From Dethiobacter sp. (GTDB lineage: Bacteria; Bacillota; Dethiobacteria; Dethiobacterales; Dethiobacteraceae), in NCBI GenBank assembly GCA_020725465.1, contig DYEY01000061.1, positions 1 through 64,000 of the forward strand: a DNA stretch of 64,000 nt. The letters are read 5' to 3'. Shown here piece by piece: positions 1-64,000 of this stretch; position 1 is the first letter of the stretch, and each line of letters begins with the position of its first letter. The notes beneath the pieces are model-generated. The model had not been told where the DNA came from and ran no database searches. It saw only the letters and a list, made by a program, of their open reading frames with translations. The translations under genes and the position numbers were made by a program.

Positions 1-240
1 GCTGGTTTTAACCTTCATCTTTGCTGCAATGGCCAATGTCAATATTAAATGAAACGGAATATTCTTGTTGTTCGACCGTTTGTCCGCGAACGCTTTTTCC
101 AATGATTCAAGTATTCCTACCTGTTTCATCTTCAGCACCATTTCATCAATGAGATTGGGGAAGCTGACATCTGCAGCATCGATTGTTCCCTTTCTGATCG
201 CTTCCAACACTTTTTCCTTGTTTTTGTTGCTTATGACCAT
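1..240 (-). CDS. Probable transposase, N-terminal part only (runs off the window edge)
   Basis: The first 80 codons of a gene reading leftwards out of the window. The start is ATG at 240, preceded by a TAGGGGG ribosome-binding site at 250-256. The translated piece (MVISNKNKEK... ending LTLAIAAKMKVKTS) resembles, from memory, the N-terminus of DDE transposases common in Peptococcaceae, where an alpha-helical segment with IPFxLILxLAIAAKMKVKTS precedes the catalytic domain. The catalytic domain is not in the window, so function rests on this N-terminal resemblance alone. The start codon lies in a perfect inverted repeat (separate entry), a common way for transposases to limit translation from read-through transcripts. 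It could instead be an unrelated helical protein. Confidence 0.55.
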   Translation of the reverse strand, partial: MVISNKNKEKVLEAIRKGTIDAADVSFPNLIDEMVLKMKQVGILESLEKAFADKRSNNKNIPFHLILTLAIAAKMKVKTS

Positions 241-287
241 ATTATGATACCCCCTAAAACATAATTTCCCAAGGATATCATAATATG
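238..287 (-). promoter_or_regulatory. Hairpin enclosing the start site of the transposase-like gene
   Basis: CATATTATGATA (238-249) is the exact reverse complement of TATCATAATATG (276-287). In the mRNA the two 12-nt arms would form a stem with the ribosome-binding site in the loop and the ATG at the end of the 3' arm. This would limit initiation; that role is inferred from the geometry. Confidence 0.5.
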
Positions 288-447
288 CCCTCTTTTTTAT
301 TGTCCAGCTTGATTTGGGCTAATTAGCCTTTATATGCTTTTGATAACATCTTCCTGCTCTCTTTATTTACGCATTATGTCAAATTCGGTTAAATTACGAA
401 TTGAAGATTCTGGAAAAATAAGCGGTAATGGGGGTTTTGGCGGTTTT

Positions 448-1083
448 TCAGTGCTGCTTTTCATCTTCCATGGCGTAGTAGATAAGGCTTTGCAGTTCTA
501 TGGTAAGGTCGGCATTGTGCACATAGACGTTTTCAGGGACTTTCAGCTTGGTGGGCGCAAAATTCAGTATAGCGGTGATACCGCTGTCGGCAAGGCCGCT
601 TACAACGTCCTGCGCCGCATCGGCCGGCACGGTAATCATGGCAACCCTGACGTTATGATTCTTAATAACCTCTTCCAGGTCGGACATGGGCCTGATAATG
701 ATACCACCGATGTCGGTTCCGATTTCTTCGGGGCTGTTATCAAAAATGCCCACCACTTTGACGTATGGGTTTTTGGAGATATTATAACGGGTCAGCGCCT
801 TCCCCAGGTGCCCTGCCCCTATCACAACCAGGTTGGTCTGTTTGTCAAGGCCGATTATTTTAAGGAGCTTCTCTCTCAGGTAGCCGGTATTGTATCCTGT
901 GCCACGGGTTCCAAAAGCCCCGAAATACGCCAGATCCTTTCGTATCTGCTCGGCTGTGAAGCCTGTTTCCTCACTCAGGGCACGGGAGGAGATAATTTCG
1001 ACGTCGCGCCTTATCAGATTATCCAGTATGCGCAGATAAACGGGAAGTCTTTTTACAACAGATTTGGGTGCATTACGCCTCAA
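448..1083 (-). CDS. rex: Redox-sensing transcriptional repressor Rex
   Basis: Rex senses the NADH/NAD+ ratio and represses fermentation and respiration genes when NAD+ is high. The N-terminal winged helix (about residues 1-75, with VVKRLPVYLRIL and EQIRKDLAYFGAFGTRGTGY) binds DNA. A Rossmann domain follows with the dinucleotide motif VVIGAGHLGKAL, and the C-terminal swapped helix ends LQSLIYYAMEDE. Length (211 aa) fits the family. An ATG at 1101 opens the frame, but AAGGAGG lies inside its first codons. The TTG at 1083 sits 8 nt after that Shine-Dalgarno, so it is taken as the start. The gene is alone on its strand here, 105 nt from the upstream polyprenyl synthase. Confidence 0.95.
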   Translation of the reverse strand: MRRNAPKSVVKRLPVYLRILDNLIRRDVEIISSRALSEETGFTAEQIRKDLAYFGAFGTRGTGYNTGYLREKLLKIIGLDKQTNLVVIGAGHLGKALTRYNISKNPYVKVVGIFDNSPEEIGTDIGGIIIRPMSDLEEVIKNHNVRVAMITVPADAAQDVVSGLADSGITAILNFAPTKLKVPENVYVHNADLTIELQSLIYYAMEDEKQH

Positions 1084-1188
1084 AGCATATTCCTCCTTCA
1101 TATAGTAAGAATATTGCTACTATTTTATCACATGTCTCTCTTTGTGAATACCGGTTATATTTTAAAATATTTATGAATAAAGTGTGAA

Positions 1189-2157
1189 CTAACAGTTACG
1201 TTCCAAAATAAAGCGTCCAAACCGAACCAGGTGGTCCCGCGGTTGTCCGGCAGGCAGAGCCAAAGCCAGGCTGACAGCCTTTTTCACATATTGTTCCGCG
1301 ATTTTTCCGGCGTATGCCAGGGAACCGCAGCTCTCCATACCAGCTCTGATATCGCTGACCAACCGGTCGTTAATTTCGCCCCCGGCCAGGCGGTTCCGGA
1401 ATTCTGAAGCATCAGGCGAAGTATTCAACAGGTGTATGAGAGGCAGCGTGAAAACGCCGCTTTTCAGGTCAGCCAGGCATGGTTTGCCGGCTCTTTCTTC
1501 GTCGGCATAAAAATCAATCATGTCGTCTATTACCTGAAAAGCCATACCGATATAATTGCCATAGTTTTTCAGTACCTGAACCTGGTCGGCAGCGGCGCCG
1601 GCGGCGATACCGCCACAGGCGCCACAGGCGGCAAAAAAGCAGGCCGTCTTCTTTTTTATAAGTTTAAAGTAAGTTTCTTCCGTGAGAAACGGGTTGAATC
1701 TTTCCGTTTGCTGTATAATTTCACCCTCAGACATTTCCTTTACCACCTGCGCAAGTTCACGTATGATGGGCAGGCTGCCGAAACCGGTGAGCAGGCTGAA
1801 GGCTTGGGCGAAGAGGTAGTCCCCTGACAGGACAGCGGTATGGTTGCCAAAGATGGCATTTAACGAGGGCCGGCCACGGCGTAGCGCTGAATCGTCCACC
1901 ACATCGTCGTGGATAAGGGTAGCGGTATGAATCATTTCAATGGCCAGAGCTACCGGCAGGCTGAAGCCGGGGTCGTTGCGCCACAGGCTGCACGCCAATA
2001 AAAAAAGCGCAGGTCGGACCCTTTTTCCGGAGCTGGCAAGAAGGTAAGCATTGACGTCCCTTATACCGGGATTATCGGAATGCAGCACTTCCTGTAACTG
2101 CCGCTCCAGTGCCGCCAGGTTGCCGGCTATGGGCGCATAAATCTCATCAACAGTCAA
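1189..2157 (-). CDS. Polyprenyl (hepta/octaprenyl) diphosphate synthase
   Basis: A trans-isoprenyl diphosphate synthase that condenses isopentenyl diphosphate onto an allylic primer, probably making the menaquinone side chain. Both aspartate-rich motifs are present: the first as LIHDDVVDDSALRRGRPS, the second as QVIDDMIDF, with the GKRVRPALFLLA region upstream. The frame is open to 2430, but that would cross the promoter and start of the divergent neighbour. The TTG at 2157 (LTVDEIYAPIAGNL) follows a GGTGG-like site and matches the usual start of component II of heptaprenyl synthases, giving 322 aa. Chain length cannot be told from sequence by eye, and no menaquinone genes adjoin it. Confidence 0.88.
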   Translation of the reverse strand: MTVDEIYAPIAGNLAALERQLQEVLHSDNPGIRDVNAYLLASSGKRVRPALFLLACSLWRNDPGFSLPVALAIEMIHTATLIHDDVVDDSALRRGRPSLNAIFGNHTAVLSGDYLFAQAFSLLTGFGSLPIIRELAQVVKEMSEGEIIQQTERFNPFLTEETYFKLIKKKTACFFAACGACGGIAAGAAADQVQVLKNYGNYIGMAFQVIDDMIDFYADEERAGKPCLADLKSGVFTLPLIHLLNTSPDASEFRNRLAGGEINDRLVSDIRAGMESCGSLAYAGKIAEQYVKKAVSLALALPAGQPRDHLVRFGRFILERNC

Positions 2158-2271
2158 AAAAAGCACCACCCAGGCGAAACTCTTCTGAAACCTGATATGA
2201 TTAATTCCACACTTATCTTTTATTTCCTTTAGAAAGGTCATTTTTTCAGGAGGAGACGGCGGGCGGTATCC

Positions 2272-2300
2272 TTGCTTTAGCCTGGCAAACATGGTATTCT
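2272..2300 (+). promoter_or_regulatory. Predicted sigma-A promoter of the QueG-like gene
   Basis: TTGCTT (2272-2277) and TATTCT (2295-2300) are separated by 17 bp and lie 24 nt before the ATG of the downstream gene. Both boxes are imperfect. Confidence 0.4.
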
Positions 2301-2323
2301 GGGCATGTACAGGGGTGATTGCC

Positions 2324-3052
2324 ATGAAAGGTGACATATCCGGCCTAAAAGAAGAATTGTCCGGTTTGCTGCTTGACGGGGGAGCCATGGCGGTGGGCAT
2401 AGCCGACCTCAGCCAGGCCAGAGAGGCCATGACGGCCTATGCTGACAGCCGCCTGCTCCGCTTCAACCGGGCCGTTTCTTTTGCCGTGGCTTTTCCCCGT
2501 TCTGTTATCCACCAGCTGGCCGAAGGGCCCTCTCTTACATACCTGCACTACTACCGGGCTGTTAACACCCTTATTGATGAGCTTTCTCTGCGGGTAACCG
2601 CCTTGTTGGAAACAAGGGGTTATCATGCTTTTCCCATCCCCTCGTCACAGCGTACCGGAAAACACAAACTGGCCAGTATTTTCCCGCACCGGATCGCCGC
2701 GCATCTGGCTGGAATCGGCTGGATAGGCAAAAGCGGCTGCCTGGTCAATGAGCAGGTGGGACCCCGGTTGCGCCTGGGTACCGTTCTTACAGACGCTCCC
2801 CTGCCGCCGGATGCGCCTGGTGAGGTACAGTGCGGCCAATGCACCGCCTGCACCAAAGCCTGCCCGGCAGGCGCAATCAAAGGCCGCTTGTTTGCACCGG
2901 GAGTTCCTTTCAGTGAGCGGCTGGACCCGGAACTCTGCGACCGCTACCAGGACCAGGTACGGGACCGCTTCGGCAAGAGAGTCTGCGGGCTGTGCCTTGT
3001 CGCCTGCCCTTTTGGTCGAATCGGGTCAGAGACGACTGGCAGCGAGCAATAA
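2324..3052 (+). CDS. QueG-like double [4Fe-4S] protein, short form
   Basis: Resembles epoxyqueuosine reductase: the second half has two ferredoxin-type cysteine clusters, CGQCTACTKACPAGAI and CGLCLVACPFG, after a domain containing RIAAHLAGIGWIGKSGCLV, which matches the QueG family core. At 242 aa it is far shorter than QueG (about 380 aa) because the C-terminal repeat region is missing. It therefore belongs to the short QueG-like group whose substrate is unknown; a queuosine role is not assumed. The ATG at 2324 has AGGGGTGA 6 nt upstream. Its 3' end overlaps the convergent mnmM by 27 nt. Confidence 0.75.
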   Translation: MKGDISGLKEELSGLLLDGGAMAVGIADLSQAREAMTAYADSRLLRFNRAVSFAVAFPRSVIHQLAEGPSLTYLHYYRAVNTLIDELSLRVTALLETRGYHAFPIPSSQRTGKHKLASIFPHRIAAHLAGIGWIGKSGCLVNEQVGPRLRLGTVLTDAPLPPDAPGEVQCGQCTACTKACPAGAIKGRLFAPGVPFSERLDPELCDRYQDQVRDRFGKRVCGLCLVACPFGRIGSETTGSEQ

Positions 3053-3580
3053 CGGTGGGTCCCCGGCCTGGTTTATAAAACGGTACTCAAGCACGCTGTA
3101 TTCCCGTTGCGGCAGCCCGGACAGAAAAGAGAAGACAGCTTCATATTCAGCCCTGCCCCCGGCATGGCCACGGTAAACTACAATTGTTACCATGCCTCCG
3201 CGGTCAAGTTTCAAAAGCGCTGCTTGCACAGCGCGGACTGTAGTCTCAGGCTTGGTTACCAGGTTGTGGTCCCCACCCGGCAGGTACCCCAGGTTAAACA
3301 TTACCGCTGCCACCGGAGAGTTAATGTACCGGGCCAAATCGCTGTGGTCGGCCTGCACCAGGGTGACCCTGGGCAGCAGGCCTGCTGCCGCCAGGCGTTC
3401 CCTGGTGTTTTTAATGGCCTGCTCCTGGATGTCCAGTGCCAGTACCCGGCCTGTTTCACCCACCAGGGTCGCCAGGAAAAGCGTATCGTGACCGTTGCCG
3501 CAAGTTGCATCCACTGCCGTACTTCCTTCCCGCAGGACGGGCTCCAGCAGTTCCCTGGCAAAAAGAAGCGCTTTTTTCAA
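3026..3580 (-). CDS. mnmM: tRNA methyltransferase MnmM (YtqB family)
   Basis: A class I SAM-dependent methyltransferase of the YtqB/PF06962 family, shown in Bacillus to be MnmM, which adds the methyl group of mnm5s2U at the tRNA wobble position. The SAM-binding motif I is seen as AVDATCGNGHDTLFLA, followed by the acidic motif ALDIQEQAI and a motif IV-like MFNLGYLPGGDH. The start is placed at the TTG at 3580 (LKKALLFARELLEPVL), which lines up with the known YtqB N-terminus and follows GGGGTGA. An upstream ATG in the frame (3637) is less likely. It is divergent from the DUF3048 lipoprotein gene, with 77 nt between. Confidence 0.85.
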   Translation of the reverse strand: MKKALLFARELLEPVLREGSTAVDATCGNGHDTLFLATLVGETGRVLALDIQEQAIKNTRERLAAAGLLPRVTLVQADHSDLARYINSPVAAVMFNLGYLPGGDHNLVTKPETTVRAVQAALLKLDRGGMVTIVVYRGHAGGRAEYEAVFSFLSGLPQREYSVLEYRFINQAGDPPLLLAASRL

Positions 3581-3657
3581 AATTATCACCCCGGGCAGTA
3601 TTTCGGCGCCTGCCTTCTTATTCCTGTAACCTGCCAAGAAACGGAGGAGGTATTTTG

Positions 3658-4701
3658 TTGAAAAAGTTTGCCGCTATCCTGCTGGTTGCGGCTCTTTCCC
3701 TTACGGGTTGCGGAAAAAACACGGAGCCGGCAGTAACACTTCCTCCTGTGGCAGAACCGGCGGTTCCGGCACCGGAGCCGGAACCGGAGCCGGTTGAAAC
3801 TTGCCGTTTAGAAATTTGCCGTTTTACCGGCCGTGAGATCCCGGAAGGATCAGCACTGGAACGCCCGGTGCTGGTGATTTACGATAATGTCAGGCCGGCC
3901 AGGCCTCCCGCCGGCCTGAAAGAAGCCGGGTTTGTTTACGAAATCCCGGTGGAGGGGGCGATCACCCGGTTCCTGGCTGTTTTCACCCATTCCTTTCCCG
4001 GAGCCATCGGGCCGGTACGCAGCGCGCGCCCGTATTTCGTAACGCTGGCATTGGAGCACGGAGGTATCCTGGCTCACTGCGGCTTTTCGCCGCGGGCGCA
4101 GATTATGCTGCAGGAACTGAAAGTGGCTCATATCAATGAGCTGACCTACAGCCAGTATTATTTCCGTGACAGCACCCGTAAGGCTCCGCACAACCTGTAT
4201 ACCGGGATGGACCTGCTGGTTTCGGGTGCGGAAAAGCTGAAGTACCTGCCTTCGGCACAAAAAGCCGCACCGGTTTTCAGAAACGGTGAGGCTGAGTACG
4301 GCACCGGTGAAGCGGTGGCTAAAGTTACCCTGAACTACTCTACGGCAACCTGGGCCGACTATCTGTATGACAAAGCGGGGGGGCTCTACCTCAGGTACAT
4401 GGAAGGCGACAGGCATACCGATGCTGAAGGCAGCCAGCTGGCAGCCAAAAACCTGATTGTACAGTTCGTTAATATCACGGCCGAAGAACCCGGTTCCGAG
4501 CGGCTGGATATTGCCCTGGTGGGACAGGGCACCGGTTATTATTTCGTTAACGGCAGGGCCTACCCTCTGGCCTGGCATAAAAAAACCGCGGCCTCTCCCA
4601 CCCAGTATCTCCTGGACGGAAAAGAGCTGGTGCTGGCTCCGGGCACAACCTGGATACATTATGTAGATGCCCGCAACCGGAGCAATGTGACATTCAACTA
4701 G
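3658..4701 (+). CDS. DUF3048 (YerB-like) lipoprotein
   Basis: An exported lipoprotein of unknown function, 347 aa. A short signal peptide ends in the lipobox LTGC, followed by a Pro/Glu-rich linker (PAPEPEPEPVET) typical of proteins tethered to the membrane and reaching into the wall. The DUF3048 domain follows, recognised by RPPAGLKEAGFVYE, ITRFLAVF, GPVRSARPYF and the C-terminal GTTWIHYV. YerB of Bacillus has the same architecture. GGAGG at 3646-3650 supports a TTG start at 3658 (or 3655). The frame extends far upstream but crosses the divergent gene, so that part is not coding. It ends 4 nt inside the convergent yetF. Confidence 0.88.
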   Translation: MKKFAAILLVAALSLTGCGKNTEPAVTLPPVAEPAVPAPEPEPEPVETCRLEICRFTGREIPEGSALERPVLVIYDNVRPARPPAGLKEAGFVYEIPVEGAITRFLAVFTHSFPGAIGPVRSARPYFVTLALEHGGILAHCGFSPRAQIMLQELKVAHINELTYSQYYFRDSTRKAPHNLYTGMDLLVSGAEKLKYLPSAQKAAPVFRNGEAEYGTGEAVAKVTLNYSTATWADYLYDKAGGLYLRYMEGDRHTDAEGSQLAAKNLIVQFVNITAEEPGSERLDIALVGQGTGYYFVNGRAYPLAWHKKTAASPTQYLLDGKELVLAPGTTWIHYVDARNRSNVTFN

Positions 4702-5378
4702 GGCCTGTCCTTTCTGCTCACATAAAGCTGGCCCTGGCAATCCAGGCTGGCAAAGAGAACGTCTTCTATCTTTGCCACGCCTTTTTTTTTCAGCTCGCTG
4801 ATAAGCCACGCTTCGTCCAGTTTAATTTTGGCCAGGTTTTTACTGTGGAGTTTGCCGTCGAAAATCAGAGGGGCCGGCAGGCCTTCGTACCCGGTGGGAA
4901 GGCCCAGGTCCCCCGGAGTGAGAGGGCGCTTGTCCGCCTTCAGGACCACACTCAGCTCTCCGGAAGTTTCAAGGACCGCAAACTGGACATCAGCTATGTT
5001 GCAGACATCTTTTTGCCGGAGCTGTCCCAGGAGGTCGGATATGTTGTAGCGGAGCCTGCGCAGCTCTTTTTCCACGATTTCGCCGTTGCTGATGACAATG
5101 CTGGGCACGCCGTCAATCAGTCTCCTTACCGTGTGGCTTTTCAAACTGAGCCAGGAAAAAAGTATTTCCAACAGCACTAGCGTTAAAATCGGGATCATAC
5201 CCTGATACAGAGGCATATCTGTTTTTTCCATGGCCATGGCGGCCAGTTCCGCGATCATGATGGCCACCACCAGGTCAAAGGCGGAAAGCTGCCCCACTTC
5301 CCGCTTGCCCATGATGCGGACGGCAAGGAGCACGGCCAGGTATAAAAAAACTGTGCGGTAAAAAAACGGGAAATACAA
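4698..5378 (-). CDS. DUF421 membrane protein (YetF family)
   Basis: About three N-terminal transmembrane segments (residues 5-22, 32-50, 60-80) carry the family signature RIMGKREVGQLSAFDLVVAIMIAELAAM. A cytoplasmic domain with DVQFAVLETSGELSV and ENGEI-like turns follows. YetF/YkjA-type proteins are found in sporulating Firmicutes and some are linked to spore inner-membrane germination processes, but no function can be assigned here. The start is TTG at 5378 with GGGGGTG upstream. A perfect 10-bp hairpin abuts this start (separate entry). Confidence 0.85.
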   Translation of the reverse strand: MYFPFFYRTVFLYLAVLLAVRIMGKREVGQLSAFDLVVAIMIAELAAMAMEKTDMPLYQGMIPILTLVLLEILFSWLSLKSHTVRRLIDGVPSIVISNGEIVEKELRRLRYNISDLLGQLRQKDVCNIADVQFAVLETSGELSVVLKADKRPLTPGDLGLPTGYEGLPAPLIFDGKLHSKNLAKIKLDEAWLISELKKKGVAKIEDVLFASLDCQGQLYVSRKDRP

Positions 5379-5411
5379 AAGCTACACCCCCATTTAAGGC
5401 TGTGTAGCTTT
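5378..5411 (-). promoter_or_regulatory. Hairpin at the yetF translation start
   Basis: AAAGCTACAC (5378-5387) is the exact complement of GTGTAGCTTT (5402-5411), with a 14-nt loop that holds most of the GGGGGTG ribosome-binding site. The 3' arm ends on the first base of the TTG start. It could restrain translation of yetF or weakly terminate upstream transcripts. Confidence 0.4.
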
Positions 5412-5434
5412 ATTTTTGTGTGAATGGCTCAAGT

Positions 5435-5809
5435 TTATGCTTTTTTTCTTTCCAGCACCTTTTCTATTACCTCCAGCAGCTCCACCGGGCGGAAAGGCTT
5501 GGCCATGTAATCATCGGCGCCCAGGTCCATGGCGCGGCGAATATCCTCTTCCTGGGCCCGGGCGCTGAGGACAATAACCGGGATATCCCTGGTCTCCTCA
5601 TTTTCCTTCATGGTTTTCAGGGCGTCAAGGCCGTTCAGCCGGGGCATCACCAGGTCAAGCAGGACCAGATCAGGCTTGTCATGCCTGATTTTTTTCAGCG
5701 CGTCAACGCCGTCTTCGGCCACCTCCACCTCGTGACCCGCGCTGCGCAGACAGATGGTTACCCCCAAAACAATATTTTTTTCGTCCTCAACCAAGAGAAT
5801 TCTGCTCAT
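5435..5809 (-). CDS. Receiver-only response regulator (CheY-like)
   Basis: A single receiver domain of 124 aa with no output domain. The acidic pair is in LLVEDEKN, the phospho-acceptor is D52 in LVLLDLVMP, and the conserved lysine is in YMAKPFRP. Its ATG at 5809 has GGAGG 9 nt upstream and overlaps the end of the kinase gene by 23 nt, so the two are co-translated and surely partners. Without an effector domain it must act through protein contact or phosphorelay. The longer open frame upstream overlaps the kinase and is not used. Confidence 0.93.
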   Translation of the reverse strand: MSRILLVEDEKNIVLGVTICLRSAGHEVEVAEDGVDALKKIRHDKPDLVLLDLVMPRLNGLDALKTMKENEETRDIPVIVLSARAQEEDIRRAMDLGADDYMAKPFRPVELLEVIEKVLERKKA

Positions 5810-6893
5810 AATTATTGTCCTCCTTTGGCTTGATAGGCAGGGTAAAGGTAAAACAGGCGCCTTCGTTAACCCTGCTTTCCACCCAGATCCGGCCGCCGTG
5901 GGCCTCCACAATTTCTTTGGCAATAGCAAGCCCCAGTCCCGCTCCCCCGACATTGGCTCTTCCTTTGACCTGGGTGAATTTTTCAAAGATTTTTTCGTGA
6001 TAATTTTCCGGAATACCCGCACCGGAATCGGTGACTGATATATAAACCTTATTTTTCCGGTGGGTGGCAGCGATGGCGATTTCACCGCCGCGGGGCGTAT
6101 AGCGGATAGCGTTGCCCACCAGGTTGGTAAGTATCCAGGTGGCCTTGGTGGCATCAACGAAAACCTCGGGCAGGTTTTCCGGGATATCTTCGGTAAGTGT
6201 AATGTTTTTTTCTTTAAGCTGCAGCTGGAGGGGACCGATGGCCAGGGACACCATTTCCGCCACTTCCACGCTCTCCATCTCCATCTTAATCTGGCCCTCT
6301 TCCAGCCTGGAGAGCTCCAGCAGATTATCCACCAGCCGCTTCAGGCGCTGGCCGTCTTCCCTGATGGCAGAGAGCAGCATCCTGGGTTCTTCCGGATTTT
6401 CCCGCCTTGCACCGTCCAGCAGCAGGTCTGTGGCCATCACGATGGAGGTAAGCGGATTGCGGAATTCATGGGAAATAGTGGCCACAAACTGGGTTTTCAG
6501 CCTGTCCACCCGCTTGTAGTGGGTTATATCGGACAAAAGACAGGCAACCCCCGTGAAGACGCCACCCTCGAAAACCGGAGCCACTTCTACCTTAAAGTAC
6601 TGCTCGTTGCCGTTAACGGTGATGTTAAGCGTCAGGGGAGTCTCTCCGGAGCATCTGTCACCTGCTGAGCCGGTTATTTCCAATATCATTTTTTTTACCT
6701 GTTCATGGCCGATGATTTCGCCGAAAGGAAGGCCGGGTGCCGACTTGCTGTCAACCCCGAAAGCGGCAGCGGCGGCCCGGTTAATGAAAGTTATCCGGGC
6801 GAAGGTATCGGTGATAATAACGCCCGTGGCCAGGCTGGCCAAAACGGCCTCCGCCGATGGCGGAGAGACTGTGTTTATCGTTTGGCGGTCCAT
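5787..6893 (-). CDS. Soluble PAS-domain sensor histidine kinase
   Basis: 368 aa with a PAS domain (about residues 12-125), a HisKA dimerisation domain with phospho-acceptor H142 in ATISHEFRNPLTS, and a HATPase domain with the N box LTNLVGNAIRYTP, DSGAGIPE and GGAGLGLAIA. There is no transmembrane segment or signal peptide, so it should sense an internal cue. The fold is PhoR/ResE-like in the catalytic half. It starts at ATG 6893 after GGAGG. It is transcribed just ahead of its receiver partner. The ligand cannot be deduced. Confidence 0.93.
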   Translation of the reverse strand: MDRQTINTVSPPSAEAVLASLATGVIITDTFARITFINRAAAAAFGVDSKSAPGLPFGEIIGHEQVKKMILEITGSAGDRCSGETPLTLNITVNGNEQYFKVEVAPVFEGGVFTGVACLLSDITHYKRVDRLKTQFVATISHEFRNPLTSIVMATDLLLDGARRENPEEPRMLLSAIREDGQRLKRLVDNLLELSRLEEGQIKMEMESVEVAEMVSLAIGPLQLQLKEKNITLTEDIPENLPEVFVDATKATWILTNLVGNAIRYTPRGGEIAIAATHRKNKVYISVTDSGAGIPENYHEKIFEKFTQVKGRANVGGAGLGLAIAKEIVEAHGGRIWVESRVNEGACFTFTLPIKPKEDNNYEQNSLG

Positions 6894-6951
6894 CGCAAAA
6901 CCTCCGGCAGTTTAAAGTCCGGACAACGGCACCACCTATTTACTTCTCCCC

Positions 6952-8271
6952 TCAGCTATTGTTTACCTGCCGGGAGGTGGAATTTTGTTCATAGCAGTTG
7001 CTGCCGCGGGTTTCCCTGATCAGCAGGGAAGCCAGCATTGACAGGGCGATAGGGTACAGGCAAAACCGTAGGGCCAGGTAGTATGCCTCCTGCGGGTAGA
7101 CCTTGACACCGTCCGCCAGCACTCCCTGCCAGCGCAGGTCCAGCAGGTAACCAAGCAGCGGCTGCAGCACGGAGATGCCAAAAAATCCGCCCATATTTAC
7201 CGCAGCCACGGTGGTGCCCGCGCCCTGCAGCGGGTTTACCTCCTTGGCGGCCGCAAAGGTTACCGCCACCACTGACCCGAAGAAGCCAAGGCAAAAATAC
7301 AGCGGGTAAAGAGCAGCTTGGGGAGGCCGGGCCTGGTTCCAGAAAACCATCAGCAACCAGGCAAAGAGGTAACACAGCACAAATGCCACGTAAGGCAGTT
7401 TGCGGCGGCCTGTCCGGTCAGAAACAAAGCCGACCAGGGGTGACCCTGCCATCATGCCCAGGGCGATGGTCAGCATCAGGTTGGCGGCGCCAGTCCTGGT
7501 AAAACCGTATACCTGCATCAGGTAGGGCACACCCCAGATGCCCTGAAAAGTAATGACAGTACCATATATGCCGGTAATCGCCACAAAAGGAGGCCAGGTG
7601 TGCCTGTTTTTCAGCACCAGCTTCAGCTGCCCCAGGTTAACCAGCAGTTTTTCCGTTAAAGGCCCGTTGCTCCGTACCGGTTCACCGGGAGAGTCCTTTA
7701 CCAGAAAACGGCAGGCCAGCGCCACAACAAAGGAAAGCATCCCCACCAGGGCGAAGGAAAAGCGCCAGCCGTAAGCGTTGACCAGCAGCGCCAGCGGGGT
7801 GGCGGCCAGAACCGCGCCGGCGTTTCCCATCAGCTGGGTCATACCGGTCAGGAAAGCAAACTCATTGGGTAAAAACCAGACAGCCTGAAACTTCAGGATG
7901 GACACAAAAATTACCGAGACGCCAAGGCCTACCAGGGCGCGACCGACAAAAGCCAGTGACAGGGTGGGAGAAGCGGCAAAAACCAGTGAACCCAGCCCGG
8001 CGGCAATCATACCCCAGACCACGGTGTTGCGGGGGCCCATTGTATCCACCAGCAATCCGGCCGGCAGCTGCATCAGCATGTAAATATAAAAATACATGGC
8101 AGCCAGGCTGCCAAGAACCGCACCTTCTTTTACCGCAAATGATTCCATCAGCCGGTCGGCCACTACACTGGGGGCTACCCGGTGGAGGTATACGATAACA
8201 AAAGCCAGGGCTAGCATTCCCCACATCAGCCAGCGTCCCGGCTCTTTTCTGCAACCAGACAGCGTCTGCAC
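6952..8271 (-). CDS. MFS transporter
   Basis: A 439-aa major facilitator with about 12 hydrophobic segments. The loop 2-3 signature is PAGLLVDTMGPRNTV, and its second-half equivalent is LVGFVSDRTGRRKLPY. The N-terminus (LALAFVIVYLHRVAPSVVADRLM) matches a clade of organic-acid or sugar-acid/H+ symporters, but the substrate cannot be named. The start is GTG at 8271, after a weak AGAGAAG. It lies 14 nt downstream of the acyl-CoA ligase on the same strand, so a shared transcript and a carboxylate substrate are possible but unproven. Confidence 0.88.
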   Translation of the reverse strand: MQTLSGCRKEPGRWLMWGMLALAFVIVYLHRVAPSVVADRLMESFAVKEGAVLGSLAAMYFYIYMLMQLPAGLLVDTMGPRNTVVWGMIAAGLGSLVFAASPTLSLAFVGRALVGLGVSVIFVSILKFQAVWFLPNEFAFLTGMTQLMGNAGAVLAATPLALLVNAYGWRFSFALVGMLSFVVALACRFLVKDSPGEPVRSNGPLTEKLLVNLGQLKLVLKNRHTWPPFVAITGIYGTVITFQGIWGVPYLMQVYGFTRTGAANLMLTIALGMMAGSPLVGFVSDRTGRRKLPYVAFVLCYLFAWLLMVFWNQARPPQAALYPLYFCLGFFGSVVAVTFAAAKEVNPLQGAGTTVAAVNMGGFFGISVLQPLLGYLLDLRWQGVLADGVKVYPQEAYYLALRFCLYPIALSMLASLLIRETRGSNCYEQNSTSRQVNNS

Positions 8272-8285
8272 CTTCTCTCTTTACT

Positions 8286-9962
8286 TCAGAATACCGGGCG
8301 GTTTTTTTCCTCTTCAACCAGCATGCGCCGCAGTGTTTTGCCAATCATGGTTTTGGGCAGGCTGCGGCGAAATTCTATCATACGGGGCACCTTGTAAGCG
8401 GCTAACCTCTGCCGGCAATGTTCCAGGATCTCCTCCCGGGTTAAATGAACGCCTTCAGCCGGTACAATATAAGCCTTTATTTTCTCGCCCCGTATCTGGT
8501 CGGGCAGTCCCACCACCGCCACGTCGGCCACCTGCGGCATCTCCAGGAGTACCTTCTCTATCTCTTCCGGATATATATTATAGCCGCCGTCAATAATCAG
8601 GTCTTTTTTGCGGTCCACTATGTAAGTGAAGCCTTCCGGATCAAGGCGGGCGATATCCCCGGTGTAAAGCCAGCCGTTCCGCAGGGCGGTGGCTGTTTCG
8701 TCAGGACGGTCCCAGTAACCGGCCATAACCTGGGGGCCCCTGATAATCAGCTCACCGGCCACACCCAGGGGAAGCTCCCTTTCCCCTGTTTCCAGGTCGA
8801 CTATCCTGCACCGGGTATCCGGCAGCGCCAGCCCCACACTTCCTTTGCGCGGGTTTTCCGGCGGGTTGCAGTGAGTCACCGGAGAGGCTTCGGTGAGGCC
8901 GTATCCCTCCAGCAGCGGCAGGCCGGTAACCTGCTCAAAACGGGAGGCCAGGTCCGGGGCAAGGGCGGCCGCACCGCTGATACAGAAGCGCAGCGAGCCC
9001 AGCCTGTACCGCTTCAGGTGGCGGTAGGACGAAATGCCGGCAAACATGGTGGGCACACCGGGGAACATGGTCACCCGGTGGCGCTCTATGGCCGCCAGCG
9101 CTTCTCCCGGGTCAAAACGGGGCAGCAAGACCATGGCGGCGCCCAGTGCCACCGCCAGGTTCATCACCGCTGTCAGGCCGAAAATATGGGAAAGCGGCAG
9201 TACACCAAGGAGGACTTCCCTGATTTCAGGACGACGGGCAAACCATTCCCTGAGCTGTATGGCGTTGACACCAAGATTATAATGGGTGAGCATGGCCGCT
9301 TTGGGAGTGCCGGTGGTCCCGCCGGTAAACTGTAAAACCGCCAGGTCCCGGTCAGAATCAACAGCTACCGCCGGGGGACTGCCCCCCGGCATCAACAGGT
9401 CCGCGAAACGGATACAGCCCGTAACCGGCCCCGGCTCCCGGCCCTGGCGGCGCAGGCGGCGCCGGTAGAAAAAGGCGCCCAGTGGCGACATGAACTCATG
9501 CAGGCCGGTGATTATACAGGTTTCCACGCCGAGGGAGGCGTGGATCGACGACAACCTGCTGAACCTGGCGTCCTGACAGATAATGACCCGGCAGGAGACG
9601 GAGCGTAGCTGTTCCGCCAGTTCCCTCTCCACGCTGAGGTGGTTCAGCGGCACCACTACCGCACCCAGCCTGAGTATGGCAAAAAAAGCAATGACAAACT
9701 GCGGGCAGTTTGGCAGCAGCACAGCCACCCGGTCACCTTTTTTCACACCAAGCCCGGCCAGGCCTGAAGCCAGGCTGTCTGCAGCGTCTTTAAGCGCCGC
9801 GTAATTCATTTTTTTGCCCATAAATACAAGCGCCGTCCGATCGGGAAAATGTTCTGCCGTGTAATCCAGAAAAGCAGTCAGCGGCTGTTTCGGGTATGAC
9901 AGGCTAATTTTCTGATCCGGCGGGTAGGAGGCTGACCAGGGAAGTTTTTTGTCTTTATCCAA
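8286..9962 (-). CDS. Long-chain fatty-acid-CoA ligase / AMP-forming acyl-CoA synthetase
   Basis: Activates a carboxylic acid to its CoA thioester with ATP. All ANL-family motifs are visible: P-loop LQFTGGTTGTPKAAM, A5 GYGLTEASPV, A7 YTGDIARLD, A8 VDRKKDLIIDGGYNIYPEEIE and the catalytic lysine in PKTMIGKTLRR. It is closest in appearance to long-chain fatty acyl-CoA ligases; the acyl preference is not determined. AGGGGTGAG before the TTG at 9962 (LDKDKKLPW) sets the start, giving 558 aa rather than the longer open frame to 10013. Confidence 0.9.
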   Translation of the reverse strand: MDKDKKLPWSASYPPDQKISLSYPKQPLTAFLDYTAEHFPDRTALVFMGKKMNYAALKDAADSLASGLAGLGVKKGDRVAVLLPNCPQFVIAFFAILRLGAVVVPLNHLSVERELAEQLRSVSCRVIICQDARFSRLSSIHASLGVETCIITGLHEFMSPLGAFFYRRRLRRQGREPGPVTGCIRFADLLMPGGSPPAVAVDSDRDLAVLQFTGGTTGTPKAAMLTHYNLGVNAIQLREWFARRPEIREVLLGVLPLSHIFGLTAVMNLAVALGAAMVLLPRFDPGEALAAIERHRVTMFPGVPTMFAGISSYRHLKRYRLGSLRFCISGAAALAPDLASRFEQVTGLPLLEGYGLTEASPVTHCNPPENPRKGSVGLALPDTRCRIVDLETGERELPLGVAGELIIRGPQVMAGYWDRPDETATALRNGWLYTGDIARLDPEGFTYIVDRKKDLIIDGGYNIYPEEIEKVLLEMPQVADVAVVGLPDQIRGEKIKAYIVPAEGVHLTREEILEHCRQRLAAYKVPRMIEFRRSLPKTMIGKTLRRMLVEEEKNRPVF

Positions 9963-10033
9963 CCGGCTCACCCCTTGGGCTGATTTGTAATATTTATTCG
10001 GACAAAAACCCAAATATCCTGCATCCAGAAATC

Positions 10034-10061
10034 AATAAAAAAGACTCACCCGGCGGTGAGC
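10034..10061 (-). terminator. Intrinsic terminator of the kor operon
   Basis: CTCACC (10045-10050) pairs with GGTGAG (10055-10060) around a CGGC loop, followed on the minus strand by a U-rich run (CTTTTTTATT). It lies 17 nt beyond the stop codon of the XRE-cupin gene. Confidence 0.8.
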
Positions 10062-10077
10062 CTTGCCATAGCGGTTT

Positions 10078-10695
10078 CTATCCGTCTTTCCGGCCCGGGT
10101 ACAACACCGCCAGTAGCCGGGCGCCCCCCTCGTCCCGGCACTGCACACGGTGGGGCAGGGTGGAATGAAAATAGATGCTGTCACCCGGAACCAGGACTTC
10201 CACTTCCTTTCCCAGGTGCACCTCCACTTCCCCCTCCAACACAAACAGGAATTCCTCGCCCTCGTGGCTGTAGGCGCCCCGGTCGCGGATGGTAGCAGGT
10301 TCCAGCGTTACCAGGAAGGGCTCCATATGCCTGTCCGCCAGGCCAAAGGCCAGCGTCTCATAGTTATAGCCGTATTTGACTCCCTGCCGGGAGGCTACCC
10401 GCGCCACTTTTTTGCGCTCACCCCGGCGCACCACTATGTAGGGCAAATCTTTTTTGTCACCGAAGAACTCGCAGATATCCACCTCCAGCGCCCTGGCAAT
10501 CTTGATCAGGGTGCCAAGAGGCGGAGACACCAGGTGATTTTCAATCTGGGAAATAAGCGCCGACGAGAAGCCGGTGCGCTCCGCCATTTCAGGCAGCGAA
10601 AGCCCCTTTTCCAGGCGCAGCGCTTTTATCCTCTCCGCCACCCGCATCTCTTCCGGCAGGTAACCGTTCTGTTTACCGTTGTTCAGCTCATCCAT
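10078..10695 (-). CDS. XRE-family regulator with C-terminal cupin
   Basis: A 205-aa transcription factor. An N-terminal helix-turn-helix (about residues 18-75, RIKALRLEKGLSLPEMAERTGFSSALISQIENH) is joined to a cupin sensing domain (about 125-195, HEGEEFLFVLEGEVEVHLG... GDSIYFHSTLPHRV). This layout is common in regulators of small-molecule metabolism (PuuR type). The ATG at 10695 overlaps the korC stop as TGATG, so it is translated with the oxidoreductase genes and probably senses or controls that pathway. A second TTG 3 nt upstream is the alternative start. Confidence 0.9.
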   Translation of the reverse strand: MDELNNGKQNGYLPEEMRVAERIKALRLEKGLSLPEMAERTGFSSALISQIENHLVSPPLGTLIKIARALEVDICEFFGDKKDLPYIVVRRGERKKVARVASRQGVKYGYNYETLAFGLADRHMEPFLVTLEPATIRDRGAYSHEGEEFLFVLEGEVEVHLGKEVEVLVPGDSIYFHSTLPHRVQCRDEGGARLLAVLYPGRKDG

Positions 10696-11246
10696 CAACG
10701 ACCCTCCTGTGCAAATAATTTGCCGCGCTGCAGTGCCCGGGCAATTCCCTCCGCCAGCCGCTGCCGCTCCGGCGGCAGAAACGCGGACAGGGAATCCAGG
10801 GTCTTTTCAAAAGAGACTGCACCGCTTTTGGTGATAAAAGCACCCAGGACCACCATATTGGCATTTTTCGGGTCATTAAGCTCTTCGGTGGCTATTTCGT
10901 TGGCAGGCAGGCCAACCACCTCAACATCATTTCTGGCCACGCTTTCCGGGTCGGCCAACGAGGTGTTTATAACCATCAGGCCGCCCGGGCGGACCCGTTC
11001 ACGGAACTTGACCAGGCCCGGCTGGGACATGGCAATAAGAGCTGCCGGCTCCACGCTCAAAGGAGAGCCGATTTTGCGGTCGGAGATAATTACCGTGCAA
11101 TTGGCGGCACCGCCGCGCATCTCAACGCCGTAGGCCGGCATCCAGGTCACCTGCCGCCCCTCCCGCATAGCGGCAAAGGCCAGCAAATCCCCGATGAGCA
11201 GCACGCCCTGCCCGCCGAATCCAGCCATAATAACGTCATATAGCAT
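10695..11246 (-). CDS. korC: 2-oxoacid:ferredoxin oxidoreductase, gamma subunit
   Basis: The gamma subunit of a four-subunit ferredoxin-linked oxidoreductase that converts a 2-oxoacid and CoA to acyl-CoA and CO2, or the reverse. The family signature GFGGQGVLLIGDLLA is at the N-terminus and AYGVEMRGGAANCTV follows. The ATG at 11246 has AGGAG 8 nt upstream; the ATG at 11252 is too close to it. The order korD-A-B-C is that of 2-oxoglutarate and branched-chain enzymes; 2-oxoglutarate is the most likely substrate, but VOR cannot be excluded by eye. Confidence 0.9.
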   Translation of the reverse strand: MLYDVIMAGFGGQGVLLIGDLLAFAAMREGRQVTWMPAYGVEMRGGAANCTVIISDRKIGSPLSVEPAALIAMSQPGLVKFRERVRPGGLMVINTSLADPESVARNDVEVVGLPANEIATEELNDPKNANMVVLGAFITKSGAVSFEKTLDSLSAFLPPERQRLAEGIARALQRGKLFAQEGR

Positions 11247-11268
11247 TTTCATCTCTCCTTCGTTAGCG

Positions 11269-12021
11269 TTACAGGTAGTCGGCCGCTTTTCTCTGCCTGA
11301 AGATACCAAGCGGGTAATATGGAATCATCTCTTCCTCAATTCTGCGCAGAGCCGCCAACGGCGTCATATACCAGTTGGTGGGGCAGGCGGACAGCAGCTC
11401 CACAAAAGTAAACCCCATATTTTTGGCCTGCATCTCAAAGGCCGTGTTCACCGCCTGCTTGGCCTTGCGAAGGTTGGCCGGTTTATCCACCGCCACCCTG
11501 GCCGCAAAGGCCACTCCCTCCAGCGTGGCCAGCATCTCCGCCATGCGTATAGGATAGCCGTCATAGTGGAAGTCCCGCCCGCGGGGAGAAGTGGTGGTCT
11601 GCTGTCCAAGCAGGGTGGTGGGAGCCATCTGGCCGCCGGTCATGCCGTACACGCTGTTATTTACAAAAATAACAGTAATATTTTCACCGCGGTTGGCTGT
11701 ATGCACCACTTCCGACATGCCGATGGAAGCCAGGTCACCGTCACCCTGGTAGGTAAAGACGATTTTTTCCGGATTTACTCTTTTTATCCCTGTGGCAACC
11801 GCGGGAGCACGGCCATGGGGGGCTTCACACACGTCAACCGCCAGGTAGTCGTAAAGGAAAACGCCGCAGCCCACCCCGGCCACACCGATGGTGTCTTCCC
11901 GCACACCCAAGCGGTCGATGGCCTCCGCCACCAGGCGGTGAACCGTACCGTGGTGGCAGCCGGGGCAAAAATGGGTTGTTGTCTTAATTAACGTCTCGGG
12001 CCTTTTAAAAACCTGTTTCAT
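11269..12021 (-). CDS. korB: 2-oxoacid:ferredoxin oxidoreductase, beta (TPP) subunit
   Basis: The thiamine diphosphate-binding subunit, 250 aa. The TPP motif runs from [23 protein letters not shown] to [13 protein letters not shown] (GDG-X-NN). The N-terminal FCPGCHHG cysteines and GVGCGVF fit the KorB/VorB family, and the C-terminus [12 protein letters not shown] is typical. It follows korA by 12 nt and precedes korC by 22 nt, so all belong to one transcript. In a strict anaerobe this enzyme feeds the partial or reductive TCA route. Confidence 0.93.
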
Positions 12022-12033
12022 CTGCTTCGCTCC

Positions 12034-13083
12034 TTACTCCAGCGCTTTCCTGATTTCAGCCAGTATCTGCTGGGGCGTGGGAATAGCGCCCCCCGGCCTG
12101 GCCAATAACCGCACGTCGCAACCCGGGGCCACAGAAAGCCGTACATCCCTGACCATCTGCCCGGTATTCATCTCCACCGTCAGGAATCTGCCCACCTTTT
12201 CCGATACCCTCCTAATTTCACCGGAAGGAAAGGGATAAAGGGTGATGGGCCGGATACGGGACACCCGGATACCTTCCTCCCGGGCCATCTCCACCGCCGA
12301 TATCACGATGCGGGCACAGGAGCCGTAAGCCACCACCGCGATATCTGCGTCCGCATCCTCGTCCACTTCCACCATGGTATCTTCCTCAGCCAGGCGGCGG
12401 TATTTTTCGGCCAGCTTCCAGTTATGGACCTCCATCTCGCCGTCTTTGAGGTAAAGCGACTTAACCAGCTGCGGCTTCCGCCCCTTTGGGCCGGTCAGAG
12501 CCCAGGGCTTATCGTAAGTAACCGGTTTGGCATCCCGCAGCGTTACCGGCTCCTTCATCTGGCCTAGGATCGCATCCCCCAATATCATCACCGGGTTGCG
12601 GTATTTGTCCGCCAGCTCAAACCCCCGAATGGTAAGATCGTACATTTCCTGCACCGAGGAAGGGGCCAGCACTATCAGGTAGTAATCACCATGTCCGCCA
12701 CCGCAGGTAGCCTGCTTGTAGTCGCCCTGGGTGGGGCTGATGCCGCCAAGCCCGGGGCCGGACCGGGTAATATTCACAACCACGCAGGGCAGCTCCGAAC
12801 CGGCCATGTAGGACAGGCCCTCCTGCATCAGCGAAATCCCCGGGCCGGAGGAAGAAGTCATGGCCCGGGCGCCGGCGGCAGCGGCACCCAGCAGCATATT
12901 AATGGAAGCCACTTCGCTTTCCGCCTGGATAAACACCCCGCCGCGCTCCGGCATGTGCAGGGAGAGATATTCCGGTATATCGTTCTGCGGTGTGATGGGG
13001 TAACCAAAATAGTAACGGCAGCCTGCCGTCAGCGCACCCTCTGCCAGGGCAACGCTGCCTTTTAGCATTATTCTCTCTTCCAT
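12034..13083 (-). CDS. korA: 2-oxoacid:ferredoxin oxidoreductase, alpha subunit
   Basis: The alpha subunit, 349 aa, with the pyrimidine-binding domain (EGALTAGCRYYFGYPITPQNDIPEYL, AESEVASINMLLGAAAAGARAMTSSSGPGISLM) and domain II (DIAVVAYGSCARIV, RPITLYPFPSGEI). The start is ATG 13083 behind GGCGAGG; the open frame continues a little upstream but lacks a good site. It sits between korD and korB in the operon. Confidence 0.93.
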   Translation of the reverse strand: MEERIMLKGSVALAEGALTAGCRYYFGYPITPQNDIPEYLSLHMPERGGVFIQAESEVASINMLLGAAAAGARAMTSSSGPGISLMQEGLSYMAGSELPCVVVNITRSGPGLGGISPTQGDYKQATCGGGHGDYYLIVLAPSSVQEMYDLTIRGFELADKYRNPVMILGDAILGQMKEPVTLRDAKPVTYDKPWALTGPKGRKPQLVKSLYLKDGEMEVHNWKLAEKYRRLAEEDTMVEVDEDADADIAVVAYGSCARIVISAVEMAREEGIRVSRIRPITLYPFPSGEIRRVSEKVGRFLTVEMNTGQMVRDVRLSVAPGCDVRLLARPGGAIPTPQQILAEIRKALE

Positions 13084-13096
13084 ACCTCGCCTCTCC

Positions 13097-13321
13097 TTAG
13101 CTCGCTTTTTCTTCCCGGAAAACTTCAATCAGCACATCGGGGCACATCTCCGCGCATAAAGCGCAGCTGGTGCATTCCCCTTCCCGGTCCGGGCTGAAAA
13201 AAGCCGGCTGGTAGCCGAGCTGATTTATCGGTCCCCCGAGTTCAATCAGTTTTTTGGGACAGACACTGGCACAGAAAGCACAGGCCTTACAGCGAGCTTC
13301 ATCAATAACAACCTTTGGCAA
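13097..13321 (-). CDS. korD: 2-oxoacid:ferredoxin oxidoreductase, delta (2[4Fe-4S]) subunit
   Basis: A 74-aa ferredoxin-like subunit with two cluster motifs, CKACAFCASVCP and CTSCALCAEMCP. It passes electrons from the TPP site to ferredoxin. The TTG at 13321 (LPKVVIDEARC) follows GGGAGG with normal spacing; the frame is open further up, but that part runs through a dispersed repeat. It is the first gene of the korDABC-XRE operon. Confidence 0.92.
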   Translation of the reverse strand: MPKVVIDEARCKACAFCASVCPKKLIELGGPINQLGYQPAFFSPDREGECTSCALCAEMCPDVLIEVFREEKAS

Positions 13322-13430
13322 ATATATCCCTCCCGGTCTCTTTGTTGCATAAAATATATACTTCGACCCATTCCTTCCTTTTACCTTGTCGAAGTAACAA
13401 AAAAATTCCTGACAAAAAGCTGCCACGACA

Positions 13431-13460
13431 GGGTGACACGGGGACGGTTCTTTTGTCATC
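13431..13460 (-). repeat. 30-bp dispersed repeat, left copy
   Basis: An exact reverse complement of the copy at 14123-14152, with core GACAAAAGAACCGTCCCC when read on the minus strand. Similar repeats are scattered in several Peptococcaceae genomes, in my recollection near IS200-like (RAYT) transposases. It stands between the korD start and the XRE gene. Confidence 0.85.
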
Positions 13461-13482
13461 AATAGCAAGCGCATATTTTACA

Positions 13483-13695
13483 TCAGCTCTTTTCATCATC
13501 CCAGAAAAAAATATCCTCAACACCAGCCCTTAAAGTGCGTACTATCCGAAAAGCCAGATCAAGTGAAGGTGAGTGTCTGTCATTTTCCATATGGACTATA
13601 ATCTCACGGCGTACTCCCACCGCATTTGCCAGTTGTTCCTGGGTAAGCCCGTAGCGGGCGCGGTACTCTTTAATACGGTTCCTGATACGACCCAA
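13483..13695 (-). CDS. Small XRE-family repressor
   Basis: 70 aa, almost entirely a Cro/CI-type helix-turn-helix: IKEYRARYGLTQEQLANAVGVRREIIVHMENDRHSPSLDLAFRIVRTL, ending IFFWDD. The start is TTG at 13695 after AAGGGGGT. It follows the small membrane protein gene by 30 nt on the same strand, and such pairs (a DUF3796-like membrane protein with a short XRE regulator) recur in Firmicutes. The pair sits between oppositely oriented copies of a 30-bp repeat. Confidence 0.88.
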   Translation of the reverse strand: MGRIRNRIKEYRARYGLTQEQLANAVGVRREIIVHMENDRHSPSLDLAFRIVRTLRAGVEDIFFWDDEKS

Positions 13696-13725
13696 GCTGA
13701 TACTTACCCCCTTACATCGTAAAAA

Positions 13726-14016
13726 TTAAAAGAAAGGAAGAAGTAGCAAGCTGAGCAATGAAGACTGCAGCCACCAGTCCGGGACGGCCTTTTGTATCCG
13801 AAGAGCTGTAACAACAACCAAAACAGTCATCCCTACCAGCGACACAGCAAGGGCGTTAAGGGATGCTTTTCCCAGATTCAGCGATAGTCTTTCATCATTC
13901 CTGACTCCGCCAAACCCCAGGAAGCCGAGGAAACCATAAAAACCATGGTTTCCAGTAAAAATTCCTGCCAGCCCCAGCAAAGACAACAGGCTTAAATAAC
14001 TTAATATTTTTGTCAT
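13726..14016 (-). CDS. Small membrane protein, DUF3796-like
   Basis: 96 aa with three or four hydrophobic stretches. Its N-terminal repeats of Gly/Phe/Leu (LLGLAGIFTGNHGFYGFLGFLGFGG) match my memory of DUF3796 proteins, which usually sit next to a small XRE regulator as here. Function is unknown; a target of the neighbouring regulator or a signalling protein is possible. The start is ATG 14016, with no strong ribosome-binding site seen. Confidence 0.65.
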   Translation of the reverse strand: MTKILSYLSLLSLLGLAGIFTGNHGFYGFLGFLGFGGVRNDERLSLNLGKASLNALAVSLVGMTVLVVVTALRIQKAVPDWWLQSSLLSLLLLPFF

Positions 14017-14122
14017 AACATTTCAGATTATTTCAAGTCTGTTAGGCTAAAAAAAGTAATAAAAAATGTACCTCTCACCGGGTACAGTATAGGAAATTGT
14101 AAGAGCCCGCTCGCATTAAAGA

Positions 14123-14152
14123 GATGACAAAAGAACCGTCCCCGTGTCACCC
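14123..14152 (+). repeat. 30-bp dispersed repeat, right copy 1
   Basis: Exact inverted partner of 13431-13460, so the XRE / membrane-protein pair is bracketed by inverted copies 662 bp apart. A short open frame across it (MTKEPSPCHP...) is an artefact of the repeat. Confidence 0.85.
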
Positions 14153-14156
14153 AAGA

Positions 14157-14185
14157 GATGACAAAAGAACCGTCCCCGTGTCATC
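14157..14185 (+). repeat. 30-bp dispersed repeat, right copy 2
   Basis: A second, direct copy of the repeat starting 34 bp after the first and differing only at its end (GTGTCATC instead of GTGTCACCC). It ends 5 nt before the pyrR stop codon. Confidence 0.85.
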
Positions 14186-14189
14186 TGTT

Positions 14190-15642
<1,453 letters not shown>

Positions 15643-15646
<4 letters not shown>

Positions 15647-16389
15647 TTGGACTCCGTTTTCCTGAAAGGCCAGAGTCTGATGGCGGCAAAAGCTGCTGCA
15701 GCCGCCACCAGGCTGGCGGCCTGGCCCAGAGTTAGGAAGCCGAAGTAAACGCTTACCTCGCGGAAGAATTCCACCACGAAACGGTAGATGCTGTAGTAGG
15801 CGATGAACTCAAGAAAGAGCTGGCCGTGAAAGCGGGTGCGGGAACGGCGGTACTGCAACAGCGCAAAGATGGCCAGTGACGCGACAAAAGCGTAAAGCTG
15901 AGTGGGATGACGGAGGGTGGAGTCACGGTATGCCGCGGGCAATGCCCAGGGCACGGTGGAAGGAATACCGAAACAACAGCCGCTGAGCAGGCAGCCGATG
16001 CGTACCAGGGCGTAGCCCAGAGCCAGAAGCGGGGCGACCAGGTCAGCGATTCTGCCCTGGGGCAGGCGCTGGCGGTAAGTATAGATGAGCCCGGCGGCTA
16101 TACCGAAAGCCAGTCCGCCGTGAAAAGAAAGCCCGCCGCTGCGGATGTTGAAGATGTTGCGCGGTTCAGCCAGAAAAGCGGGGAGCTCAATCAATATGTA
16201 CAGGAGGCGGGAGCCTGCCAGCGCGGCCACAGTTATCCACAGGCTCATATCCAGCAGTTTTTCTTCGGGCAGTCCTTCCCGCCGCGCACTTTTCAGCAGC
16301 AGGAATATGCCCGTGGCAAAAGCCAGGGCTATCATCAGCCCGTACGAGTAGAGGGAAAAGCCGCCAATGCGCAGTATAACAGGATACAT
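15643..16389 (-). CDS. lgt: Prolipoprotein diacylglyceryl transferase
   Basis: Transfers diacylglycerol to the lipobox cysteine of exported prolipoproteins; a polytopic membrane enzyme of 248 aa with seven hydrophobic segments. The Lgt signature is seen as GGLSFHGGLAFGI and RIGCLLSGCCFG, with HPTQLYAF and the C-terminal RFVVEFFRE. The ATG at 16389 follows AAAGGAA and lies 1 nt after the lspA stop. Together with lspA it forms the lipoprotein maturation pair, which serves OppA and the DUF3048 protein in this window. Confidence 0.96.
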
Positions 16390-16390
16390 G

Positions 16391-16837
16391 CTATATTCCT
16401 TTCTCCCGGGGTGAGCGGACCAGGTCAAGAATCAAAAGGCCAACGCCGGTAACAATGGCTATATCTGCCAGGTTGAAAACCGGCCATACACGGAAATCAA
16501 GAAAATCAATAACAGCGCCCAAACGCACACGGTCTGTCAGGTTGCCCAGGGCCCCACCAAGCTGCAGGGCCAGGGCGGCGCGCAGGTATTGGTGGCCGTC
16601 AGGCAGCTGCCGGTAATAAATCAGTATTAACACTGTGACCACCAGGGTGGCCAGCACAAAGAACCCGGTGCGGTAGGGCAGGATGCCGAAGGCGGCGCCA
16701 GGATTCCGGACGTAGGTAAGATGAAAAATGCCGTCAATAACAGGAATGCTCTGGCCGGTATGCATCAGCGTGTCTATCACCAGTTTGCTTACCTGGTCCA
16801 GGGCAAAAACACCCGCCGCCATTATTACAAAAGCCAT
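16391..16837 (-). CDS. lspA: Lipoprotein signal peptidase
   Basis: The aspartic protease that removes signal peptides from diacylated prolipoproteins; 148 aa, four membrane segments. The catalytic aspartates are in GNLTDRVRLG and FNLADIAI, with VRNPGAAFG between. The ATG at 16837 has GGGAGG 5 nt upstream; the open frame further upstream is not supported. A TATAAT lies at 16953-16958 on this strand but without a good -35. Confidence 0.95.
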   Translation of the reverse strand: MAFVIMAAGVFALDQVSKLVIDTLMHTGQSIPVIDGIFHLTYVRNPGAAFGILPYRTGFFVLATLVVTVLILIYYRQLPDGHQYLRAALALQLGGALGNLTDRVRLGAVIDFLDFRVWPVFNLADIAIVTGVGLLILDLVRSPREKGI

Positions 16838-16973
16838 AAGCGCCTCCCTGACATTGCTGCTCCCTATTTTACCACAGAGATGGCGTACGCACAACAAACC
16901 CGAGATGTGCGCAAAAACCGCATGCAAACGGGCGTTGAGCTTAAATGTAATTATTATAACCAGTAAAAAAATT

Positions 16974-17987
16974 TTAAACCGTTTTCCCGCCGCCCGCCTC
17001 AATCTCCTCAAAATAATGGCAGGCGACCAGGTGGCCGTTTGCCAGGTGCCCGCCCCCTCTCAGCTCCGGGATTTCTTCCCGGCACCTGTCTTTGACATAC
17101 AGGCAGCGGGTGTGGAAGCGGCAGCCGGCGGGAGGGTTGATGGGTGACGGAACGTCCCCTTTCAGTATGATGCGCTGCCTTTGCCGTCCCTTCTCCGGAT
17201 TGGGCACCGGTATGGCGGAGAGCAACGCCCTGGTATAAGGGTGCCGGGAATTTTCAAATAACGATACTTTGTCGGCGATTTCCACAATATGCCCCAGGTA
17301 CATTACCATTATCCGGTCTGAAATATGCCGGACCACTCCCAGGTCGTGTGAAATGAAAAGATAGGTCAGTTTAAACTCTTTTTGCAGCTTTTTCAAAAGA
17401 TTAAGCACCTGGGCCCGGATCGACACGTCCAGTGCCGAGACCGGCTCATCGCAGATAATCAGCTTCGGGTTTAAGGACAAAGCCCGGGCGATGCCGACGC
17501 GCTGTCTCTGGCCGCCACTGAATTCGTGGGGAAAGCGATCCGCCTGGTAGGCGGCCAGCCCCACCTTCTCCAATAGCTCTATGGCGCGGGCCCTCCTTTC
17601 CTCCCTGGGCAGGATGTTCTGGATCTGCATGGCTTCCTCCAGAACTTTTACTATGGTCTGGCGTGGATTTATGGAAGCGTAAGGGTCCTGAAAGATAATC
17701 TGCAGGTCTTTCCGCACTTTCCTCATTTCGCTTTTGCTCAAAGTGACCAGGTCTTTGCCGTCGAAAACCACCGAACCCGCCGTGGGTTCCTCCAGGCGGA
17801 GTATGGCTCTGCCCGCAGACGATTTGCCGCACCCCGATTCCCCCACCAGGCTTACTGTTTCCCCTTCGTTAACGGTGAAAGAAATTCCGTCCACGGCTTT
17901 GACGTGGTTCACCGTCTGGCCGAAAACACCGCCCTTAATCGGATAGTACAGCTTCAGCCCTTCCACTTTCAAAAGTTCTTTAGACAC
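16974..17987 (-). CDS. oppF: Oligopeptide ABC transporter ATP-binding protein OppF
   Basis: The second ATPase of a peptide importer, 337 aa. Walker A is [15 protein letters not shown], the signature is FSGGQRQRVGIARAL, Walker B is LIICDEPVSALD, and the H-loop is FISHDLG. The C-terminal oligopeptide domain carries GCRFHTRCLYVKDRC, which in this family binds an Fe-S cluster or metal. It overlaps oppD by 8 nt and ends the oppCBDF transcript. Confidence 0.94.
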   Translation of the reverse strand: MSKELLKVEGLKLYYPIKGGVFGQTVNHVKAVDGISFTVNEGETVSLVGESGCGKSSAGRAILRLEEPTAGSVVFDGKDLVTLSKSEMRKVRKDLQIIFQDPYASINPRQTIVKVLEEAMQIQNILPREERRARAIELLEKVGLAAYQADRFPHEFSGGQRQRVGIARALSLNPKLIICDEPVSALDVSIRAQVLNLLKKLQKEFKLTYLFISHDLGVVRHISDRIMVMYLGHIVEIADKVSLFENSRHPYTRALLSAIPVPNPEKGRQRQRIILKGDVPSPINPPAGCRFHTRCLYVKDRCREEIPELRGGGHLANGHLVACHYFEEIEAGGGKTV

Positions 17988-18993
17988 CGGAAAAGGTCAC
18001 CTCCTTCTGACCTTTCCAGCCGGTGGCATAAATCCAGCACCTCACCAGCCTGCCGTCTGCCAAAGCCAATAAATCCGGGAGCTGCCTGGAGCAGATTTCT
18101 TCGGCGTAGGGGCAGCGGGGGGTAAAACGGCAACCCGCGGGCATCTCAGCCGGACTTGGCACAGTCCCCCTGATGGCTGCCAGTTCTTCCCTGTCCACAT
18201 CATGGCGGGGCAGAGAGTTAAACAGGCCCACCGTATAGGGATGCCGGGGGGCGGTGAACAGGGTATACGCATCCGCATACTCCACGATGCCGCCGCAATA
18301 CATCACCGCCACGTAATTGCAGGTTTCTGCCACGATCCCCAGGTCATGGGTAATGATAACCACGGACATATGGAGCCTGGTCTGCAGCTCTTTGATCAGC
18401 TCCAGAATCTGGGCCTGGATGGTCACGTCCAGGGCAGTTGTGGGTTCGTCGGCGATAAGAAGTTCGGGCGTGCAGGCCAAGGCCATGGCAATCATAACCC
18501 GCTGGCGCATGCCCCCGGACAGCTCGAAGGGATACTGGTGTATTCTTTTCTCCGGAGTAGGAATCCCCACCATTTTCAGCATCCCGATGGACTGAGTGAA
18601 AGCCTCCCGCTTGCTCATGTTCTGGTGCACCTGGAAGGATTCCCTCAGCTGCTCGCCGATGGTAAACACCGGGTTGAGTGAGGTCATCGGTTCCTGGAAA
18701 ATCATTGATATCTGGTTGCCACGGATCTTCAGCATGTCCTTTTCGGTTTTCTTCAGGATGTCCTCGCCTTTAAAAATTATCTCCCCGCCGATTATCCTGC
18801 CAGGTCTTGGAATAAGCCGCAGGACCGACAGGGCCATTACGCTTTTGCCGCACCCGGACTCACCCACCACACCGATGGTTTCGCCCCGCGGTACGGACAG
18901 GGTTACGCCGTCCACCGCCTTTACCTCGCCCTCTTCGGTAAAAAACGACGTTTTCAGATCTCTTATGGCCAGCAAAGTGTTGTTTTTCTCCAA
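17980..18993 (-). CDS. oppD: Oligopeptide ABC transporter ATP-binding protein OppD
   Basis: The first ATPase, 337 aa: Walker [13 protein letters not shown], signature [15 protein letters not shown], Walker [14 protein letters not shown]-loop IITHDLG and the C-terminal cysteine patch [15 protein letters not shown]. The TTG at 18993 follows GAGGTG with normal spacing; an in-frame TTG at 19020 lies upstream. It is translated directly after oppB. Confidence 0.93.
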
Positions 18994-19024
18994 AATACGC
19001 ACCTCTTTTTCCGCCCGCAAGCTA

Positions 19025-19945
19025 TTAGAACAACTCCATGCGCTTGTTCAGATAACGGTAAGAAATATCCACCAGCAGATTTACGGTCACAAAGGTCAGG
19101 GCAAATACCAGTACAACCCCCTGCACCACCGGGAAGTCCCGGGAGCTGATGGCCTGAATGGCCAGCCTGCCCATGCCGTTGATGGCAAAGACCGTCTCCG
19201 TTACCACCGTGCCGGACAGCAGCGCGCCCAGCTCAAGACCCACCACCGTCACTACCGGTATCAAAGCGTTTTTGAGGGCATGCCGGTAAATGACTATCCG
19301 CTCGGGCAACCCTTTGGCCCTGGCGGTCCGGATATAATCCTGGTTGATTACGTCCAGCATGCTGGACCGGGTCATCCTGGCAATAATAGCAGCGCCCGAT
19401 GTGCCCAGGGTAATAACCGGCAGAATGGCCTGCTGCCAGGTTCCCCAGCCCGACGGCGGCACCAGCATCAGCTGTACCGCAATATACTTTATCAGCATCA
19501 GGCCCAGCCAGAAACTGGGCATGGACAACCCGAACAAGGCCGCCACCATCACCAGGGTATCGTCCGGTTTATATTGTCGGACCGCCGAAATAACCCCGGC
19601 GGTTAGTCCGATCAGGCAACTTACGGTCAGGCTCATAAAAGCCAGCCTGAAGGTGACTTTATACCTTATTTTAATTTCGTCCAGCACAGGCCGGCTGCTG
19701 CGTATCGATTGCCCCAGGTCTCCCCGTACCAGCCTGCCTATGTACTTAAAATACTGAACCGGAATAGGGTCGTTTAGCCCCAGCCTTTCCCGCAAAGCTT
19801 CCACCTGGGCCGGCGGCGCCGCTTCCCCGGCGATAATCTGGGCCGGATCTCCCGGGATGAGATGCATCAGGGAAAAAACCAGGATGGTAACACCTATGAC
19901 TACCGGCACCGCCTGCAGCAGCCTGCGAATGATAAAGGTAAGCAT
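19025..19945 (-). CDS. oppB: Oligopeptide/dipeptide ABC transporter permease OppB
   Basis: A 306-aa permease with six membrane segments. The N-terminal signature RRLLQAVPVVIGVTILVFSLMHLIPGDPA is typical of DppB/OppB, and the EAA loop is seen as IRTARAKGLPERIVIYRHALKNALIPVV. It pairs with OppC, 12 nt upstream in the operon, to form the channel. Substrate (peptide, or nickel-chelate in some relatives) is not defined by sequence. Confidence 0.93.
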   Translation of the reverse strand: MLTFIIRRLLQAVPVVIGVTILVFSLMHLIPGDPAQIIAGEAAPPAQVEALRERLGLNDPIPVQYFKYIGRLVRGDLGQSIRSSRPVLDEIKIRYKVTFRLAFMSLTVSCLIGLTAGVISAVRQYKPDDTLVMVAALFGLSMPSFWLGLMLIKYIAVQLMLVPPSGWGTWQQAILPVITLGTSGAAIIARMTRSSMLDVINQDYIRTARAKGLPERIVIYRHALKNALIPVVTVVGLELGALLSGTVVTETVFAINGMGRLAIQAISSRDFPVVQGVVLVFALTFVTVNLLVDISYRYLNKRMELF

Positions 19946-19957
19946 TCTCCCGACCCC

Positions 19958-20851
19958 CTATGCTTTCAGCCTGGGATCGTAGGCATCTCTCAGGCCGTCG
20001 CCGAAAATATTAAACGATAATACCACAGAGACGATGGCCAGCCCCGGGAAGAGCGCGGTGTGGGGATGGTCATACATATAGCTGCGGGCCTGGCTCAGCA
20101 TCGCCCCCCATTCGGGGGTGGGAGGTTTGGGTCCGAGCCCGAGAAAAGACAGGGCGCTGGCGATGAGAATGGAGATGGCAATGCGGATGGTCGCCTGCAC
20201 AATAATGGGCGAAAGGATATTGGGCAGGATGTGCCGGAAGATAATGCGCAAATCGCTGGCGCCCAGGGCCCGTACCGCATCAATGTACTCCAGTTTGCGT
20301 ACAGCCATGGTGGAGCCGCGTACAATCCTGGCAAAGGAGGGTATGGAAAAAACGCCCACCGCTATAATTAAATTTCTGACGCTTCCTCCCAGCACGCTGA
20401 CCAGTGAGAGCGCCAGCAGGATACCGGGAAAAGCCAGCAGCACGTCAATGCACCTCATCAGGACCGTATCAAGCATCCGGCCGTAATATCCCGATAAAAT
20501 GCCAAGGGGGATGCCAATGAGGGCTCCCACCGTAACCGATGAAAAGCCAATGGTAAGGGTGATGGACATGCCGTGAACAATACGGGTGAAAACATCTCTC
20601 CCGTTATGGTCGGTGCCCAGCCAGTGCGTGGTGGAAGGGGCAAGCAGTATTTTTGAGTAGTCCACCTCAAATGGGTCGTGCACGGTTAAGAGGGGACCCA
20701 CAACGGCAACTATGATAAAGAATAAAATCAGATAGCCGCCGATAAGCGCCCCCCTGTTCTTGCTGATTTTTTTATAAAATGCAGATATGCCGGAAATAAA
20801 AGTCCCTGTACCCTGAGGAGAAACCGGAATCTCAGCGGCCGTTTTATTCAT
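19958..20851 (-). CDS. oppC: Oligopeptide/dipeptide ABC transporter permease OppC
   Basis: A 297-aa permease with a cytoplasmic N-terminus, six membrane segments, the motif LLGTDHNGRDVFTRI-type segment (HWLGTDHNGRDVFTRIVHG) and the EAA loop YIDAVRALGASDLRIIFRHILPN. The ATG at 20851 fits AAAGGA better than the ATG at 20860. It is the first gene of the oppCBDF operon, opposite to oppA. Confidence 0.93.
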   Translation of the reverse strand: MNKTAAEIPVSPQGTGTFISGISAFYKKISKNRGALIGGYLILFFIIVAVVGPLLTVHDPFEVDYSKILLAPSTTHWLGTDHNGRDVFTRIVHGMSITLTIGFSSVTVGALIGIPLGILSGYYGRMLDTVLMRCIDVLLAFPGILLALSLVSVLGGSVRNLIIAVGVFSIPSFARIVRGSTMAVRKLEYIDAVRALGASDLRIIFRHILPNILSPIIVQATIRIAISILIASALSFLGLGPKPPTPEWGAMLSQARSYMYDHPHTALFPGLAIVSVVLSFNIFGDGLRDAYDPRLKA

Positions 20852-20896
20852 TGCATCCATCCTTTCAGAAAATAGTACTCAGCGAATGGCTGTGGT

Positions 20897-20925
20897 GTTA
20901 TAACAATATTTCACCGTAGTGATAA
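20897..20925 (-). promoter_or_regulatory. Predicted sigma-A promoter of oppCBDF
   Basis: TTATCA (-35, 20920-20925) and TATAAC (-10, 20897-20902) are 17 bp apart on the minus strand, 46 nt upstream of the oppC start. Confidence 0.55.
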
Positions 20926-21021
20926 TTGCCTTGATAGAGTTTTTTTCTCTGAAAAAAATTCCAGGATATATTTTTTTTGGGTCATTTATAGTATAATTGA
21001 AAGTGTTGCTTTTTTGTAGCC

Positions 21022-21052
21022 TTTTTTTGCTTTACCCGAAAAAGCAAAAAAA
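21022..21052 (+). promoter_or_regulatory. Hairpin in the oppA leader
   Basis: A perfect 12-bp stem (TTTTTTTGCTTT at 21022-21033 with its complement at 21041-21052) with a 7-nt loop, between a TATAAT at 20992-20997 and the oppA start. It lacks a 3' U-run, so it is not an ordinary terminator; mRNA stabilisation or attenuation is possible. Confidence 0.4.
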
Positions 21053-21111
21053 CCTTAGCCGGCAAAGCACACACCGGGATTTAAACAAACCAAAAAGGGG
21101 GAAAGTCAAAA

Positions 21112-22707
21112 GTGGTAAAAAGGAAAAAGCTGTTCCTGGTTGTCAGCCTCTTGGTGATCCTGCTGTTGCTGGCGGCATGCGGGCAGAAACCGGCGCCGGC
21201 CCCGGGTCCGGCGGCTCCGGATAAGCCGGCTCCGGGCGGAGACCTTGTAATGGCCCTCCTGTCCGATGCCGTAACTCTTGATCCGCACACCGGCAACGAT
21301 GTCCCGTCATCCAACGTTACTTACAACCTTTACGAAACATTGGTCATTTTTGACAAAAACAATGTGCTTCAGCCGCTGCTCGCCACCGAATGGAAAGCGC
21401 TCGACGACACCACCTGGGAGTTTATCCTGCGCAAAGGGGTTAAATTCCACGACGGCACCGATTTTAACGCCCATGCCGTCAAGGCCACCTTCGACCGCCT
21501 GCTGGACCCGGCCATTGCTTCCCAGCGGCTGTTTCTGTTCAGCATGATCGAGGAAGTAACTGTGATAGATGACTATACGGTCCGCTTTAAGACCAAGTTC
21601 CCGTTCGCCCCGCTGCCGGCCCATCTGGCACACAACGGCGGCGGCATCATCAGCATCGAAGCCATCAAGAAAGATTACGAGGAAATGGCGGCCGGCAAGA
21701 AGCCCGGGTCATACCTGTCGCAGAACCCTGTGGGGACAGGTTTCTTCAGGCTTGAAAGCTGGACACCCGGCAACCAGCTTAAACTGGTCCGCAATGAAGA
21801 CTACTGGGGCCAGAAGCCCAAGCTGGAGAGCGTGACTTTTAAGGTAGTCCCGGAAAACCTCACCCGCCTTTCCGAGCTGGAAACCGGCTACGCCCACATC
21901 GCAGATCCTATCCAGCCCAGTGACGTGAAGCGGGTGGCCAGTATGCCGGGCGCCTACCTGCACCGCAAGTCGGCCACCAGCCTGGCTTATGTGGGTTTCA
22001 ACTGCCAGAAAGCCCCCTTTAATGATGTGCGCGTCCGCCAGGCCATTTCCATGGCTATCAATAAGATGGACATTGTGGACGGCATCTACAGGGGAACCGC
22101 CATCCCGGCGGTAGGGCCCATCGCCCCCGGCGTGTTCGGTTACGACCCTTCTGTTAAGTCCATACCTTTCGATAAGGAAAGGGCCAAACAGCTGCTGGCA
22201 GAAGCCGGTTATGAAAAAGGGTTCAGCACCACCATCTGGACCAACGACAACCCGGCCCGTATCCAGATTGCCGAATATATCCAGTCCAAGCTGCGCGAGT
22301 TTAACATCACCGTGACCATTGAAGTCATGGAGTGGGGTGCCTACCTGGACAGCACCGGCGAGGGCAAGCACGACATGTTCATCCTCGGCTGGTCTACCCC
22401 CACTCTGGACGGCGACTATGCCATGTACGCCGCCCTCTTCCATTCCTCCAACCAGGGGAAAGCGGGCAACCGCAGCTTCTTTAAGGATGAAAAAGTAGAT
22501 GAACTGCTGGACAAGGGCCGCCAGGAACCCGACCCGGCCAAGCGGCTGGCCTACTACAGGGAAGCCCAGGAAAGACTGGTAGACCTGGCCCCCATGCTTT
22601 ACCTCATTCACATCGAAGACCTCACCGGCGTCAGCACTGCGGTGAAGGGCTTTGATTCCACTCCGGCGCGGATGTTCCTGTTAAAGGACGTTTACATCGA
22701 GCAGTAG
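21112..22707 (+). CDS. oppA: Oligopeptide ABC transporter substrate-binding lipoprotein OppA
   Basis: A 531-aa SBP family 5 lipoprotein. The signal peptide ends in LAAC (about residue 22), followed by a Pro-rich tether. The binding-protein signatures SDAVTLDPHTGND, WEFILRKGVKFHDGTDFNAHAVKATFDRLL and NPVGTGFFRLESW are clear. It starts with GTG 21112 behind AAGGGGGAAAG and is divergent from oppCBDF, supplying that transporter. The preferred peptide or chelate is unknown. Confidence 0.94.
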   Translation: MVKRKKLFLVVSLLVILLLLAACGQKPAPAPGPAAPDKPAPGGDLVMALLSDAVTLDPHTGNDVPSSNVTYNLYETLVIFDKNNVLQPLLATEWKALDDTTWEFILRKGVKFHDGTDFNAHAVKATFDRLLDPAIASQRLFLFSMIEEVTVIDDYTVRFKTKFPFAPLPAHLAHNGGGIISIEAIKKDYEEMAAGKKPGSYLSQNPVGTGFFRLESWTPGNQLKLVRNEDYWGQKPKLESVTFKVVPENLTRLSELETGYAHIADPIQPSDVKRVASMPGAYLHRKSATSLAYVGFNCQKAPFNDVRVRQAISMAINKMDIVDGIYRGTAIPAVGPIAPGVFGYDPSVKSIPFDKERAKQLLAEAGYEKGFSTTIWTNDNPARIQIAEYIQSKLREFNITVTIEVMEWGAYLDSTGEGKHDMFILGWSTPTLDGDYAMYAALFHSSNQGKAGNRSFFKDEKVDELLDKGRQEPDPAKRLAYYREAQERLVDLAPMLYLIHIEDLTGVSTAVKGFDSTPARMFLLKDVYIEQ

Positions 22708-22717
22708 TTTTATTTAA

Positions 22718-22755
22718 AAAAAGCGGAACAGGTGTTATCCTGTTCCGCTTTTTCT
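22718..22755. terminator. Bidirectional terminator between oppA and hgcB
   Basis: A strong stem (AAAGCGGAACAGG with CCTGTTCCGCTTT) flanked by A-runs on the left and U-runs on the right serves both the rightward oppA and the leftward hgcAB transcripts, isolating the two. Confidence 0.9.
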
Positions 22756-22766
22756 TTGCTGTCCGG

Positions 22767-23063
22767 CTAAAGGGAGTAATCCTCCAGGGTGCAGTCACAG
22801 GGGCCCCCTTTGCGGTTCAGCCTGCTCATCAGAATAGCATAGGCGCATCCCACCCCGGGACGGACGCTGACGGCTCCACAGGCGCAGTTCCGGGCACAGG
22901 CACCGCACTCCATACAGGCATCACGGTCCTGCAGGGTGACGGGGCCTTTCCCCGTGCCGGCAAAAACACCCCGTGGGCAAACTTCAATGCAGGTCCCGCA
23001 ACCGTTGCACCTGGCCGCATCCAACTTCAGGGTAACCACGTTCTTCAGGTAGCGCAGTTTCAT
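22767..23063 (-). CDS. hgcB: Mercury methylation ferredoxin HgcB
   Basis: The 2[4Fe-4S] partner of HgcA, thought to reduce the corrinoid and possibly hand over Hg(II). 98 aa (known HgcB about 95). The first cluster motif is CNGCGTCIEVCPRGVF (C19-C29), the second is the HgcB hallmark CMECGACARNC (C50-C60). C73 in GVGCAYAI falls exactly at the conserved lone cysteine position described for HgcB. The C-terminal cysteine pair is CDC (C89, C91) instead of the usual adjacent CC. An extra C62 replaces the residue after the usual proline site. ATG 23063 has AAGGAG 7 nt upstream. It lies 43 nt after hgcA and ends at a strong terminator. Confidence 0.94.
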   Translation of the reverse strand: MKLRYLKNVVTLKLDAARCNGCGTCIEVCPRGVFAGTGKGPVTLQDRDACMECGACARNCACGAVSVRPGVGCAYAILMSRLNRKGGPCDCTLEDYSL

Positions 23064-23106
23064 CTTTACTCTCCTTGTTTTTTTTACTTGCCGGCTGATG
23101 TCTGAG

Positions 23107-24234
23107 TTACAGGAAAAAACCGGTGATAATGCCGCAAAGGCCCGCTCCTGAGGCAACAATAATGGCGGGCAGCGCGAAATTCATTTCTTTAAGTACCCCT
23201 GACAGGGAAGTGTAAGCTGTGGAACCGGTAAAGTTCAGGGCAAGAAAAGCGGACGCCGCCGGCAAAAACAGAAGGTACCCCACTGTCTGAACCGCGCCGG
23301 TTACGGCAGCGAACCCAAAAATATAAACAAGGGACCACAACATTCCAAGCAGCCAGCCTTTCCAGGCAAAAGCCCTGCCCGGAATAAACGGCAGCAGGGC
23401 GGGCACCAGGACTGCTCCGGCCAGGATAGCGCCGAGGAAAGGCACAAGGTTTAAAGCTGTGCCGGCCATAAGCAGCGCCAAAGAAACACCGGTTCCTTTC
23501 AGCCAGGCAGCGGTGGCGTTAAGTCCCAGCAGCGCCAGTGCCAGTACCAGTACCGGCCCGGCCAGGTGCGCCAGTTCCACCGGGACCAGCGCCAGACGCT
23601 CCCTGAAGCCAAAGCCCGCCTGTCTCATCTCCGGCGTGGCTTTGTAGCCTGACCGCAGGAAGGCCGGAACATCCGCCGCCCGCACAGGGCCAAAGACAAC
23701 CCTGAACCCGGATTGTTTCTGCACCTCGTGCGCCGCCACTCCCGGAGCGGCCAGCTGGGGCAGGATTATTGTCCGGTGGGAAACGATTTCCCGCAGGTTC
23801 ACCTGGGCAATGCGCCGTACCACTTCGGTGGTGCCGAAGGTGCCCTTACCCGCGGCACACCAGACATTGATCCCGTTTGTGTCGACTACCATCAGCCAGG
23901 CGTCCAACCCGGACAGCTCCCGGCGCAGGGAATCAAAGCTCAGCTTGTAGTTGGCCGTTACCAGCACCGGGGAGTCAGGGCCGGGAGTGCCCACCGCGTA
24001 GAGGCCCGGCGCTACGCGGTAATTCATTCTGCCCATCCCCCAGCGCGCTTTCCAGGCTCCGGTAATATCACGCCAATTTAGCCTGGTATCAGCCCTGGCT
24101 ACCGGGCCAGCCGGCGTGCCTGCCTTCTCACCCTGCCAGGAGCAGTTCCCGGATTGGCCGCTCCCTGTGTCTTCCTGTCCCGGTCCCATTCCGCAACAGG
24201 TCCATGACATGCACTTTTTTTCATCCCTTTTCAT
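23107..24234 (-). CDS. hgcA: Mercury methylation corrinoid protein HgcA
   Basis: The corrinoid membrane protein that transfers a methyl group to Hg(II), making methylmercury. The diagnostic cap-helix motif NVWCAAGK is at residues 123-130, with C126 the predicted lower-axial cobalt ligand. The cytoplasmic corrinoid domain (about 50-212) resembles the CdhD/CFeSP large-subunit fold, and five membrane segments follow (about 214-236, 249-284, 289-313, 318-346, 352-374). Length, 375 aa, is slightly over the usual 330-350 because of an N-terminal extension with four cysteines (C8, C13, C14, C31). ATG 24234 has GGAGG 8 nt upstream. It is the first gene of a two-gene operon with its own promoter and palindrome. 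Confidence 0.96.
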   Translation of the reverse strand: MKRDEKKCMSWTCCGMGPGQEDTGSGQSGNCSWQGEKAGTPAGPVARADTRLNWRDITGAWKARWGMGRMNYRVAPGLYAVGTPGPDSPVLVTANYKLSFDSLRRELSGLDAWLMVVDTNGINVWCAAGKGTFGTTEVVRRIAQVNLREIVSHRTIILPQLAAPGVAAHEVQKQSGFRVVFGPVRAADVPAFLRSGYKATPEMRQAGFGFRERLALVPVELAHLAGPVLVLALALLGLNATAAWLKGTGVSLALLMAGTALNLVPFLGAILAGAVLVPALLPFIPGRAFAWKGWLLGMLWSLVYIFGFAAVTGAVQTVGYLLFLPAASAFLALNFTGSTAYTSLSGVLKEMNFALPAIIVASGAGLCGIITGFFL

Positions 24235-24293
24235 CTTTTAAACCTCCCTGCAGCTCCGGCTGCCTGATTGATTAACGGCACAGAAGGGACATT

Positions 24294-24336
24294 TGTATTA
24301 TACATCTATTGTATAATACACGTGTTTCGCCGTCAA
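24294..24336 (-). promoter_or_regulatory. hgcAB promoter overlapped by a perfect palindromic operator
   Basis: On the minus strand TTGACG (24331-24336) and TACAAT (24308-24313) are 17 bp apart, a near-consensus sigma-A promoter starting transcription near 24301. A palindrome TGTATTATAC-N7-GTATAATACA (24294-24320) covers the -10 box and start point. Such placement predicts repression by a dimeric regulator. An ArsR-like regulator of hgcAB has been reported in another methylator; no regulator gene is adjacent here. Confidence 0.75.
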
Positions 24337-24414
24337 CCATAAAATCCCCTCAGACTGGATTTACACCGAAGGGGATTGCCGGCGCAGTAAACCGGCCGGT
24401 ACCGCAGTTTCGCA

Positions 24415-25035
24415 CTAATCAGGCAGCTGTCTTTGGTGGTCACGGTTGGAAATCCGGTCAGTGTCCTCCACATAGCCCAAGGTTTCGTCGTCTTCCCCCA
24501 CATCTTCGTAATAAACGTGAGGCAGCTTGTTGTAGAGGGCCACGTCCTGCCAGGCGTCTTCACCGTCATAGCCGGTGTAATCCTTTTCGTCCAGGAAGGA
24601 ACGGGCGAAAGGCGACATCAGGTTCAGCTCTTCTATAGGCCGGGGGTAGTCGTGGGGGACTCCCTCGGCGCGCCGTTTGCAGCTGATGCAAAACCCGGTA
24701 TAGGGGACGGCCTCCAGCCTTTCCTCCGGGATTTTTGTCCCGCAGTTCTCGCAAAGGCCGTATTTACCGGTTTTAATTTTCAAAAGGGCTTCTTCCACTT
24801 TTTCCAGGATAAGCAGGTTCTTCTCGTGCAGGGATATATCCTTGCCCCGCTCATAATTCTCGCTGGCTGTATCGGCCGGGTGGTTGTCCACCATGGACAG
24901 TTCCTGGGTGGCGTCACGGAGCGATACCTGCTTTTGCAGCCCTTCCGCGGTATCAAGCTGGGCGAGCAGCTCTTCCCTCATTTTTTCAAGCTGCCGACGG
25001 CGGGTTATGTTGACACGTTCTGCGTTGTCGGGCAA
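24415..25035 (-). CDS. YteA-family TraR/DksA-type zinc-finger protein
   Basis: About 206 aa. An N-terminal coiled-coil (LEKMREELLAQLDTAEGLQKQ), the DNHPADTASENYERGKDISL motif of the YteA family, and a four-cysteine zinc finger (CENCGTKIPEERLEAVPYTGFCISCK), followed by an acidic C-terminal region. YteA proteins are conserved in spore formers, and some are sporulation-induced; the molecular role is unknown. The TTG at 25035 follows AAGGGGG and lies just after the nitroreductase stop; the open frame to 25056 would overlap it. Confidence 0.88.
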   Translation of the reverse strand: MPDNAERVNITRRRQLEKMREELLAQLDTAEGLQKQVSLRDATQELSMVDNHPADTASENYERGKDISLHEKNLLILEKVEEALLKIKTGKYGLCENCGTKIPEERLEAVPYTGFCISCKRRAEGVPHDYPRPIEELNLMSPFARSFLDEKDYTGYDGEDAWQDVALYNKLPHVYYEDVGEDDETLGYVEDTDRISNRDHQRQLPD

Positions 25036-25036
25036 A

Positions 25037-25579
25037 TCAGCGTCCCCCTTCGGCAATTATGGTCACAATGTCTTCCACCGCCCGGCGGGCCGGAACCTGC
25101 GCTTCCCGGCCCGCCGGGTGTCCCAGCGGCACCATGGCCACCGGCACCATAGCGGGGTCGTCGATAGCCAGGGCAGCGGCCACCATTTTCTCGTTGAAGG
25201 CGCCCACCCAGCAGGCGGCCAGGCCCAGCGCGGTAGCGCCCAGCAGGATATTCTGGGTGGCGGCAGCGGTGTCCTGAAAAGCGTAGAGTGTACGCCCCCG
25301 TTCGCCGTAGGCCCGCTGTGACCGTGCCAGGTCGGCACAGACAACTATTACCACCGGAGCTCTGGCCAGCCAGAGCTGGTTCAGGGCCGCTATGGCCAGT
25401 TCCCGCTTCAGCCTTGCATCCTCCACCACATAGAAATGCCAGGGCTGGACGTTGCCGGCACTGGGCGCCATGGCCGCCGCCTCCACAAGCCGCATCACCG
25501 TGGCCCGCGGCACCGGGTCAGCGCTGAAGGAACGGATGCTGCGCCGCTCTTTTACGGCACGGAAATAATCCATGGTCAT
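25037..25579 (-). CDS. Nitroreductase-family flavoprotein
   Basis: A 180-aa FMN-dependent oxidoreductase of the nitroreductase superfamily: RRSIRSFSADPVP at the N-terminus, APSAGNVQPWHFYVV, AATQNILLGATALGLAACWVGAF, and VPLGHPAG near the end. Natural substrate unknown (nitro compounds, quinones or flavins are typical). ATG 25579 has AGGAGG 8 nt upstream. It lies directly before yteA. Confidence 0.92.
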   Translation of the reverse strand: MTMDYFRAVKERRSIRSFSADPVPRATVMRLVEAAAMAPSAGNVQPWHFYVVEDARLKRELAIAALNQLWLARAPVVIVVCADLARSQRAYGERGRTLYAFQDTAAATQNILLGATALGLAACWVGAFNEKMVAAALAIDDPAMVPVAMVPLGHPAGREAQVPARRAVEDIVTIIAEGGR

Positions 25580-25592
25580 AACATGCGCCTCC

Positions 25593-25904
25593 TTACATTT
25601 GCATTCTGTTCTGTACTATCCGGACTATCTCGGCAATAAAATCTCCGATAACCGGAAGGTTGAGCACCACGATCCGCTGCAGTATGTAGACAACCATGGC
25701 GGCAAAGACGGTGGCCCCCAGCGCCGCCCCCAGGCCCCGTCCCAGGCCACCGAGAAAATTGATCCAGAAAAACCGCCGCGGGCTGTTCAACAGCACCATG
25801 TACTCGGCAATGTTAAACTTGTCTATTTCCTGCAGCAGGCGGGCTACCCGGTGATTAAGCCGGTTGAGCAAAAAATCATCCTGTCTGCTGCTTTCGTCCT
25901 TCAT
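25593..25904 (-). CDS. DUF5665 membrane-associated protein
   Basis: 103 aa with one clear hydrophobic segment (GLGRGLGAALGATVFAAMVVYIL) after the family-like stretch FNIAEYMVLLNSPRRFFWINFLGG. Proteins of this kind are frequent in Firmicutes and unstudied. ATG 25904 is preceded by GGGGAGG. It lies 13 nt before the nitroreductase gene on the same strand. Confidence 0.75.
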   Translation of the reverse strand: MKDESSRQDDFLLNRLNHRVARLLQEIDKFNIAEYMVLLNSPRRFFWINFLGGLGRGLGAALGATVFAAMVVYILQRIVVLNLPVIGDFIAEIVRIVQNRMQM

Positions 25905-25959
25905 CCGCCATTCCTCCCCTTGCTTTAAATTTTCCCATTTCCGGCGGCAAATAACCGAA

Positions 25960-25995
25960 AAAACCAAGAAAACAGCGCGCTTTTGCCAAGCGCGC
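25960..25995 (-). terminator. Intrinsic terminator after ileS
   Basis: GCGCGCTT (25975-25982) pairs with AAGCGCGC (25988-25995), followed on the minus strand by a U-rich stretch that is interrupted by CTTGG. It lies 9 nt beyond the ileS stop. Confidence 0.6.
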
Positions 25996-26004
25996 CGCCT
26001 GCGG

Positions 26005-28770
26005 TTACAAAGACGTCACTATCTGGCTGCAGCGTGGGCAAAGGGTGGGATGGTCGCCGCTTTGCCCCACTCCCGGGTCATACACCCAGCAGCGCTCGCA
26101 CTTCTCGCCCTCAGCCGGGCTCACCCGGACGCCCAGGCCCCTGTCACGTTCAAGGCCGGGAGCGCTTTCTCCGGGGCCGTGCAGCCTGCACTGTGATACG
26201 ATAAACAGTTCGGCCAGCCTTTCGGCAAAGGGCAAAAGCGCCCCGTAAGCTGCTTCATCGGCATACAGGTCCAGCGCGGCTCCCAGCGACGCCCCTATTT
26301 CTTTGTTCTGCCTGGCCTCTTCCAGCCTGCGGGTGACCACTTCACGGTACTCCAGCATCTTCTGCCAGCGCGCCGCCAGAGCATCGTCTTTGTACTCCCG
26401 TTTTACCGCCGGCCACTCCGCCAGCTGCACGCTGGCCAGGGTTTCCGCCGGCAGGTACCACCAGACCTCGTCGGCGGTAAAGGTAAGTACCGGCGCAATC
26501 AGCCTGACCAGGGTTCCCAGTATTTCATACATGGCGGTCTGGGCAGAACGCCGCAGCTTAGAAGCGGCGGGGGAGATGTAGAGACGGTCCTTCAGGACAT
26601 CCAGGTAAAAACTGGACATTTCCACCACGCAGAAATTGTGGATGGCGTGGAACACGATATGATACTCAAATTCCTCGTAAGCGCGGCTGACCCGCTCGGT
26701 CAGCATCTGCAGCCGGTGCAGGGCAAAGCGGTCCAGTTCATCCATATCACCGTAGGGCACAGCATCCCGCTTGGGGTCAAAGTCGTGGCAGTTCCCCAGT
26801 ATATAGCGGATGGTGTTGCGGATCTTGCGGTAAACTTCAGACAGCTGTTTCAGGATTTCCGGCGAAACCCGGACATCGCTCTTAAAGTCGGAAGACGACA
26901 CCCACAGGCGCAGGATATCGGCACCGTACTGTTTGATAATCTGCTCCGGCGCGATGACGTTGCCAAGCGACTTGGACATTTTCTTGCCTTCACCGTCCAC
27001 CACCCAGCCGTGAGTAAGGGTGGCGCGGTAGGGAGCGCGGCCCCGGGTAGCCACCGAAGTCAAAAGCGAGGACTGGAACCAGCCCCGGTACTGGTCCGAC
27101 CCTTCCAGGTACAGGTCGGCAGGAGAAACCAGGTCGGGGTGGGTTTCCAGCACCGCGGCGTGGGTGGACCCGGAATCAAACCAGACATCCATTATATCGG
27201 TTTCCTTGCGGAAAGTCCCGTGCCCGCAGCCGGGACAGACCACATGAGCCGGTAGGATTTCGGCGGCTTCCCGGGCGAACCAGGCGTCCGACCCTTCCCG
27301 GGCAAACAGTTCGGCCACCGCCCTGATGGTATCATCGTTGATCAGTTCCCGGCCACAATGGCCGCAGTAGAAGATGGGGATGGGCACACCCCAGACCCGC
27401 TGCCTGGAAATGCACCAGTCCTGGCGTTCGGCAATCATATTGTGGATACGCTCTTCGCCCCAGGCGGGAATCCAGCGCACCTCCCTGATGGCGCGCAGCG
27501 CCTCCCGGCGGAACCCTTCCACCGAAGCAAACCACTGCTCAGTGGCCCGAAACAGCACCGGTTCCTTGCAGCGCCAGCAGTGGGGATAAGGGTGACTGAC
27601 AAAAGAGAAGGAGCGCAGGGCGCCGGCTGCCTCCAGTGCCCGGCAGACCGCCTTGTTGCCCTCATCGTAATGCAGCCCGGCGAAAGGTCCGGCCTCGGCG
27701 GTAAAACGCCCCCTGCCATCCATAGGAGCAAAGATGGGAAGGTTGTAGCGCAGGCCCACTTCGTAGTCCTCCTGGCCGTGACCGGGCGCGGTGTGTACAC
27801 AACCGGTACCGGCTTCCAGGGTTACATGGGTGCCAAGAACTACCACCGAATCACGGGGATAAAGGGGGTGCCGGCAAACAACGCCCTCCAGCTCGCTGCC
27901 CCTGAATCTGTCCCGGACAGTATAGTTTTCTGTTTTCAGCTCCCGCATCACGCCGGCCACCAGCTCCTCGGCCAGCACCAGGTCACCCTGCGGTGTTGCT
28001 ACCCGCACATAGGCAAAGTCGGGATGCAGGCAGACAGCCAGGTTGGCGGGAATGGTCCACGGCGTGGTGGTCCAGATGACAAAACTCACTTCTCCGGACA
28101 GCCTGCCCTTGCCGTCGCTAACCGGGAAAGCCACATAAATGGAAGGAGACTTGCGGTCACGGTATTCTATTTCCGCTTCGGCCAGGGCTGTCTCGCACCC
28201 CGCGCACCAGTAAACCGGCTTTAACCCTTTGTAAATATAGCCACGGTTGGCCATCTGGCCGAACACTTCAATTTGCCTGGCCTCAAACTCCGGTTTCAGG
28301 GTAATATACGGGTTCTCCCAGTCACCGCGGACGCCAAGCCTTTTAAACTGGTTACGCTGGACATCGAGGTAATGCAGGGCGTAATCGCGACAGTACCGTC
28401 TGAACTCAAGAGGCGTGGTATCCTCGCGTTTAACGCCGGATTTCACCACCTGGTGCTCAATGGGCAGGCCATGGGTGTCCCAGCCCGGCACGTAAGGCGC
28501 GTCGTAGCCGGTCATAGACTTGTGCTTGATGATAATATCCTTTAAAACCTTGTTCAGCGCCGTCCCCATATGGATATCGCCGTTGGCGTAAGGAGGCCCG
28601 TCATGAAGAACATACTTGGGCCGCCCCGCCGTTTTCTCCTGCACCCGCCGGTAAATATCCTGTTTTTCCCAGCGGGCCAGAATTTCCGGCTCTCGCTGCG
28701 GCAGGTTGGCCCGCATGGGGAAATCGGTCCTGGGTAAATTAAGGGTTTTTGCGTAGTCTTTTTCTTCCAC
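26005..28770 (-). CDS. ileS: Isoleucyl-tRNA synthetase
   Basis: A class Ia synthetase, 921 aa, full length. The HIGH motif is HMGT (H67) in YANGDIHMGTALNK and the KMSKS motif is in GEGKKMSKSLGN. The editing CP1 domain contains WTTTPWTIPAN, and the WCISRQRVWGVPIP and VWFDSGST motifs are intact. The C-terminal zinc finger has CERC and CPRC. It starts at GTG 28770 behind GGAGG. Expression is controlled by an upstream T-box. Confidence 0.98.
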   Translation of the reverse strand: MEEKDYAKTLNLPRTDFPMRANLPQREPEILARWEKQDIYRRVQEKTAGRPKYVLHDGPPYANGDIHMGTALNKVLKDIIIKHKSMTGYDAPYVPGWDTHGLPIEHQVVKSGVKREDTTPLEFRRYCRDYALHYLDVQRNQFKRLGVRGDWENPYITLKPEFEARQIEVFGQMANRGYIYKGLKPVYWCAGCETALAEAEIEYRDRKSPSIYVAFPVSDGKGRLSGEVSFVIWTTTPWTIPANLAVCLHPDFAYVRVATPQGDLVLAEELVAGVMRELKTENYTVRDRFRGSELEGVVCRHPLYPRDSVVVLGTHVTLEAGTGCVHTAPGHGQEDYEVGLRYNLPIFAPMDGRGRFTAEAGPFAGLHYDEGNKAVCRALEAAGALRSFSFVSHPYPHCWRCKEPVLFRATEQWFASVEGFRREALRAIREVRWIPAWGEERIHNMIAERQDWCISRQRVWGVPIPIFYCGHCGRELINDDTIRAVAELFAREGSDAWFAREAAEILPAHVVCPGCGHGTFRKETDIMDVWFDSGSTHAAVLETHPDLVSPADLYLEGSDQYRGWFQSSLLTSVATRGRAPYRATLTHGWVVDGEGKKMSKSLGNVIAPEQIIKQYGADILRLWVSSSDFKSDVRVSPEILKQLSEVYRKIRNTIRYILGNCHDFDPKRDAVPYGDMDELDRFALHRLQMLTERVSRAYEEFEYHIVFHAIHNFCVVEMSSFYLDVLKDRLYISPAASKLRRSAQTAMYEILGTLVRLIAPVLTFTADEVWWYLPAETLASVQLAEWPAVKREYKDDALAARWQKMLEYREVVTRRLEEARQNKEIGASLGAALDLYADEAAYGALLPFAERLAELFIVSQCRLHGPGESAPGLERDRGLGVRVSPAEGEKCERCWVYDPGVGQSGDHPTLCPRCSQIVTSL

Positions 28771-28792
28771 GGTACACCTCCGGAATAATAAT

Positions 28793-29036
28793 AAAAACCC
28801 GTCCTGTTACAGGACGGGAGTCAAACCCGCGGTACCACCCGGATTGCCACCCAAAAAAGCGGCCACCTCAAAACATTAACGGCGTTTTGCCGGCCAGGGT
28901 TACTCGATTTCACCCTGCAGCTCACGGGTGATTTTCAAACCAGACCGCCTGCCGGGTTTCCACCGCCCCCGGCTCTCTGCCAGCGCGTGCCCTGGCCTAC
29001 TCGTCCCGTTCATTGCTTTTTCTGTTCTATGGTTTC
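28793..29036 (-). ncRNA. Isoleucine T-box leader of ileS
   Basis: Uncharged tRNA-Ile stabilises the antiterminator and allows ileS transcription. The T-box sequence GGGTGGTACCGCGGG is at 28826-28840 (minus). The terminator CCCGTCCTG-N-CAGGACGGG followed by a U-run is at about 28793-28818. At the base of stem I, ACGGG (29005-29009) pairs with CCCGT (28924-28928), and the ATC isoleucine specifier (28930-28932) sits just before that closing strand. An AGTA and an AGAGAGCC motif of stem I are also present. Confidence 0.96.
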
Positions 29037-29041
29037 TCTTG

Positions 29042-29071
29042 ATTATAAACAATTGGCCGCACCGCTGTCAA
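29042..29071 (-). promoter_or_regulatory. Sigma-A promoter of the T-box/ileS transcript
   Basis: Perfect TTGACA (29066-29071) and TATAAT (29042-29047) with an 18-bp spacer, placing the start of the T-box RNA near 29035. The remaining 55 bp up to divIVA show nothing further. Confidence 0.9.
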
Positions 29072-29126
29072 GCGCGGCGCGGCCGGTTCTGCGGAGGCTG
29101 CGCTCCTGCTTAAAGTTTAGCGGGAA

Positions 29127-29612
29127 TCAGGCGCGCCTGGCTTCTTCATGCCGGTTTTCCATAGACAGCCAGTCTTCCATTTCCAGGGCCGCCAGCTGCG
29201 CCTCCACCAGGGAACGGAAGCGCATTTTATAAATCTGGGCCTGCTTGTACAGCTCGTCGTGTTCCGACAGGATGCGGCTGGCTTTGTAGCGTGCGTCCTC
29301 CAGGATGCGGGCGGCGTCCCTTTCAGCCTCGCGGCGAATCAGCTCCGCCTCCTTGGTGGCATTTCTTTTTACCTCTTCCGCAGTCTCCTGGGCCACAACG
29401 ATAGCGTTGTGGAGCGTCTCTTCCAGCTTGTGATAGTGGCTGAGCTTGTCCTTTAACTGGGTTATCTTTTCTTTAAGCGCAATATTCTCCTTAATCTGCT
29501 CTTCGTAGTCCTTGGCCACCCTCTCCAGAAATTCGTCCACCTCAGAAGGAGAAAAACCGCGGATGGAACGGGAAAATTCCTTGTTTTGGATGTCGATTGG
29601 CGTTAGCGGCAA
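29127..29612 (-). CDS. divIVA: DivIVA-type polar/septal scaffold protein
   Basis: A coiled-coil protein that marks curved membrane at poles and septa. The N-terminal membrane-binding domain reads PLTPIDIQNKEFSRSIRGFSPSEVDEFLE, followed by long heptads to residue ~150. 161 aa, normal for the family. TTG 29612 has GGAGG 8 nt upstream; a GTG 9 nt earlier lies within the Shine-Dalgarno. It is the last gene of the pgeF-ylmE-sepF-ylmH-divIVA group. Confidence 0.95.
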   Translation of the reverse strand: MPLTPIDIQNKEFSRSIRGFSPSEVDEFLERVAKDYEEQIKENIALKEKITQLKDKLSHYHKLEETLHNAIVVAQETAEEVKRNATKEAELIRREAERDAARILEDARYKASRILSEHDELYKQAQIYKMRFRSLVEAQLAALEMEDWLSMENRHEEARRA

Positions 29613-29678
29613 ACTGCCCACCTCCCGTAAAATCCCATGATACCCTTATTTTCGCTGCATTTTTACTAAGTCCTGCCG

Positions 29679-30467
29679 TCAGGAGAGTTTTTTTAACAGA
29701 ATTTGCACCCTTCCTTTCCGGCTTTCTCCCGTAATCCGGGCCAGCTCTAACCGGCCGCGCCCGGCGTAAGCAATAACATCCCCTTCCTTTACCGAGGCGC
29801 CGGCATTTTTGACAGACTGCCAGTTAAGCTTCAGCTGCCCGGCCCGGATGGCAGGGGTGATTTTGCTGCGGGAGACGCCAAAGCCCGCGCTGGCCACGGC
29901 ATCAAGGCGCAGGCTGGCCACGGTGGCCCGGATTTCCCGCACGCGCGGGGCAGCGAAAATAAGCTCATCCGCCCGGATTTCCCTTACCCGCACGCTGTGG
30001 CGGCCGACAGCATCAAGCTGCGTAAGCAGTACCGGCAGTATTTCCGGCGCCACCACGACCTGGGCGGCATTTTCTCCGGTCACGATGATGTCGCCCACCT
30101 TCTCGCGACGAAGACCAAGTCCCAGGATGGCTCCCAGGTAATCCCGGTGGGTCAGCTCCACCGCCAACGGTCCCGCCTCCACCATTACGTAAGAGAGGGG
30201 CACGTCTTCTGTACCGGCCACGCGGGCGGCGGGAAACACCAGGTGGCGTATCCGTTCAGCGCCGGGGTAGCCACCCCAGCTTATGTATTTCACCTGCTTA
30301 AACAGGTTTAAGACCCGCTCCGCCGCCCGGGCCAGAAACGGATCAAGAAAATCGCCGTGTACAAAGCGCCCGGTGCTTTCCGCCTCGCTGATATGGTCCA
30401 GCATTATCCCCGCCGCCAGGCGCTCGCTGTCCTGTTCAAACTGGGCCAGGATCTGTTCCCTGTCCAT
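29679..30467 (-). CDS. ylmH: S4-domain RNA-binding protein YlmH
   Basis: 262 aa. A YlmH N-terminal domain (FVHGDFLDPF, YISWGGYPGAERIRHLVFP) is followed by a C-terminal S4 domain (RLDAVASAGFGVSRSKITPAIRAGQLKLNW). YlmH binds ribosomal RNA and has been linked to rescue of stalled ribosomes in Bacillus. It normally lies between ylmG and divIVA; ylmG is missing here. ATG 30467 lies behind TTAGGTGA. Confidence 0.93.
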   Translation of the reverse strand: MDREQILAQFEQDSERLAAGIMLDHISEAESTGRFVHGDFLDPFLARAAERVLNLFKQVKYISWGGYPGAERIRHLVFPAARVAGTEDVPLSYVMVEAGPLAVELTHRDYLGAILGLGLRREKVGDIIVTGENAAQVVVAPEILPVLLTQLDAVGRHSVRVREIRADELIFAAPRVREIRATVASLRLDAVASAGFGVSRSKITPAIRAGQLKLNWQSVKNAGASVKEGDVIAYAGRGRLELARITGESRKGRVQILLKKLS

Positions 30468-30497
30468 CCGTCATCACCTAAGCCTGAAAGTGTTCTT

Positions 30498-30917
30498 TTA
30501 TTCTTCCCGCGTGGCGGCAACCCGCTCTTCATAGCCGCGGTGCAGCTGGGCGTTGACCTCGACCTGGGCCGGAGCAAAAACAAAGATATGCTGGCTCACT
30601 TTCTGCATATTGCCGTCCAGGGCGTAGGTGGCGCCGGACAAAAAATCTATAATCCGCCTGGCTTCACCCGGCTCGGCCCCTTCCAGGTTTACCAAAACCG
30701 GTTTTTTTGACTTGATGTTTTCCACGATGGCCTGGGCTTCGCCAAACTCCGCGGGCCTGACAATCACCAGCCTCATGTTGTTTCTGCTGCCCTGGAGGTT
30801 CAGCACCGGCGCTTTACGGCCCTGCGGCCGGCCGAATTCCACCTCCTCCAGGACTTCCTCCCCGGTTTCCTCCATGAGACCAAGAAACGTCAGCACTTTT
30901 TCCCAAACCTTAACCAC
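30498..30917 (-). CDS. sepF: Cell division protein SepF
   Basis: 139 aa. SepF anchors and bundles FtsZ at the division site. An N-terminal amphipathic helix (VVKVWEKVLTFLGLM) inserts in membrane, and the core domain shows RLVIVRPAEFGEAQAIVENIKSKKPVLVNLEGAEPGEARRIIDFLSGATYALDG. GTG 30917 is 7 nt after GGGGAGG. It is followed by ylmH after 30 nt. Confidence 0.95.
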   Translation of the reverse strand: MVKVWEKVLTFLGLMEETGEEVLEEVEFGRPQGRKAPVLNLQGSRNNMRLVIVRPAEFGEAQAIVENIKSKKPVLVNLEGAEPGEARRIIDFLSGATYALDGNMQKVSQHIFVFAPAQVEVNAQLHRGYEERVAATREE

Positions 30918-30933
30918 ACTGTTACCTCCCCTG

Positions 30934-31608
30934 TCAATTAACTCCTGCAAAAAGGGCGCTGCCGATACGGACCAGGTTGGACCCTTCCGCCACCGCCACT
31001 TCAAAATCCCCGGACATCCCCATGGAAAGGTATCTCATGGTGGTGCCGGGAACGCGGCAGGCGTAAAAAAGCCGGTTCAGTTCCCTGAAATAGGGGCGGG
31101 AGTTTTCCGGGTCGGGTGAGTATGGCGGCATGGTCATCAGCCCCTCCACCCTCAGATGGGAAAGACGGGCGGCTTCTGCCAGGAAGTCCTGAAGCTCCGC
31201 GGGGTCAAGCCCACCTTTTTGCTCCTCCCCCGCCACGTTGACCTGGACCAGCACCCGCACCGGAATATCCAGCCTGGCGGCCTGCTCCTGCAGCGCCAGC
31301 GCCAGCCGCCAGCGGTCCAGCGAATGGATGAGGCTGAAACGTCCCACCACATCTTTCACTTTGTTGGTCTGCAGCCTGCCGATGAAGTGCCATTCGGCCA
31401 AAGGCAGGGCCGCAACCTTGGGCAGTGCCTCCTGCACCCTGTTTTCTCCCAGGCAGGTAAGGCCCAGGTCCAGGGCGGACCGCACTGTCTCCAGTGCAAC
31501 GTTCTTGGTGACAGCTACCAGCTTCACCTCCCGCCCCGCCGCGGCTCGCTGCAGCCGGTTTTTTATTTCCCTGATATTTGCCGCCAGCCTGGCCGTATTC
31601 TCCGTCAC
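30934..31608 (-). CDS. ylmE: PLP homeostasis protein (YggS/YlmE family)
   Basis: A 224-aa single-domain PLP-binding protein that buffers pyridoxal phosphate and affects amino-acid pools. The PLP lysine is in LVAVTKNVALET, and WHFIGRLQTNK, SLDRWRLALAL and GLMTMPPYSPDPE...LSMGMSGDFEVAVAEGSNLVRIGSALF are family motifs. It starts at GTG 31608, overlapping the HlyD-like stop by 4 nt, so translation is coupled. Confidence 0.94.
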   Translation of the reverse strand: MTENTARLAANIREIKNRLQRAAAGREVKLVAVTKNVALETVRSALDLGLTCLGENRVQEALPKVAALPLAEWHFIGRLQTNKVKDVVGRFSLIHSLDRWRLALALQEQAARLDIPVRVLVQVNVAGEEQKGGLDPAELQDFLAEAARLSHLRVEGLMTMPPYSPDPENSRPYFRELNRLFYACRVPGTTMRYLSMGMSGDFEVAVAEGSNLVRIGSALFAGVN

Positions 31609-32567
31609 AGGCGCTGTCCCTCCCTTACCAGTGTGGGGTTTACCACTACCTTATGTCCCGCTGCCAATCCCGAGACCGCCACCCTGTCGCCCGACTCTCC
31701 CAAAACATCCACCCTGCGAAATTGCACCACTGATTTTGTTACCGTATAGACACCGCTCTCCCCTGCCCGCTCCACCAGGGCCGAGACCGGCAGCAACACC
31801 CCGCGCGGCCTGGCAACGATGACAGAAGCTGTGACAAAGCGGTTTTGCAGAGCTTCCCCCAGGTCTTCGTCCAGGCGATAGGCCAGGGTCACCCGGCCCT
31901 CCCCGGCCCGGCGCAGGGCGACTTTCCCCACCAGCTCCCTGCCGCCGGCAAAACAAAGCGTATGGCTGTCCCTGCCCTCCAGCAGAACAGCTTCTTCCTG
32001 CGGCAGGTCAAAAACCAGGAACCACTGGAAATTATCCACGACCTTGAACACCAGGGTGCCCTGGCTTACTTTGGCGCCGTCGGCCAAAGCCCTGGTAGCC
32101 AAAGAAAGCGCCCGGAAAACAGCCACGTCAGTCCGGGACAGATCCTGCCCTGAGAGCACCCCTTCCAGGCCGTCCAGGCCCCGCACCAGGATACCGGGTG
32201 CAGGAGACAGGAACGGCACCCTGGCCGTGCCGGTGTCAATAACAGCCACCGGTGTATCCAGCGCCACCCTTTCCCCCTCCCCCAGCAGCCATTCCAGGGT
32301 GCCGGTGGCCGGGGCGGCCGCCAGGTGTTCCTGCCTGACAACCAGGCCTTCCGCCGTTACGGTAATATCCAGGATACCCTCTTCGGCTACCACCGTCTGG
32401 ACCAGGCGGGCTGACAGCATGGTGCGGGCATAAGCCAACAGGCTTCGGGCCGCTGTCACCGCCACCACCACCAGCACAGCTGCCAGGAAAAATTTTTTAA
32501 ACCTGCCGGTTTTTTTCTTTTGGGACGCCTTGCCGTTTATTACGGTAAACATCCGCTGTTTTCTCAT
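31605..32567 (-). CDS. HlyD-like membrane-anchored adaptor protein
   Basis: 320 aa. One N-terminal membrane anchor (FKKFFLAAVLVVVAVTAARSLLAYA) and a large extracytoplasmic part with two lipoyl/barrel-sandwich halves (LEWLLGEGERVALDTPVAVIDTG; GAKVSQGTLVFKVVDN) and a beta-barrel region (RGVLLPVSALVERAGESGVYTV). This is the fold of HlyD/MacA adaptors, but no ABC transporter or efflux pump adjoins it. It is coupled by 4-nt overlaps to both pgeF and ylmE, so it belongs to this division/wall group; a wall or membrane-protein role is more likely than drug efflux. ATG 32567 follows GGGGAG. Confidence 0.8.
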   Translation of the reverse strand: MRKQRMFTVINGKASQKKKTGRFKKFFLAAVLVVVAVTAARSLLAYARTMLSARLVQTVVAEEGILDITVTAEGLVVRQEHLAAAPATGTLEWLLGEGERVALDTPVAVIDTGTARVPFLSPAPGILVRGLDGLEGVLSGQDLSRTDVAVFRALSLATRALADGAKVSQGTLVFKVVDNFQWFLVFDLPQEEAVLLEGRDSHTLCFAGGRELVGKVALRRAGEGRVTLAYRLDEDLGEALQNRFVTASVIVARPRGVLLPVSALVERAGESGVYTVTKSVVQFRRVDVLGESGDRVAVSGLAAGHKVVVNPTLVREGQRL

Positions 32568-33367
32568 TTTTCTCCCCGCCACGGTAACATTATCACCCCG
32601 GCCATGCGGCCCGTCCGCCCGCCGGCGCCGCGGTACGAATAAAACTTGTCCTGGTGGCAGGCGGTGCAGTAAGGTGAAGGGATGATGTTTTCCGGCCGCA
32701 GGCCGTACTCTGCCAGCAAGAGCCGCTGCAGCCCCGGCAGGTCAAAATACAGCTCCCCCTCTCTTCGCACCAGCACCTGCTTCCGCAGGTGTGACGGCAC
32801 CTGACGCGGAAACTCCGCTCCCACCCGGTAGCAGCAGGGGCCAATCGCCGGGGACAGGGCAACGTGCAGGTCAGCGGGCAGGCTACCAAGGTGGCGCAGG
32901 GCGTCCACCATGGCACCGCCGATACCGGCCACCGCGCCCCGCCAGCCGGCGTGTGCCATGCCGATATGCCCGGCTCCCGGGTTATAAAAAAACAAAAGCA
33001 GGCAGTCGGCGGAATGGGCCATCAGCGGCAGGCCCGGCTCCGCCGAGACCAACCCGTCGGTCTGCGGCAGCGCCGATTCGTCGCTGCAGGCGCCCCTGCC
33101 TTTGTCTGCCGCCGTTACCACCGCTACAACGGTACCGTGAACCTGCTGGCCGGCCACAACGTCCTGTGCCGGGAAGCCTACCGCCTCCGCCAGGCGGCGC
33201 CGGTTCTCGGCCACCGCCGCGCGGTCGTCACCGACATGAAAGCCGGTATTCAGCCAGTGGTAAGGGTGTTCGCTGACGCCGCCTCCCCGCAGTGAAAAGC
33301 AGTGTGTAACAGCGCCCAAAGCGCCGCCAAAGGTCAGAAAACTGACACCACCCGCGCTTTTTAACAT
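32564..33367 (-). CDS. pgeF: Peptidoglycan editing factor PgeF (laccase-domain, YlmD)
   Basis: 267 aa, DUF152 family. These copper/zinc-binding proteins were shown in E. coli to remove mis-incorporated amino acids from wall precursors and also act on purine nucleosides. Metal ligands are in GQQVHGT, HSADCLLLFF, MAHAGWRGAVAGI and AIGPCCYRVG. ATG 33367 has GGAGG just upstream; the longer frame is not used. It is the first gene of the division-associated group on this strand. Confidence 0.93.
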   Translation of the reverse strand: MLKSAGGVSFLTFGGALGAVTHCFSLRGGGVSEHPYHWLNTGFHVGDDRAAVAENRRRLAEAVGFPAQDVVAGQQVHGTVVAVVTAADKGRGACSDESALPQTDGLVSAEPGLPLMAHSADCLLLFFYNPGAGHIGMAHAGWRGAVAGIGGAMVDALRHLGSLPADLHVALSPAIGPCCYRVGAEFPRQVPSHLRKQVLVRREGELYFDLPGLQRLLLAEYGLRPENIIPSPYCTACHQDKFYSYRGAGGRTGRMAGVIMLPWRGEK

Positions 33368-33380
33368 TTTATCCTCCGTT

Positions 33381-33893
33381 TTAACGGTAGTGGAGCGGGG
33401 AGAGGACAACCCTGCCCCCGGCCCTGGTGGCCGCCAGGTCGATAACACGCTGGTTGCGCGAGCCGCGGAAGGCAAGGCTGAGGTCGCGCTCTTCCTGCCG
33501 GTACGGCCCGTCCACCAGGATATCGCTGGCCAAAAGCAGAGCCGCCGTGTCCTGGTCGGCTGCCGCCCTGGCAGCAAGCTCTTCATAAGTATATCCTGTA
33601 TAGGTAACAATACTCAGCCCTTTTTCCCGGCAGAGCCCTGCCAGGTGAGCGAAGGCGGCAGCCTGCTCAAAGGGTTCCCCGCCGGAAAAAGTAACCCCCC
33701 GGATACTCTTGTCAGTTAAAATGTCGGCAAACAGCTCATCCGTATCCCGCCAGGTGCCTCCCCGTGGGTCGTGGCTGCCCGGGTTATGGCAGCCCGGGCA
33801 GCGGTGGGGGCAGCCCTGGGCAAAAATAACCGTGCGCAGGCCCGGGCCGTCTACCACGCTGTTCCGTTCTATACCCGCCACTTTAACCCTCAT
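33381..33893 (-). CDS. nrdG: Anaerobic ribonucleotide reductase activating protein
   Basis: A radical SAM enzyme, 170 aa, that generates the glycyl radical on NrdD. The cluster motif is CPHRCPGC (CxxxCxxC) followed by HNPGSHDPRGG, with the GVTFSGGEPFEQA motif for SAM binding. ATG 33893 follows CGGGGGA. It lies 41 nt downstream of nrdD and is surely in the same operon under NrdR control. Confidence 0.95.
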   Translation of the reverse strand: MRVKVAGIERNSVVDGPGLRTVIFAQGCPHRCPGCHNPGSHDPRGGTWRDTDELFADILTDKSIRGVTFSGGEPFEQAAAFAHLAGLCREKGLSIVTYTGYTYEELAARAAADQDTAALLLASDILVDGPYRQEERDLSLAFRGSRNQRVIDLAATRAGGRVVLSPLHYR

Positions 33894-33934
33894 GCCAATC
33901 CCCCGGCTTCCGGATTCTGACTTCTGCTTGGGTG

Positions 33935-36900
33935 TCAATAACAATGCGTCTTGCGGTCCCGCAGCTCCGCCTGCTTGGCGCCGTTGAAACGCTCCTCGGT
34001 GGACAGGTAACCGGTTATCCGCCTGATACGGCGGATATGCCCGCCGCCGCAGCCGGGGCAGTCCCCATTGATGATCCCGCTGTAGCCGCAGCTGTAGCAC
34101 TCGTCAATGGAGTAGTTGATGCCGCCGTACCCGATATCCGAAGCGGCCATATGCCGGACAATGTCCTCCACCGCTTCGTAGTTGGCGCCCGGCGGCGAGC
34201 CAAGCTCCACGTAGGAAATATGGCCGGCGTTGCAGTACCGGTGATATTCTCCTTCGATGCTCAGCTTGTCGAACAGAGACATATAATAGTTGACCGGGAT
34301 ATGGAAGGAGTTGGTATAGTACTCCTTGCTGGTGACTTCGGGAATAATGCCGAAAATTTCGCGGTCCTGAGACACAAAGCGGCCCGCGAGCCCTTCCGCC
34401 GGAGTGGCCACCACCACGAAGTTTAAGTCAAACTCATCGGAAAACTGCTCCATCCGCCTGGCGATATGCGAAATTATCTTCAGGCCCAGCTCCTGCGCTT
34501 CCCGGTCTTCGCCGTGGTGGCGGCCCGTCAGGACTTTCAGCGTTTCAGCCAGACCAATGAAACCAACCGCCAGGGTGCCGTTCTTGATAACCTCCCTGAT
34601 GGGGTCATCGGGCTTTAAGTTTTCCGAACCCATATAGAGCTTTTGCCCCATCAGGAAAGGCAGGTCCCGTGCCCTGAGGTTGCCCAGGATCTCGAAACGG
34701 TGCAGCAGCTGCCGGGCCGCCAGCCGCAGCAGCCTGTCCAGATCGACGAAGAAAAGGTTGACGTCGCGCGCCTGCAGCGCCAGGCGCGGCAGGTTCAGGG
34801 AGACGGGGGCGATATTACCCCTTCCGGCTGAAACTTCGGCGCCGTGACGGTTGCCGATAACCCTGGTGCGGCAACCCATATAGGCTACCTCATCGCCAAA
34901 CCGCCTGTTAAATGAAGCGTCCATAAAGCTGAAAGTGGGGTTCAGCCGGCGCGCCGATACTTTGAGCGCCTGCTGGAAAAGGTCAAAGTTGGGGTCGCCG
35001 GGGTTGAAGTTGACCCCTTCCATAACCCTGAATACCAGGTTGGGGAAAATGGGGCTCTCCCCGTTGCCAAGGCCGCGCTCGAAGGCGCGGAGGACGGATC
35101 GGGTCACCGCCCTCCCCGCTTCGCTGGTATCGGTGCCAAGGTTGATGCTGGAAAAAGGCACCTGCGCCCCCGCCCGTGAGTTATGAACAAAAATGCCTTC
35201 GCAGGTCAGGAAGTTTTCGTTTTCCGCCACAGATATGTCGTAAACATATTCTTCAAAAGGCTCTTCAACCAGCTCTTTTACCTGCACGGGCCACAGGCGG
35301 AGCGACCGGCGAATAGTAGCCAGGAGAGCATTCATCCTGCGGTTTTTTTCAAGTATGCAACGAGCCCAGTCCATAACCAGCGCAGGACTCTGGCATTTAT
35401 TATCTATTCTGCTTCCGGTTTGCCCGTTAACCGTCTCCGGCAGGAAGAACCGCTGCAGCATATCCCGGTAAGGATAAAAAACCGGCAGGTATTTGCTGAA
35501 GCGGGGCAGCACTTTTTGGGTGAGCTTTCTTTGCAGGTGATACTTTTCTGTGGTTTTTACCACCGGCAATGACTCTGCCAGTTGCTTAAACCAGAATTCG
35601 CTGCTGCACAGCTTTTCCAGCATGCTTTTTTCTTCGGCAGAAAGTATACGGCTTTCGAGGTCTGCAACCAAGTTTTCCAGGTAATCGGGCTTAATACGGT
35701 AGTTGCCGGCATTTTTGCAATGGAGCCCGTAAACTTCTTTTATTAACGGCCGCAGGTACTCATAGTCATAAGGCGTCTGCTCTGTAGGTGCAAGGACAGC
35801 CCTGTCCAGCCGCTCTCCCTTGCCGCCGCCGTAGTATCCTCCCACGGCAACAAGATAGCGGTTGCGGGCGGATGCATACTGGCTTTGCGGTACCGCCTCG
35901 CGCAAGGAAACAGGAATACCAAGTTTGCAGAAAAGCAGCTGCAAGCCATCTCTCAGTTCCCTGGAGACAGTACCGGCCACCACACGGTTTTGGCCTACCG
36001 TGCCGTCACCTGACAGGTAGCCATCCAGAAAAGCACGCACTACCTCACCGGCTGCAAAGAACAGCTCGGATGGCACACGCTTTTGGGCCGCGCCACGCCC
36101 GCACCGGTCAGCCAGAAAAGCGGTAAAACGCCGGCCTACGTTACAGGCCAGATCTCTTGTTTTGCCTTTGGCTGTACGGAGCCGTACCGAAAAGCCGGGG
36201 TGGACCTGCCTGAGCAAACCGGCAGCCTCTTCTTCCAGGCCCTGATCAAAAAGGGCGAGGTAAAGCGTGGAACCATCAACTGAGCCCCCCGCCACATACA
36301 TACCCATCAGCTTGGCCAAAGCCGGGGTAAGTCGCAGCTTGTTCAGATCATGCCTGGAGTGCGGGTAGCCTGTCAGGTCAAACACTATCTCCTCTTTTTC
36401 CAAAGACAGTTCGCGCGGCACCAGGGCGCGTTTCAGGAAAGACGGAGCCGCAGTCCTTATTTCCCCCGCCTCACCCATAGTCATAACAGAATGGTTGTCG
36501 GTAACGGTAACTTTCTGCCCGGACTTCAGCTTAATCCGGTATAACTTGTTTACATTTTTATGTTTAATTGAAGCAGTTATATCCTTCAGTTCGGTCGCAC
36601 CCGAAGCATAGTTAACACTCAGCGCCTGGAAGCGTCCTTCCTCAAACCGCTCGTGGAATTCCGACATGCTGATTGTGGAGAAGTGGCCGGTTTCCTTGTC
36701 GAGCACCCAGATCCTCTCCCTGCCGCTCAGGGAGTGCATGGTATTAAGGTTATATATAAGCCCTTCCATGGCCTGGAATATTTCTTCCTCATCGGGCTTT
36801 GACGGCATGGTGTCAATAACCTCAGCCATGGACCGGTCAAAATGGGGGAAGCTCTGGCCGCCGAACATGTCGTTCTGGTTGCTCTGAAGAATGATGGCCG

Positions 36901-37513
36901 CCTGCGCCGCCGCGGAAGAGATGCGCTTGGGCGGACGGATATAACCGTAGCCGGTATTGAATCCTTCCCGCAGCAGGCGGCTGAGGTCTATCTGCAGGCA
37001 GTTTAAGGTTTTGCCGTAATAGTCCAGGTCATGGATGTGGAAAGCACCGGAAGTGTGGGCGTTGGCAAATTCCTCCGGCAGCAGGTTAGTCAGGTAATAG
37101 CGCTTGCTGGCCGCCATGGCGATCTGGAGCATCTTGGCCGACGGCGAGTTGGAAATATTGGCGTTCTCACGGTTCGTCTCCACCAGGATCTCTTTAACCG
37201 TGTCCATCAGGTCCGATTTGCCCTCGCGGATACGGGTGCGGCGGTCCCGGTAGAGGATATAAGCCTTGGCGGTACGGGCGTGACCGTTTTCAATCAGCAC
37301 CTTTTCCACCGCGTCCTGTACTTCTTCCACCGCCGGTATCCTGCCGTTGTAGCCCTGCCCGGCCAGGTAGACCACCACCTGGCTGGTCAGCGCCTCCGCT
37401 ATTTTGCGGTTCTGACCGCCCACCGCCTTGGCCGCCTTCATAATCGCCTCGGTAATCTTTTCGGCGTCGAAAGGCACAACCCGACCGTCTCGCTTTCTGA
37501 TTTCCACAAACAT
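33935..37513 (-). CDS. nrdD: Anaerobic ribonucleoside-triphosphate reductase with intein
   Basis: Class III reductase precursor, 1192 aa; after removal of a 518-aa intein the enzyme would be 674 aa. An N-terminal ATP cone (about 1-95, IRKRDGRVVPFDAEKITEAIMKA) senses dATP/ATP. TLNCLQIDL carries a conserved cysteine of the catalytic barrel. The C-terminal zinc site has C1139, C1142, C1152 and C1155, and the glycyl-radical residue is G1168 in RITGYL. The two exteins join to give NTMH-SRAGAQVPFSSINLG, a highly conserved NrdD motif. ATG 37513 follows GGAGG. It lies between nrdR and nrdG. Confidence 0.96.
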   Translation of the reverse strand: MFVEIRKRDGRVVPFDAEKITEAIMKAAKAVGGQNRKIAEALTSQVVVYLAGQGYNGRIPAVEEVQDAVEKVLIENGHARTAKAYILYRDRRTRIREGKSDLMDTVKEILVETNRENANISNSPSAKMLQIAMAASKRYYLTNLLPEEFANAHTSGAFHIHDLDYYGKTLNCLQIDLSRLLREGFNTGYGYIRPPKRISSAAAQAAIILQSNQNDMFGGQSFPHFDRSMAEVIDTMPSKPDEEEIFQAMEGLIYNLNTMHSLSGRERIWVLDKETGHFSTISMSEFHERFEEGRFQALSVNYASGATELKDITASIKHKNVNKLYRIKLKSGQKVTVTDNHSVMTMGEAGEIRTAAPSFLKRALVPRELSLEKEEIVFDLTGYPHSRHDLNKLRLTPALAKLMGMYVAGGSVDGSTLYLALFDQGLEEEAAGLLRQVHPGFSVRLRTAKGKTRDLACNVGRRFTAFLADRCGRGAAQKRVPSELFFAAGEVVRAFLDGYLSGDGTVGQNRVVAGTVSRELRDGLQLLFCKLGIPVSLREAVPQSQYASARNRYLVAVGGYYGGGKGERLDRAVLAPTEQTPYDYEYLRPLIKEVYGLHCKNAGNYRIKPDYLENLVADLESRILSAEEKSMLEKLCSSEFWFKQLAESLPVVKTTEKYHLQRKLTQKVLPRFSKYLPVFYPYRDMLQRFFLPETVNGQTGSRIDNKCQSPALVMDWARCILEKNRRMNALLATIRRSLRLWPVQVKELVEEPFEEYVYDISVAENENFLTCEGIFVHNSRAGAQVPFSSINLGTDTSEAGRAVTRSVLRAFERGLGNGESPIFPNLVFRVMEGVNFNPGDPNFDLFQQALKVSARRLNPTFSFMDASFNRRFGDEVAYMGCRTRVIGNRHGAEVSAGRGNIAPVSLNLPRLALQARDVNLFFVDLDRLLRLAARQLLHRFEILGNLRARDLPFLMGQKLYMGSENLKPDDPIREVIKNGTLAVGFIGLAETLKVLTGRHHGEDREAQELGLKIISHIARRMEQFSDEFDLNFVVVATPAEGLAGRFVSQDREIFGIIPEVTSKEYYTNSFHIPVNYYMSLFDKLSIEGEYHRYCNAGHISYVELGSPPGANYEAVEDIVRHMAASDIGYGGINYSIDECYSCGYSGIINGDCPGCGGGHIRRIRRITGYLSTEERFNGAKQAELRDRKTHCY
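35180..36733 (-). other. Intein in NrdD (residues 261-778)
   Basis: A protein-splicing element of 518 residues. It begins with Ser261 (block A, SLSGRERIWVLD), has the block B TxxH motif T338-D-N-H341, and ends with block F/G YVYDISVAENENFLTCEGIFVHN (H777, N778) before the +1 residue Ser779, so all splicing residues are present. The central part is a LAGLIDADG-type endonuclease: block C KLMGMYVAGGSV (402-412) and block E FLDGYLSGDG (495-504). In block C a glycine stands where the acidic catalytic residue (AEG/ADG) is expected, so cleavage is probably impaired while splicing should work. Confidence 0.95.
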
Positions 37514-37533
37514 ACTTCCTCCGCCTCCTGTAG

Positions 37534-37989
37534 CTATTCTCTTTTTGTCATCTTGGCCAGAACTTTATTAAAATCATCTATATCCCTGAACTTGTGGTAA
37601 ACCGAGGCGAACCTGACATAAGCCACCTCGTCGATGTCCCGCAGTTTGGCCAGTACCCGCTGGCCTATCTCATCGGAGGCCACTTCCTGGTAAAAGCTGT
37701 TCCTGAGCTCCCGCTCCAGCTCGTCCACCAGTGCCTCAAAAGTACTTAAAGGTATCTTTTGCTTCCCGCCGGCGTATATCAGCCCTTTCAGGATCTTGCC
37801 GCGGTCAAAAAGTTGCCTGCTGCCGTCTCTTTTTACCACAATCAGGGGGCCCTCTTCCAGTTTCTCGTAGGTGGTGAACCGCTTGTCGCAGGCAGTGCAC
37901 TCCCGCCTCCTGCGGATGGCGCTGCCTTCGTCTATGGAGCGGGAATCCATCACCCGGCTTTCCACACAACCACAGAAAGGACATTTCAC
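37534..37989 (-). CDS. nrdR: Transcriptional repressor NrdR
   Basis: 151 aa. A zinc ribbon (CPFCG...CTACDKRF) and an ATP cone (about 49-139, IVVKRDGSRQLFDRGKILKGLIYA) that reads dATP/ATP and controls all ribonucleotide reductase genes. GTG 37989 follows GGAGG by 8 nt. It heads the nrdR-nrdD-nrdG group and has two NrdR boxes in its own promoter, so the operon should be self-repressed when dATP is plentiful. Confidence 0.97.
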   Translation of the reverse strand: MKCPFCGCVESRVMDSRSIDEGSAIRRRRECTACDKRFTTYEKLEEGPLIVVKRDGSRQLFDRGKILKGLIYAGGKQKIPLSTFEALVDELERELRNSFYQEVASDEIGQRVLAKLRDIDEVAYVRFASVYHKFRDIDDFNKVLAKMTKRE

Positions 37990-38007
37990 CGGGCCCGCCT
38001 CCTTGCA

Positions 38008-38060
38008 ACACTATATATAGTATTGGAATAATTATACTATATCAAGATATAGTATGTCAA
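38008..38060 (-). promoter_or_regulatory. nrdR promoter with two NrdR boxes
   Basis: TTGACA (38055-38060) and TATAAT (38031-38036), 18 bp apart on the minus strand. Box 1 (38008-38023, ACACTATATATAGTAT) lies over the start point and box 2 (38040-38055, TATCAAGATATAGTAT) between -35 and -10. Both keep the key C-A-AT-T-G positions of the 16-bp NrdR consensus, and their centres are 32 bp apart, about three helical turns, as known for NrdR. Confidence 0.93.
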
Positions 38061-38090
38061 AATAAAAAATACCGCCGGTGGCGGTATTTT
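38060..38090 (-). terminator. Intrinsic terminator after ylmC
   Basis: AATACCGCC (38068-38076) pairs with GGCGGTATT (38080-38088); the minus-strand 3' side runs into TTTTTTATT. It closes the gene at 38111 just before the nrdR promoter. Confidence 0.85.
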
Positions 38091-38110
38091 ACCAACAAAA
38101 GGATAAATTT

Positions 38111-38365
38111 TCAGCGGCTGTGGTACAGCGGTCCGGGCAGATCCACCAGGATGGTATCCACCCCTATTTTTACTATGTTGGCCCAGGGTATCACATAATC
38201 CCGCCCGCCGCCAAACAGCCCGAACAGGCGGCCTGTGCCGGGCACTACGATAGCCGTAACCCTGCCGTTTTCCAAATCCAGGTCCAGGTCGCAGATATTC
38301 CCCAGGCGCCTGCCGTCCACAACATTTATCACATCCCTGTTGCGCAAATCGGAAATTTTAATCAT
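38111..38365 (-). CDS. PRC-barrel protein of the YlmC/YmxH family
   Basis: 84 aa. The PRC-barrel fold of this family is seen as IKISDLRNRDVINVVDGRRLGNICDLDLDLENGRVTAIVVPG and RDYVIPWANIVKIGVDTILVD. YlmC lies near sigG and YmxH near other sporulation genes in Bacillus; function unknown. ATG 38365 has AGAGGTG upstream. Confidence 0.85.
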   Translation of the reverse strand: MIKISDLRNRDVINVVDGRRLGNICDLDLDLENGRVTAIVVPGTGRLFGLFGGGRDYVIPWANIVKIGVDTILVDLPGPLYHSR

Positions 38366-38444
38366 AGTGCACCTCTTTTTTTTACCTGCTGTTTTCCTCC
38401 GCGGTAACAGTATATGAATCACCTGTACCAAAGCAGGACAGCTA

Positions 38445-38474
38445 AAAACAAAAAACTCCCCCGGCAGGGAGTTT
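38445..38474 (-). terminator. Intrinsic terminator after the 66-aa membrane protein gene
   Basis: ACTCCC (38455-38460) and GGGAGT (38467-38472) form a stem followed on the minus strand by a run of T residues. Confidence 0.8.
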
Positions 38475-38490
38475 TACTGCAGCCCGGTCT

Positions 38491-38691
38491 TCAGGGGAGC
38501 AGGCCGGTGGCGGGAGCCAGCCGGCGGTAGTAGACCTGGCCGTCCACTTCACGGACCTCAGTCACTCTGACCAGGTTCTGCTGGTTGAAAGCCTGGACAG
38601 CCCGGCCGGCAGGAGACAGGAAGAAAAGGGACAGCACGCCAAGGCAAAGCAGCAGGCCTGCTCCGGCACGTACAAACCACATCCTTTTCAT
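38491..38691 (-). CDS. Hypothetical 66-aa exported or membrane protein
   Basis: I do not recognise this protein. It has a single hydrophobic N-terminal segment (MWFVRAGAGLLLCLGVLSLFFLSPAG) and a short polar tail (LVRVTEVREVDGQVYYRRL). ATG 38691 has AGGAGG 8 nt upstream. It starts 12 nt after the sigG stop and has its own terminator, so it is probably co-transcribed with sigG in the forespore. It is GC-typical of the region. Confidence 0.7.
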   Translation of the reverse strand: MKRMWFVRAGAGLLLCLGVLSLFFLSPAGRAVQAFNQQNLVRVTEVREVDGQVYYRRLAPATGLLP

Positions 38692-38703
38692 CCGTGTCAC
38701 CTC

Positions 38704-39477
38704 CTACTGCACATGCTTGCGCAGGTGATTCAGGGCCGCCTTCTCCAGGCGGGACACCTGGGCCTGCGAAATACCGATTTCCTCGGCCACTTCCATCTGC
38801 GTTTTACCCCGGTAGAACCTTAGGGTAAGGATCAGTTTCTCCCGCTCGTTCAGTTTGTGCAAAGCTTCCTTGATGGCCAGCACCTCAAGCCATTTTTCAT
38901 CCTGGTTCTTCTCGTCGGAAATCTGGTCCATCACAAAAATGGGATCGCCGCCATCATGGTAGATTGGTTCAAACAGGGAAACCGGTTCCTGGATGGCGTC
39001 CAGCGCATAAACTATATCTTCACGCCGCAGGTTCAGCTCCCCGGCTATTTCGCTGATATTGGGCTCACGGCCAAAGCGGTTGGCCAGGGTGTCGCGCACC
39101 TGCAGGACTTTATAGGCTATGTCCCGCAGCGACCTTGATACCCGTATCGGGTTGTTGTCACGGAGATAACGGCGGATTTCACCGATAATCATCGGTACCG
39201 CGTACGTGGAGAATTTGACGTTCTGGGACAGGTCAAAATTGTCTATGGCCTTGATCAGGCCGATACAGCCCACCTGGAACAGGTCGTCCACGTATTCACC
39301 CCGGTTGTTGAACCGCTGAATCACGCTCAGGACCAGCCGCAGGTTGCCGTTAACCAGTTTCTCCCTGGCAGACTCGTCTCCCTCGCGCAGGCGGGTAAAA
39401 AGACGGCGCATTTCTTCGTTCTTCAGCACAGGCAGTTTGGCGGTATTGACACCGCAAATTTCCACCTTGTTGATCAC
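38704..39477 (-). CDS. sigG: RNA polymerase sporulation sigma factor SigG
   Basis: Late forespore sigma factor, 257 aa. The N-terminus MINKVEICGVNTAKLPVLKNEEM is diagnostic of SigG. Region 2 is NLRLVLSVIQRFNNRGEYVDDLFQVGCIGLIKAIDNFD and region 4 is MEVAEEIGISQAQVSRLEKAALNHLRKHV. The start is GTG 39477 after GGAAGGGG. The 140-nt gap to sigE contains GTATA-type elements that could be a forespore promoter, though no clear -10 is seen. Confidence 0.97.
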   Translation of the reverse strand: MINKVEICGVNTAKLPVLKNEEMRRLFTRLREGDESAREKLVNGNLRLVLSVIQRFNNRGEYVDDLFQVGCIGLIKAIDNFDLSQNVKFSTYAVPMIIGEIRRYLRDNNPIRVSRSLRDIAYKVLQVRDTLANRFGREPNISEIAGELNLRREDIVYALDAIQEPVSLFEPIYHDGGDPIFVMDQISDEKNQDEKWLEVLAIKEALHKLNEREKLILTLRFYRGKTQMEVAEEIGISQAQVSRLEKAALNHLRKHVQ

Positions 39478-39617
39478 GCCGTTGCCCCTTCCGGTATTTT
39501 TTGGCCAGCATAAAAACCGGTATGCTGTATAACTGCAGTATTTGCCTCGTTATTTGTTTTTATACAGCACAAAACATGCGTGATCTGCCTTGTCGTGGCT
39601 GTATTGCCTTTTTTCCC

Positions 39618-40346
39618 CTATTCCATCTTTTTTATTTCTTTTTTCAGCCGCTTGATTATCCTTTTCTCCAGGCGCGAAATATATGACTGGGAAATACCGA
39701 GCATCACAGCCACTTCTTTTTGAGTTCTCTCATTTTGGCCAAGCAGGCCAAACCTGAGCTCCATAATCTTTTTCTCCCGCCGGTTCAGCTTCTCCATAGC
39801 GGTGTAGAGCAGCTTTCTTTCCACCTCTGCTTCCAGGTTTTTAAGCACCAGGTCGCTTTCCGTGCCCAGCACATCGGACAAAAGCAGCTCGTTGCCGTCC
39901 CAGTCCACGTTCAGCGGTTCGTCAAAGGACACCTCAGCCTTGACTTTATTGTTGCGGCGCAGGAACATGAGAATCTCATTTTCAATGCACTTGGAAGCAT
40001 AAGTGGCCAGCTTGATGTTTTTGTGGGGGTCAAAAGTATTAACCGCTTTGATCAGGCCGATGGTGCCAATGGAAACCAGGTCATCCACAAAAATGCCGGT
40101 ATTCTCGAATTTGCGCGCGATGTAGACCACCAGGCGCAGGTTTCTTTCGATCAGGACGGTCTTTACCGCCTTGTCGCCGCGCTTAAGCTTATCCAGGAGG
40201 TAACTTTCTTCGTCCTGAGACAGGGGAGGCGGCAGTGTTTCCGGGCTGCCCACGTAAAAAACTTCGGGCAGGAACGCCAGACCAAACCGCTGAAGTATTT
40301 TCAGGTGAAGCAGGCGAAGCTCCAGTTTAAGGTGTCCGGGCTTCAA
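39618..40346 (-). CDS. sigE: RNA polymerase sporulation sigma factor SigE (pro-form)
   Basis: Mother-cell sigma factor, 242 aa, with an N-terminal pro-sequence (about the first 30 residues, up to [19 protein letters not shown]) that SpoIIGA removes. Region 2: [38 protein letters not shown]; region 4: [31 protein letters not shown] 40346 follows GGGAGG. It lies 12 nt after spoIIGA, the usual operon. Confidence 0.97.
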
Positions 40347-40358
40347 AATTCCACCTCC

Positions 40359-41240
40359 CTATTGTTCCAGCACAGCAGGGTTAACCAGCGCTTCCACGTC
40401 GCCATCAAAGGAAAGCTCCCTGGCGCTGATGGCAACCGGTACATCCTGCAGCGGTTGTCGCCTGCCCCCGTCCACCAGCCACAAGGCGTCCGGGCGGAAT
40501 GTAACCAGCATGCCGCTTTCCTGCAGGGTACGGTAGGGCACCACGCCGAAATCACCTGTGTTTTCCACCAAACCCAGCGCTGCAACCGGGTCCCGGCCTG
40601 ACCGGTAGGCCTCCCGGAGGGGTTCGGGCAAAAAGGGGAGGAGCGGACGGAAACTTACGATACAGAGAGGCCGGCCCAGGACAGGGTCACGCAGGTTATT
40701 CCCGGTGTCAAGCAGTGCCGGCACCATAACCTCACCCTGCCTGCCGCACACCAGCAGCTGGCAACACAGCTGTTTGCGGACACGCTTCTTTTCCAGAAAA
40801 CGCCAGACACCCGCGGCTATCCCGGTCACCGCCAAAACTCCAAGCAGCAATGTCCCCGGGCGCGGCGGGCTCAGGTAGTACACACCGCCGCTGACCGTTA
40901 CCGCGGTCACCCCGCCAAGATGCAGCGCAAACACCGCGCCCCCCAGTAAAAAAGAGCAAAGAAAAAAAACACCGCACAGACGCAGCAGCTCCACCACACG
41001 ATGCGGTCTGAAAGTATAGGCGACAATAAGCAGTGATACCAAAATTTTGGCAACGGGAGAAACCGCCCACCGCCAGGCCGGTAAAAACAGCACCAGGCTG
41101 TAAAGTGAAGCCAATAAACCTCCTGCCAGCAGGCGTAACAATCCTGTCCTCCTTGCCGCCAGGCCGGCGCATAGAAAGAGCAGAAAAGTATTGATCATAA
41201 AATTGAGCGCCAGGAGGTCCTCCACATACAAGTTATTCAC
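40359..41240 (-). CDS. spoIIGA: Sigma-E processing aspartic protease SpoIIGA
   Basis: 293 aa. The N-terminal half has five or so membrane segments (VEDLLALNFMINTFLLFL onward) and the C-terminal half is an aspartic protease domain with the active site ALLDTGNNLRDPV. It cleaves pro-SigE after signalling from the forespore. The start is GTG 41240 with a poor ribosome-binding site. No clear Spo0A box was found in the 103 nt before it. Confidence 0.95.
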   Translation of the reverse strand: MNNLYVEDLLALNFMINTFLLFLCAGLAARRTGLLRLLAGGLLASLYSLVLFLPAWRWAVSPVAKILVSLLIVAYTFRPHRVVELLRLCGVFFLCSFLLGGAVFALHLGGVTAVTVSGGVYYLSPPRPGTLLLGVLAVTGIAAGVWRFLEKKRVRKQLCCQLLVCGRQGEVMVPALLDTGNNLRDPVLGRPLCIVSFRPLLPFLPEPLREAYRSGRDPVAALGLVENTGDFGVVPYRTLQESGMLVTFRPDALWLVDGGRRQPLQDVPVAISARELSFDGDVEALVNPAVLEQ

Positions 41241-41304
41241 CTGCCGGGTATGGACAAACCGTTAATATATATTCTTCTTCCGCCGCATATATGCCAAAAA
41301 AAAT

Positions 41305-41331
41305 CTTGGGGTCAGGTTTCAACTTTTAAAC
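41305..41331 (+). repeat. Possible dispersed-repeat remnant between ftsZ and spoIIGA
   Basis: A GGGGTCAGGTTTCAACTTTT-like segment resembles, from memory, short repeats dispersed in clostridial genomes near IS200-like transposases. Only one copy is in the window, so the identification is weak. Confidence 0.3.
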
Positions 41332-41343
41332 TGGCAACCGGCG

Positions 41344-42396
41344 TCATGGTTTCTTGCGGCGCAGAAAAGCGGGGATGTCGATGTCTTCGCCGGGACAGGG
41401 CCTCTGGGCCAGATCTGCCATCAGGTGCCGGCGTTCGCTGGCTCGCTGGTTAAAGCCGGTGGCGATGACGGTGATGCGCACTTCTTCCTGGAGTGATTCG
41501 TCGATAACCGCGCCGAAGATGATGTTGGCGTCCGGGTCGGCGGCATCGGCCACGATGTCAGCCGCGTCATTTACCTCAAACAGGCCGAGGTTGGCTCCGC
41601 CGGTGATGTTTAAAAGCACGCCACGGGCGCCTTCAATGGTGGTTTCCAGGAGCGGGCTGGAAATAGCTTTTTTGGCTGCTTCCACCGCCCTGTTTTCCCC
41701 GCTGGCCACACCGATTCCCATCAGGGCGTCGCCGGTTTCTTTCATAATGGTCTTGATGTCGGCAAAATCCAGGTTGATCAGCCCGGGCACCGCTATCAGG
41801 TCCGAGATGCCCTGCACCCCCTGGCGCAGCACGTCGTCGGCGATGCGGAAAGCTTCCAGGATGGGGGTCCTTTTCTCCACCACCTGCAGCAGGCGGTCGT
41901 TGGGGATGACAATCAACGTGTCTACGTTTTCTTTCAGGTGGATGATGCCTTTTTCCGCCGCCGACATGCGCCGGCGCCCCTCGAAGGTAAACGGCTTTGT
42001 CACCACGGCCACAGTCAGCGCCCCCAGTTCCCTGGCCACGCCGGCTATGACGGGTGCGGCGCCGGTGCCGGTGCCGCCGCCCATGCCGGCGGTAACAAAC
42101 ACCATGTCGGCCCCTTTAAGTACCTGTTTTATTTCTTCCCTGCTTTCTTCCGCGGCGTTCAGCCCGATTTCCGGGTTGGCGCCAGCGCCAAGGCCCTTGG
42201 TCAGCTTCTCCCCGATTTGCAGCTTGCAGTCGGAGCAGGCAAGCGAAAGCGCCTGCACATCGGTATTTACCGCTATAAAGTCCACGCCCTTCAGCCCGGC
42301 GCTGATCATCCGGTTCACCGCGTTGCTGCCGCCACCGCCGACTCCTACCACCTTGATTTGGGCGTACTGTTCCGTTTCAATGTCAAATTCAATCAA
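41344..42396 (-). CDS. ftsZ: Cell division GTPase FtsZ
   Basis: The tubulin-like division ring protein, 350 aa. [14 protein letters not shown] and the tubulin signature [13 protein letters not shown] are intact, as is the T7 region. The C-terminal tail ends [12 protein letters not shown], the docking peptide for FtsA and SepF, both encoded in this window. TTG 42396 follows GGGAGGG. It lies 29 nt after ftsA and is the last dcw gene before spoIIGA. Confidence 0.98.
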
Positions 42397-42425
42397 GACA
42401 AGCCCTCCCTCGCTCCGGTCTTTTC

Positions 42426-43649
42426 TTATTCAAACATTCCGGTAAACCAGTTTTTGACACGTTGCAGCAAATCGGGCAGGGCACTGCGCCCCCCCTTACG
42501 GCCCCTCCCCTGGAAACCCCCGGTGCGCTGGACATAATGGACGATGCCCACACCGGTAGAATACACCGGGCTTCTGACCCCGATATAACCGGGCTGGGAG
42601 ACCCGGGCCGGGGCATTAAAAACCTGCTCCGCCAGCTCAGCCACGCCGCGCATTACGGCCACACCACCGGTAAGCACCACTCCCGCAGGGAGGGGCTCAC
42701 CACAGCCGGCCCGGCGCAGCTCACCTGCCGCCATCTGCAGTATCTCCACCACCCGTGGTTCAATTATCATGGCCAGCTCCCGGGGTTGCACCCTGCGGGC
42801 CTCCCTGCCGGCGATGTGCTGCAGCTCCACGTAAGATCCATCCGGCACCAAAGAAGGCAGCGCCACCCCGTGTTCCAGCTTGAATTTTTCCGCCACCTGC
42901 AGCGGCGTGCGCAGGCCCACGGCAATGTCATTGGTAATATGGTCGCCTCCCACCGGGATCACAGCCACCGACTTCAGGTGTCCGTGCTGGAAGACGGCAA
43001 CGTCAGTGGTGCCGCCCCCCATATCAAGCAGGACCACACCCAGCTCCTTTTCGTCACGGGACAGGCATACCTCGGCGTTAGCCAGGGAATTCAGGACCAG
43101 GCCGTCGATTTCCAGGCCCGCCCGGTTGACACAACGGACCAGGTTGCGGATGGAAGTCACCATGCCGGTGATAATCATGGCGTCCACTTCCAGGCGCACA
43201 CCAACCATACCGACAGGGTCACGGATACCGTCGTAGCCGTCCACAATAAATTCCCGGGGCAGGACGTCAATAATTTCCCGGTCAGGCGGCAGGGCGATAA
43301 CCCGGGCCGCCTGCAGGACCCGCTCCACGTCTTCCTCGGTAATTTCTTTGTCCTCCCCGGATACAGCCACCACGCCCCGGTTGTTCACCAGGCCCACGTG
43401 ACTGCCCACAATGCCAATATACGCAGAAGGAATGGAGGAGCCTACCATTCGCTCGGCTTCTTCCACGGCACGGACGATTGCTTCCACTGTTTTGTCCAGG
43501 TCGACAATTACGCCCTTTTTCAGGCCTTCCGAAGGGCTTGTCCCCACCCCAATGATGTTTACCGAGCCGTCGTTTAAAATTTCTCCCACGATAGCGCGTA
43601 CGTGCGATGTTCCTATGTCCATGCCGCAGATCAGGTTTCTTCTGGCCAA
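42426..43649 (-). CDS. ftsA: Cell division protein FtsA
   Basis: An actin-like membrane anchor for FtsZ, 407 aa. Phosphate 1 loop [15 protein letters not shown], phosphate 2 [14 protein letters not shown], the adenosine motif [13 protein letters not shown], and a C-terminal amphipathic helix [13 protein letters not shown] for membrane binding. TTG 43649 follows GGGGGTG. Confidence 0.97.
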
Positions 43650-43732
43650 AATTACCGCACCCCCCAGACCACTTCTGCCTAGCTTTTTTATTCAACAAGA
43701 GTTAACAATTCCCTTTTTTATGCAGGCTTAAA

Positions 43733-44560
43733 TTAATTGCCAACATTTTCCCCGCTGTAGACGGGCATTTCCTTAACCCTCAGGTCAAGGTAACCCTTGC
43801 CCGCCTGCTTTGGCAACCGGGAACGGATCTGGGCCAACAATTCCGCCTTAGCCGGGAACTCCCTTTCGCCCAGCCATACCGCCAACCCTTCCATGGTAAC
43901 CAGTACCACGTTGGCTGAATCGGCCAGATTAATTTCGGACACCGGTATACCGTAGCGGTCAAGAGCCTGCAACGCCTCCCGGAGCAAATCAAGGGGTTTC
44001 CCCTCCAGCAGGAATTCGCCCACAGTGCCCTGCAGGGGCGCTACCCCGGTCAGGAGCGGCAAGCCAAAATACTGCGGATCCTGGGTAGTGCCCACCACCT
44101 GCCCGTCACCGCTCAGTTCCAGCAGGTATTCACCGTAAGGAACCAGGACCAGGGCCTCCTTTTCCACAACTTCCACCACCAGGGTCCCGGGTAACCTCCG
44201 GTGCACCGTTGCCGCCTCCACCCGCGCGATAGACTCTACTCCCTGCCTGAGCAGGGAGGGATTCAGCTGCCAGATGTTATACCCTCTGACAGGTCCCAGC
44301 GCCCGGAGCACTTCCTGCTCGTCGGTATGAACGAGGCCGCTTATCTTTATGTCGTCGAGGCGGAAGAAATCGGAGCGGACAAAAGCCAGAAATGACCAGA
44401 CAAACAGGAAAAAGGTGAGAACAACCAGCAGTCTTTGCCGCAACACTGATTTACCCCCGGTGCGGGAGCTTTCCTGCCGCACCCGGTTAACCGGCAGAGC
44501 ATTGCGTCGGACTTTCGGCTGCACCCGGTAGGTGCCGGTTCTGTAATAAAGCTTGTCCAT
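43733..44560 (-). CDS. ftsQ: Cell division protein FtsQ/DivIB
   Basis: 275 aa: a basic cytoplasmic N-terminus, one membrane span (LLVVLTFFLFVWSFLAFV, about 46-64), a POTRA domain (FFRLDDIKISGLVHTDEQEVLRALG) and a FtsQ domain (VEVVEKEALVLVPYGEYLLEL). It forms the FtsQ-FtsL complex of the divisome. ATG 44560 follows GGAGG. Confidence 0.93.
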   Translation of the reverse strand: MDKLYYRTGTYRVQPKVRRNALPVNRVRQESSRTGGKSVLRQRLLVVLTFFLFVWSFLAFVRSDFFRLDDIKISGLVHTDEQEVLRALGPVRGYNIWQLNPSLLRQGVESIARVEAATVHRRLPGTLVVEVVEKEALVLVPYGEYLLELSGDGQVVGTTQDPQYFGLPLLTGVAPLQGTVGEFLLEGKPLDLLREALQALDRYGIPVSEINLADSANVVLVTMEGLAVWLGEREFPAKAELLAQIRSRLPKQAGKGYLDLRVKEMPVYSGENVGN

Positions 44561-44598
44561 ATTCTTTCCTCCGTTCCGGGGGCCAGGACCCGCCTGCC

Positions 44599-45885
44599 TC
44601 AGGCTGGCGGGTCCTGGCCGCCAATTTTCTCTATGCTGGCGCCCAGCTTTAACAAGTCGGCATCCAGGTTCTCATAGCCCCTTTCAATATGGTGCAATCC
44701 CTCAACTGTTGTTTCACCCTCAGCACCAAGGGCAGCGACCACCAGGGCAGCGCCGGCCCTGAGGTCGGAAGCGGTGACCACCGCCCCGGTCAACCGTGGC
44801 ACCCCCCGCACTACGGCGGTGCGGCCGTCGGTTATAATCTGGGCATTCATCCGGTTCAGTTCCGCTGCGTGCATAAAGCGCGCTTCAAATACATTTTCGA
44901 TGATGATGCTGGTCCCTTCCGCGCCGGCCAGGACCGCCATCATGGGCGCCTGCAGGTCGGTGGGGAAGCCCGGGTAGGGCAGGGTGCGCACTGTATCCAC
45001 CGCACGCGGGCGTTCACGGCACCGGATATGCAGCCTCCCGCTGTCTTCCCTGATTTCCGCCCCTGTCTCCCGCAGCTTGGAAGTCACCGCTTCCAGGTGG
45101 GCGGGTATAACGTTTTCCAACCAGACATCCCCTCTGGCGGCGGCAACGCACATCATAAACGTTCCGGCCACTATCCGGTCGGGGATGACCGTGAACTCGG
45201 TCCCGTGCAGCTGCTGCACGCCTTCAATCCGGATCTGGTCTGTACCGGCACCGCGGATCCGTGCCCCCATGGCGTTTAGAATATTCTGCAAATCCACAAT
45301 TTCCGGTTCCTTGGCGGCATTGCTGATTACAGTCACACCGCGGGCGAAGACGGCCGCCATCAGGATGTTTTCGGTAGCACCCACGCTGGGATAGTCCAGC
45401 ATGATATCACAACCGGTAAGATGCCGGCAGTTGGCATAGATATACCCCTGCTCCCGCTGCTCCCTGATGTGGGCGCCCAAGGCTGAGAGGCCTTTCAGGT
45501 GAAGGTCAATGGCACGCTGGCCGATGGCGCACCCCCCGGGGTAAGAAATCCGGACCTGGCCAAGGCGCCCGAGCAGCACCCCCATCAGGAAGATGCTGGA
45601 CCGCATCTGGCGCATCAGGGTGTCGTCGATGCTGTAAGAGCTCATGTCCCTGCTGTTGACAACCAGGCTGCCGCCGTCCTGCCAGGAAACCCTGGCGCCC
45701 AGGCTGCGCAGTATTTCCACCATCAGGTACACGTCGCGGATACGCGGCACATCGTGTAGGACCACTTCGTCGCTGCTCCGGTTAAGCAGTACGGCGGCTA
45801 AAACCGGCAGAATGGAATTTTTTGCTCCCCCGATACGGACTGTGCCTTTTAGCTGCCTCCCGCCCCTGATCAGGTATCTCTCCAT
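44599..45885 (-). CDS. murA: UDP-N-acetylglucosamine 1-carboxyvinyltransferase
   Basis: The first committed step of peptidoglycan synthesis, 428 aa: transfer of enolpyruvate from PEP to UDP-GlcNAc. GGAKNSILPVLAAVLL holds the substrate lysine and asparagine. The fosfomycin-reactive cysteine is present in YPGGCAIGQRAIDLH. AGTFMMCVAAARG and GAALVVAALGAEG are further family motifs. A glycine-rich start ATG 45885 follows GGGAG. It lies directly after murB. Confidence 0.97.
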   Translation of the reverse strand: MERYLIRGGRQLKGTVRIGGAKNSILPVLAAVLLNRSSDEVVLHDVPRIRDVYLMVEILRSLGARVSWQDGGSLVVNSRDMSSYSIDDTLMRQMRSSIFLMGVLLGRLGQVRISYPGGCAIGQRAIDLHLKGLSALGAHIREQREQGYIYANCRHLTGCDIMLDYPSVGATENILMAAVFARGVTVISNAAKEPEIVDLQNILNAMGARIRGAGTDQIRIEGVQQLHGTEFTVIPDRIVAGTFMMCVAAARGDVWLENVIPAHLEAVTSKLRETGAEIREDSGRLHIRCRERPRAVDTVRTLPYPGFPTDLQAPMMAVLAGAEGTSIIIENVFEARFMHAAELNRMNAQIITDGRTAVVRGVPRLTGAVVTASDLRAGAALVVAALGAEGETTVEGLHHIERGYENLDADLLKLGASIEKIGGQDPPA

Positions 45886-45900
45886 GCTCCCACCTTCCCG

Positions 45901-46797
45901 TTATTCGCCAAACACCTTAATTTCCAGCTCCAGTTCGACGCCAGACTTTTCCCTGACAGCCTGGCGTGCCACCGCAATGAGAGCCAGAACGTCACGGGCT
46001 GTGGCGCCGCCGCAGTTTACTATGAAATTGGCGTGCTGTTGGGAAATCATGGCTCCGCCAATACGCAAACCTTTCAGCCCGGCGGCCTCCAGCAGCCTCC
46101 CGGCAGCATCACCCGGAGGGTTTTTGAATATACTTCCGGCATTGGGCAGGCGGGGTTGCCTGATAGCCCTGAATTCAAAGTACTTCCGGCATTTTTCCTC
46201 TATTTCTTCCGCTTTGCCGGGTAAAAGCGAGAGTTTTGCGCTGCAGATTACCATCCCGGTGGGTATACGGCTTCCCCGATAAGAAAAACCCATTTCTTCC
46301 GGGCCAAGATTATGTATTCGCCCCTCCCGGTCCAGCAGCGTTGTTTCCAGCACAAATTCGCCGATGGAGTGGCCGTGGGCACCGGCATTCATAAACAGCG
46401 CGCCGCCCAGCGTTCCCGGTATGCCGGTGGCAAATTCCAGGTTGGCATATCCCTGCCGGCAGGCATCCCTGGCCAGTACGGCCAGTGACACAGCGGCACC
46501 GCTGACCAGGGTTTGGTCCCGGTAATAAAATTCCCGGAACTCGCCCCCCAGCCTGATAACCGCGCCGCGATAACCGGCGTCACTCACCAGCAGGTTGGTC
46601 CCGTTGCCAAGCAGGAAGGAAGGCAGGTTTTCCCGGCGCAGTACGGAAACCACCGCTGCCAGCTCATCCACTGTTTGCGGTTCCACAAACAGGTCGGCCG
46701 GGCCGCCGATGCCAAATGAAGTGTGGCGGGACAGCGGCTCCCCCGTCTTTACAGGGCCGGTTATCTTTTCCTTTAGCAGCCGGGCGATCTTTTCCAT
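45901..46797 (-). CDS. murB: UDP-N-acetylenolpyruvoylglucosamine reductase
   Basis: A FAD enzyme, 298 aa, reducing the enolpyruvyl group to UDP-MurNAc with NADPH. TSFGIGGPADLFVEP and GNGTNLLVSD bind FAD, NAGAHGHSIGE and the catalytic serine in PNAGSIFKNPPGDAAGRLLEAAGLKG identify the type IIa enzyme typical of Firmicutes. ATG 46797 has GGAGG upstream. The 85-nt gap before it to murG holds a 22-bp palindrome and no murC. Confidence 0.97.
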   Translation of the reverse strand: MEKIARLLKEKITGPVKTGEPLSRHTSFGIGGPADLFVEPQTVDELAAVVSVLRRENLPSFLLGNGTNLLVSDAGYRGAVIRLGGEFREFYYRDQTLVSGAAVSLAVLARDACRQGYANLEFATGIPGTLGGALFMNAGAHGHSIGEFVLETTLLDREGRIHNLGPEEMGFSYRGSRIPTGMVICSAKLSLLPGKAEEIEEKCRKYFEFRAIRQPRLPNAGSIFKNPPGDAAGRLLEAAGLKGLRIGGAMISQQHANFIVNCGGATARDVLALIAVARQAVREKSGVELELEIKVFGE

Positions 46798-46826
46798 GCA
46801 GGCCTCCTGCGTATGCCGTAATTTAT

Positions 46827-46848
46827 ACTATGCTACCGGTGGCATAGT
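46827..46848. promoter_or_regulatory. 22-bp palindrome in the murG-murB gap
   Basis: ACTATGC-N8-GCATAGT with a central ACCGGT makes an almost perfect palindrome, 30 nt before the murB start. It may be an operator or an RNA hairpin; there is no matching sequence elsewhere that I noticed. Confidence 0.4.
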
Positions 46849-46882
46849 GTGTTTTAAGGCGGGTGGGCGGGGTTGTCCTATT

Positions 46883-47986
46883 TTAATTATTTTTGACCAC
46901 TTCCTTCAGCACGGCAGTCAGCCGTTCTGAAGCATCGGGAATGCCCAGGGCCCGGGAAGCGGCGGCCATGCGGTTAAGCCGGCCTTTGTCGGTTAACAGG
47001 CTGATAATAAGCTCTGAGAGCACCCGGCTGTCCAGGTCCTGTTCCGTCACCAGGGCCGCGGCCCCATTATCGGAGAGATACCGGGCGTTATACTCCTGGT
47101 GGTTGTTGGTGACATTGGGAGAAGGAATGAGAACCGAGGGTATGCCCAAGGCGGTTATTTCGGCCAGGGTGGTGGCGCCGGCCCGGCTGATTGCCAGGCT
47201 GGAGCGGGAAAGAAGCGCCGGCAGGAAAGGATGGAAAGGCAAGACCTGAAGTCGGCGCGGGAAGCGGACCTGCAGTTTGTCCAGTTTTTCCGCCATTTGC
47301 CGGTAATAACGCTGCCCGGTTATATAAACCACCTGGATATCAAGGGCTTCCAGCACCTGTTGCAGACTACCGCTGAAAGCTTCATTGAGCCGGGCCGCCC
47401 CGTGGCTGCCTCCCACACCAAGCAGCAATGGAACACCGGGCAGCAGTTTCACCGGGGCGGTTTCCCCGCTTAAAGAGGCGGCTACCGCTTCCGTAGCCCG
47501 GGGGTTACCGGTCAGAACCAGCCGGCTCCCCTTGGGGAAGTGGCCTTCGCTGCCGGGGAAACTGACACATACCCGGCTTACCCACCTGGCCAGCACCGCG
47601 TTGGTAAACCCCGGGATGGCGTTCTGCTCGTGGATAACGGCAGGAAGCCGCGAGGCGACCGCCGCCAGGACCACCGGCCCCGCCGCGTACCCGCCGGTGC
47701 CCACCACCACGTCCGGCCTGAAACGGCGCATGATACCCCGGGCCGCCAGCACCCCGCCCGCCGCCATAAACAGGGCTCGTCCCAAACGGGGGGACAGGCG
47801 TCTCTCCAACCCCATCACCGGTATGGTTTCCAGGCTGAAGCCGGCCCCGGGGACCAGCTCTTTCTCCATGCCTTTTTCCGTGCCGACAAATATAATATCA
47901 TGTTTTTCTCCCCGCAGGTAGCGGGCCAGGGCCAGGGCCGGGAAAATATGCCCCCCTGTACCTCCGGCGGCAATCAGCACGCGCAC
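46883..47986 (-). CDS. murG: Lipid II synthase MurG
   Basis: A GT28 glycosyltransferase, 367 aa, adding GlcNAc to lipid I at the inner membrane face. AAGGTGGHIFPALALARYL is the N-terminal G-loop, GTGGYAAGPVVLAA the second, and SRAGATTLAEITALGIPSVLIPSPNVTNNHQEYNA the nucleotide-binding signature. ATG 47986 follows the FtsW-like gene by 42 nt. murC is expected next and is absent. Confidence 0.97.
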   Translation of the reverse strand: MRVLIAAGGTGGHIFPALALARYLRGEKHDIIFVGTEKGMEKELVPGAGFSLETIPVMGLERRLSPRLGRALFMAAGGVLAARGIMRRFRPDVVVGTGGYAAGPVVLAAVASRLPAVIHEQNAIPGFTNAVLARWVSRVCVSFPGSEGHFPKGSRLVLTGNPRATEAVAASLSGETAPVKLLPGVPLLLGVGGSHGAARLNEAFSGSLQQVLEALDIQVVYITGQRYYRQMAEKLDKLQVRFPRRLQVLPFHPFLPALLSRSSLAISRAGATTLAEITALGIPSVLIPSPNVTNNHQEYNARYLSDNGAAALVTEQDLDSRVLSELIISLLTDKGRLNRMAAASRALGIPDASERLTAVLKEVVKNN

Positions 47987-48028
47987 GGTCCCCTCCTCCT
48001 TTACCTGGTTTCTGCTTTGTCCCGCCTG

Positions 48029-49135
48029 TCACACCCTGGCATACTTTGAAATATTTAAAAGGACACCGACACTGCACAGCGTGAAGAAAAGGGACGACCC
48101 CCCCGCGCTGATAAGCGGCAGGTTGATGCCGGTCACCGGGATGGAACCGGTGACCACACCGATATTTATCAGCGCCTGGAGCCCGATCATGCCGGTGATG
48201 CCGGCGGCCAGCAGCATGCCGAAATTGTCCGGCGCCATCAGCGCCGTTTTGAAGCCGCGCCAGATCAGCAAAAAGAAAAGGGAAAGGACGCTGGCGGTGC
48301 CGATAAAACCCAGCTCTTCGCCGAGGATTGCGAAAATAAAGTCGCTGTGCGGCTCCGGCAGGTAGAAAAATTTCTGGCGGCTGCGGCCCAGCCCCACCCC
48401 GAACAGGCCGCCGGGCCCCAGTGCGTAGAGGGACTGGATGATGTGGTAACCGGTGTTAAGCGGGTCGGCCCAGGGGTCGCGGAAAGACAGCAGGCGGCGC
48501 AGGCGGTAAGGCTTGCTGGCCATAAGGTAGCCCAGCAGCGGCAGGCCGCACATGGCTATGGCCAAAATCTGGCGGTAGGGCATGCCGGCAACAAAGACAA
48601 TGATCATGGTGGCACCGGCAATGGCAATGGCTGTTCCCAGGTCCGGCTGCGCCATAATCAGGGCAAAAAATACCCCCATGACCGCCAGCACCGGAAAGGC
48701 CCCCTGCATAAACTTCTGCACGTTCACGTCCCGGCGGGAGAGGTAAGCGGCGGTAAACAGTACCATGGCCACTTTGGTCAGGTCCGAAGGCTGGCCGGTA
48801 AAACCGCCCACCATAATCCAGCGCCTGGCGCCGTTTATTTCCACACCCACGCCGGGAATGAAAACAGCAAGGAGAAGGAGCAGGTTGACCACCAGCAGGG
48901 CGTTGACCCACCGCTTCAGCTTCCAGTAGTCGTAATTGCTTAAAAAAAGCATCCCGCCCAGACCAAGCAAAGCCCAAAACACCTGCCGGCGCAGGTGGAA
49001 ATACACGTCGGCCCTGTTCTCCAGGGCGATAATGGCACTGGCGCTGAAAACCATAACAATGCCGATGGCAAGCAATGTCATCACGGTAAAAAGGATTACA
49101 AAATCAGGCGCCTTTTTTTTAGGAGATGCCCTCAT
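48029..49135 (-). CDS. SEDS peptidoglycan polymerase FtsW/SpoVE
   Basis: 368 aa with about ten membrane segments. SEDS signatures: MVFSASAI near the start, MAQPDLGTAI, and the C-terminal GSIPVTGINLPLISAGGSSLFFTL. It polymerises lipid II together with the class B PBP upstream. In this position it is named spoVE in spore formers and ftsW elsewhere; sequence by eye does not separate them. ATG 49135 follows GGGAGGGG and overlaps murD by 17 nt. Confidence 0.95.
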   Translation of the reverse strand: MRASPKKKAPDFVILFTVMTLLAIGIVMVFSASAIIALENRADVYFHLRRQVFWALLGLGGMLFLSNYDYWKLKRWVNALLVVNLLLLLAVFIPGVGVEINGARRWIMVGGFTGQPSDLTKVAMVLFTAAYLSRRDVNVQKFMQGAFPVLAVMGVFFALIMAQPDLGTAIAIAGATMIIVFVAGMPYRQILAIAMCGLPLLGYLMASKPYRLRRLLSFRDPWADPLNTGYHIIQSLYALGPGGLFGVGLGRSRQKFFYLPEPHSDFIFAILGEELGFIGTASVLSLFFLLIWRGFKTALMAPDNFGMLLAAGITGMIGLQALINIGVVTGSIPVTGINLPLISAGGSSLFFTLCSVGVLLNISKYARV

Positions 49136-50522
49136 CCGTCCGCCCCTCCCCCGCAAGGTTTCTTACCACCTGTTTAAACAGCTCTCCCCGTTCTTCAAAG
49201 TTGGCAAACATATCCCAGGAAGCGCATGCGGGCGACAACAGTACGATATCACCGGGACGGGCGGCCCGGTAGGCTTTGTGCACGGCATCTGCCAGGCCGG
49301 AGGCCGGCTCAAAGGCGGTGAAGCCCACAGCCTGCAGCGCCCCGGCCAACCGGTCTTTAACCTGTCCCAGCAGGACGACCCAAGCGGCGTGTTTTTTTAT
49401 TTCCAGGGCCAGGTTGTCAAAAGAGCCTCCTTTGTCGTAGCCGCCGGCGATTAATATTTTTGGCTGCCGGTAAGATTCCAGCGCCTTTACGCAGGCGTCC
49501 GGGTTGGTGCCTTTGGAATCGTTGATAAAAGTAACGCCGTTGATGGTTGCCACTTCTTCAAGCCGGTGGGGTACGCCCTTAAATTTCCGCAGGGTTGCCG
49601 CTATATCCCACGGCGGCGCACCGGCCAGCCAGGTGGCAATGCCGGCAGCCAGGGCGTTCTCCAGGTTGTGTCCGCCCGGAATGGCCACTTCCCGTACGGC
49701 ACAGACGGTGATTTTTTCACCGCCATCCCGCAGCATAATCTGCCCTCTCTCCAGGAAGGCGCCGCGAGGCACTTCCCGGCGGCGGCTAAACAGGTAGACC
49801 CTGGCCCGCGGATGGTGGTGCAGGTCAAACGTTTTCTGGTCGTCGGCATTCAGGATAACTGCATCTCCCGGACCCTGGTTGGAAAATATCCTGGCTTTGG
49901 CCGCCTTGTACGCCGCCATGGTGCCGTGCCGGTCGATATGGTCCGGCGTTATGTTAAGGATAACGGAAATGGCGGGACGGAAATGAACAATGTCTTCCAG
50001 CTGAAAACTGGACAGTTCCGCCACCACGATGTCGCCGGGCAAAATATCCAGCGCCGCGGCAGAAAGCGGCAGGCCGATGTTCCCCGCCACGTGGGTCCGC
50101 CGGCCAGCGGTTTTAAGTATTTCACCGGTCAGAACGGTGGTGGTGGTTTTGCCGTTGGTACCGGTGATGCCGATGATGGGTGCGTCTATGGCCCAGAAGG
50201 CCAGCTCCACTTCGGGAATGACCGGGATGCCAAGCTGCTTTGCCCTGGCAAACACCGGCAAGCAGCCGGGTATGCCGGGGTTCTTCACCACCAGGACTGT
50301 TTCGGAGTCCACCAGTTCCGGCGGGTTGGAACCGGTTATTACTTTTACTGCCGGCAGGCCTGACAGCTCCGCCAGGTCAGCGGCCAGCTCGGCCGCCGTC
50401 TTCCTGTCGTTTGCCACCACCCTGGCGCCGGCGGCGGCCAGCAGCCTGGCCGCCGCCACGCCGCTGCGGGCGAGTCCCACCACCACTACTTTTTTGCCTG
50501 ACACGTCCATGTATTTAAGCAA
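49119..50522 (-). CDS. murD: UDP-MurNAc-L-alanine:D-glutamate ligase
   Basis: A Mur ligase, 467 aa, adding D-glutamate to UDP-MurNAc-L-Ala. VVVVGLARSGVAAARLL, the P-loop ITGTNGKTTTTVLTGEIL, NITPDHIDRHG and FINDSKGTNPDA are intact. TTG 50522 has AGGAAG 6 nt upstream; an ATG at 50510 is the alternative. It follows mraY by 23 nt. Its substrate comes from MurC, whose gene is not here. Confidence 0.96.
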   Translation of the reverse strand: MLKYMDVSGKKVVVVGLARSGVAAARLLAAAGARVVANDRKTAAELAADLAELSGLPAVKVITGSNPPELVDSETVLVVKNPGIPGCLPVFARAKQLGIPVIPEVELAFWAIDAPIIGITGTNGKTTTTVLTGEILKTAGRRTHVAGNIGLPLSAAALDILPGDIVVAELSSFQLEDIVHFRPAISVILNITPDHIDRHGTMAAYKAAKARIFSNQGPGDAVILNADDQKTFDLHHHPRARVYLFSRRREVPRGAFLERGQIMLRDGGEKITVCAVREVAIPGGHNLENALAAGIATWLAGAPPWDIAATLRKFKGVPHRLEEVATINGVTFINDSKGTNPDACVKALESYRQPKILIAGGYDKGGSFDNLALEIKKHAAWVVLLGQVKDRLAGALQAVGFTAFEPASGLADAVHKAYRAARPGDIVLLSPACASWDMFANFEERGELFKQVVRNLAGEGRTDEGIS

Positions 50523-50545
50523 GCTACTCTTCCTTTCAGAGCTGT

Positions 50546-51505
50546 TCAAAAGGCGCCCAGCTGCATCAGGCCCACCAGGGCCAGTATAAACCCCACCGCC
50601 CAAAAGCCGGTCACAACCTGCCATTCGCCACGCCCGCCCAGCTCGAAATGGTGATGCAGCGGGCTCATGCGGAAAACCCTTTTGCCGGTAAGCTGAAAAA
50701 TAATTACCTGGATAATGACCGACAGGGTTTCCAGCACAAACACACCGCCGATTATCACCAGAAACAGCTCGGTCTTGGTCAGCACCGCCATGGCCGCCAG
50801 GGCCCCGCCCAGGGCCAGCGACCCCACGTCACCCATAAACACCCTGGCCGGGTGCAGGTTGTAAACAAGAAAGGCAAAAGTGGCGCCGATCATGGCCGCG
50901 CTAAAGTGGGCCAGGTCATACAAACCCTGCATGGCCGCCACCAGCAGGTACGCCAGGAAGGCCAGGATGGCGGACCCCGCCGCCAGGCCGTCGATGCCAT
51001 CGGTCAGGTTTACCGCGTTGGTAAAACCGATGACAAAAAAGACCAAAAAGGGCAGGTATAAAATTCCCAGGTCCCATTCCAGCCCGGTAAAGGGCACCGT
51101 CACCACGGTGCTGTAGCCCAGTCCCCGCCAGACCAGAAAAAAGGCGGCGACCAGGGCTGCCTGGCCCAGCAGTTTGCTGCGGGCCTTCAGCCCCAATGAC
51201 CTGCGGCGCACCACTTTCAGGTAGTCGTCCACAAAACCGATAAAACCGTTGCCGGCGGTGAGCAGGATTACCAGGAACAGTTCGGTGCTGAGCGGCGCCA
51301 GTGCCAGGGATACCGTAAGCGCCGCCAGCAGAAAAACAATGCCGCCCATGGTGGGGGTGCCGGCTTTTTTCAGGTGCCGGGTGGGCCCCTCTTCCCTGAT
51401 GGTCTGACCCCAGCGCAGGTGACGGAAGGCGGCGATAAAGACCGGGGCCAGCGCCAGGCTTACCGCAAAGGCCCACAGCGCGGTATTAAGCAAAAGCCTG
51501 TTCAC
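50546..51505 (-). CDS. mraY: Phospho-MurNAc-pentapeptide transferase
   Basis: 319 aa, ten membrane segments, makes lipid I. Signatures: TPTMGGIVF, FIGFVDDYLKVVRRRSLGLKARSKLL, NAVNLTDGIDGLAAG with catalytic aspartates, VFMGDVGSLALGG and SPLHHHFE. GTG 51505 follows GGGAGG and overlaps the murF stop by 4 nt. Confidence 0.97.
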   Translation of the reverse strand: MNRLLLNTALWAFAVSLALAPVFIAAFRHLRWGQTIREEGPTRHLKKAGTPTMGGIVFLLAALTVSLALAPLSTELFLVILLTAGNGFIGFVDDYLKVVRRRSLGLKARSKLLGQAALVAAFFLVWRGLGYSTVVTVPFTGLEWDLGILYLPFLVFFVIGFTNAVNLTDGIDGLAAGSAILAFLAYLLVAAMQGLYDLAHFSAAMIGATFAFLVYNLHPARVFMGDVGSLALGGALAAMAVLTKTELFLVIIGGVFVLETLSVIIQVIIFQLTGKRVFRMSPLHHHFELGGRGEWQVVTGFWAVGFILALVGLMQLGAF

Positions 51506-52899
51506 CTGTCCACCTCCCGCTCCAGCAATACCGGCAGTACTTTCTCCATGCACATGCCCCGCGAACCCTTTATAAGAATCCAGTCACCCGGCGCTGCCAG
51601 CTCCCCGGCTATGCGACCGGCTTCCGTATGACTCTTGCCGCGGTAAATCTTCTCCGGGGGAAAACCGGCAGCCACGGCGGCGGCGGCGATATGACCGCTC
51701 CGTTCCCCCACCAGTATTAACGCGTCAACGCCCAATTCAGCCGCCAGGCGGCCGATGCGCCGGTGCCCTTCTTCTTCATAAGCGCCAAGCTCCAGCATAT
51801 CGCCCAGCACGGCAATCTTTCCGGCACCGCCCGCCATTTCCAGCAGCACCTCCAGCGCCGCCGCCATGGAGGAAGGGCTGGCGTTATAAGTGTCGTTTAT
51901 TACCGCCACTCCGTCCCGGGTTGTAATTATTTCCAGCCTCATGCCGGTCAGCTCCAGGCGGCCCAGCCCTGCTTTTATTTCCCCGTCGGTAAGGCCCAAT
52001 TCTCTGGCCACGGCCACCGCCGCCATCAGGTTATGGATGCTGTGCCTGCCGGGCAGGGGCATTGCCAGCTCAAGGGGAGAAAACCCCCGCTGCATGATCC
52101 GGACAGTTTTTTGTCCTTTTTTTTGTTTCACTGCCTGGCAATAAATATCACAGCGGGGAGAAAAGCCAAAGGTTACAACCCGGCAGCGCAGGTTTTGACA
52201 GTACGGCACAAGCAGCGGTTCTTCCCCGTGTATAACGGCCAGGCCACCGGCAGGCAGCCGCGAGAGAAGCTCGCACTTGGCGGCAGCAATGTTTTCCCTG
52301 CTGCCAAGCATCTCCAGGTGCGACTCGCCTATATTGGTAACAACGCCCACCCGGGGCCGGGCCAGGCGGGCCAGCAGGTCAATCTCGCCAAGGCCGCTCA
52401 TGCCCATTTCCAGCACCGCCGCGTCGTGTTCCGACGTCAGCCGCGAGAGCATGAGGGGGACACCAATGTGGTTGTTAAGATTGCCCTCTGTTTTTAAAAC
52501 ATTCATCCGGGCGGAAAGGAGGGCGGCCACCAGATCTTTGGTGGTGGTTTTCCCTGTAGACCCGGTTATGCCAACCACCGGCAACGTAAACCTGTCCCGG
52601 TACACGGCAGACATTTGCTGGAGTGCGGACAGGGTGTCCGCCACCTCGATTACCGTGACCCCCTCCGGCATCCGGACGCTACGGCCGGCCGCCACCAGGC
52701 AGCCCACGGCACCGCGCCCGGCCGCGTCGGCCAGGTAAAGGTGGCCGTCTGTTTTTTCCCCGGCCAGGGGAATAAAAAAGTCGCCTTCCCGTACTTCCCG
52801 GGAATCTATAACCAGCTGCCTGATTTGCTTCTCCGGGTCACCGGCCTGCAGCAGCCGGCCCCCCGTCGCCTCCGCTACCTCTTTGCACTTCATCTCCAT
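51502..52899 (-). CDS. murF: UDP-MurNAc-tripeptide:D-alanyl-D-alanine ligase
   Basis: 465 aa, final cytoplasmic Mur ligase. VGITGSTGKTTTKDLVAALL is the P-loop; EMGMSGLGEIDLLARLARP and VINDTYNASPSSMAAALEVL are MurF-specific. ATG 52899 is 10 nt after GGAGG; ATG 52893 is also possible. Its start lies 56-62 nt inside the 3' end of murE, a long overlap for this operon. Confidence 0.96.
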   Translation of the reverse strand: MEMKCKEVAEATGGRLLQAGDPEKQIRQLVIDSREVREGDFFIPLAGEKTDGHLYLADAAGRGAVGCLVAAGRSVRMPEGVTVIEVADTLSALQQMSAVYRDRFTLPVVGITGSTGKTTTKDLVAALLSARMNVLKTEGNLNNHIGVPLMLSRLTSEHDAAVLEMGMSGLGEIDLLARLARPRVGVVTNIGESHLEMLGSRENIAAAKCELLSRLPAGGLAVIHGEEPLLVPYCQNLRCRVVTFGFSPRCDIYCQAVKQKKGQKTVRIMQRGFSPLELAMPLPGRHSIHNLMAAVAVARELGLTDGEIKAGLGRLELTGMRLEIITTRDGVAVINDTYNASPSSMAAALEVLLEMAGGAGKIAVLGDMLELGAYEEEGHRRIGRLAAELGVDALILVGERSGHIAAAAVAAGFPPEKIYRGKSHTEAGRIAGELAAPGDWILIKGSRGMCMEKVLPVLLEREVDR

Positions 52900-54382
52900 G
52901 ACGGCCAAACCTCCGAATCATTTCCCTCGCAACAGCCCGGTCATCAAAAGGGATGGTGAAATCCCGGAATATCTGCTGCGTTTCATGGCCCTTGCCGGCA
53001 ATCACAACCACATCCCCGGTTCCGGCCAGTTCAATGGCCCGGGCGATGGCCTGCGCGCGGTCGGGAATCACTTCATAAGCTTTGCAGCGGCTTCTTTCCA
53101 GTCCGGGCAGTATTTCCGAAATTATCCGGCCGGGGTCCTCACCCCGCGGGTTATCAGAAGTGACAATACTGATATCGCTGTAACAGCCGGCTGCCTCCCC
53201 CATCAGCGGCCGCTTGCTCCGGTCACGTTCACCGCCGCAGCCGAAGACGGTGATGAGGCGGCCGGCAGCGAATTCCCTCACCGTGCGCAAAACATTATGC
53301 AGGCCGTCCGGGGTATGAGCGTAGTCTACTATTACCGTAAAGTCCTGTCCCTCGTCAACCGCTTCAAAACGGCCCGGCACCCCCGGCACAGTCTCCAGTA
53401 CTTCTTTCACCTGCTCCAGCTCCATCCCTGAGAGGAGACCGCAGCAGACGGCCGCCAGCGCGTTGTACACGGAAAAGAGCCCGGTCAGCTTCAGGTTAAA
53501 CCGCTGCGCAGCGCCTGGAATGCTGACCCGGAACGACACCCCCTCCCGGGTCACACCAACCCCGTCGGCACGAACCTGGCAATGGTTACCCAGGCCATAG
53601 AGAAGAACCTCCCCGGGAACACACCCGAAGATATACCGCCAGTTGGGGTCGTCGCCGTTAAGAACAGCCCGGCGGAGGCGGCCGTTTTTGCGCGGCATTG
53701 AGCCCAGCCAGGAGAACAGCCGGCTCTTAGCCTCAAGGTAGTGCTGGAAGGTTTGGTGGAAATCCAGGTGGTCTTCGGTAATATTGGTGAGCACCACCGT
53801 ATCAAAGTCGCAACCGATTGTGCGGTAAAGGGCAAGGGCGTGGGAGGAGACTTCCATGGTTACATGGGTCACGCCTTCGTCGCCCATCTGCCGCAGCAGC
53901 TCCTGCAGGTCGCTGGCCTCAGGCGTGGTGGCTAGGGCAGGCAGCTTTCTCGCCCCTGACCGGTACCCCACCGTGCCGATAAGGCCGGTGGTTTTACCGG
54001 TGCTCCGCAGCAGGGCGTCAACCAGGTAGGTGGTGGTGGTCTTGCCATTGGTGCCGGTAACTCCGGTCAGTACCAACCCCCGGCTGGGGTAATCATAAAA
54101 ATCAGCAGCCAGCAGAGCCAGGGCCAGGCGCGGGTCAGGCACTCTCACAGTGGTTACCCCGGGATAAACCAGGTCCCGGCCGGTGACTACGGCCACGGCA
54201 CCAGCGGCCACCGCCTCGTTGGCAAAACTTTCTCCCTCACCATGCCTTCCCTGCAGGCAGACGAACAGAGACCCGGGCCTGACCCGTCCCGAATGGTGAA
54301 CAATCCCTGATACCGGAATGTCCACCGGGCCGTGCACCTGCTTTAAAAGCAGGCCGTCCAGCAGTGAGCGAAGAGTTTTCAT
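52838..54382 (-). CDS. murE: UDP-MurNAc-dipeptide:meso-diaminopimelate ligase
   Basis: 514 aa. P-loop LTGVTGTNGKTTTTYLVDALL, NITEDHLDFH, and the DNPR motif in VTSDNPRGEDP that selects meso-diaminopimelate over lysine, which defines the wall type. The C-terminus runs about 20 residues past the usual end and overlaps murF. ATG 54382 lies behind a GCAGG; the frame extends slightly upstream. Confidence 0.96.
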   Translation of the reverse strand: MKTLRSLLDGLLLKQVHGPVDIPVSGIVHHSGRVRPGSLFVCLQGRHGEGESFANEAVAAGAVAVVTGRDLVYPGVTTVRVPDPRLALALLAADFYDYPSRGLVLTGVTGTNGKTTTTYLVDALLRSTGKTTGLIGTVGYRSGARKLPALATTPEASDLQELLRQMGDEGVTHVTMEVSSHALALYRTIGCDFDTVVLTNITEDHLDFHQTFQHYLEAKSRLFSWLGSMPRKNGRLRRAVLNGDDPNWRYIFGCVPGEVLLYGLGNHCQVRADGVGVTREGVSFRVSIPGAAQRFNLKLTGLFSVYNALAAVCCGLLSGMELEQVKEVLETVPGVPGRFEAVDEGQDFTVIVDYAHTPDGLHNVLRTVREFAAGRLITVFGCGGERDRSKRPLMGEAAGCYSDISIVTSDNPRGEDPGRIISEILPGLERSRCKAYEVIPDRAQAIARAIELAGTGDVVVIAGKGHETQQIFRDFTIPFDDRAVAREMIRRFGRHGDEVQRGSGGDGGPAAAGR

Positions 54383-54466
54383 CCTGCTATTATACCCCCC
54401 GTGGAGTTTGGACAAACCTACTGATAAAGGAAAAACGCGGGCAGAAAAGGTTCCGCCCGCTCTGTT

Positions 54467-56569
54467 TCATGGGCCGCCGGGATTGCGGAACTCAACCGAC
54501 ACCACGCTGTTGGCCGGCACCCTGGTCCCGGGCGCCGGGCTCTGGGAACGGGCAATCCCTGACCCGCTGAAATTCATGCGCAGGCCGAGCCAGCCCAGTA
54601 TTTCTCCCGCCTCCCGCATCGACTTGCCTGACAGGTCGGGTACAGTAACCTCCTCCCCGGCCGCTTCCCCGCCGAGGTAAACCAGTATCTGGGTGTGCAG
54701 CGGCACCCTGGCGCCGCCTTTAGGTGTCTGGTTGAGTATGGTACTGCCGCTGCCGATAAACTTCACCAGCAACCCTGAAGTTTCCAGCACGTCGCTGGCC
54801 TCCTCCAGGCTCAGGCGCATCAGGTCGGGGACTTCCACCATTCGCGGCGCTTCGTTTACCGGCGTTTTGGCAGAGGGAATGTTTAAATATTTCAGGATAT
54901 CTTCCATCATTCGCCTGAACATGGGCGCGGAGGTCTGGGAACCCCACTGGGGCCCGCTCTGTGGCGCGTCCACCGCCACATAAATGAGGATCTGTGGGTC
55001 TTCCGCCGGAGCAAAACCCACAAAGGAAAGGATATACTCGCCACCGATGTAGACGCCGCCGGGTCCCACTTTCTGGGCGGTACCGGTTTTGCCGGCAATC
55101 CGGTACCCTTCTATGTAAGCGTTAATCCCGCTTCCTTCCGTTACCACCAACTCCATAATCCTGGTCACTTCCCGTGCTGTCTCCCCGGACAGGACCCGGC
55201 GCACTACCTGGGGCTCCCTCTTCTCCAGGACGTTGCCCTCGCTGTCGCGCACCTGCTTAACCACGTACGGCTTCATCAGGTACCCGCCGTTGGCTATGGC
55301 CGCCACCGCCATCGCCTGCTGGAGAGGAGTCACCGAAACGCCCTGGCCGAAAGAAGTGGTGGCGGCTTCCACCGGGCCGAACTGCTTTTCGGTAAAAATA
55401 ATCCCGGTGCTCTCTCCCGGCACGTCTATACCGGATTTTACGCCAAATCCGAAAGCCCTGATATATGAAAGCAGCTTTTCTGAGCCAATCCTTTGGCCAA
55501 TGGTTATGAAACCCGGGTTGCAGGAACCCAGCACCACCTTTTCAAAAGAAATGGCACCATGACCGCCCCGCCCCCTGGTCCAGCAGCCGATGCTCCTGCC
55601 GGCCACCGTAATGGCGCCCCGGCAGAAAAATCCTTCCCTGGCGTTGAATTTGCCCTCCTCCAGAGCCGCTGCCAGTGTCACCAGCTTAAAAGTAGAGCCC
55701 GGCTCGAACGTGTTGGTAACCGGTGAGAGTTTCCACCTTTCACTGGGGAAGTCGGCGAACCGGTTGGGGTCAAAGTCCGGCTTGCCGGCGATCGCCAGTA
55801 TTTCCCCGGTACGCGGGTCCACGGCAATGGTAATGATGCCCTTGGGCTTTGAACTTAGCATCACCCTCTCCATTTCCCGCTCCACAATGTACTGGATGGT
55901 CTGGTCGATGGTCAGCAACAGGTCGTTGCCGTCCTTGGGCTGGATATAGCTTTGCACCCCCTGTGGGATCCGGCGCCCCCTGCCGTCAGATTCAAATTCA
56001 ATACGCCCGTCGCGCCCTTTAAGCACCAGCTCGTAGAAGTGTTCCAGACCGCTCAGGCCCTCGTCAATCCCCACAAAACCAAGAAGCTGGGAAGCCAGGC
56101 TCCCGTGGGGATAAAAGCGCCTGGTCTCCTGGGAGAAAGCGATACCCCTGATATTAAGCTTCCGGACCGCAAAAGCCGTTTCCTCGTCCACCAGTCTTTT
56201 TAAATAAACCGTAGCGCTGCGGCGGGAAATAAGTTCCAGCACGCGGCTTTCCTCCATTTCCAGCAAAGGCGCCAGCAGCCTGGCCGCCTCCTCTTTATCC
56301 TGGATCTGGGGCGGCAGAGCTATCACCGATTGAGCGCTGGCGCTGCCCGCCAGCAGCCTCTCTTTGCGGTCATAGATAGAACCCCGCGGCGAGCGTGCCG
56401 GTATGCTCCGGTTCCACTGTTCCCAGGCTTTGGCCTGCAGCTCGCCGGCAATGACCAGCTGTATGTAGAAAAGGCGCATCAGCAGCGCCAGGACTGTTGC
56501 AGCCATTACGACAAAAAGAAGCATAAGCCGCCTTTTGATTATTATACCGGAAACAGCTGCCTTGCTCAA
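54467..56569 (-). CDS. Class B penicillin-binding protein with two PASTA domains (FtsI/SpoVD type)
   Basis: 700 aa transpeptidase. N-terminal membrane anchor (about 12-36), dimerisation domain, catalytic domain with S292-T-F-K295, S349-C-N351 and K494-T-G496. Two PASTA domains end the protein (about 585-645 and 650-700). Firmicutes have a vegetative PBP2B and a sporulation SpoVD here; only one gene is present in this cluster, and it may serve division. TTG 56569 follows GGGGGA. Confidence 0.95.
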   Translation of the reverse strand: MSKAAVSGIIIKRRLMLLFVVMAATVLALLMRLFYIQLVIAGELQAKAWEQWNRSIPARSPRGSIYDRKERLLAGSASAQSVIALPPQIQDKEEAARLLAPLLEMEESRVLELISRRSATVYLKRLVDEETAFAVRKLNIRGIAFSQETRRFYPHGSLASQLLGFVGIDEGLSGLEHFYELVLKGRDGRIEFESDGRGRRIPQGVQSYIQPKDGNDLLLTIDQTIQYIVEREMERVMLSSKPKGIITIAVDPRTGEILAIAGKPDFDPNRFADFPSERWKLSPVTNTFEPGSTFKLVTLAAALEEGKFNAREGFFCRGAITVAGRSIGCWTRGRGGHGAISFEKVVLGSCNPGFITIGQRIGSEKLLSYIRAFGFGVKSGIDVPGESTGIIFTEKQFGPVEAATTSFGQGVSVTPLQQAMAVAAIANGGYLMKPYVVKQVRDSEGNVLEKREPQVVRRVLSGETAREVTRIMELVVTEGSGINAYIEGYRIAGKTGTAQKVGPGGVYIGGEYILSFVGFAPAEDPQILIYVAVDAPQSGPQWGSQTSAPMFRRMMEDILKYLNIPSAKTPVNEAPRMVEVPDLMRLSLEEASDVLETSGLLVKFIGSGSTILNQTPKGGARVPLHTQILVYLGGEAAGEEVTVPDLSGKSMREAGEILGWLGLRMNFSGSGIARSQSPAPGTRVPANSVVSVEFRNPGGP

Positions 56570-56580
56570 AGCTAATCCCC

Positions 56581-56976
56581 CTAATTACCAACCTCCAGTG
56601 TACCGGCCGTCAGTATAAGAAACTGGCTCTGGTCAGGATACTGCAGGCCGATTTCCCTGCCCGCCTTCTCCAGGCGGTCAGGGGACAACAAAGAAGCGAT
56701 TTCCAGCTTCAGGTGCCGCTGCCTTTCCTGCAGGGCCTGCAGTTCTCTGGTGGCCCTGCCTATTTCATAATTAACACGGACTATGGCCATAAAATGATTG
56801 ATGAGGGAAAGAGCGGTAAGGGCTATCAAAAACACCGCACCCAGCGCCGCCGTTTTCAGGATGGCCGCCCTGGCATTTTTCTCTTTTCGCTCCTGTATCA
56901 ATTTACGCTGCCGCTGCCTGTCATAGCAGGGGAATTTCTGCTCATAAATTCCTGCCGCTTTTTTGGCTATTAACAA
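56581..56976 (-). CDS. ftsL: Cell division protein FtsL
   Basis: 131 aa: a basic cytoplasmic N-terminus, one membrane span (ALGAVFLIALTALSLINHFMAIV, about 45-67), and a coiled coil (TRELQALQERQRHLKLEIASLLSPDRLEKAGREIGL). Size, topology and position between rsmH and the PBP gene identify it; sequence conservation is low in this family. TTG 56976 follows GAGGGTGA. Confidence 0.88.
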   Translation of the reverse strand: MLIAKKAAGIYEQKFPCYDRQRQRKLIQERKEKNARAAILKTAALGAVFLIALTALSLINHFMAIVRVNYEIGRATRELQALQERQRHLKLEIASLLSPDRLEKAGREIGLQYPDQSQFLILTAGTLEVGN

Positions 56977-56978
56977 CT

Positions 56979-57938
56979 CTATTCACCCTCTCCCCTGTTT
57001 AGAACTTTTTCGGCCACCCGCAGTTTGGCGCTGCGCGACCTTGGGTTTTCAGACAGCTCCACCCCGCCCGCCACCAGTGGCCTGGCAGTCAAAACCCTTA
57101 AATCCGGTACATAACTGCAGGCGCAGCGCGGCAGATTGGGCGGGCACTGGCAGCCGGACGAAGCTTTCCGGAAAATGTTTTTCACCAGGCGGTCTTCCAG
57201 GGAATGAAAAGTAATTACCGCAAACCTTCCCCCCGGCCTCAAAACTTCTATACCATCCCGGACCGCCTGCTCCAACGCTTCCAGTTCGTCGTTAACCGCG
57301 ATGCGCAAAGCCTGGAAAGTACGGCGGGCGGGATGCGCACCCCTCCGCCTCGCCCTGGCCGGTATGGCAGCTTTTATTACCTCCACCAGTTCCCCGGTAG
57401 TTCCGATGGGCCCGTGTTTTTCCCTCCTGTCCACTATGAAGCGGGCTATCCGCTTTGCCCAGAGCTCTTCACCATAAAGCCGGATAATCCGGGCCAGCTC
57501 CCCCGCCCCCAGGTTGTTGACCAGCTCAGCCGCCGTTACCGGCGCCTCACGGTCCATCCGCATATCCAGCGGCGCGTCGGCGTGATAGGAAAACCCGCGC
57601 TCCGCCTCATCCAGCTGGTAGCCGGAAACTCCGGCATCCAGCAGAATGCCGTCTGCTCCGTCACAGCCCAGCCCTGCCAGGATCTTTTTTATGTTGCGGA
57701 AATTGTCCCTGACAAAAGTTATATTGTCCAGGTACTTGGCCAGGCGCTCCCCGGCCGCCGCAAGCGCCGCCGCATCCCGGTCGATGGCAATAAGCCGTCC
57801 CCCGGGCAGCAGCCGTTCCACCAGGGCGAGGCTGTGCCCTCCCCCTCCCACCGTACAGTCCACAAAAACCTGTCCGGGCTTGGGGTCCAGCATCCGCACC
57901 ACTTCGGCCAGCAAAACCGGCTCGTGGGAAAAAGTCAT
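56979..57938 (-). CDS. rsmH: 16S rRNA (cytosine1402-N4)-methyltransferase
   Basis: 319 aa (MraW). SHEPVLLAEVV at the N-terminus, SAM motif VFVDCTVGGGGHSLALVERL, DGILLDAGVSGYQLDEAERGFSY, and RTFQALRIAVNDELEALE plus ITFHSLEDRLVKNIF are diagnostic. ATG 57938 matches the usual start; a GTG lies 6 nt upstream. It is directly downstream of mraZ. Confidence 0.97.
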   Translation of the reverse strand: MTFSHEPVLLAEVVRMLDPKPGQVFVDCTVGGGGHSLALVERLLPGGRLIAIDRDAAALAAAGERLAKYLDNITFVRDNFRNIKKILAGLGCDGADGILLDAGVSGYQLDEAERGFSYHADAPLDMRMDREAPVTAAELVNNLGAGELARIIRLYGEELWAKRIARFIVDRREKHGPIGTTGELVEVIKAAIPARARRRGAHPARRTFQALRIAVNDELEALEQAVRDGIEVLRPGGRFAVITFHSLEDRLVKNIFRKASSGCQCPPNLPRCACSYVPDLRVLTARPLVAGGVELSENPRSRSAKLRVAEKVLNRGEGE

Positions 57939-57982
57939 CTGCACCCACCCCTTTTTTTGCTGCCCTTATTGTTTCCTGATTA

Positions 57983-58414
57983 TCAAATGTCAATATCGGC
58001 AATCTTCTCCGCAATGCTCTCAAAGGAAAGGTTGGCACCGTTGCTGTATTCCTGCCATACTTCCTGGCTCCATATTTCCACCCGGGTCGAAACGCCGATA
58101 ACCACCACATCCCTTTTCAGCCTGGCATGCTCCCGCAGGTTATTGGGTATGAGGATACGGCCCTGCCTGTCGACTTCGCATTCGACGGCGCCGGAGAAGA
58201 AAAAACGCATAAAGGCCCGGGCATCGGACTTGGTAAAGGAAAGGGCCTTCAGCTTCTGTCCCAGCATGGCCCATTCCTGTAGCGGGTAGACAAAGAGGCA
58301 GTTGTCCAGGCCACGGGTTATTACAAACCGTTCCCCCAGCTCCTCACGGAACCTGGCAGGCACAATCAGGCGGCCTTTTTCGTCCACCGAATGCTGGTAT
58401 TCCCCCATGAACAT
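57983..58414 (-). CDS. mraZ: Transcriptional regulator MraZ
   Basis: 143 aa with two AbrB-like SpoVT half-domains: [26 protein letters not shown] and [23 protein letters not shown]. It binds repeats upstream of its own gene and controls the dcw operon. ATG 58414 follows GGAGGTG. It heads the cluster that runs to ftsZ. Confidence 0.96.
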
Positions 58415-58442
58415 GGACATCACCTCCTTTTTGGGGCATTAT

Positions 58443-58471
58443 CCCCCACTTTCCACCACTTTACACCACCT
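58443..58471 (-). promoter_or_regulatory. MraZ operator repeats
   Basis: Three GTGGKG direct repeats at 10-bp intervals on the minus strand (GTGGTG-TAAA-GTGGTG-GAAA-GTGGGG), the last two with the AAAGTG form described for MraZ boxes, 29 nt before the mraZ start. A GATAAT follows the last repeat and may be the -10. Confidence 0.85.
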
Positions 58472-58517
58472 CTAATTCTTCGTCTTTTTTAAGAATCCTT
58501 CTTTTAATTAAAAAAAA

Positions 58518-58550
58518 TTAAAAAAGACAGGTTTTACCTGCCTTTTTTAA
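58518..58550. terminator. Bidirectional terminator between resA and mraZ
   Basis: A perfect stem around ACAGGT...ACCTG with long flanking A and T runs on both sides. It ends the ccdA-resA transcript and separates it from the dcw operon. Confidence 0.9.
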
Positions 58551-58625
58551 TGAAAGGTTCCCGAACTCTGTCCTGAAACCTGGGTTTGAGTCACGTTCCC
58601 CGGGGAAAAGCACCCGGCTACCGCA

Positions 58626-59123
58626 TCAAAGAAGCTCAAGAACCAGCTGGCGCAACTTTTCCTCTTTTATCAACCCCAGGTGGACGTCCTTTATAACTCC
58701 CTGCCGGTCAATAAAGAAAGACACCGGTATGCCGGTCACCTGGTAAAGCCGGCTGACCTTGCCGTCATCCTTCACCACGGTGAAGGTATAGCCCTTCTCC
58801 CCGATAAAGCGGGCAGCAACGGCCGGCTGGTCATTCACGTTAACAGCCAGAATGGTGAAGCCTTGCCCGCCCAGTTCATCCAGCACCGTCTGCATGGCAG
58901 GCATTTCCTCCCGGCAGGGCGGGCAGGCAGCGGACCAGAAATTCAGCATCACCACCTGGCCCCGCAAACCGGCAAGGCTCACCGGTGTCCCGTCCAGCTG
59001 CCACAACGTAAAGTCCGGTGCCGTCTTTCCGGCGCCTGGGCCTTCACCCCTGAACCGGCCCATCAGCAATACCGCCGCCACTGCCAACAGTACCGCCACC
59101 AGAACAATTTTATACCGCTTCAT
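58626..59123 (-). CDS. resA: Thiol-disulfide oxidoreductase of the ResA/TlpA family
   Basis: 165 aa. An N-terminal signal anchor (IVLVAVLLAVAAVLLMG) and an extracytoplasmic thioredoxin domain with the active site CPPC in FWSAACPPCREEM and the cis-proline in TGIPVSFFID. Members reduce apocytochrome c or other exported thiols using electrons from CcdA, encoded just upstream (20 nt). ATG 59123 follows AGGAGG. The name resA is by family; no cytochrome maturation genes adjoin. Confidence 0.88.
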   Translation of the reverse strand: MKRYKIVLVAVLLAVAAVLLMGRFRGEGPGAGKTAPDFTLWQLDGTPVSLAGLRGQVVMLNFWSAACPPCREEMPAMQTVLDELGGQGFTILAVNVNDQPAVAARFIGEKGYTFTVVKDDGKVSRLYQVTGIPVSFFIDRQGVIKDVHLGLIKEEKLRQLVLELL

Positions 59124-59143
59124 CTGGTCCTCCTTCTTTCATG

Positions 59144-59824
59144 TCAGAAAAAAGCCAGCCTGGACAATAAGCCAAAAAAAACCAACAATCCCAGCATTAC
59201 CAGGAGAAAGCCGAAAACCTGCTGCACCCTGGGCAGCCAGGCAACAGCCCGGTCCACCAGGGCGGTAACCCGCTCCAACAGCAGCGCCGCTACCAGAAAA
59301 GGCAGCGCCATACCCAACGAAAACGCCGCCAGGAGCACCGCCCCTCCCGCACCGGCGGCGGTCAGCGCCAATATTGCCCCCAGGGCCGGGCCGATACAGG
59401 GTGTCCAACCGGCGGCAAAAGCCACCCCCAACAGCAGGGAAGAGCCGGGGCCGGCGGAACCGGGCCTGAAGTTAAACCGTCTTTCCCGGCGCAGCAGGTT
59501 TGGCGAGAAAATCCCGGCCAGGTACAGCCCGAAAAAAATTATGGCCAGCCCGGCCACCCGCTGCAGGTACGGGCGGAGTGCAAGGAAAAAGGCGGCAAAC
59601 CAGCCTGCCACAAGGCCAAGGAGAATAAATACCAGGCTAAAACCAGCCACGAAATGTATGCTGTTGGCCAGGGCCCTGCCCCGGTCCGGGCGCCCCTCTT
59701 TATCCAGCACACTGCCGGCCAGGAACCCGAGGTAAACCGGTAAAAGTGGCAGTAGACAGGGCGAAAAAAAAGAAGCCACTCCCGCCGCGAAAGCAAAAAA
59801 CAAGGTCAGGCTTCCCTGCTCCAC
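59144..59824 (-). CDS. ccdA: Cytochrome c biogenesis-type thiol transporter CcdA
   Basis: 226 aa, six membrane segments, with the paired cysteines in SFFSPCLLPLLPVYLGF and GWTPCIGPALGAIL that carry reducing equivalents across the membrane. It supplies ResA. GTG 59824 is preceded by AAGGGGG. It has a strong promoter upstream. Confidence 0.93.
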   Translation of the reverse strand: MEQGSLTLFFAFAAGVASFFSPCLLPLLPVYLGFLAGSVLDKEGRPDRGRALANSIHFVAGFSLVFILLGLVAGWFAAFFLALRPYLQRVAGLAIIFFGLYLAGIFSPNLLRRERRFNFRPGSAGPGSSLLLGVAFAAGWTPCIGPALGAILALTAAGAGGAVLLAAFSLGMALPFLVAALLLERVTALVDRAVAWLPRVQQVFGFLLVMLGLLVFFGLLSRLAFF

Positions 59825-59877
59825 CCAATACCCCCTTCCACCCCTAAATACTCCCTTATGGTATTTAAAACAATTAT

Positions 59878-59906
59878 ATTATCGCCCAACCCTGACGTCC
59901 TGTCAA
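59878..59906 (-). promoter_or_regulatory. Sigma-A promoter of ccdA-resA
   Basis: TTGACA (59901-59906) and GATAAT (59878-59883), 17 bp apart on the minus strand, 54 nt before the ccdA start and just beyond the mgtE stop. Confidence 0.8.
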
Positions 59907-59920
59907 CCTCCCGCGCAGCA

Positions 59921-61303
59921 TTATAAAAATCTCATCAAAGCCGTGGCTATGGAAAAATAAATGAGCAGGCCTGTCACATCCTTGATGGTGGTTACCAGCG
60001 GGCCCGAAGCGTAGGCCGGGTCTATACCGCGCTGGCTGAACAGGAGCGGCACCAGTGTGCCGATGATGGCGCCCACCAGCACGGTGGTAAACATGGCGGT
60101 ACCCACAATCACGCCAAGCACCGTTGCGTTTACAGTGCTGACCGCTCCGCTAAGGAAAGGGAGATATCTGAGAAAAGAAGCGACAACGGCAATGGTAAAA
60201 CCGCAGACCAGGCCCATGGCCATGCCGACTTTAATTTCTTTGAAGAAATACCGCCAGCGTTCGGTGGCCTCGATCTCACCGGTGGCCACGCCACGCACAA
60301 AAACCGTGGAGGACTGCGCCGCCACATTGCCGCCCATGTCCATAATTACCGGAATAAAGATGGCCAGCACCACCACCGCCTGCAGGGTCTGCTCAAAAGC
60401 ACCGATAACGCTGCCGGAAAGCATGCCGCCAAAAAGCGTGATTATCAGCCAGGGCAGGCGGCGCCGGATAATATTGGGAACCGCCGCCTCCACCAAGCCC
60501 ACGCCTTCCAGTTCCACGGCGCCGACGCGCCGGTAAATATCCTCTGTGGCCTCCTCCTCGATGACGTCCAGGATATCGTCCACGGTGATAATGCCAAGCA
60601 GGTGCTGGCGTTCGTCCACCACCGGCACCGCCAGCAGGTCGTACTTGGACACCACCTTCGCCACTTCTTCCTGGTCCATTTCCACCGGGACGCTGATAAC
60701 ATTACGGCGCATAATCTCGGCAAGCGGGGTACCGTCGGCAGCGCTGATCAGGTCCCGCAGTGACAGCACGCCGATCAGGCGGGTTTCCTCGTCCACCACA
60801 TAAACATAATATACGGTTTCGGCCTCAGGCGCGATTTCCCGCAGGCGCCTTATAGCCTCCTCCACCCTCATGGTTTCGGGAAAAGATATAAATTCGGTGG
60901 TCATGATACCACCGGCGCTGTCTTCCGGATAACTCATCAGGTCGCGGATTTCTTCCGCGTCCTCTTCGATTAGCGTCAGCAGCTCTTTCGCCTGGGACTC
61001 GGGCAGCTCACCCAGCAAGTCTGCCGCATCGTCACTGGACATTTCCTTAAGGATGGCGGAGGCCCGCTTCTTGTTCAGCAAACGGATAAGGTCAACCTGG
61101 TCGAAATCCTCCATCTCCTGGAGTACCAGGGCGGCCTCTTCGTCACTCAATATCTCGAAAAGTTCTCTTTTCTGCTCGTCGTCCAAGTCCTCTACTATCT
61201 CGGCAAAGTCACTGGGGTGAAGGTTCTGAAAGAACTCTTCCAGATTGGTATCACGTTCTTTTAGCATCTGCAGTATTTTTTGCAATGTTTTTTGCAGTGA
61301 CAC
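59921..61303 (-). CDS. mgtE: Magnesium transporter MgtE
   Basis: 460 aa. An N-terminal helical domain (ILQMLKERDTNLEEFFQNLHPSDFAEIVEDLDDEQKRELFEIL), two CBS domains (about 130-255) and five membrane segments with DMGGNVAAQSSTVFVRGVATGEI. The cytoplasmic part closes the channel when Mg2+ is high. GTG 61303 lies 8 nt after GGAGG; a GTG at 61312 is within the leader. No M-box riboswitch is possible in the 31 nt before it. Confidence 0.95.
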   Translation of the reverse strand: MSLQKTLQKILQMLKERDTNLEEFFQNLHPSDFAEIVEDLDDEQKRELFEILSDEEAALVLQEMEDFDQVDLIRLLNKKRASAILKEMSSDDAADLLGELPESQAKELLTLIEEDAEEIRDLMSYPEDSAGGIMTTEFISFPETMRVEEAIRRLREIAPEAETVYYVYVVDEETRLIGVLSLRDLISAADGTPLAEIMRRNVISVPVEMDQEEVAKVVSKYDLLAVPVVDERQHLLGIITVDDILDVIEEEATEDIYRRVGAVELEGVGLVEAAVPNIIRRRLPWLIITLFGGMLSGSVIGAFEQTLQAVVVLAIFIPVIMDMGGNVAAQSSTVFVRGVATGEIEATERWRYFFKEIKVGMAMGLVCGFTIAVVASFLRYLPFLSGAVSTVNATVLGVIVGTAMFTTVLVGAIIGTLVPLLFSQRGIDPAYASGPLVTTIKDVTGLLIYFSIATALMRFL

Positions 61304-61334
61304 CCCCTCCACCTCCCTGTTAATAAGACTTTTG

Positions 61335-61595
61335 CTACACGATATATTTCCCCAGCATATTCATCACTTCCTCCACGAATTCAGGGCCCCTGTCCTCATT
61401 GACGGCGGCCTCCAGGCACTGGCGGAAGTGAGTGGTAAATATGGCTGATCCAACTTTGTTAAGCGCCGCCCTGGCCGCCGCCACCTGCATCAGCACCTCC
61501 GGGCAGGGCGCTTCTTCCTCTATCATTTTTACTATCCCCCTGATTTGTCCCTCGATTCTGCGGAGCCGGTTCAGCAGATTGCGGCGTTCATCCAT
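61335..61595 (-). CDS. CsoR/RcnR-family metal-sensing repressor
   Basis: 86 aa, DUF156. A four-helix metal-responsive repressor with the Cu-type ligand set C31 (APCPEVL), H56 and C60 (TTHFRQC). NLLNRLRRIEGQIRGIVKMIEE is the family signature. Whether it senses copper or persulfide cannot be settled; no copper exporter adjoins. It precedes mgtE on the same strand. ATG 61595 follows AGGGGGA. Confidence 0.9.
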   Translation of the reverse strand: MDERRNLLNRLRRIEGQIRGIVKMIEEEAPCPEVLMQVAAARAALNKVGSAIFTTHFRQCLEAAVNEDRGPEFVEEVMNMLGKYIV

Positions 61596-61628
61596 AATAA
61601 TGTCCCCCTGTGCCTTTCTTCCTTCTCA

Positions 61629-61657
61629 ATTATAACTCCGTCTCCATAACTTTACAA
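61629..61657 (-). promoter_or_regulatory. Sigma-A promoter of the csoR-like gene
   Basis: TTGTAA (61652-61657) and TATAAT (61629-61634), 17 bp apart on the minus strand, 33 nt before the start codon. Confidence 0.65.
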
Positions 61658-61672
61658 CTTGACAGGCACAAA

Positions 61673-61861
61673 AAACCCCACCGTGCCGTGAACCAGTAGT
61701 TTTGAACTGCTCTCCCCAAGTGGGTGCCCTCCTGACCGCTTTGTATGTCCTCTCGCAGAAGGCATATACGACACGCTCAGAGCCCGGGCTCCCGTCAAAT
61801 AAGTGTTAGCTCAAAACTTCGGGCGATACACGCACACAGTAGGGTACGGAGACCTTTTGGC
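61673..61861 (-). ncRNA. ssrS: 6S RNA
   Basis: About 189 nt of non-coding, strongly self-complementary RNA with its own promoter. The ends CCCTACTGTG and CACGGTGGGG pair over ten base pairs, followed by a T-run (GGGGTTTTTT) as terminator. The rod-like shape with an open centre mimics a melted promoter and binds sigma-A RNA polymerase. Its place beside aspS matches 6S-1 of Bacillus. The family call rests on structure, size and synteny. Confidence 0.78.
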
Positions 61862-61867
61862 AAGTAT

Positions 61868-61896
61868 ATTATAACAATTTTTTTCGACTGCCGCAA
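61868..61896 (-). promoter_or_regulatory. Sigma-A promoter of the 6S RNA
   Basis: TTGCGG (61891-61896) and a perfect TATAAT (61868-61873), 17 bp apart on the minus strand, setting the RNA start near 61861. Confidence 0.75.
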
Positions 61897-61968
61897 GCCC
61901 GCAAAAGTTACATACCGGCGTCCCCGTCGCCATAAGAATATATAAATACACCGGCAGGGAGTGGTTAT

Positions 61969-62262
61969 ATGACCTGGGACACCCTTACCACCTTTTTGGT
62001 GCTGGCCATTATTGTGGAATTCTCCACAGAGATTTTCAAAAACCTGCTGCCACCGGTACGCGGGCAGTACAGCCGGCTGATAGCGGTTTTAATCGGAATG
62101 ATCCTGTGCCTGACCACCAAGAGCGGTATCCTGGCCAGCTTTGACATTCACCCTCTATACCCGCAGGTAGACTACCTGCTGACCGGTCTTATTATCTCCC
62201 GCGGCTCAAATATCATCCACGACCTGGTCTCCAGGCTGGATGTTTCCGGGGTCAGGCGTTAG
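61969..62262 (+). CDS. Small two-span membrane protein of unknown function
   Basis: 97 aa with two hydrophobic segments ([21 protein letters not shown] and [14 protein letters not shown]) and a C-terminal stretch [24 protein letters not shown]. Its shape recalls phage holin-like or small clostridial membrane proteins, but I do not recognise a family with certainty. ATG 61969 follows GGGAGTGG. It is convergent with aspS and overlaps its 3' end by 11 nt. Confidence 0.8.
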
Positions 62263-64000
62263 TGCTGCGTTTGCTCCTGATCTGGAGCTCGGCAAGCTGC
62301 TTTTCCGTTACCGCAGATGGCGCGCCGGACATAAGGCAGGTGGCGCTGGCAGTCTTGGGGAAGGCGATGACGTCCCGGATTGATGACCGGCCCGCCATCA
62401 GCATAACTATCCGGTCCAGGCCGAAAGCGATGCCTCCGTGTGGCGGGGTTCCATATTCGAAAGCGTCCAGCAGGAACCCAAACTGTTCCCTGGCGGTTTC
62501 CGGAGTAAAGCCAAGCAGCGCCAGCATCCTCTCTTGCACATCGCGCCGGAATATCCTCTGGCTTCCTCCGCCTATCTCCACCCCGTTTAACACCAGATCG
62601 TAAGCCTTGGCCAGCACTTCTCCCGGCCTGACCTCCAGCATGTCAAGGTCTTCGTCCTTAGGCGAGGTAAAAGGGTGGTGATTGGCCACATAGCGGCCTT
62701 CCACCGTATCAAAAGAAAGCAGCGGGAAATCCACCACCCAAAGAAAATGACGCAAGCTGCTGTCGATGAGGCCAAGCCTGCCGCCCAGGTGTAACCTCAG
62801 GGCACCCAGGCTGCTCAGGGCTGTTTCCTCCCTGTCCGCCACCAGCAAAAGCAGGTCACCCGGCTTGCCTTCCAGTTTTTCCTTGATACCTGCAAGCTCT
62901 GTGTCCAGAAAAAACTTGCTGATGGAAGAGCGCAGGCCGTCCTCCTCCACGAAAAAGTAAGCCAGACCTTTGGCGCCGTACTGGCTGACAATGGCGGTCA
63001 TTTCATCCAGCTCCCGCCGGCTGAAATACCCGCACCCGGCAGCGTTAATCCCCCTTACCGTGCCACCCGCGGCCAGCACCGATCGGAAAACCTTAAAACC
63101 GGCATCCTTCACCGCCGCGGTGACATCCCTGATCTCCAAGCCGAAGCGGGTATCAGGCTTATCGCTGCCATAACGGTCCATAGCCTCCCGCCAGGTAAGG
63201 CGGGGGAAGGGCGTGGTCAGCGTCTCACCCAAAGCCTCCTTAAATATATGCGCAAACATGTTTTCCATCAGGCCAAGCAGCGCATCAGTACCGGTAAAGG
63301 ACATTTCAATATCAATCTGGGTAAATTCAGGCTGGCGGTCGGCCCGCAGGTCCTCGTCCCGGAAACAGCGCGCGATCTGGAAATACCTCTCCAGGCCGGA
63401 AACCATCAAAAGCTGCTTGAAAAGCTGCGGCGACTGGGGCAGGGCATAAAATTTACCGGGGTTCACCCTGCTTGGCACCAGGTAGTCCCTGGCCCCTTCC
63501 GGAGTGCTCCGCGTCAGCATCGGGGTTTCAATCTCCAAAAAGCCCTCCCGGTCCAAAAAATCCCGTACCAACTTAGTCACCCGGTGGCGGAGAAACAGGT
63601 TCTTTTGCATCTCCGGGCGCCTCAGGTCCAGGTACCGGTATTTCAGCCGTATGTTTTCCTCCACCTCCACACCGTCCTCGATATAAAAAGGCGGCGTCTT
63701 TGCCCTGTTCAAAATCACCAGGCCCAGGGCCTGCACCTCAATTTCGCCGGTATCCAGCCTGGGGTTCACCATGTCCTCGGAGCGCGGCACCACCGTGCCT
63801 GTCACGGCCAGCACGTACTCGTTCCTGACCTCCTCCGCCAGCCGGAACACTGCCTCGTCCTGTTCAAAATTATAAACCACCTGGACTATTCCGGTACGGT
63901 CCCGCAGGTCAAAAAAGATCAGCTTGCCGTGATCTCTGCGCCGCTGCACCCAACCGTACAGTGTCACTTCCCTGCCAGCATCCTTTTTTCTCAGTTCGCC
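62252..64000 (-). CDS. aspS: Aspartyl-tRNA synthetase (5' end beyond the window)
   Basis: A class IIb synthetase; 582 codons plus stop are visible, and a few N-terminal codons lie outside. The anticodon-binding OB fold is at the start ([32 protein letters not shown]). Motif 2 is [20 protein letters not shown] and motif 3 is [13 protein letters not shown]. The GAD insertion domain marks the bacterial type. Whether it is discriminating or also charges tRNA-Asn cannot be told here. A first motif [21 protein letters not shown] is intact. Confidence 0.97.

Follow-up and report, generated by a model that had tools for sequence, protein, structure and literature searches.

A mercury-methylation gene pair in Dethiobacter sp. 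with the candidate operator and a relic of a MarR-type regulator gene

Introduction

The genome of a Dethiobacter sp. (GCA_020725465.1) very probably holds a genuine hgcAB operon, itself probably functional, that was gained or moved within the class and from which a cis-encoded MarR-type repressor gene was deleted while its operator was kept. The operon lies in a stretch of 64,000 nucleotides at the start of contig DYEY01000061.1, called the window throughout, and its features are collected in Table 1. The hgcAB pair itself is well known and widespread: at least 579 stretches of one collection carry it, and hgcA occurs in 26 of the 98 genomes examined from the class. Since many genomes have the pair, finding it is in itself no great surprise. 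A MarR gene ahead of hgcA has been reported before, for two genomes with Dethiobacter alkaliphilus among them (PMC10349881), and this paper alone came up in a search for the MarR family together with mercury methylation and hgcA, which covered mostly non-subscription journals. No earlier report of an hgcAB operator or of the MarR cysteine signature was found in literature of that coverage. What is added here is the candidate operator, a signature of cysteines in the MarR protein, the finding that within the class this regulator occurs only with hgcA, and the probable deletion in the window's lineage.

Table 1. Features of the hgcAB region of the window, in order of position
Feature	Position	Strand	Evidence
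oppABCDF-type peptide transporter cluster	16974..22707		Pfam SBP_bac_5, ABC_tran, BPD_transp_1; empty site in relatives
Bidirectional intrinsic terminator between convergent hgcB and oppA	22718..22753		Fold z-scores
hgcB, 2x[4Fe-4S] ferredoxin HgcB, 98 aa	22767..23063	-	NCBIfam NF040864, cysteine positions, RBS
hgcA, membrane corrinoid protein HgcA, 375 aa	23107..24234	-	NCBIfam NF040863, motif and TM scan, tree
Putative relic of MarR-family gene 3' end, ~13 codons	24243..24280	-	38-nt match to locus L105; then hgcA RBS and ATG
Perfect palindromic candidate operator, TGTATTATACA-N5-TGTATAATACA	24294..24320		Overlaps -10 of hgcA promoter
hgcA promoter, TTGACG-17-TACAAT	24308..24336	-	Consensus scan; same promoter in relatives' MarR-hgcAB operons
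DksA/TraR zinc-finger (YteA-type) gene	24415..25056	-	Pfam PF01258; synteny

The hgcA and hgcB Genes and Their Products

A sequence-only reading of this DNA had placed an hgcAB pair at 22767-24234 and proposed a profile search of both proteins; both frames are there and both products exceed the NCBIfam cut-offs, HgcA with 444.6 bits (E 1.9e-133) against the curated equivalog HgcA_corrinoid NF040863 (cut-off 275) and HgcB with 110.1 bits against HgcB_ferredoxin NF040864 (cut-off 99). The source genome has one copy of hgcA. The NVWCAAGK motif, corrinoid domain and five membrane spans that had been described for HgcA were all recovered, with a motif scan locating the cap helix NVWCAAGK, invariant across a 9-sequence HgcA alignment, at residues 123-130 and its cysteine at 126 (the counterpart of Cys93 in ND132 HgcA), and hydropathy only giving five hydrophobic segments (224-242, 263-281, 295-313, 315-333, and 357-375). 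The protein also has an N-terminal Cys pair at 13-14. HgcB likewise has the two cluster motifs and the lone C73 first read from it, its eight cluster cysteines (19/22/25/29 and 50/53/56/60) forming two CxxCxxCxxxC motifs and Cys73, encoded by TGC, being exactly in place. The most likely start of hgcB is ATG 23063 (RBS AAGGAGAG) and not the TTG farther upstream with which the longest ORF begins, and 43 nt separate hgcA from hgcB.

The tail of HgcB (-GGPCDC-) contains Cys89 and Cys91 but no vicinal CC pair (GGPCDCTLEDYSL), which clade mates have. Within window positions 22767-22866 this tail is reduced to PCDC, the vicinal CC and four residues of the clade's CCGDACGCSL being gone. Several other HgcB sequences also lack the tail CC pair, which is common, not universal, and was therefore not taken as defining, and in HgcB mutants one tail Cys suffices (PMC7305189). 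Both genes are intact and stand in operon order, and the cysteines of known importance are present, namely the cap-helix Cys of HgcA and, in HgcB, those of the clusters, Cys73, and those of the tail; the operon is probably functional.

It is highly improbable that HgcA is a corrinoid protein for some other methyl transfer, related to CFeSP or to the HgcAB-like fusion proteins, and not a mercury methylator. Such a role would fit its distant similarity to the CFeSP large (gamma) subunits, which were the only convincing matches of the HgcA soluble domain in a PDB sequence search (2h9a, E 1e-13), and the literature has not settled what HgcAB natively does. However, a protein that scores far above the HgcA cut-off stays under those of the CFeSP gamma model PRK04165 (85.9 bits against 306) and of the fusion model NF043039 (211.6 bits against 285; here there are two separate genes), the cap-helix Cys and the membrane domain are present, and a CFeSP-gamma-like match is found on another contig of the genome (G000:C69). 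A tree of 44 HgcA and 8 CFeSP sequences splits the two groups at 100/100, and the grouping with CdhD/CFeSP proteins that had been named as the refuting outcome did not occur; an AU test joining the window HgcA to CFeSP (p 0.52) bears only on the point within HgcA at which CFeSP attaches. The phylogeny with Peptococcaceae sequences that had also been suggested put the protein elsewhere, in a same-class clade of 14 rows (99/89) from which Desulfosporosinus, Peptococcaceae, and Acetivibrio HgcA stand apart, and in which it pairs at 99/87 with its nearest member, the 66% identical HgcA of genome G058 (locus L105).

The host is a 2.9-Mb genome in 78 contigs and 98% complete. The spore-forming Firmicute background proposed for the operon is borne out by Spo0A (382 bits against a cut-off of 200). 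SelB is present, and neither dsrA (sulfate reduction) nor a convincing MerA was found in the source genome. A mer operon was considered and rejected: the best MerA-like protein reaches 365 bits where the cut-off is 454, adjoins a lipoate-ligase-like gene (a neighbor read by eye), and looks like a dihydrolipoamide dehydrogenase.

A Promoter and Palindrome Shared With MarR-hgcAB Operons

The promoter that had been ascribed to hgcAB matches the consensus at 10/12 positions in a scan that gave 3 matches against 1.9 expected, and taken alone this match is weak evidence. The same promoter is conserved in relatives ahead of their MarR-hgcAB operons, the -35/-10 alignment reading TTGACA...TGTATTATACAATTAATG in L105 and TTGACG...TGTATTATACAATAGATG in the window. 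A palindrome with the spacer TCTAT and perfect 11+11 arms, 0 of which are expected in shuffles, lies 59 nt from the hgcA ATG and is the sole copy in the source genome with up to 3 mismatches allowed. Used as a fixed query scored out of 22 against shuffles and coding controls, it averaged 16.96/22 in the regions preceding 26 MarR-hgcAB operons, compared with 12.35 for shuffles and 11.65 for coding controls, with p<=0.03 in 22/26 loci and a generally similar distance to the MarR gene, whereas upstream of 24 ArsR-type hgcAB operons the mean was 13.08 vs. 12.71 in shuffles. The promoter and palindromic operator that mark the MarR-hgcAB operon type are thus both found in the window (24294-24320) and, as judged by sequence, are those of MarR-hgcAB operons in the same class and in other phyla.

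Among the hgcA loci compared, for which the 80 best matches out of more than 579 were retained, a MarR gene precedes hgcAB in 35 (26 without duplicates) and an ArsR-type regulator gene precedes hgcA in 29, a Pfam scan backing both families (MarR vs. ArsR type, HTH_5). In the MarR type a CCG is almost invariant and is followed by a third Cys seven residues past the second (CC-x6-C), the three cysteines being conserved in 35/35, 34/35, and 31/35 sequences and a C-terminal CC in 28/35. Across 98 genomes of the class searched at E <= 1e-29, 15 of the 26 genomes with hgcA have the MarR gene immediately ahead of it, and none of the 72 without hgcA has this gene; the 15 genome matches all adjoin hgcA (Fisher p 4e-11, a value that overstates independence as the genomes are related). 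Loci with MarR before hgcA are also titled Aminicenantes, Acidobacteriota, Deltaproteobacteria, Atribacteria, and Halanaerobiales, and because these are mostly MAGs, misbinning could account for individual phylum labels.

A Relic of the Regulator Gene Ahead of hgcA

Directly upstream of the window hgcA there is no ORF for a CC-x6-C MarR protein, only a 38-nt relic. At positions 24243-24280 the sequence aligns without a gap to the 3'-terminal codons of the L105 MarR gene, with 32/38 nt identical, scoring 46 against a maximum of 22 in 500 shuffles, and the frame reads AVNQSGSRSCREV where the L105 MarR has AVHQSCSRCCKEE. The simplest history would be an internal deletion that removed the start and body of the MarR gene and left the promoter, the operator, and the 3' end. 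The impression of a self-contained unit given by the sequence-only reading did not fully hold up, since relatives encode a MarR regulator between promoter and hgcA, and the window keeps the promoter, the operator, and a 3' relic.

An ordinary hgcAB operon with an unrelated promoter of its own, in which the palindrome and the 38-nt similarity are coincidental and no regulator was ever present, is an improbable alternative. Four same-class hgcAB loci of the clade (L003, L005, L110, and L111) lend it something, as they also lack the MarR gene and the operator, their control regions having been lost independently or replaced. Against coincidence speak the perfection of the palindrome, the recurrence of the same site in the MarR operons of relatives, and an ungapped match that lies just ahead of the hgcA RBS and scores so far beyond shuffled sequence. 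It is very unlikely, too, that the organism has the MarR gene and the assembler dropped it. A draft of 78 contigs makes such an error conceivable, but the 98%-complete genome has no intact MarR copy of the hgcA-linked type elsewhere (best 29% identity), no long repeats were found around the insert or at the breakpoints in the scanned region, and the site is deep within a 78.6-kb contig. A probably functional hgcAB operon whose regulator gene was deleted while its operator was retained is the reading we prefer; the points counted against it are the HgcB tail, PCDC vs. CCGDACGC in the clade, the capacity of a 78-contig draft to hide assembly errors, and the operator score at the promoter of the MarR paralog on C75, which is not significant.

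The nearest MarR in the genome (G000:C75:4699-5118, L189), 29% identical and on another contig, carries a cysteine pair at each terminus (CPEDCC at the N-terminus, CC at the C-terminus). That it regulates hgcAB in trans stays a guess because it lacks the CCG motif and the operator query at its promoter is not significant (13/22, p 0.27). By eye, a SAM-methyltransferase-like gene comes after this paralog on the same strand.

Genomic Placement of the Operon

The sequence-only reading had set hgcAB between a peptide transporter and a YteA-type gene beside a strong terminator. The neighbors agree with this, an oppA-type binding protein being on one side and a DksA/TraR zinc-finger gene on the other, and the terminator is real on both strands with fold z-scores of -6.9 on the minus and -5.6 on the plus strand. 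The conserved order in the family is ileS-DUF5665-(nitroreductase)-yteA-lspA-rluD, and in most members with a readable yteA neighborhood yteA is followed directly by lspA, or by rluD where lspA was undetected. The genomes with this empty site include G011, which has the best YteA match (76%), and G009 and G002, which have hgcAB elsewhere. In the window, ~7.4 kb consisting of hgcAB and the oppABCDF cluster, with oppA convergent to hgcB, separates yteA from lspA. This neighborhood recurs at none of the hgcAB loci examined in relatives, and HgcA sequences of the window's family fall in at least three places of the tree, the AU test rejecting a single clade (p 6e-70). Given the empty yteA-lspA site in relatives, the unshared neighborhood, and the separate clades of HgcA within one family, we infer that hgcAB was gained or moved to the yteA-lspA site, beside the opp cluster, after the family diverged. 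As to a mobile-element route, no match was found in a plasmid collection or in viral contigs.

Proposed Regulation and Comparison With Known Systems

By analogy with published HgcAB work, HgcA would carry a cobamide with Cys ligation, be methylated by SAM as in the published in vitro system, and pass the methyl group to Hg(II) in a corrinoid-dependent step, while HgcB would supply electrons and its Cys73 and tail thiols would handle mercury (PMC7305189, PMC11588087). Gene order and sequence suggest that the MarR protein of relatives is a thiol/metal-sensing repressor of hgcAB, which may block the -10 and sense a thiol-reactive metal, metalloid, or redox change through CC-x6-C and the C-terminal CC. 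The window hgcAB would then be free of its repressor or be served in trans by the distant paralog on C75. We give roughly even weight to a wider proposal, that a cysteine-rich MarR repressor and a conserved operator are dedicated to hgcAB in several phyla, independently of ArsR, that the repressor senses the substrate or stress that HgcAB meets, and that the window shows a naturally occurring form of this system, deregulated or regulated in trans.

The window resembles ND132 (Pseudodesulfovibrio mercurii) and other confirmed methylators (PMC7305189, PMC11588087) in its two-gene hgcA-hgcB operon, NVWCAAGK cap helix, corrinoid domain with five TM helices, and dicluster ferredoxin with Cys73 and tail cysteines. 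It differs from them in an HgcB tail that ends in PCDC and not in a terminal CC pair, in a spore-forming host without dsrA, and in an operator of MarR and not of ArsR type. Promoter and palindrome are common to the window and the MarR-hgcAB operons, of which its nearest relative L105 (G058) has the order MarR-hgcA-hgcB, whereas the window's MarR gene appears to be down to the 38-nt relic and hgcA comes directly after the operator. ArsR-type control of hgcAB is described for ND132 (PMC10349881, citing Gionfriddo 2023). Like the MarR type, it has the gene of a small winged-helix regulator immediately ahead of hgcA, but the protein is of another family (Pfam HTH_5 vs. MarR) and the operator is not shared.

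What hgcAB natively does for the cell, and how it is controlled, are questions to which the MarR regulator gives a direct handle, as in this class it occurs only beside hgcAB and has conserved cysteines and a recognizable operator: the signal that it senses would be what the cell associates with hgcAB. The window, which keeps the operator but appears to have lost the regulator gene, offers a comparison provided by nature. If this loss makes expression constant, the lineage could form methylmercury where its relatives stay silent, and such constant expression, if true, would have a bearing on how methylation is predicted from surveys of genes.

Variant hgcAB Loci in Relatives

Three loci of the same class as the window, L008 (G009:C33), L009 (G002:C38), and L118 (G086:C45), have an in-frame UGA at the exact HgcB Cys73 codon (GVG-UGA-AYAIILGKLTG), the position at which the window has TGC (Cys). 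The HgcB frame beyond the UGA is conserved in all three, and their HgcA sequences form one clade (100/100). The fold around the UGA of L008 and L009 showed no significant structure, and therefore no SECIS is claimed from it. A selenocysteine HgcB was set aside as a novelty, since selenoprotein HgcB with GVGU is already published (Haft and Gwadz 2023, as cited in PMC11588087; PMC13188914). In L007 (G007:C18), a frameshift between the two cluster motifs breaks hgcB, which is either a draft error or decay. In the complete genome that holds L010/L157 (G022:C1), HgcA ends early at ~246 residues with an intact MarR gene upstream, and no hgcB was found behind the shortened hgcA, where a transposase-like sequence comes next; this looks like a decayed operon.

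Follow-up and report, generated by a model that had tools for sequence, protein, structure and literature searches.

An ArsR-like regulator of hgcAB has been shown in Pseudodesulfovibrio; in other methylators, little is known of what switches on these genes and with them the production of methylmercury. The Dethiobacter sp. DNA analyzed here (64,000 nucleotides, referred to as the window) contains hgcAB, and a sequence-only reading had placed a palindromic operator of a dimeric regulator on its promoter. The locus raises the question of which protein would bind this element, and in answer to which signal.

The hgcAB promoter and its palindromic element

The window contains hgcA (23107–24234, minus strand), encoding a corrinoid protein with the motif NVWCAAGK, and the adjacent hgcB (22767–23066, minus strand), encoding a ferredoxin. 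Both products scored above curated equivalog cutoffs (NCBIfam NF040863 HgcA_corrinoid, 444.6 bits, cutoff 275; NF040864 HgcB_ferredoxin, 110.1 bits, cutoff 99). The RBS of hgcA, AGGGAGG, is located at 24243–24249 on the minus strand, 8 nt before the ATG. Further upstream, the minus strand reads TTGACG-GCGAAACACGTGTATTA-TACAAT, then AGATGTATAATACAAATG. This promoter, TTGACG-N17-TACAAT (24336–24308, minus strand), reads into hgcA and was one of two promoter-like sites within 2 kb, where 0.7 would be expected. Its −35 element occupies 24331–24336 and its −10 element 24308–24313, with a 17-bp spacer between them. The upstream neighbor (24415–25056, minus strand) encodes a DksA/TraR-type zinc-finger protein (PF01258), neither MarR nor ArsR. 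A terminator-like hairpin lies at 24343–24377 on the minus strand; the RNA fold of 24335–24400 gave −25.5 kcal/mol with a z of −2.0 for the whole stretch, which, given the large loop, is moderate evidence. Because this hairpin separates the hgcA promoter from the DksA/TraR-type gene, hgcAB is probably a transcription unit of its own. No marR gene was found at the hgcAB locus of the window, where hgcA is directly downstream of the element, and the place directly upstream of hgcA is taken by the DksA/TraR-type gene and not by an arsR-like one.

The palindrome TGTATTATAC-ATCTATT-GTATAATACA, with 10-nt arms and a 7-bp spacer, is present at 24294–24320 as reported, and it overlaps the −10 element of the near-consensus promoter; the start point was inferred from position. 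The palindrome extends one base inward, which gives 11-nt arms and a 5-bp spacer, TGTATTATACA-TCTAT-TGTATAATACA. Both arms are themselves palindromic (TGTAT-W-ATACA), and the element is therefore best read, from its letters, as a tandem of two 11-bp sites whose centres are 16 bp apart. Putative operator box 1, TGTATTATACA (24310–24320, minus strand), lies over the promoter spacer and reaches into the −10 box. Putative operator box 2, TGTATAATACA (24294–24304, minus strand), follows 16 bp further downstream, where transcription is expected to start. Both boxes have a perfect TGTATNATACA core, and the tandem with its 16-bp spacing spans the −10 box and the expected start. The boxes were scored with a PWM built from 17 relatives, with this genome left out. 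Box 2 (18.7) and box 1 (17.2) ranked first and second in the 64-kb window, whereas the best unrelated site scored 11.7. All 20 specified core positions were intact over the two boxes (20/20), and box 2 was better than in all relatives but one.

The symmetry of 24294–24320 on its own is only mildly unusual; the signal sits in the sequence. About ten distinct loci in the window had palindromes with arms of at least 10 nt and spacers of at most 10, versus 0–7 hits per dinucleotide shuffle. As such palindromes are not rare in the window, symmetry by itself would not carry an operator claim, and the palindrome as a rarity in itself was rejected. In the 2.91-Mb genome, TGTATWATACA occurs in three places only, two of them at the hgcA promoter. 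The third, on contig C78, is inside the rplD coding sequence and was rejected as a chance occurrence. A site at C57:18300 with a score of 20.7 was also rejected, as it is not a promoter; it lies within a terminator-like hairpin, with a PIN-domain gene on one side and a convergent gene's 3′ end on the other. Of two more sites with no convincing tandem or ars link, one, on C47 (16.7), lies on a −10 box upstream of a NifX-type gene, and the other is on C33 (15.9).

The box at hgcA loci of relatives

About 60 hgcA loci were recovered by searching for HgcA in 97 genomes from the class, 398 from the phylum and a set of named genome contigs. Among the loci tested, the gene directly before hgcA encoded a MarR-family protein of one type in 19 cases and was arsR-like in 14. 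The remaining tested loci were preceded by AbrB-like, ArsC-like or no recognized regulator. A box with at most one mismatch, at most 150 bp upstream of marR, was found at 17 of the 19 marR–hgcA loci, versus 0.26 expected from dinucleotide shuffles. By the same count, the 14 arsR–hgcA loci had none (0.16 expected), and no good box was found at the other hgcA loci without this MarR. The element is hence conserved in relatives, at the promoters of marR–hgcAB operons; had it been absent there, the palindrome claim would have failed. The regulator types suggested by the sequence-only reading (ArsR, TetR or Fur) gave way to the MarR type. At L077, a marR–hgcA locus, the box has decayed, and L054 (one Geobacter MAG) has no clear box.

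In most marR–hgcA loci, the box is located on the −10 behind a TTGAC-type −35, which is at the same place as in the window, and a second copy, usually weaker, follows 16 bp downstream. The −10 geometry is the same in L061 and L037. The closest relative (L061/L036, HgcA 63%) has the geometry of the window, with TTGACA, then TACAAT as the −10, and the box TGTATTATACA. This shared geometry suggests that the hgcA promoter of the window looks like the marR promoter of a marR–hgcAB operon after the loss of marR. Among the searched genomes, we did not find a second one with this orphan arrangement, i.e., boxes before hgcAB and marR absent.

Zhang 2023 (PMC10349881) mentions MarR genes upstream of hgcA in Dethiobacter alkaliphilus and in Geobacter daltonii, and these are probably of the same kind as the marR–hgcAB loci of the class. 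That paper differs from our results in that it describes no operator, no arsM- or arsP-type link and no orphan case. Pseudodesulfovibrio mercurii ND132 has an ArsR-like regulator of hgcAB (Gionfriddo 2023, cited in PMC10349881). It is like the system proposed here in that a winged-helix repressor tied to arsenic would act before hgcAB. The two differ in protein family and in that the regulator gene adjoins hgcAB in ND132, and TGTATNATACA is absent from the ArsR–hgcA loci tested.

Two other gene types were seen before hgcA. A low-molecular-weight phosphatase/ArsC-like gene precedes it in L041–L043, L045, L049–L051, L053, L083, L084 and L086 (Bacteroidales and some relatives in the phylum), and an AbrB/MazE-like gene in L040 and L048. 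PMC10349881 reports the latter arrangement chiefly from archaeal methylators.

The Cys-Cys MarR subfamily and a candidate regulator gene

In the hgcA-linked MarRs, a Cys-Cys-Gly motif is invariant, and most also have a C-terminal Cys-Cys. MarRs of the hgcA type (>200 bits) were present in 15 genomes of the class, and their genes adjoin hgcA in all 15. None was found anywhere in the assembly of this genome. Mis-binning of the hgcAB contig was rejected, since the IleS of the window is nearest to those of G010 and other family members (79–73%).

The best match to the hgcA-type MarR in the genome was a protein encoded on contig C75 (G000:C75:4702-5172), with 97 bits; the next match had 60. It matched the MarR domain models PF12802 (48.6 bits, cutoff 27) and PF01047 (47.9 bits, cutoff 24.6). 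Its AlphaFold model (pLDDT 86.9) has a MarR-like fold, with PDB matches including 5jls and 5yhz, and a helix at residues 71–83 where the recognition helix is expected. The motif S-T-x-(S/T)-R in this helix is common to almost all members of the subfamily. The C75 MarR shares only about 29% identity with the hgcA-linked MarRs. It does not have their Cys-Cys-Gly but a DCC near the N-terminus instead, together with Cys46 and a CC at the C-terminus, which makes its set of cysteines comparable to theirs.

The promoter of the C75 marR gene has the box variant TTGTAATATGCAA, whose PWM score of 18.1 was unreached in 300 shuffles. This box is single and has two core mismatches. The genome contains four copies of TTGYANNNTRCAA, and the C75 marR promoter has one of them. 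Orthologs of the C75 MarR were found in G010 (76%, no hgcA), G299, G362, G323 and G475, and all five have a box in their own promoters. In the last four genomes, marR is followed by a permease gene. The permease was assigned by PF03773 (ArsP_1) in G299 and by resemblance in G362 and G323; that of G475 matched SaoE/SO_0444 models below cutoff. In the genomes of the orthologs, the C75-type MarR goes with ArsP-type permeases, not with hgcA. In our genome, a gene for a SAM-dependent methyltransferase-like protein (C75, 3619–4530, L178) follows the candidate regulator gene; it has weak Pfam matches and is not ArsM.

More distant Cys-Cys-Gly MarRs are encoded before arsM-type genes (L140–L143 and L147), including an L141 protein that scored 316.6 bits with an arsenite methyltransferase model, and before a gene for an ArsA/GET3-type ATPase (L144). 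Eight ars-type Cys-Cys-Gly MarR loci have the box or a recognizable variant, often as a 16-bp tandem, and seven outgroup MarRs had one weak site at most. In the phylogenetic tree, the hgcA-linked MarRs branch at three positions within the ars-linked set; the C75 group forms a single clade (94/90). Because several of the deep forks are weak, the number of hgcAB recruitments is uncertain, and there may have been a single origin.

Across the phylum, the Cys-Cys MarR type with the same operator was seen before arsM-, ArsA- and ArsP-type genes at L135–L147. This set is apparently an undescribed arsenic-type MarR regulon.

Several known MarR proteins are comparable. MarR, OhrR, HpaR and FabT have autoregulated operators, and the present case is like them in the winged-helix dimer type, the short inverted repeat in the promoter of the regulator gene itself and the predicted MarR fold. 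They differ in operator sequence, and here there are Cys pairs, hgcAB is the proposed target and the regulator gene is off-locus. The zinc sensors AdcR and ZitR are metal-sensing members of the same fold, as the structure matches above also indicate. The similarity does not extend to sequence: the AdcR family model (cutoff 175) gave only 19.9–25.3 bits, and the cysteine pattern is different. In the literature searched, with most subscription journals outside the search, we found no report of an operator for hgcA-linked MarRs, of this MarR type before arsM or arsP, or of the orphan arrangement. This is weak evidence that the operator, the arsM/arsP link and the orphan arrangement are new to the literature.

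Proposed regulation of hgcAB and its alternatives

The element upstream of hgcA is very probably, by its sequence, an operator of the Cys-Cys MarR subfamily. Two dimers of such a MarR would bind the tandem TGTATNATACA sites on the −10 box and the start site and would block RNA polymerase at the hgcAB promoter. The dimers may then be released when their cysteines bind a thiol-seeking compound, for which arsenite, Hg(II) and organo-metal(loid)s are candidates. In relatives, the hgcAB operon begins with the presumed repressor gene, which is absent from this genome. The one remaining Cys-Cys MarR, that of C75, is the candidate trans repressor, and we think it reasonably likely that it regulates hgcAB in this organism. 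The earlier expectation of a dimeric regulator encoded away from the locus stood in so far as the site is operator-like, the regulator type is a winged-helix dimer and no marR or arsR is adjacent; it erred in counting one site where there are two. The tight repression foreseen in that reading is a prediction from the position of the sites. The arsM-, ArsA- and ArsP-type neighbors and the cysteines point to a soft metal(loid) as the inducer, with a probability that we would put only slightly above even. A broader account, which we hold tentatively and rate somewhat below even, is that hgcAB was recruited repeatedly by one Cys-Cys MarR/operator module tied to arsM-, ArsA- and ArsP-type genes. 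The module would have been rewired in this genome: with the marR of hgcAB lost, the resident ArsP-type-associated MarR would act in trans, and an arsenic-type thiol sensor would thereby govern methylmercury synthesis.

The main rival is a relic operator, in which the hgcAB-linked marR was lost, the boxes are unbound in the cell and hgcAB is constitutive from its near-consensus promoter. The lack of an hgcA-type MarR, next door or elsewhere in the assembly, agrees with this, as does the strength of the promoter by consensus. However, neutral decay would not leave every core position intact and box 2 second to that of a single relative, unless the loss was recent, and the genome has a resident MarR whose gene carries a box of this kind in its promoter. 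We consider a relic unlikely, though a serious contender. Alternatively, an hgcA-type MarR encoded elsewhere but missing from the assembly might be the regulator. The assembly is 98.2% complete in 78 contigs, which leaves some room for such a gene, but in the class it always adjoins hgcA, and here hgcA is well inside a contig with other neighbors; this option is quite improbable.

The likeness to the MarR boxes might also be convergent, with an unrelated regulator, e.g., of the ArsR, TetR or GntR type, reading them. Several regulator families use palindromes that look broadly like these. Yet the arsR–hgcA loci have no such box, and the sequence, the tandem spacing and the position over the −10 all agree with the marR loci, which makes convergence very improbable. 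A chance palindrome around an AT-rich −10 box is very unlikely and can be put close to nil. The frequency of 10-nt arms in the window and the letters that a TATAAT-like −10 shares with the motif would allow it, but sequence, position and 16-bp tandem spacing are independently conserved in relatives.

The operator, the regulator subfamily and the candidate gene named here would permit direct experiments on methylators of the phylum. As the operator is shared with arsM- and ArsP-type loci, arsenic or some other soft, thiol-seeking ligand is predicted as a possible inducer of the methylation genes; such induction would parallel the ArsR case independently and would hint at what HgcAB natively does. 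Since this cysteine-rich MarR repressor family is elsewhere encoded before arsenic-methylation genes, a link between arsenic sensing and methylmercury production becomes testable.

HgcA itself varies at its N-terminus. Bacteroidales HgcA is without a Cys-rich N-terminal extension. At loci with a MarR or ArsR neighbor (23107–24234 in the window; L007–L100), HgcA mostly has such an extension with a CC pair, and that of the window is MKRDEKKCMSWTCCGMG. This Cys-rich N-terminus resembles the Cys-rich N-terminus of ArsM proteins in related marR–arsM loci.
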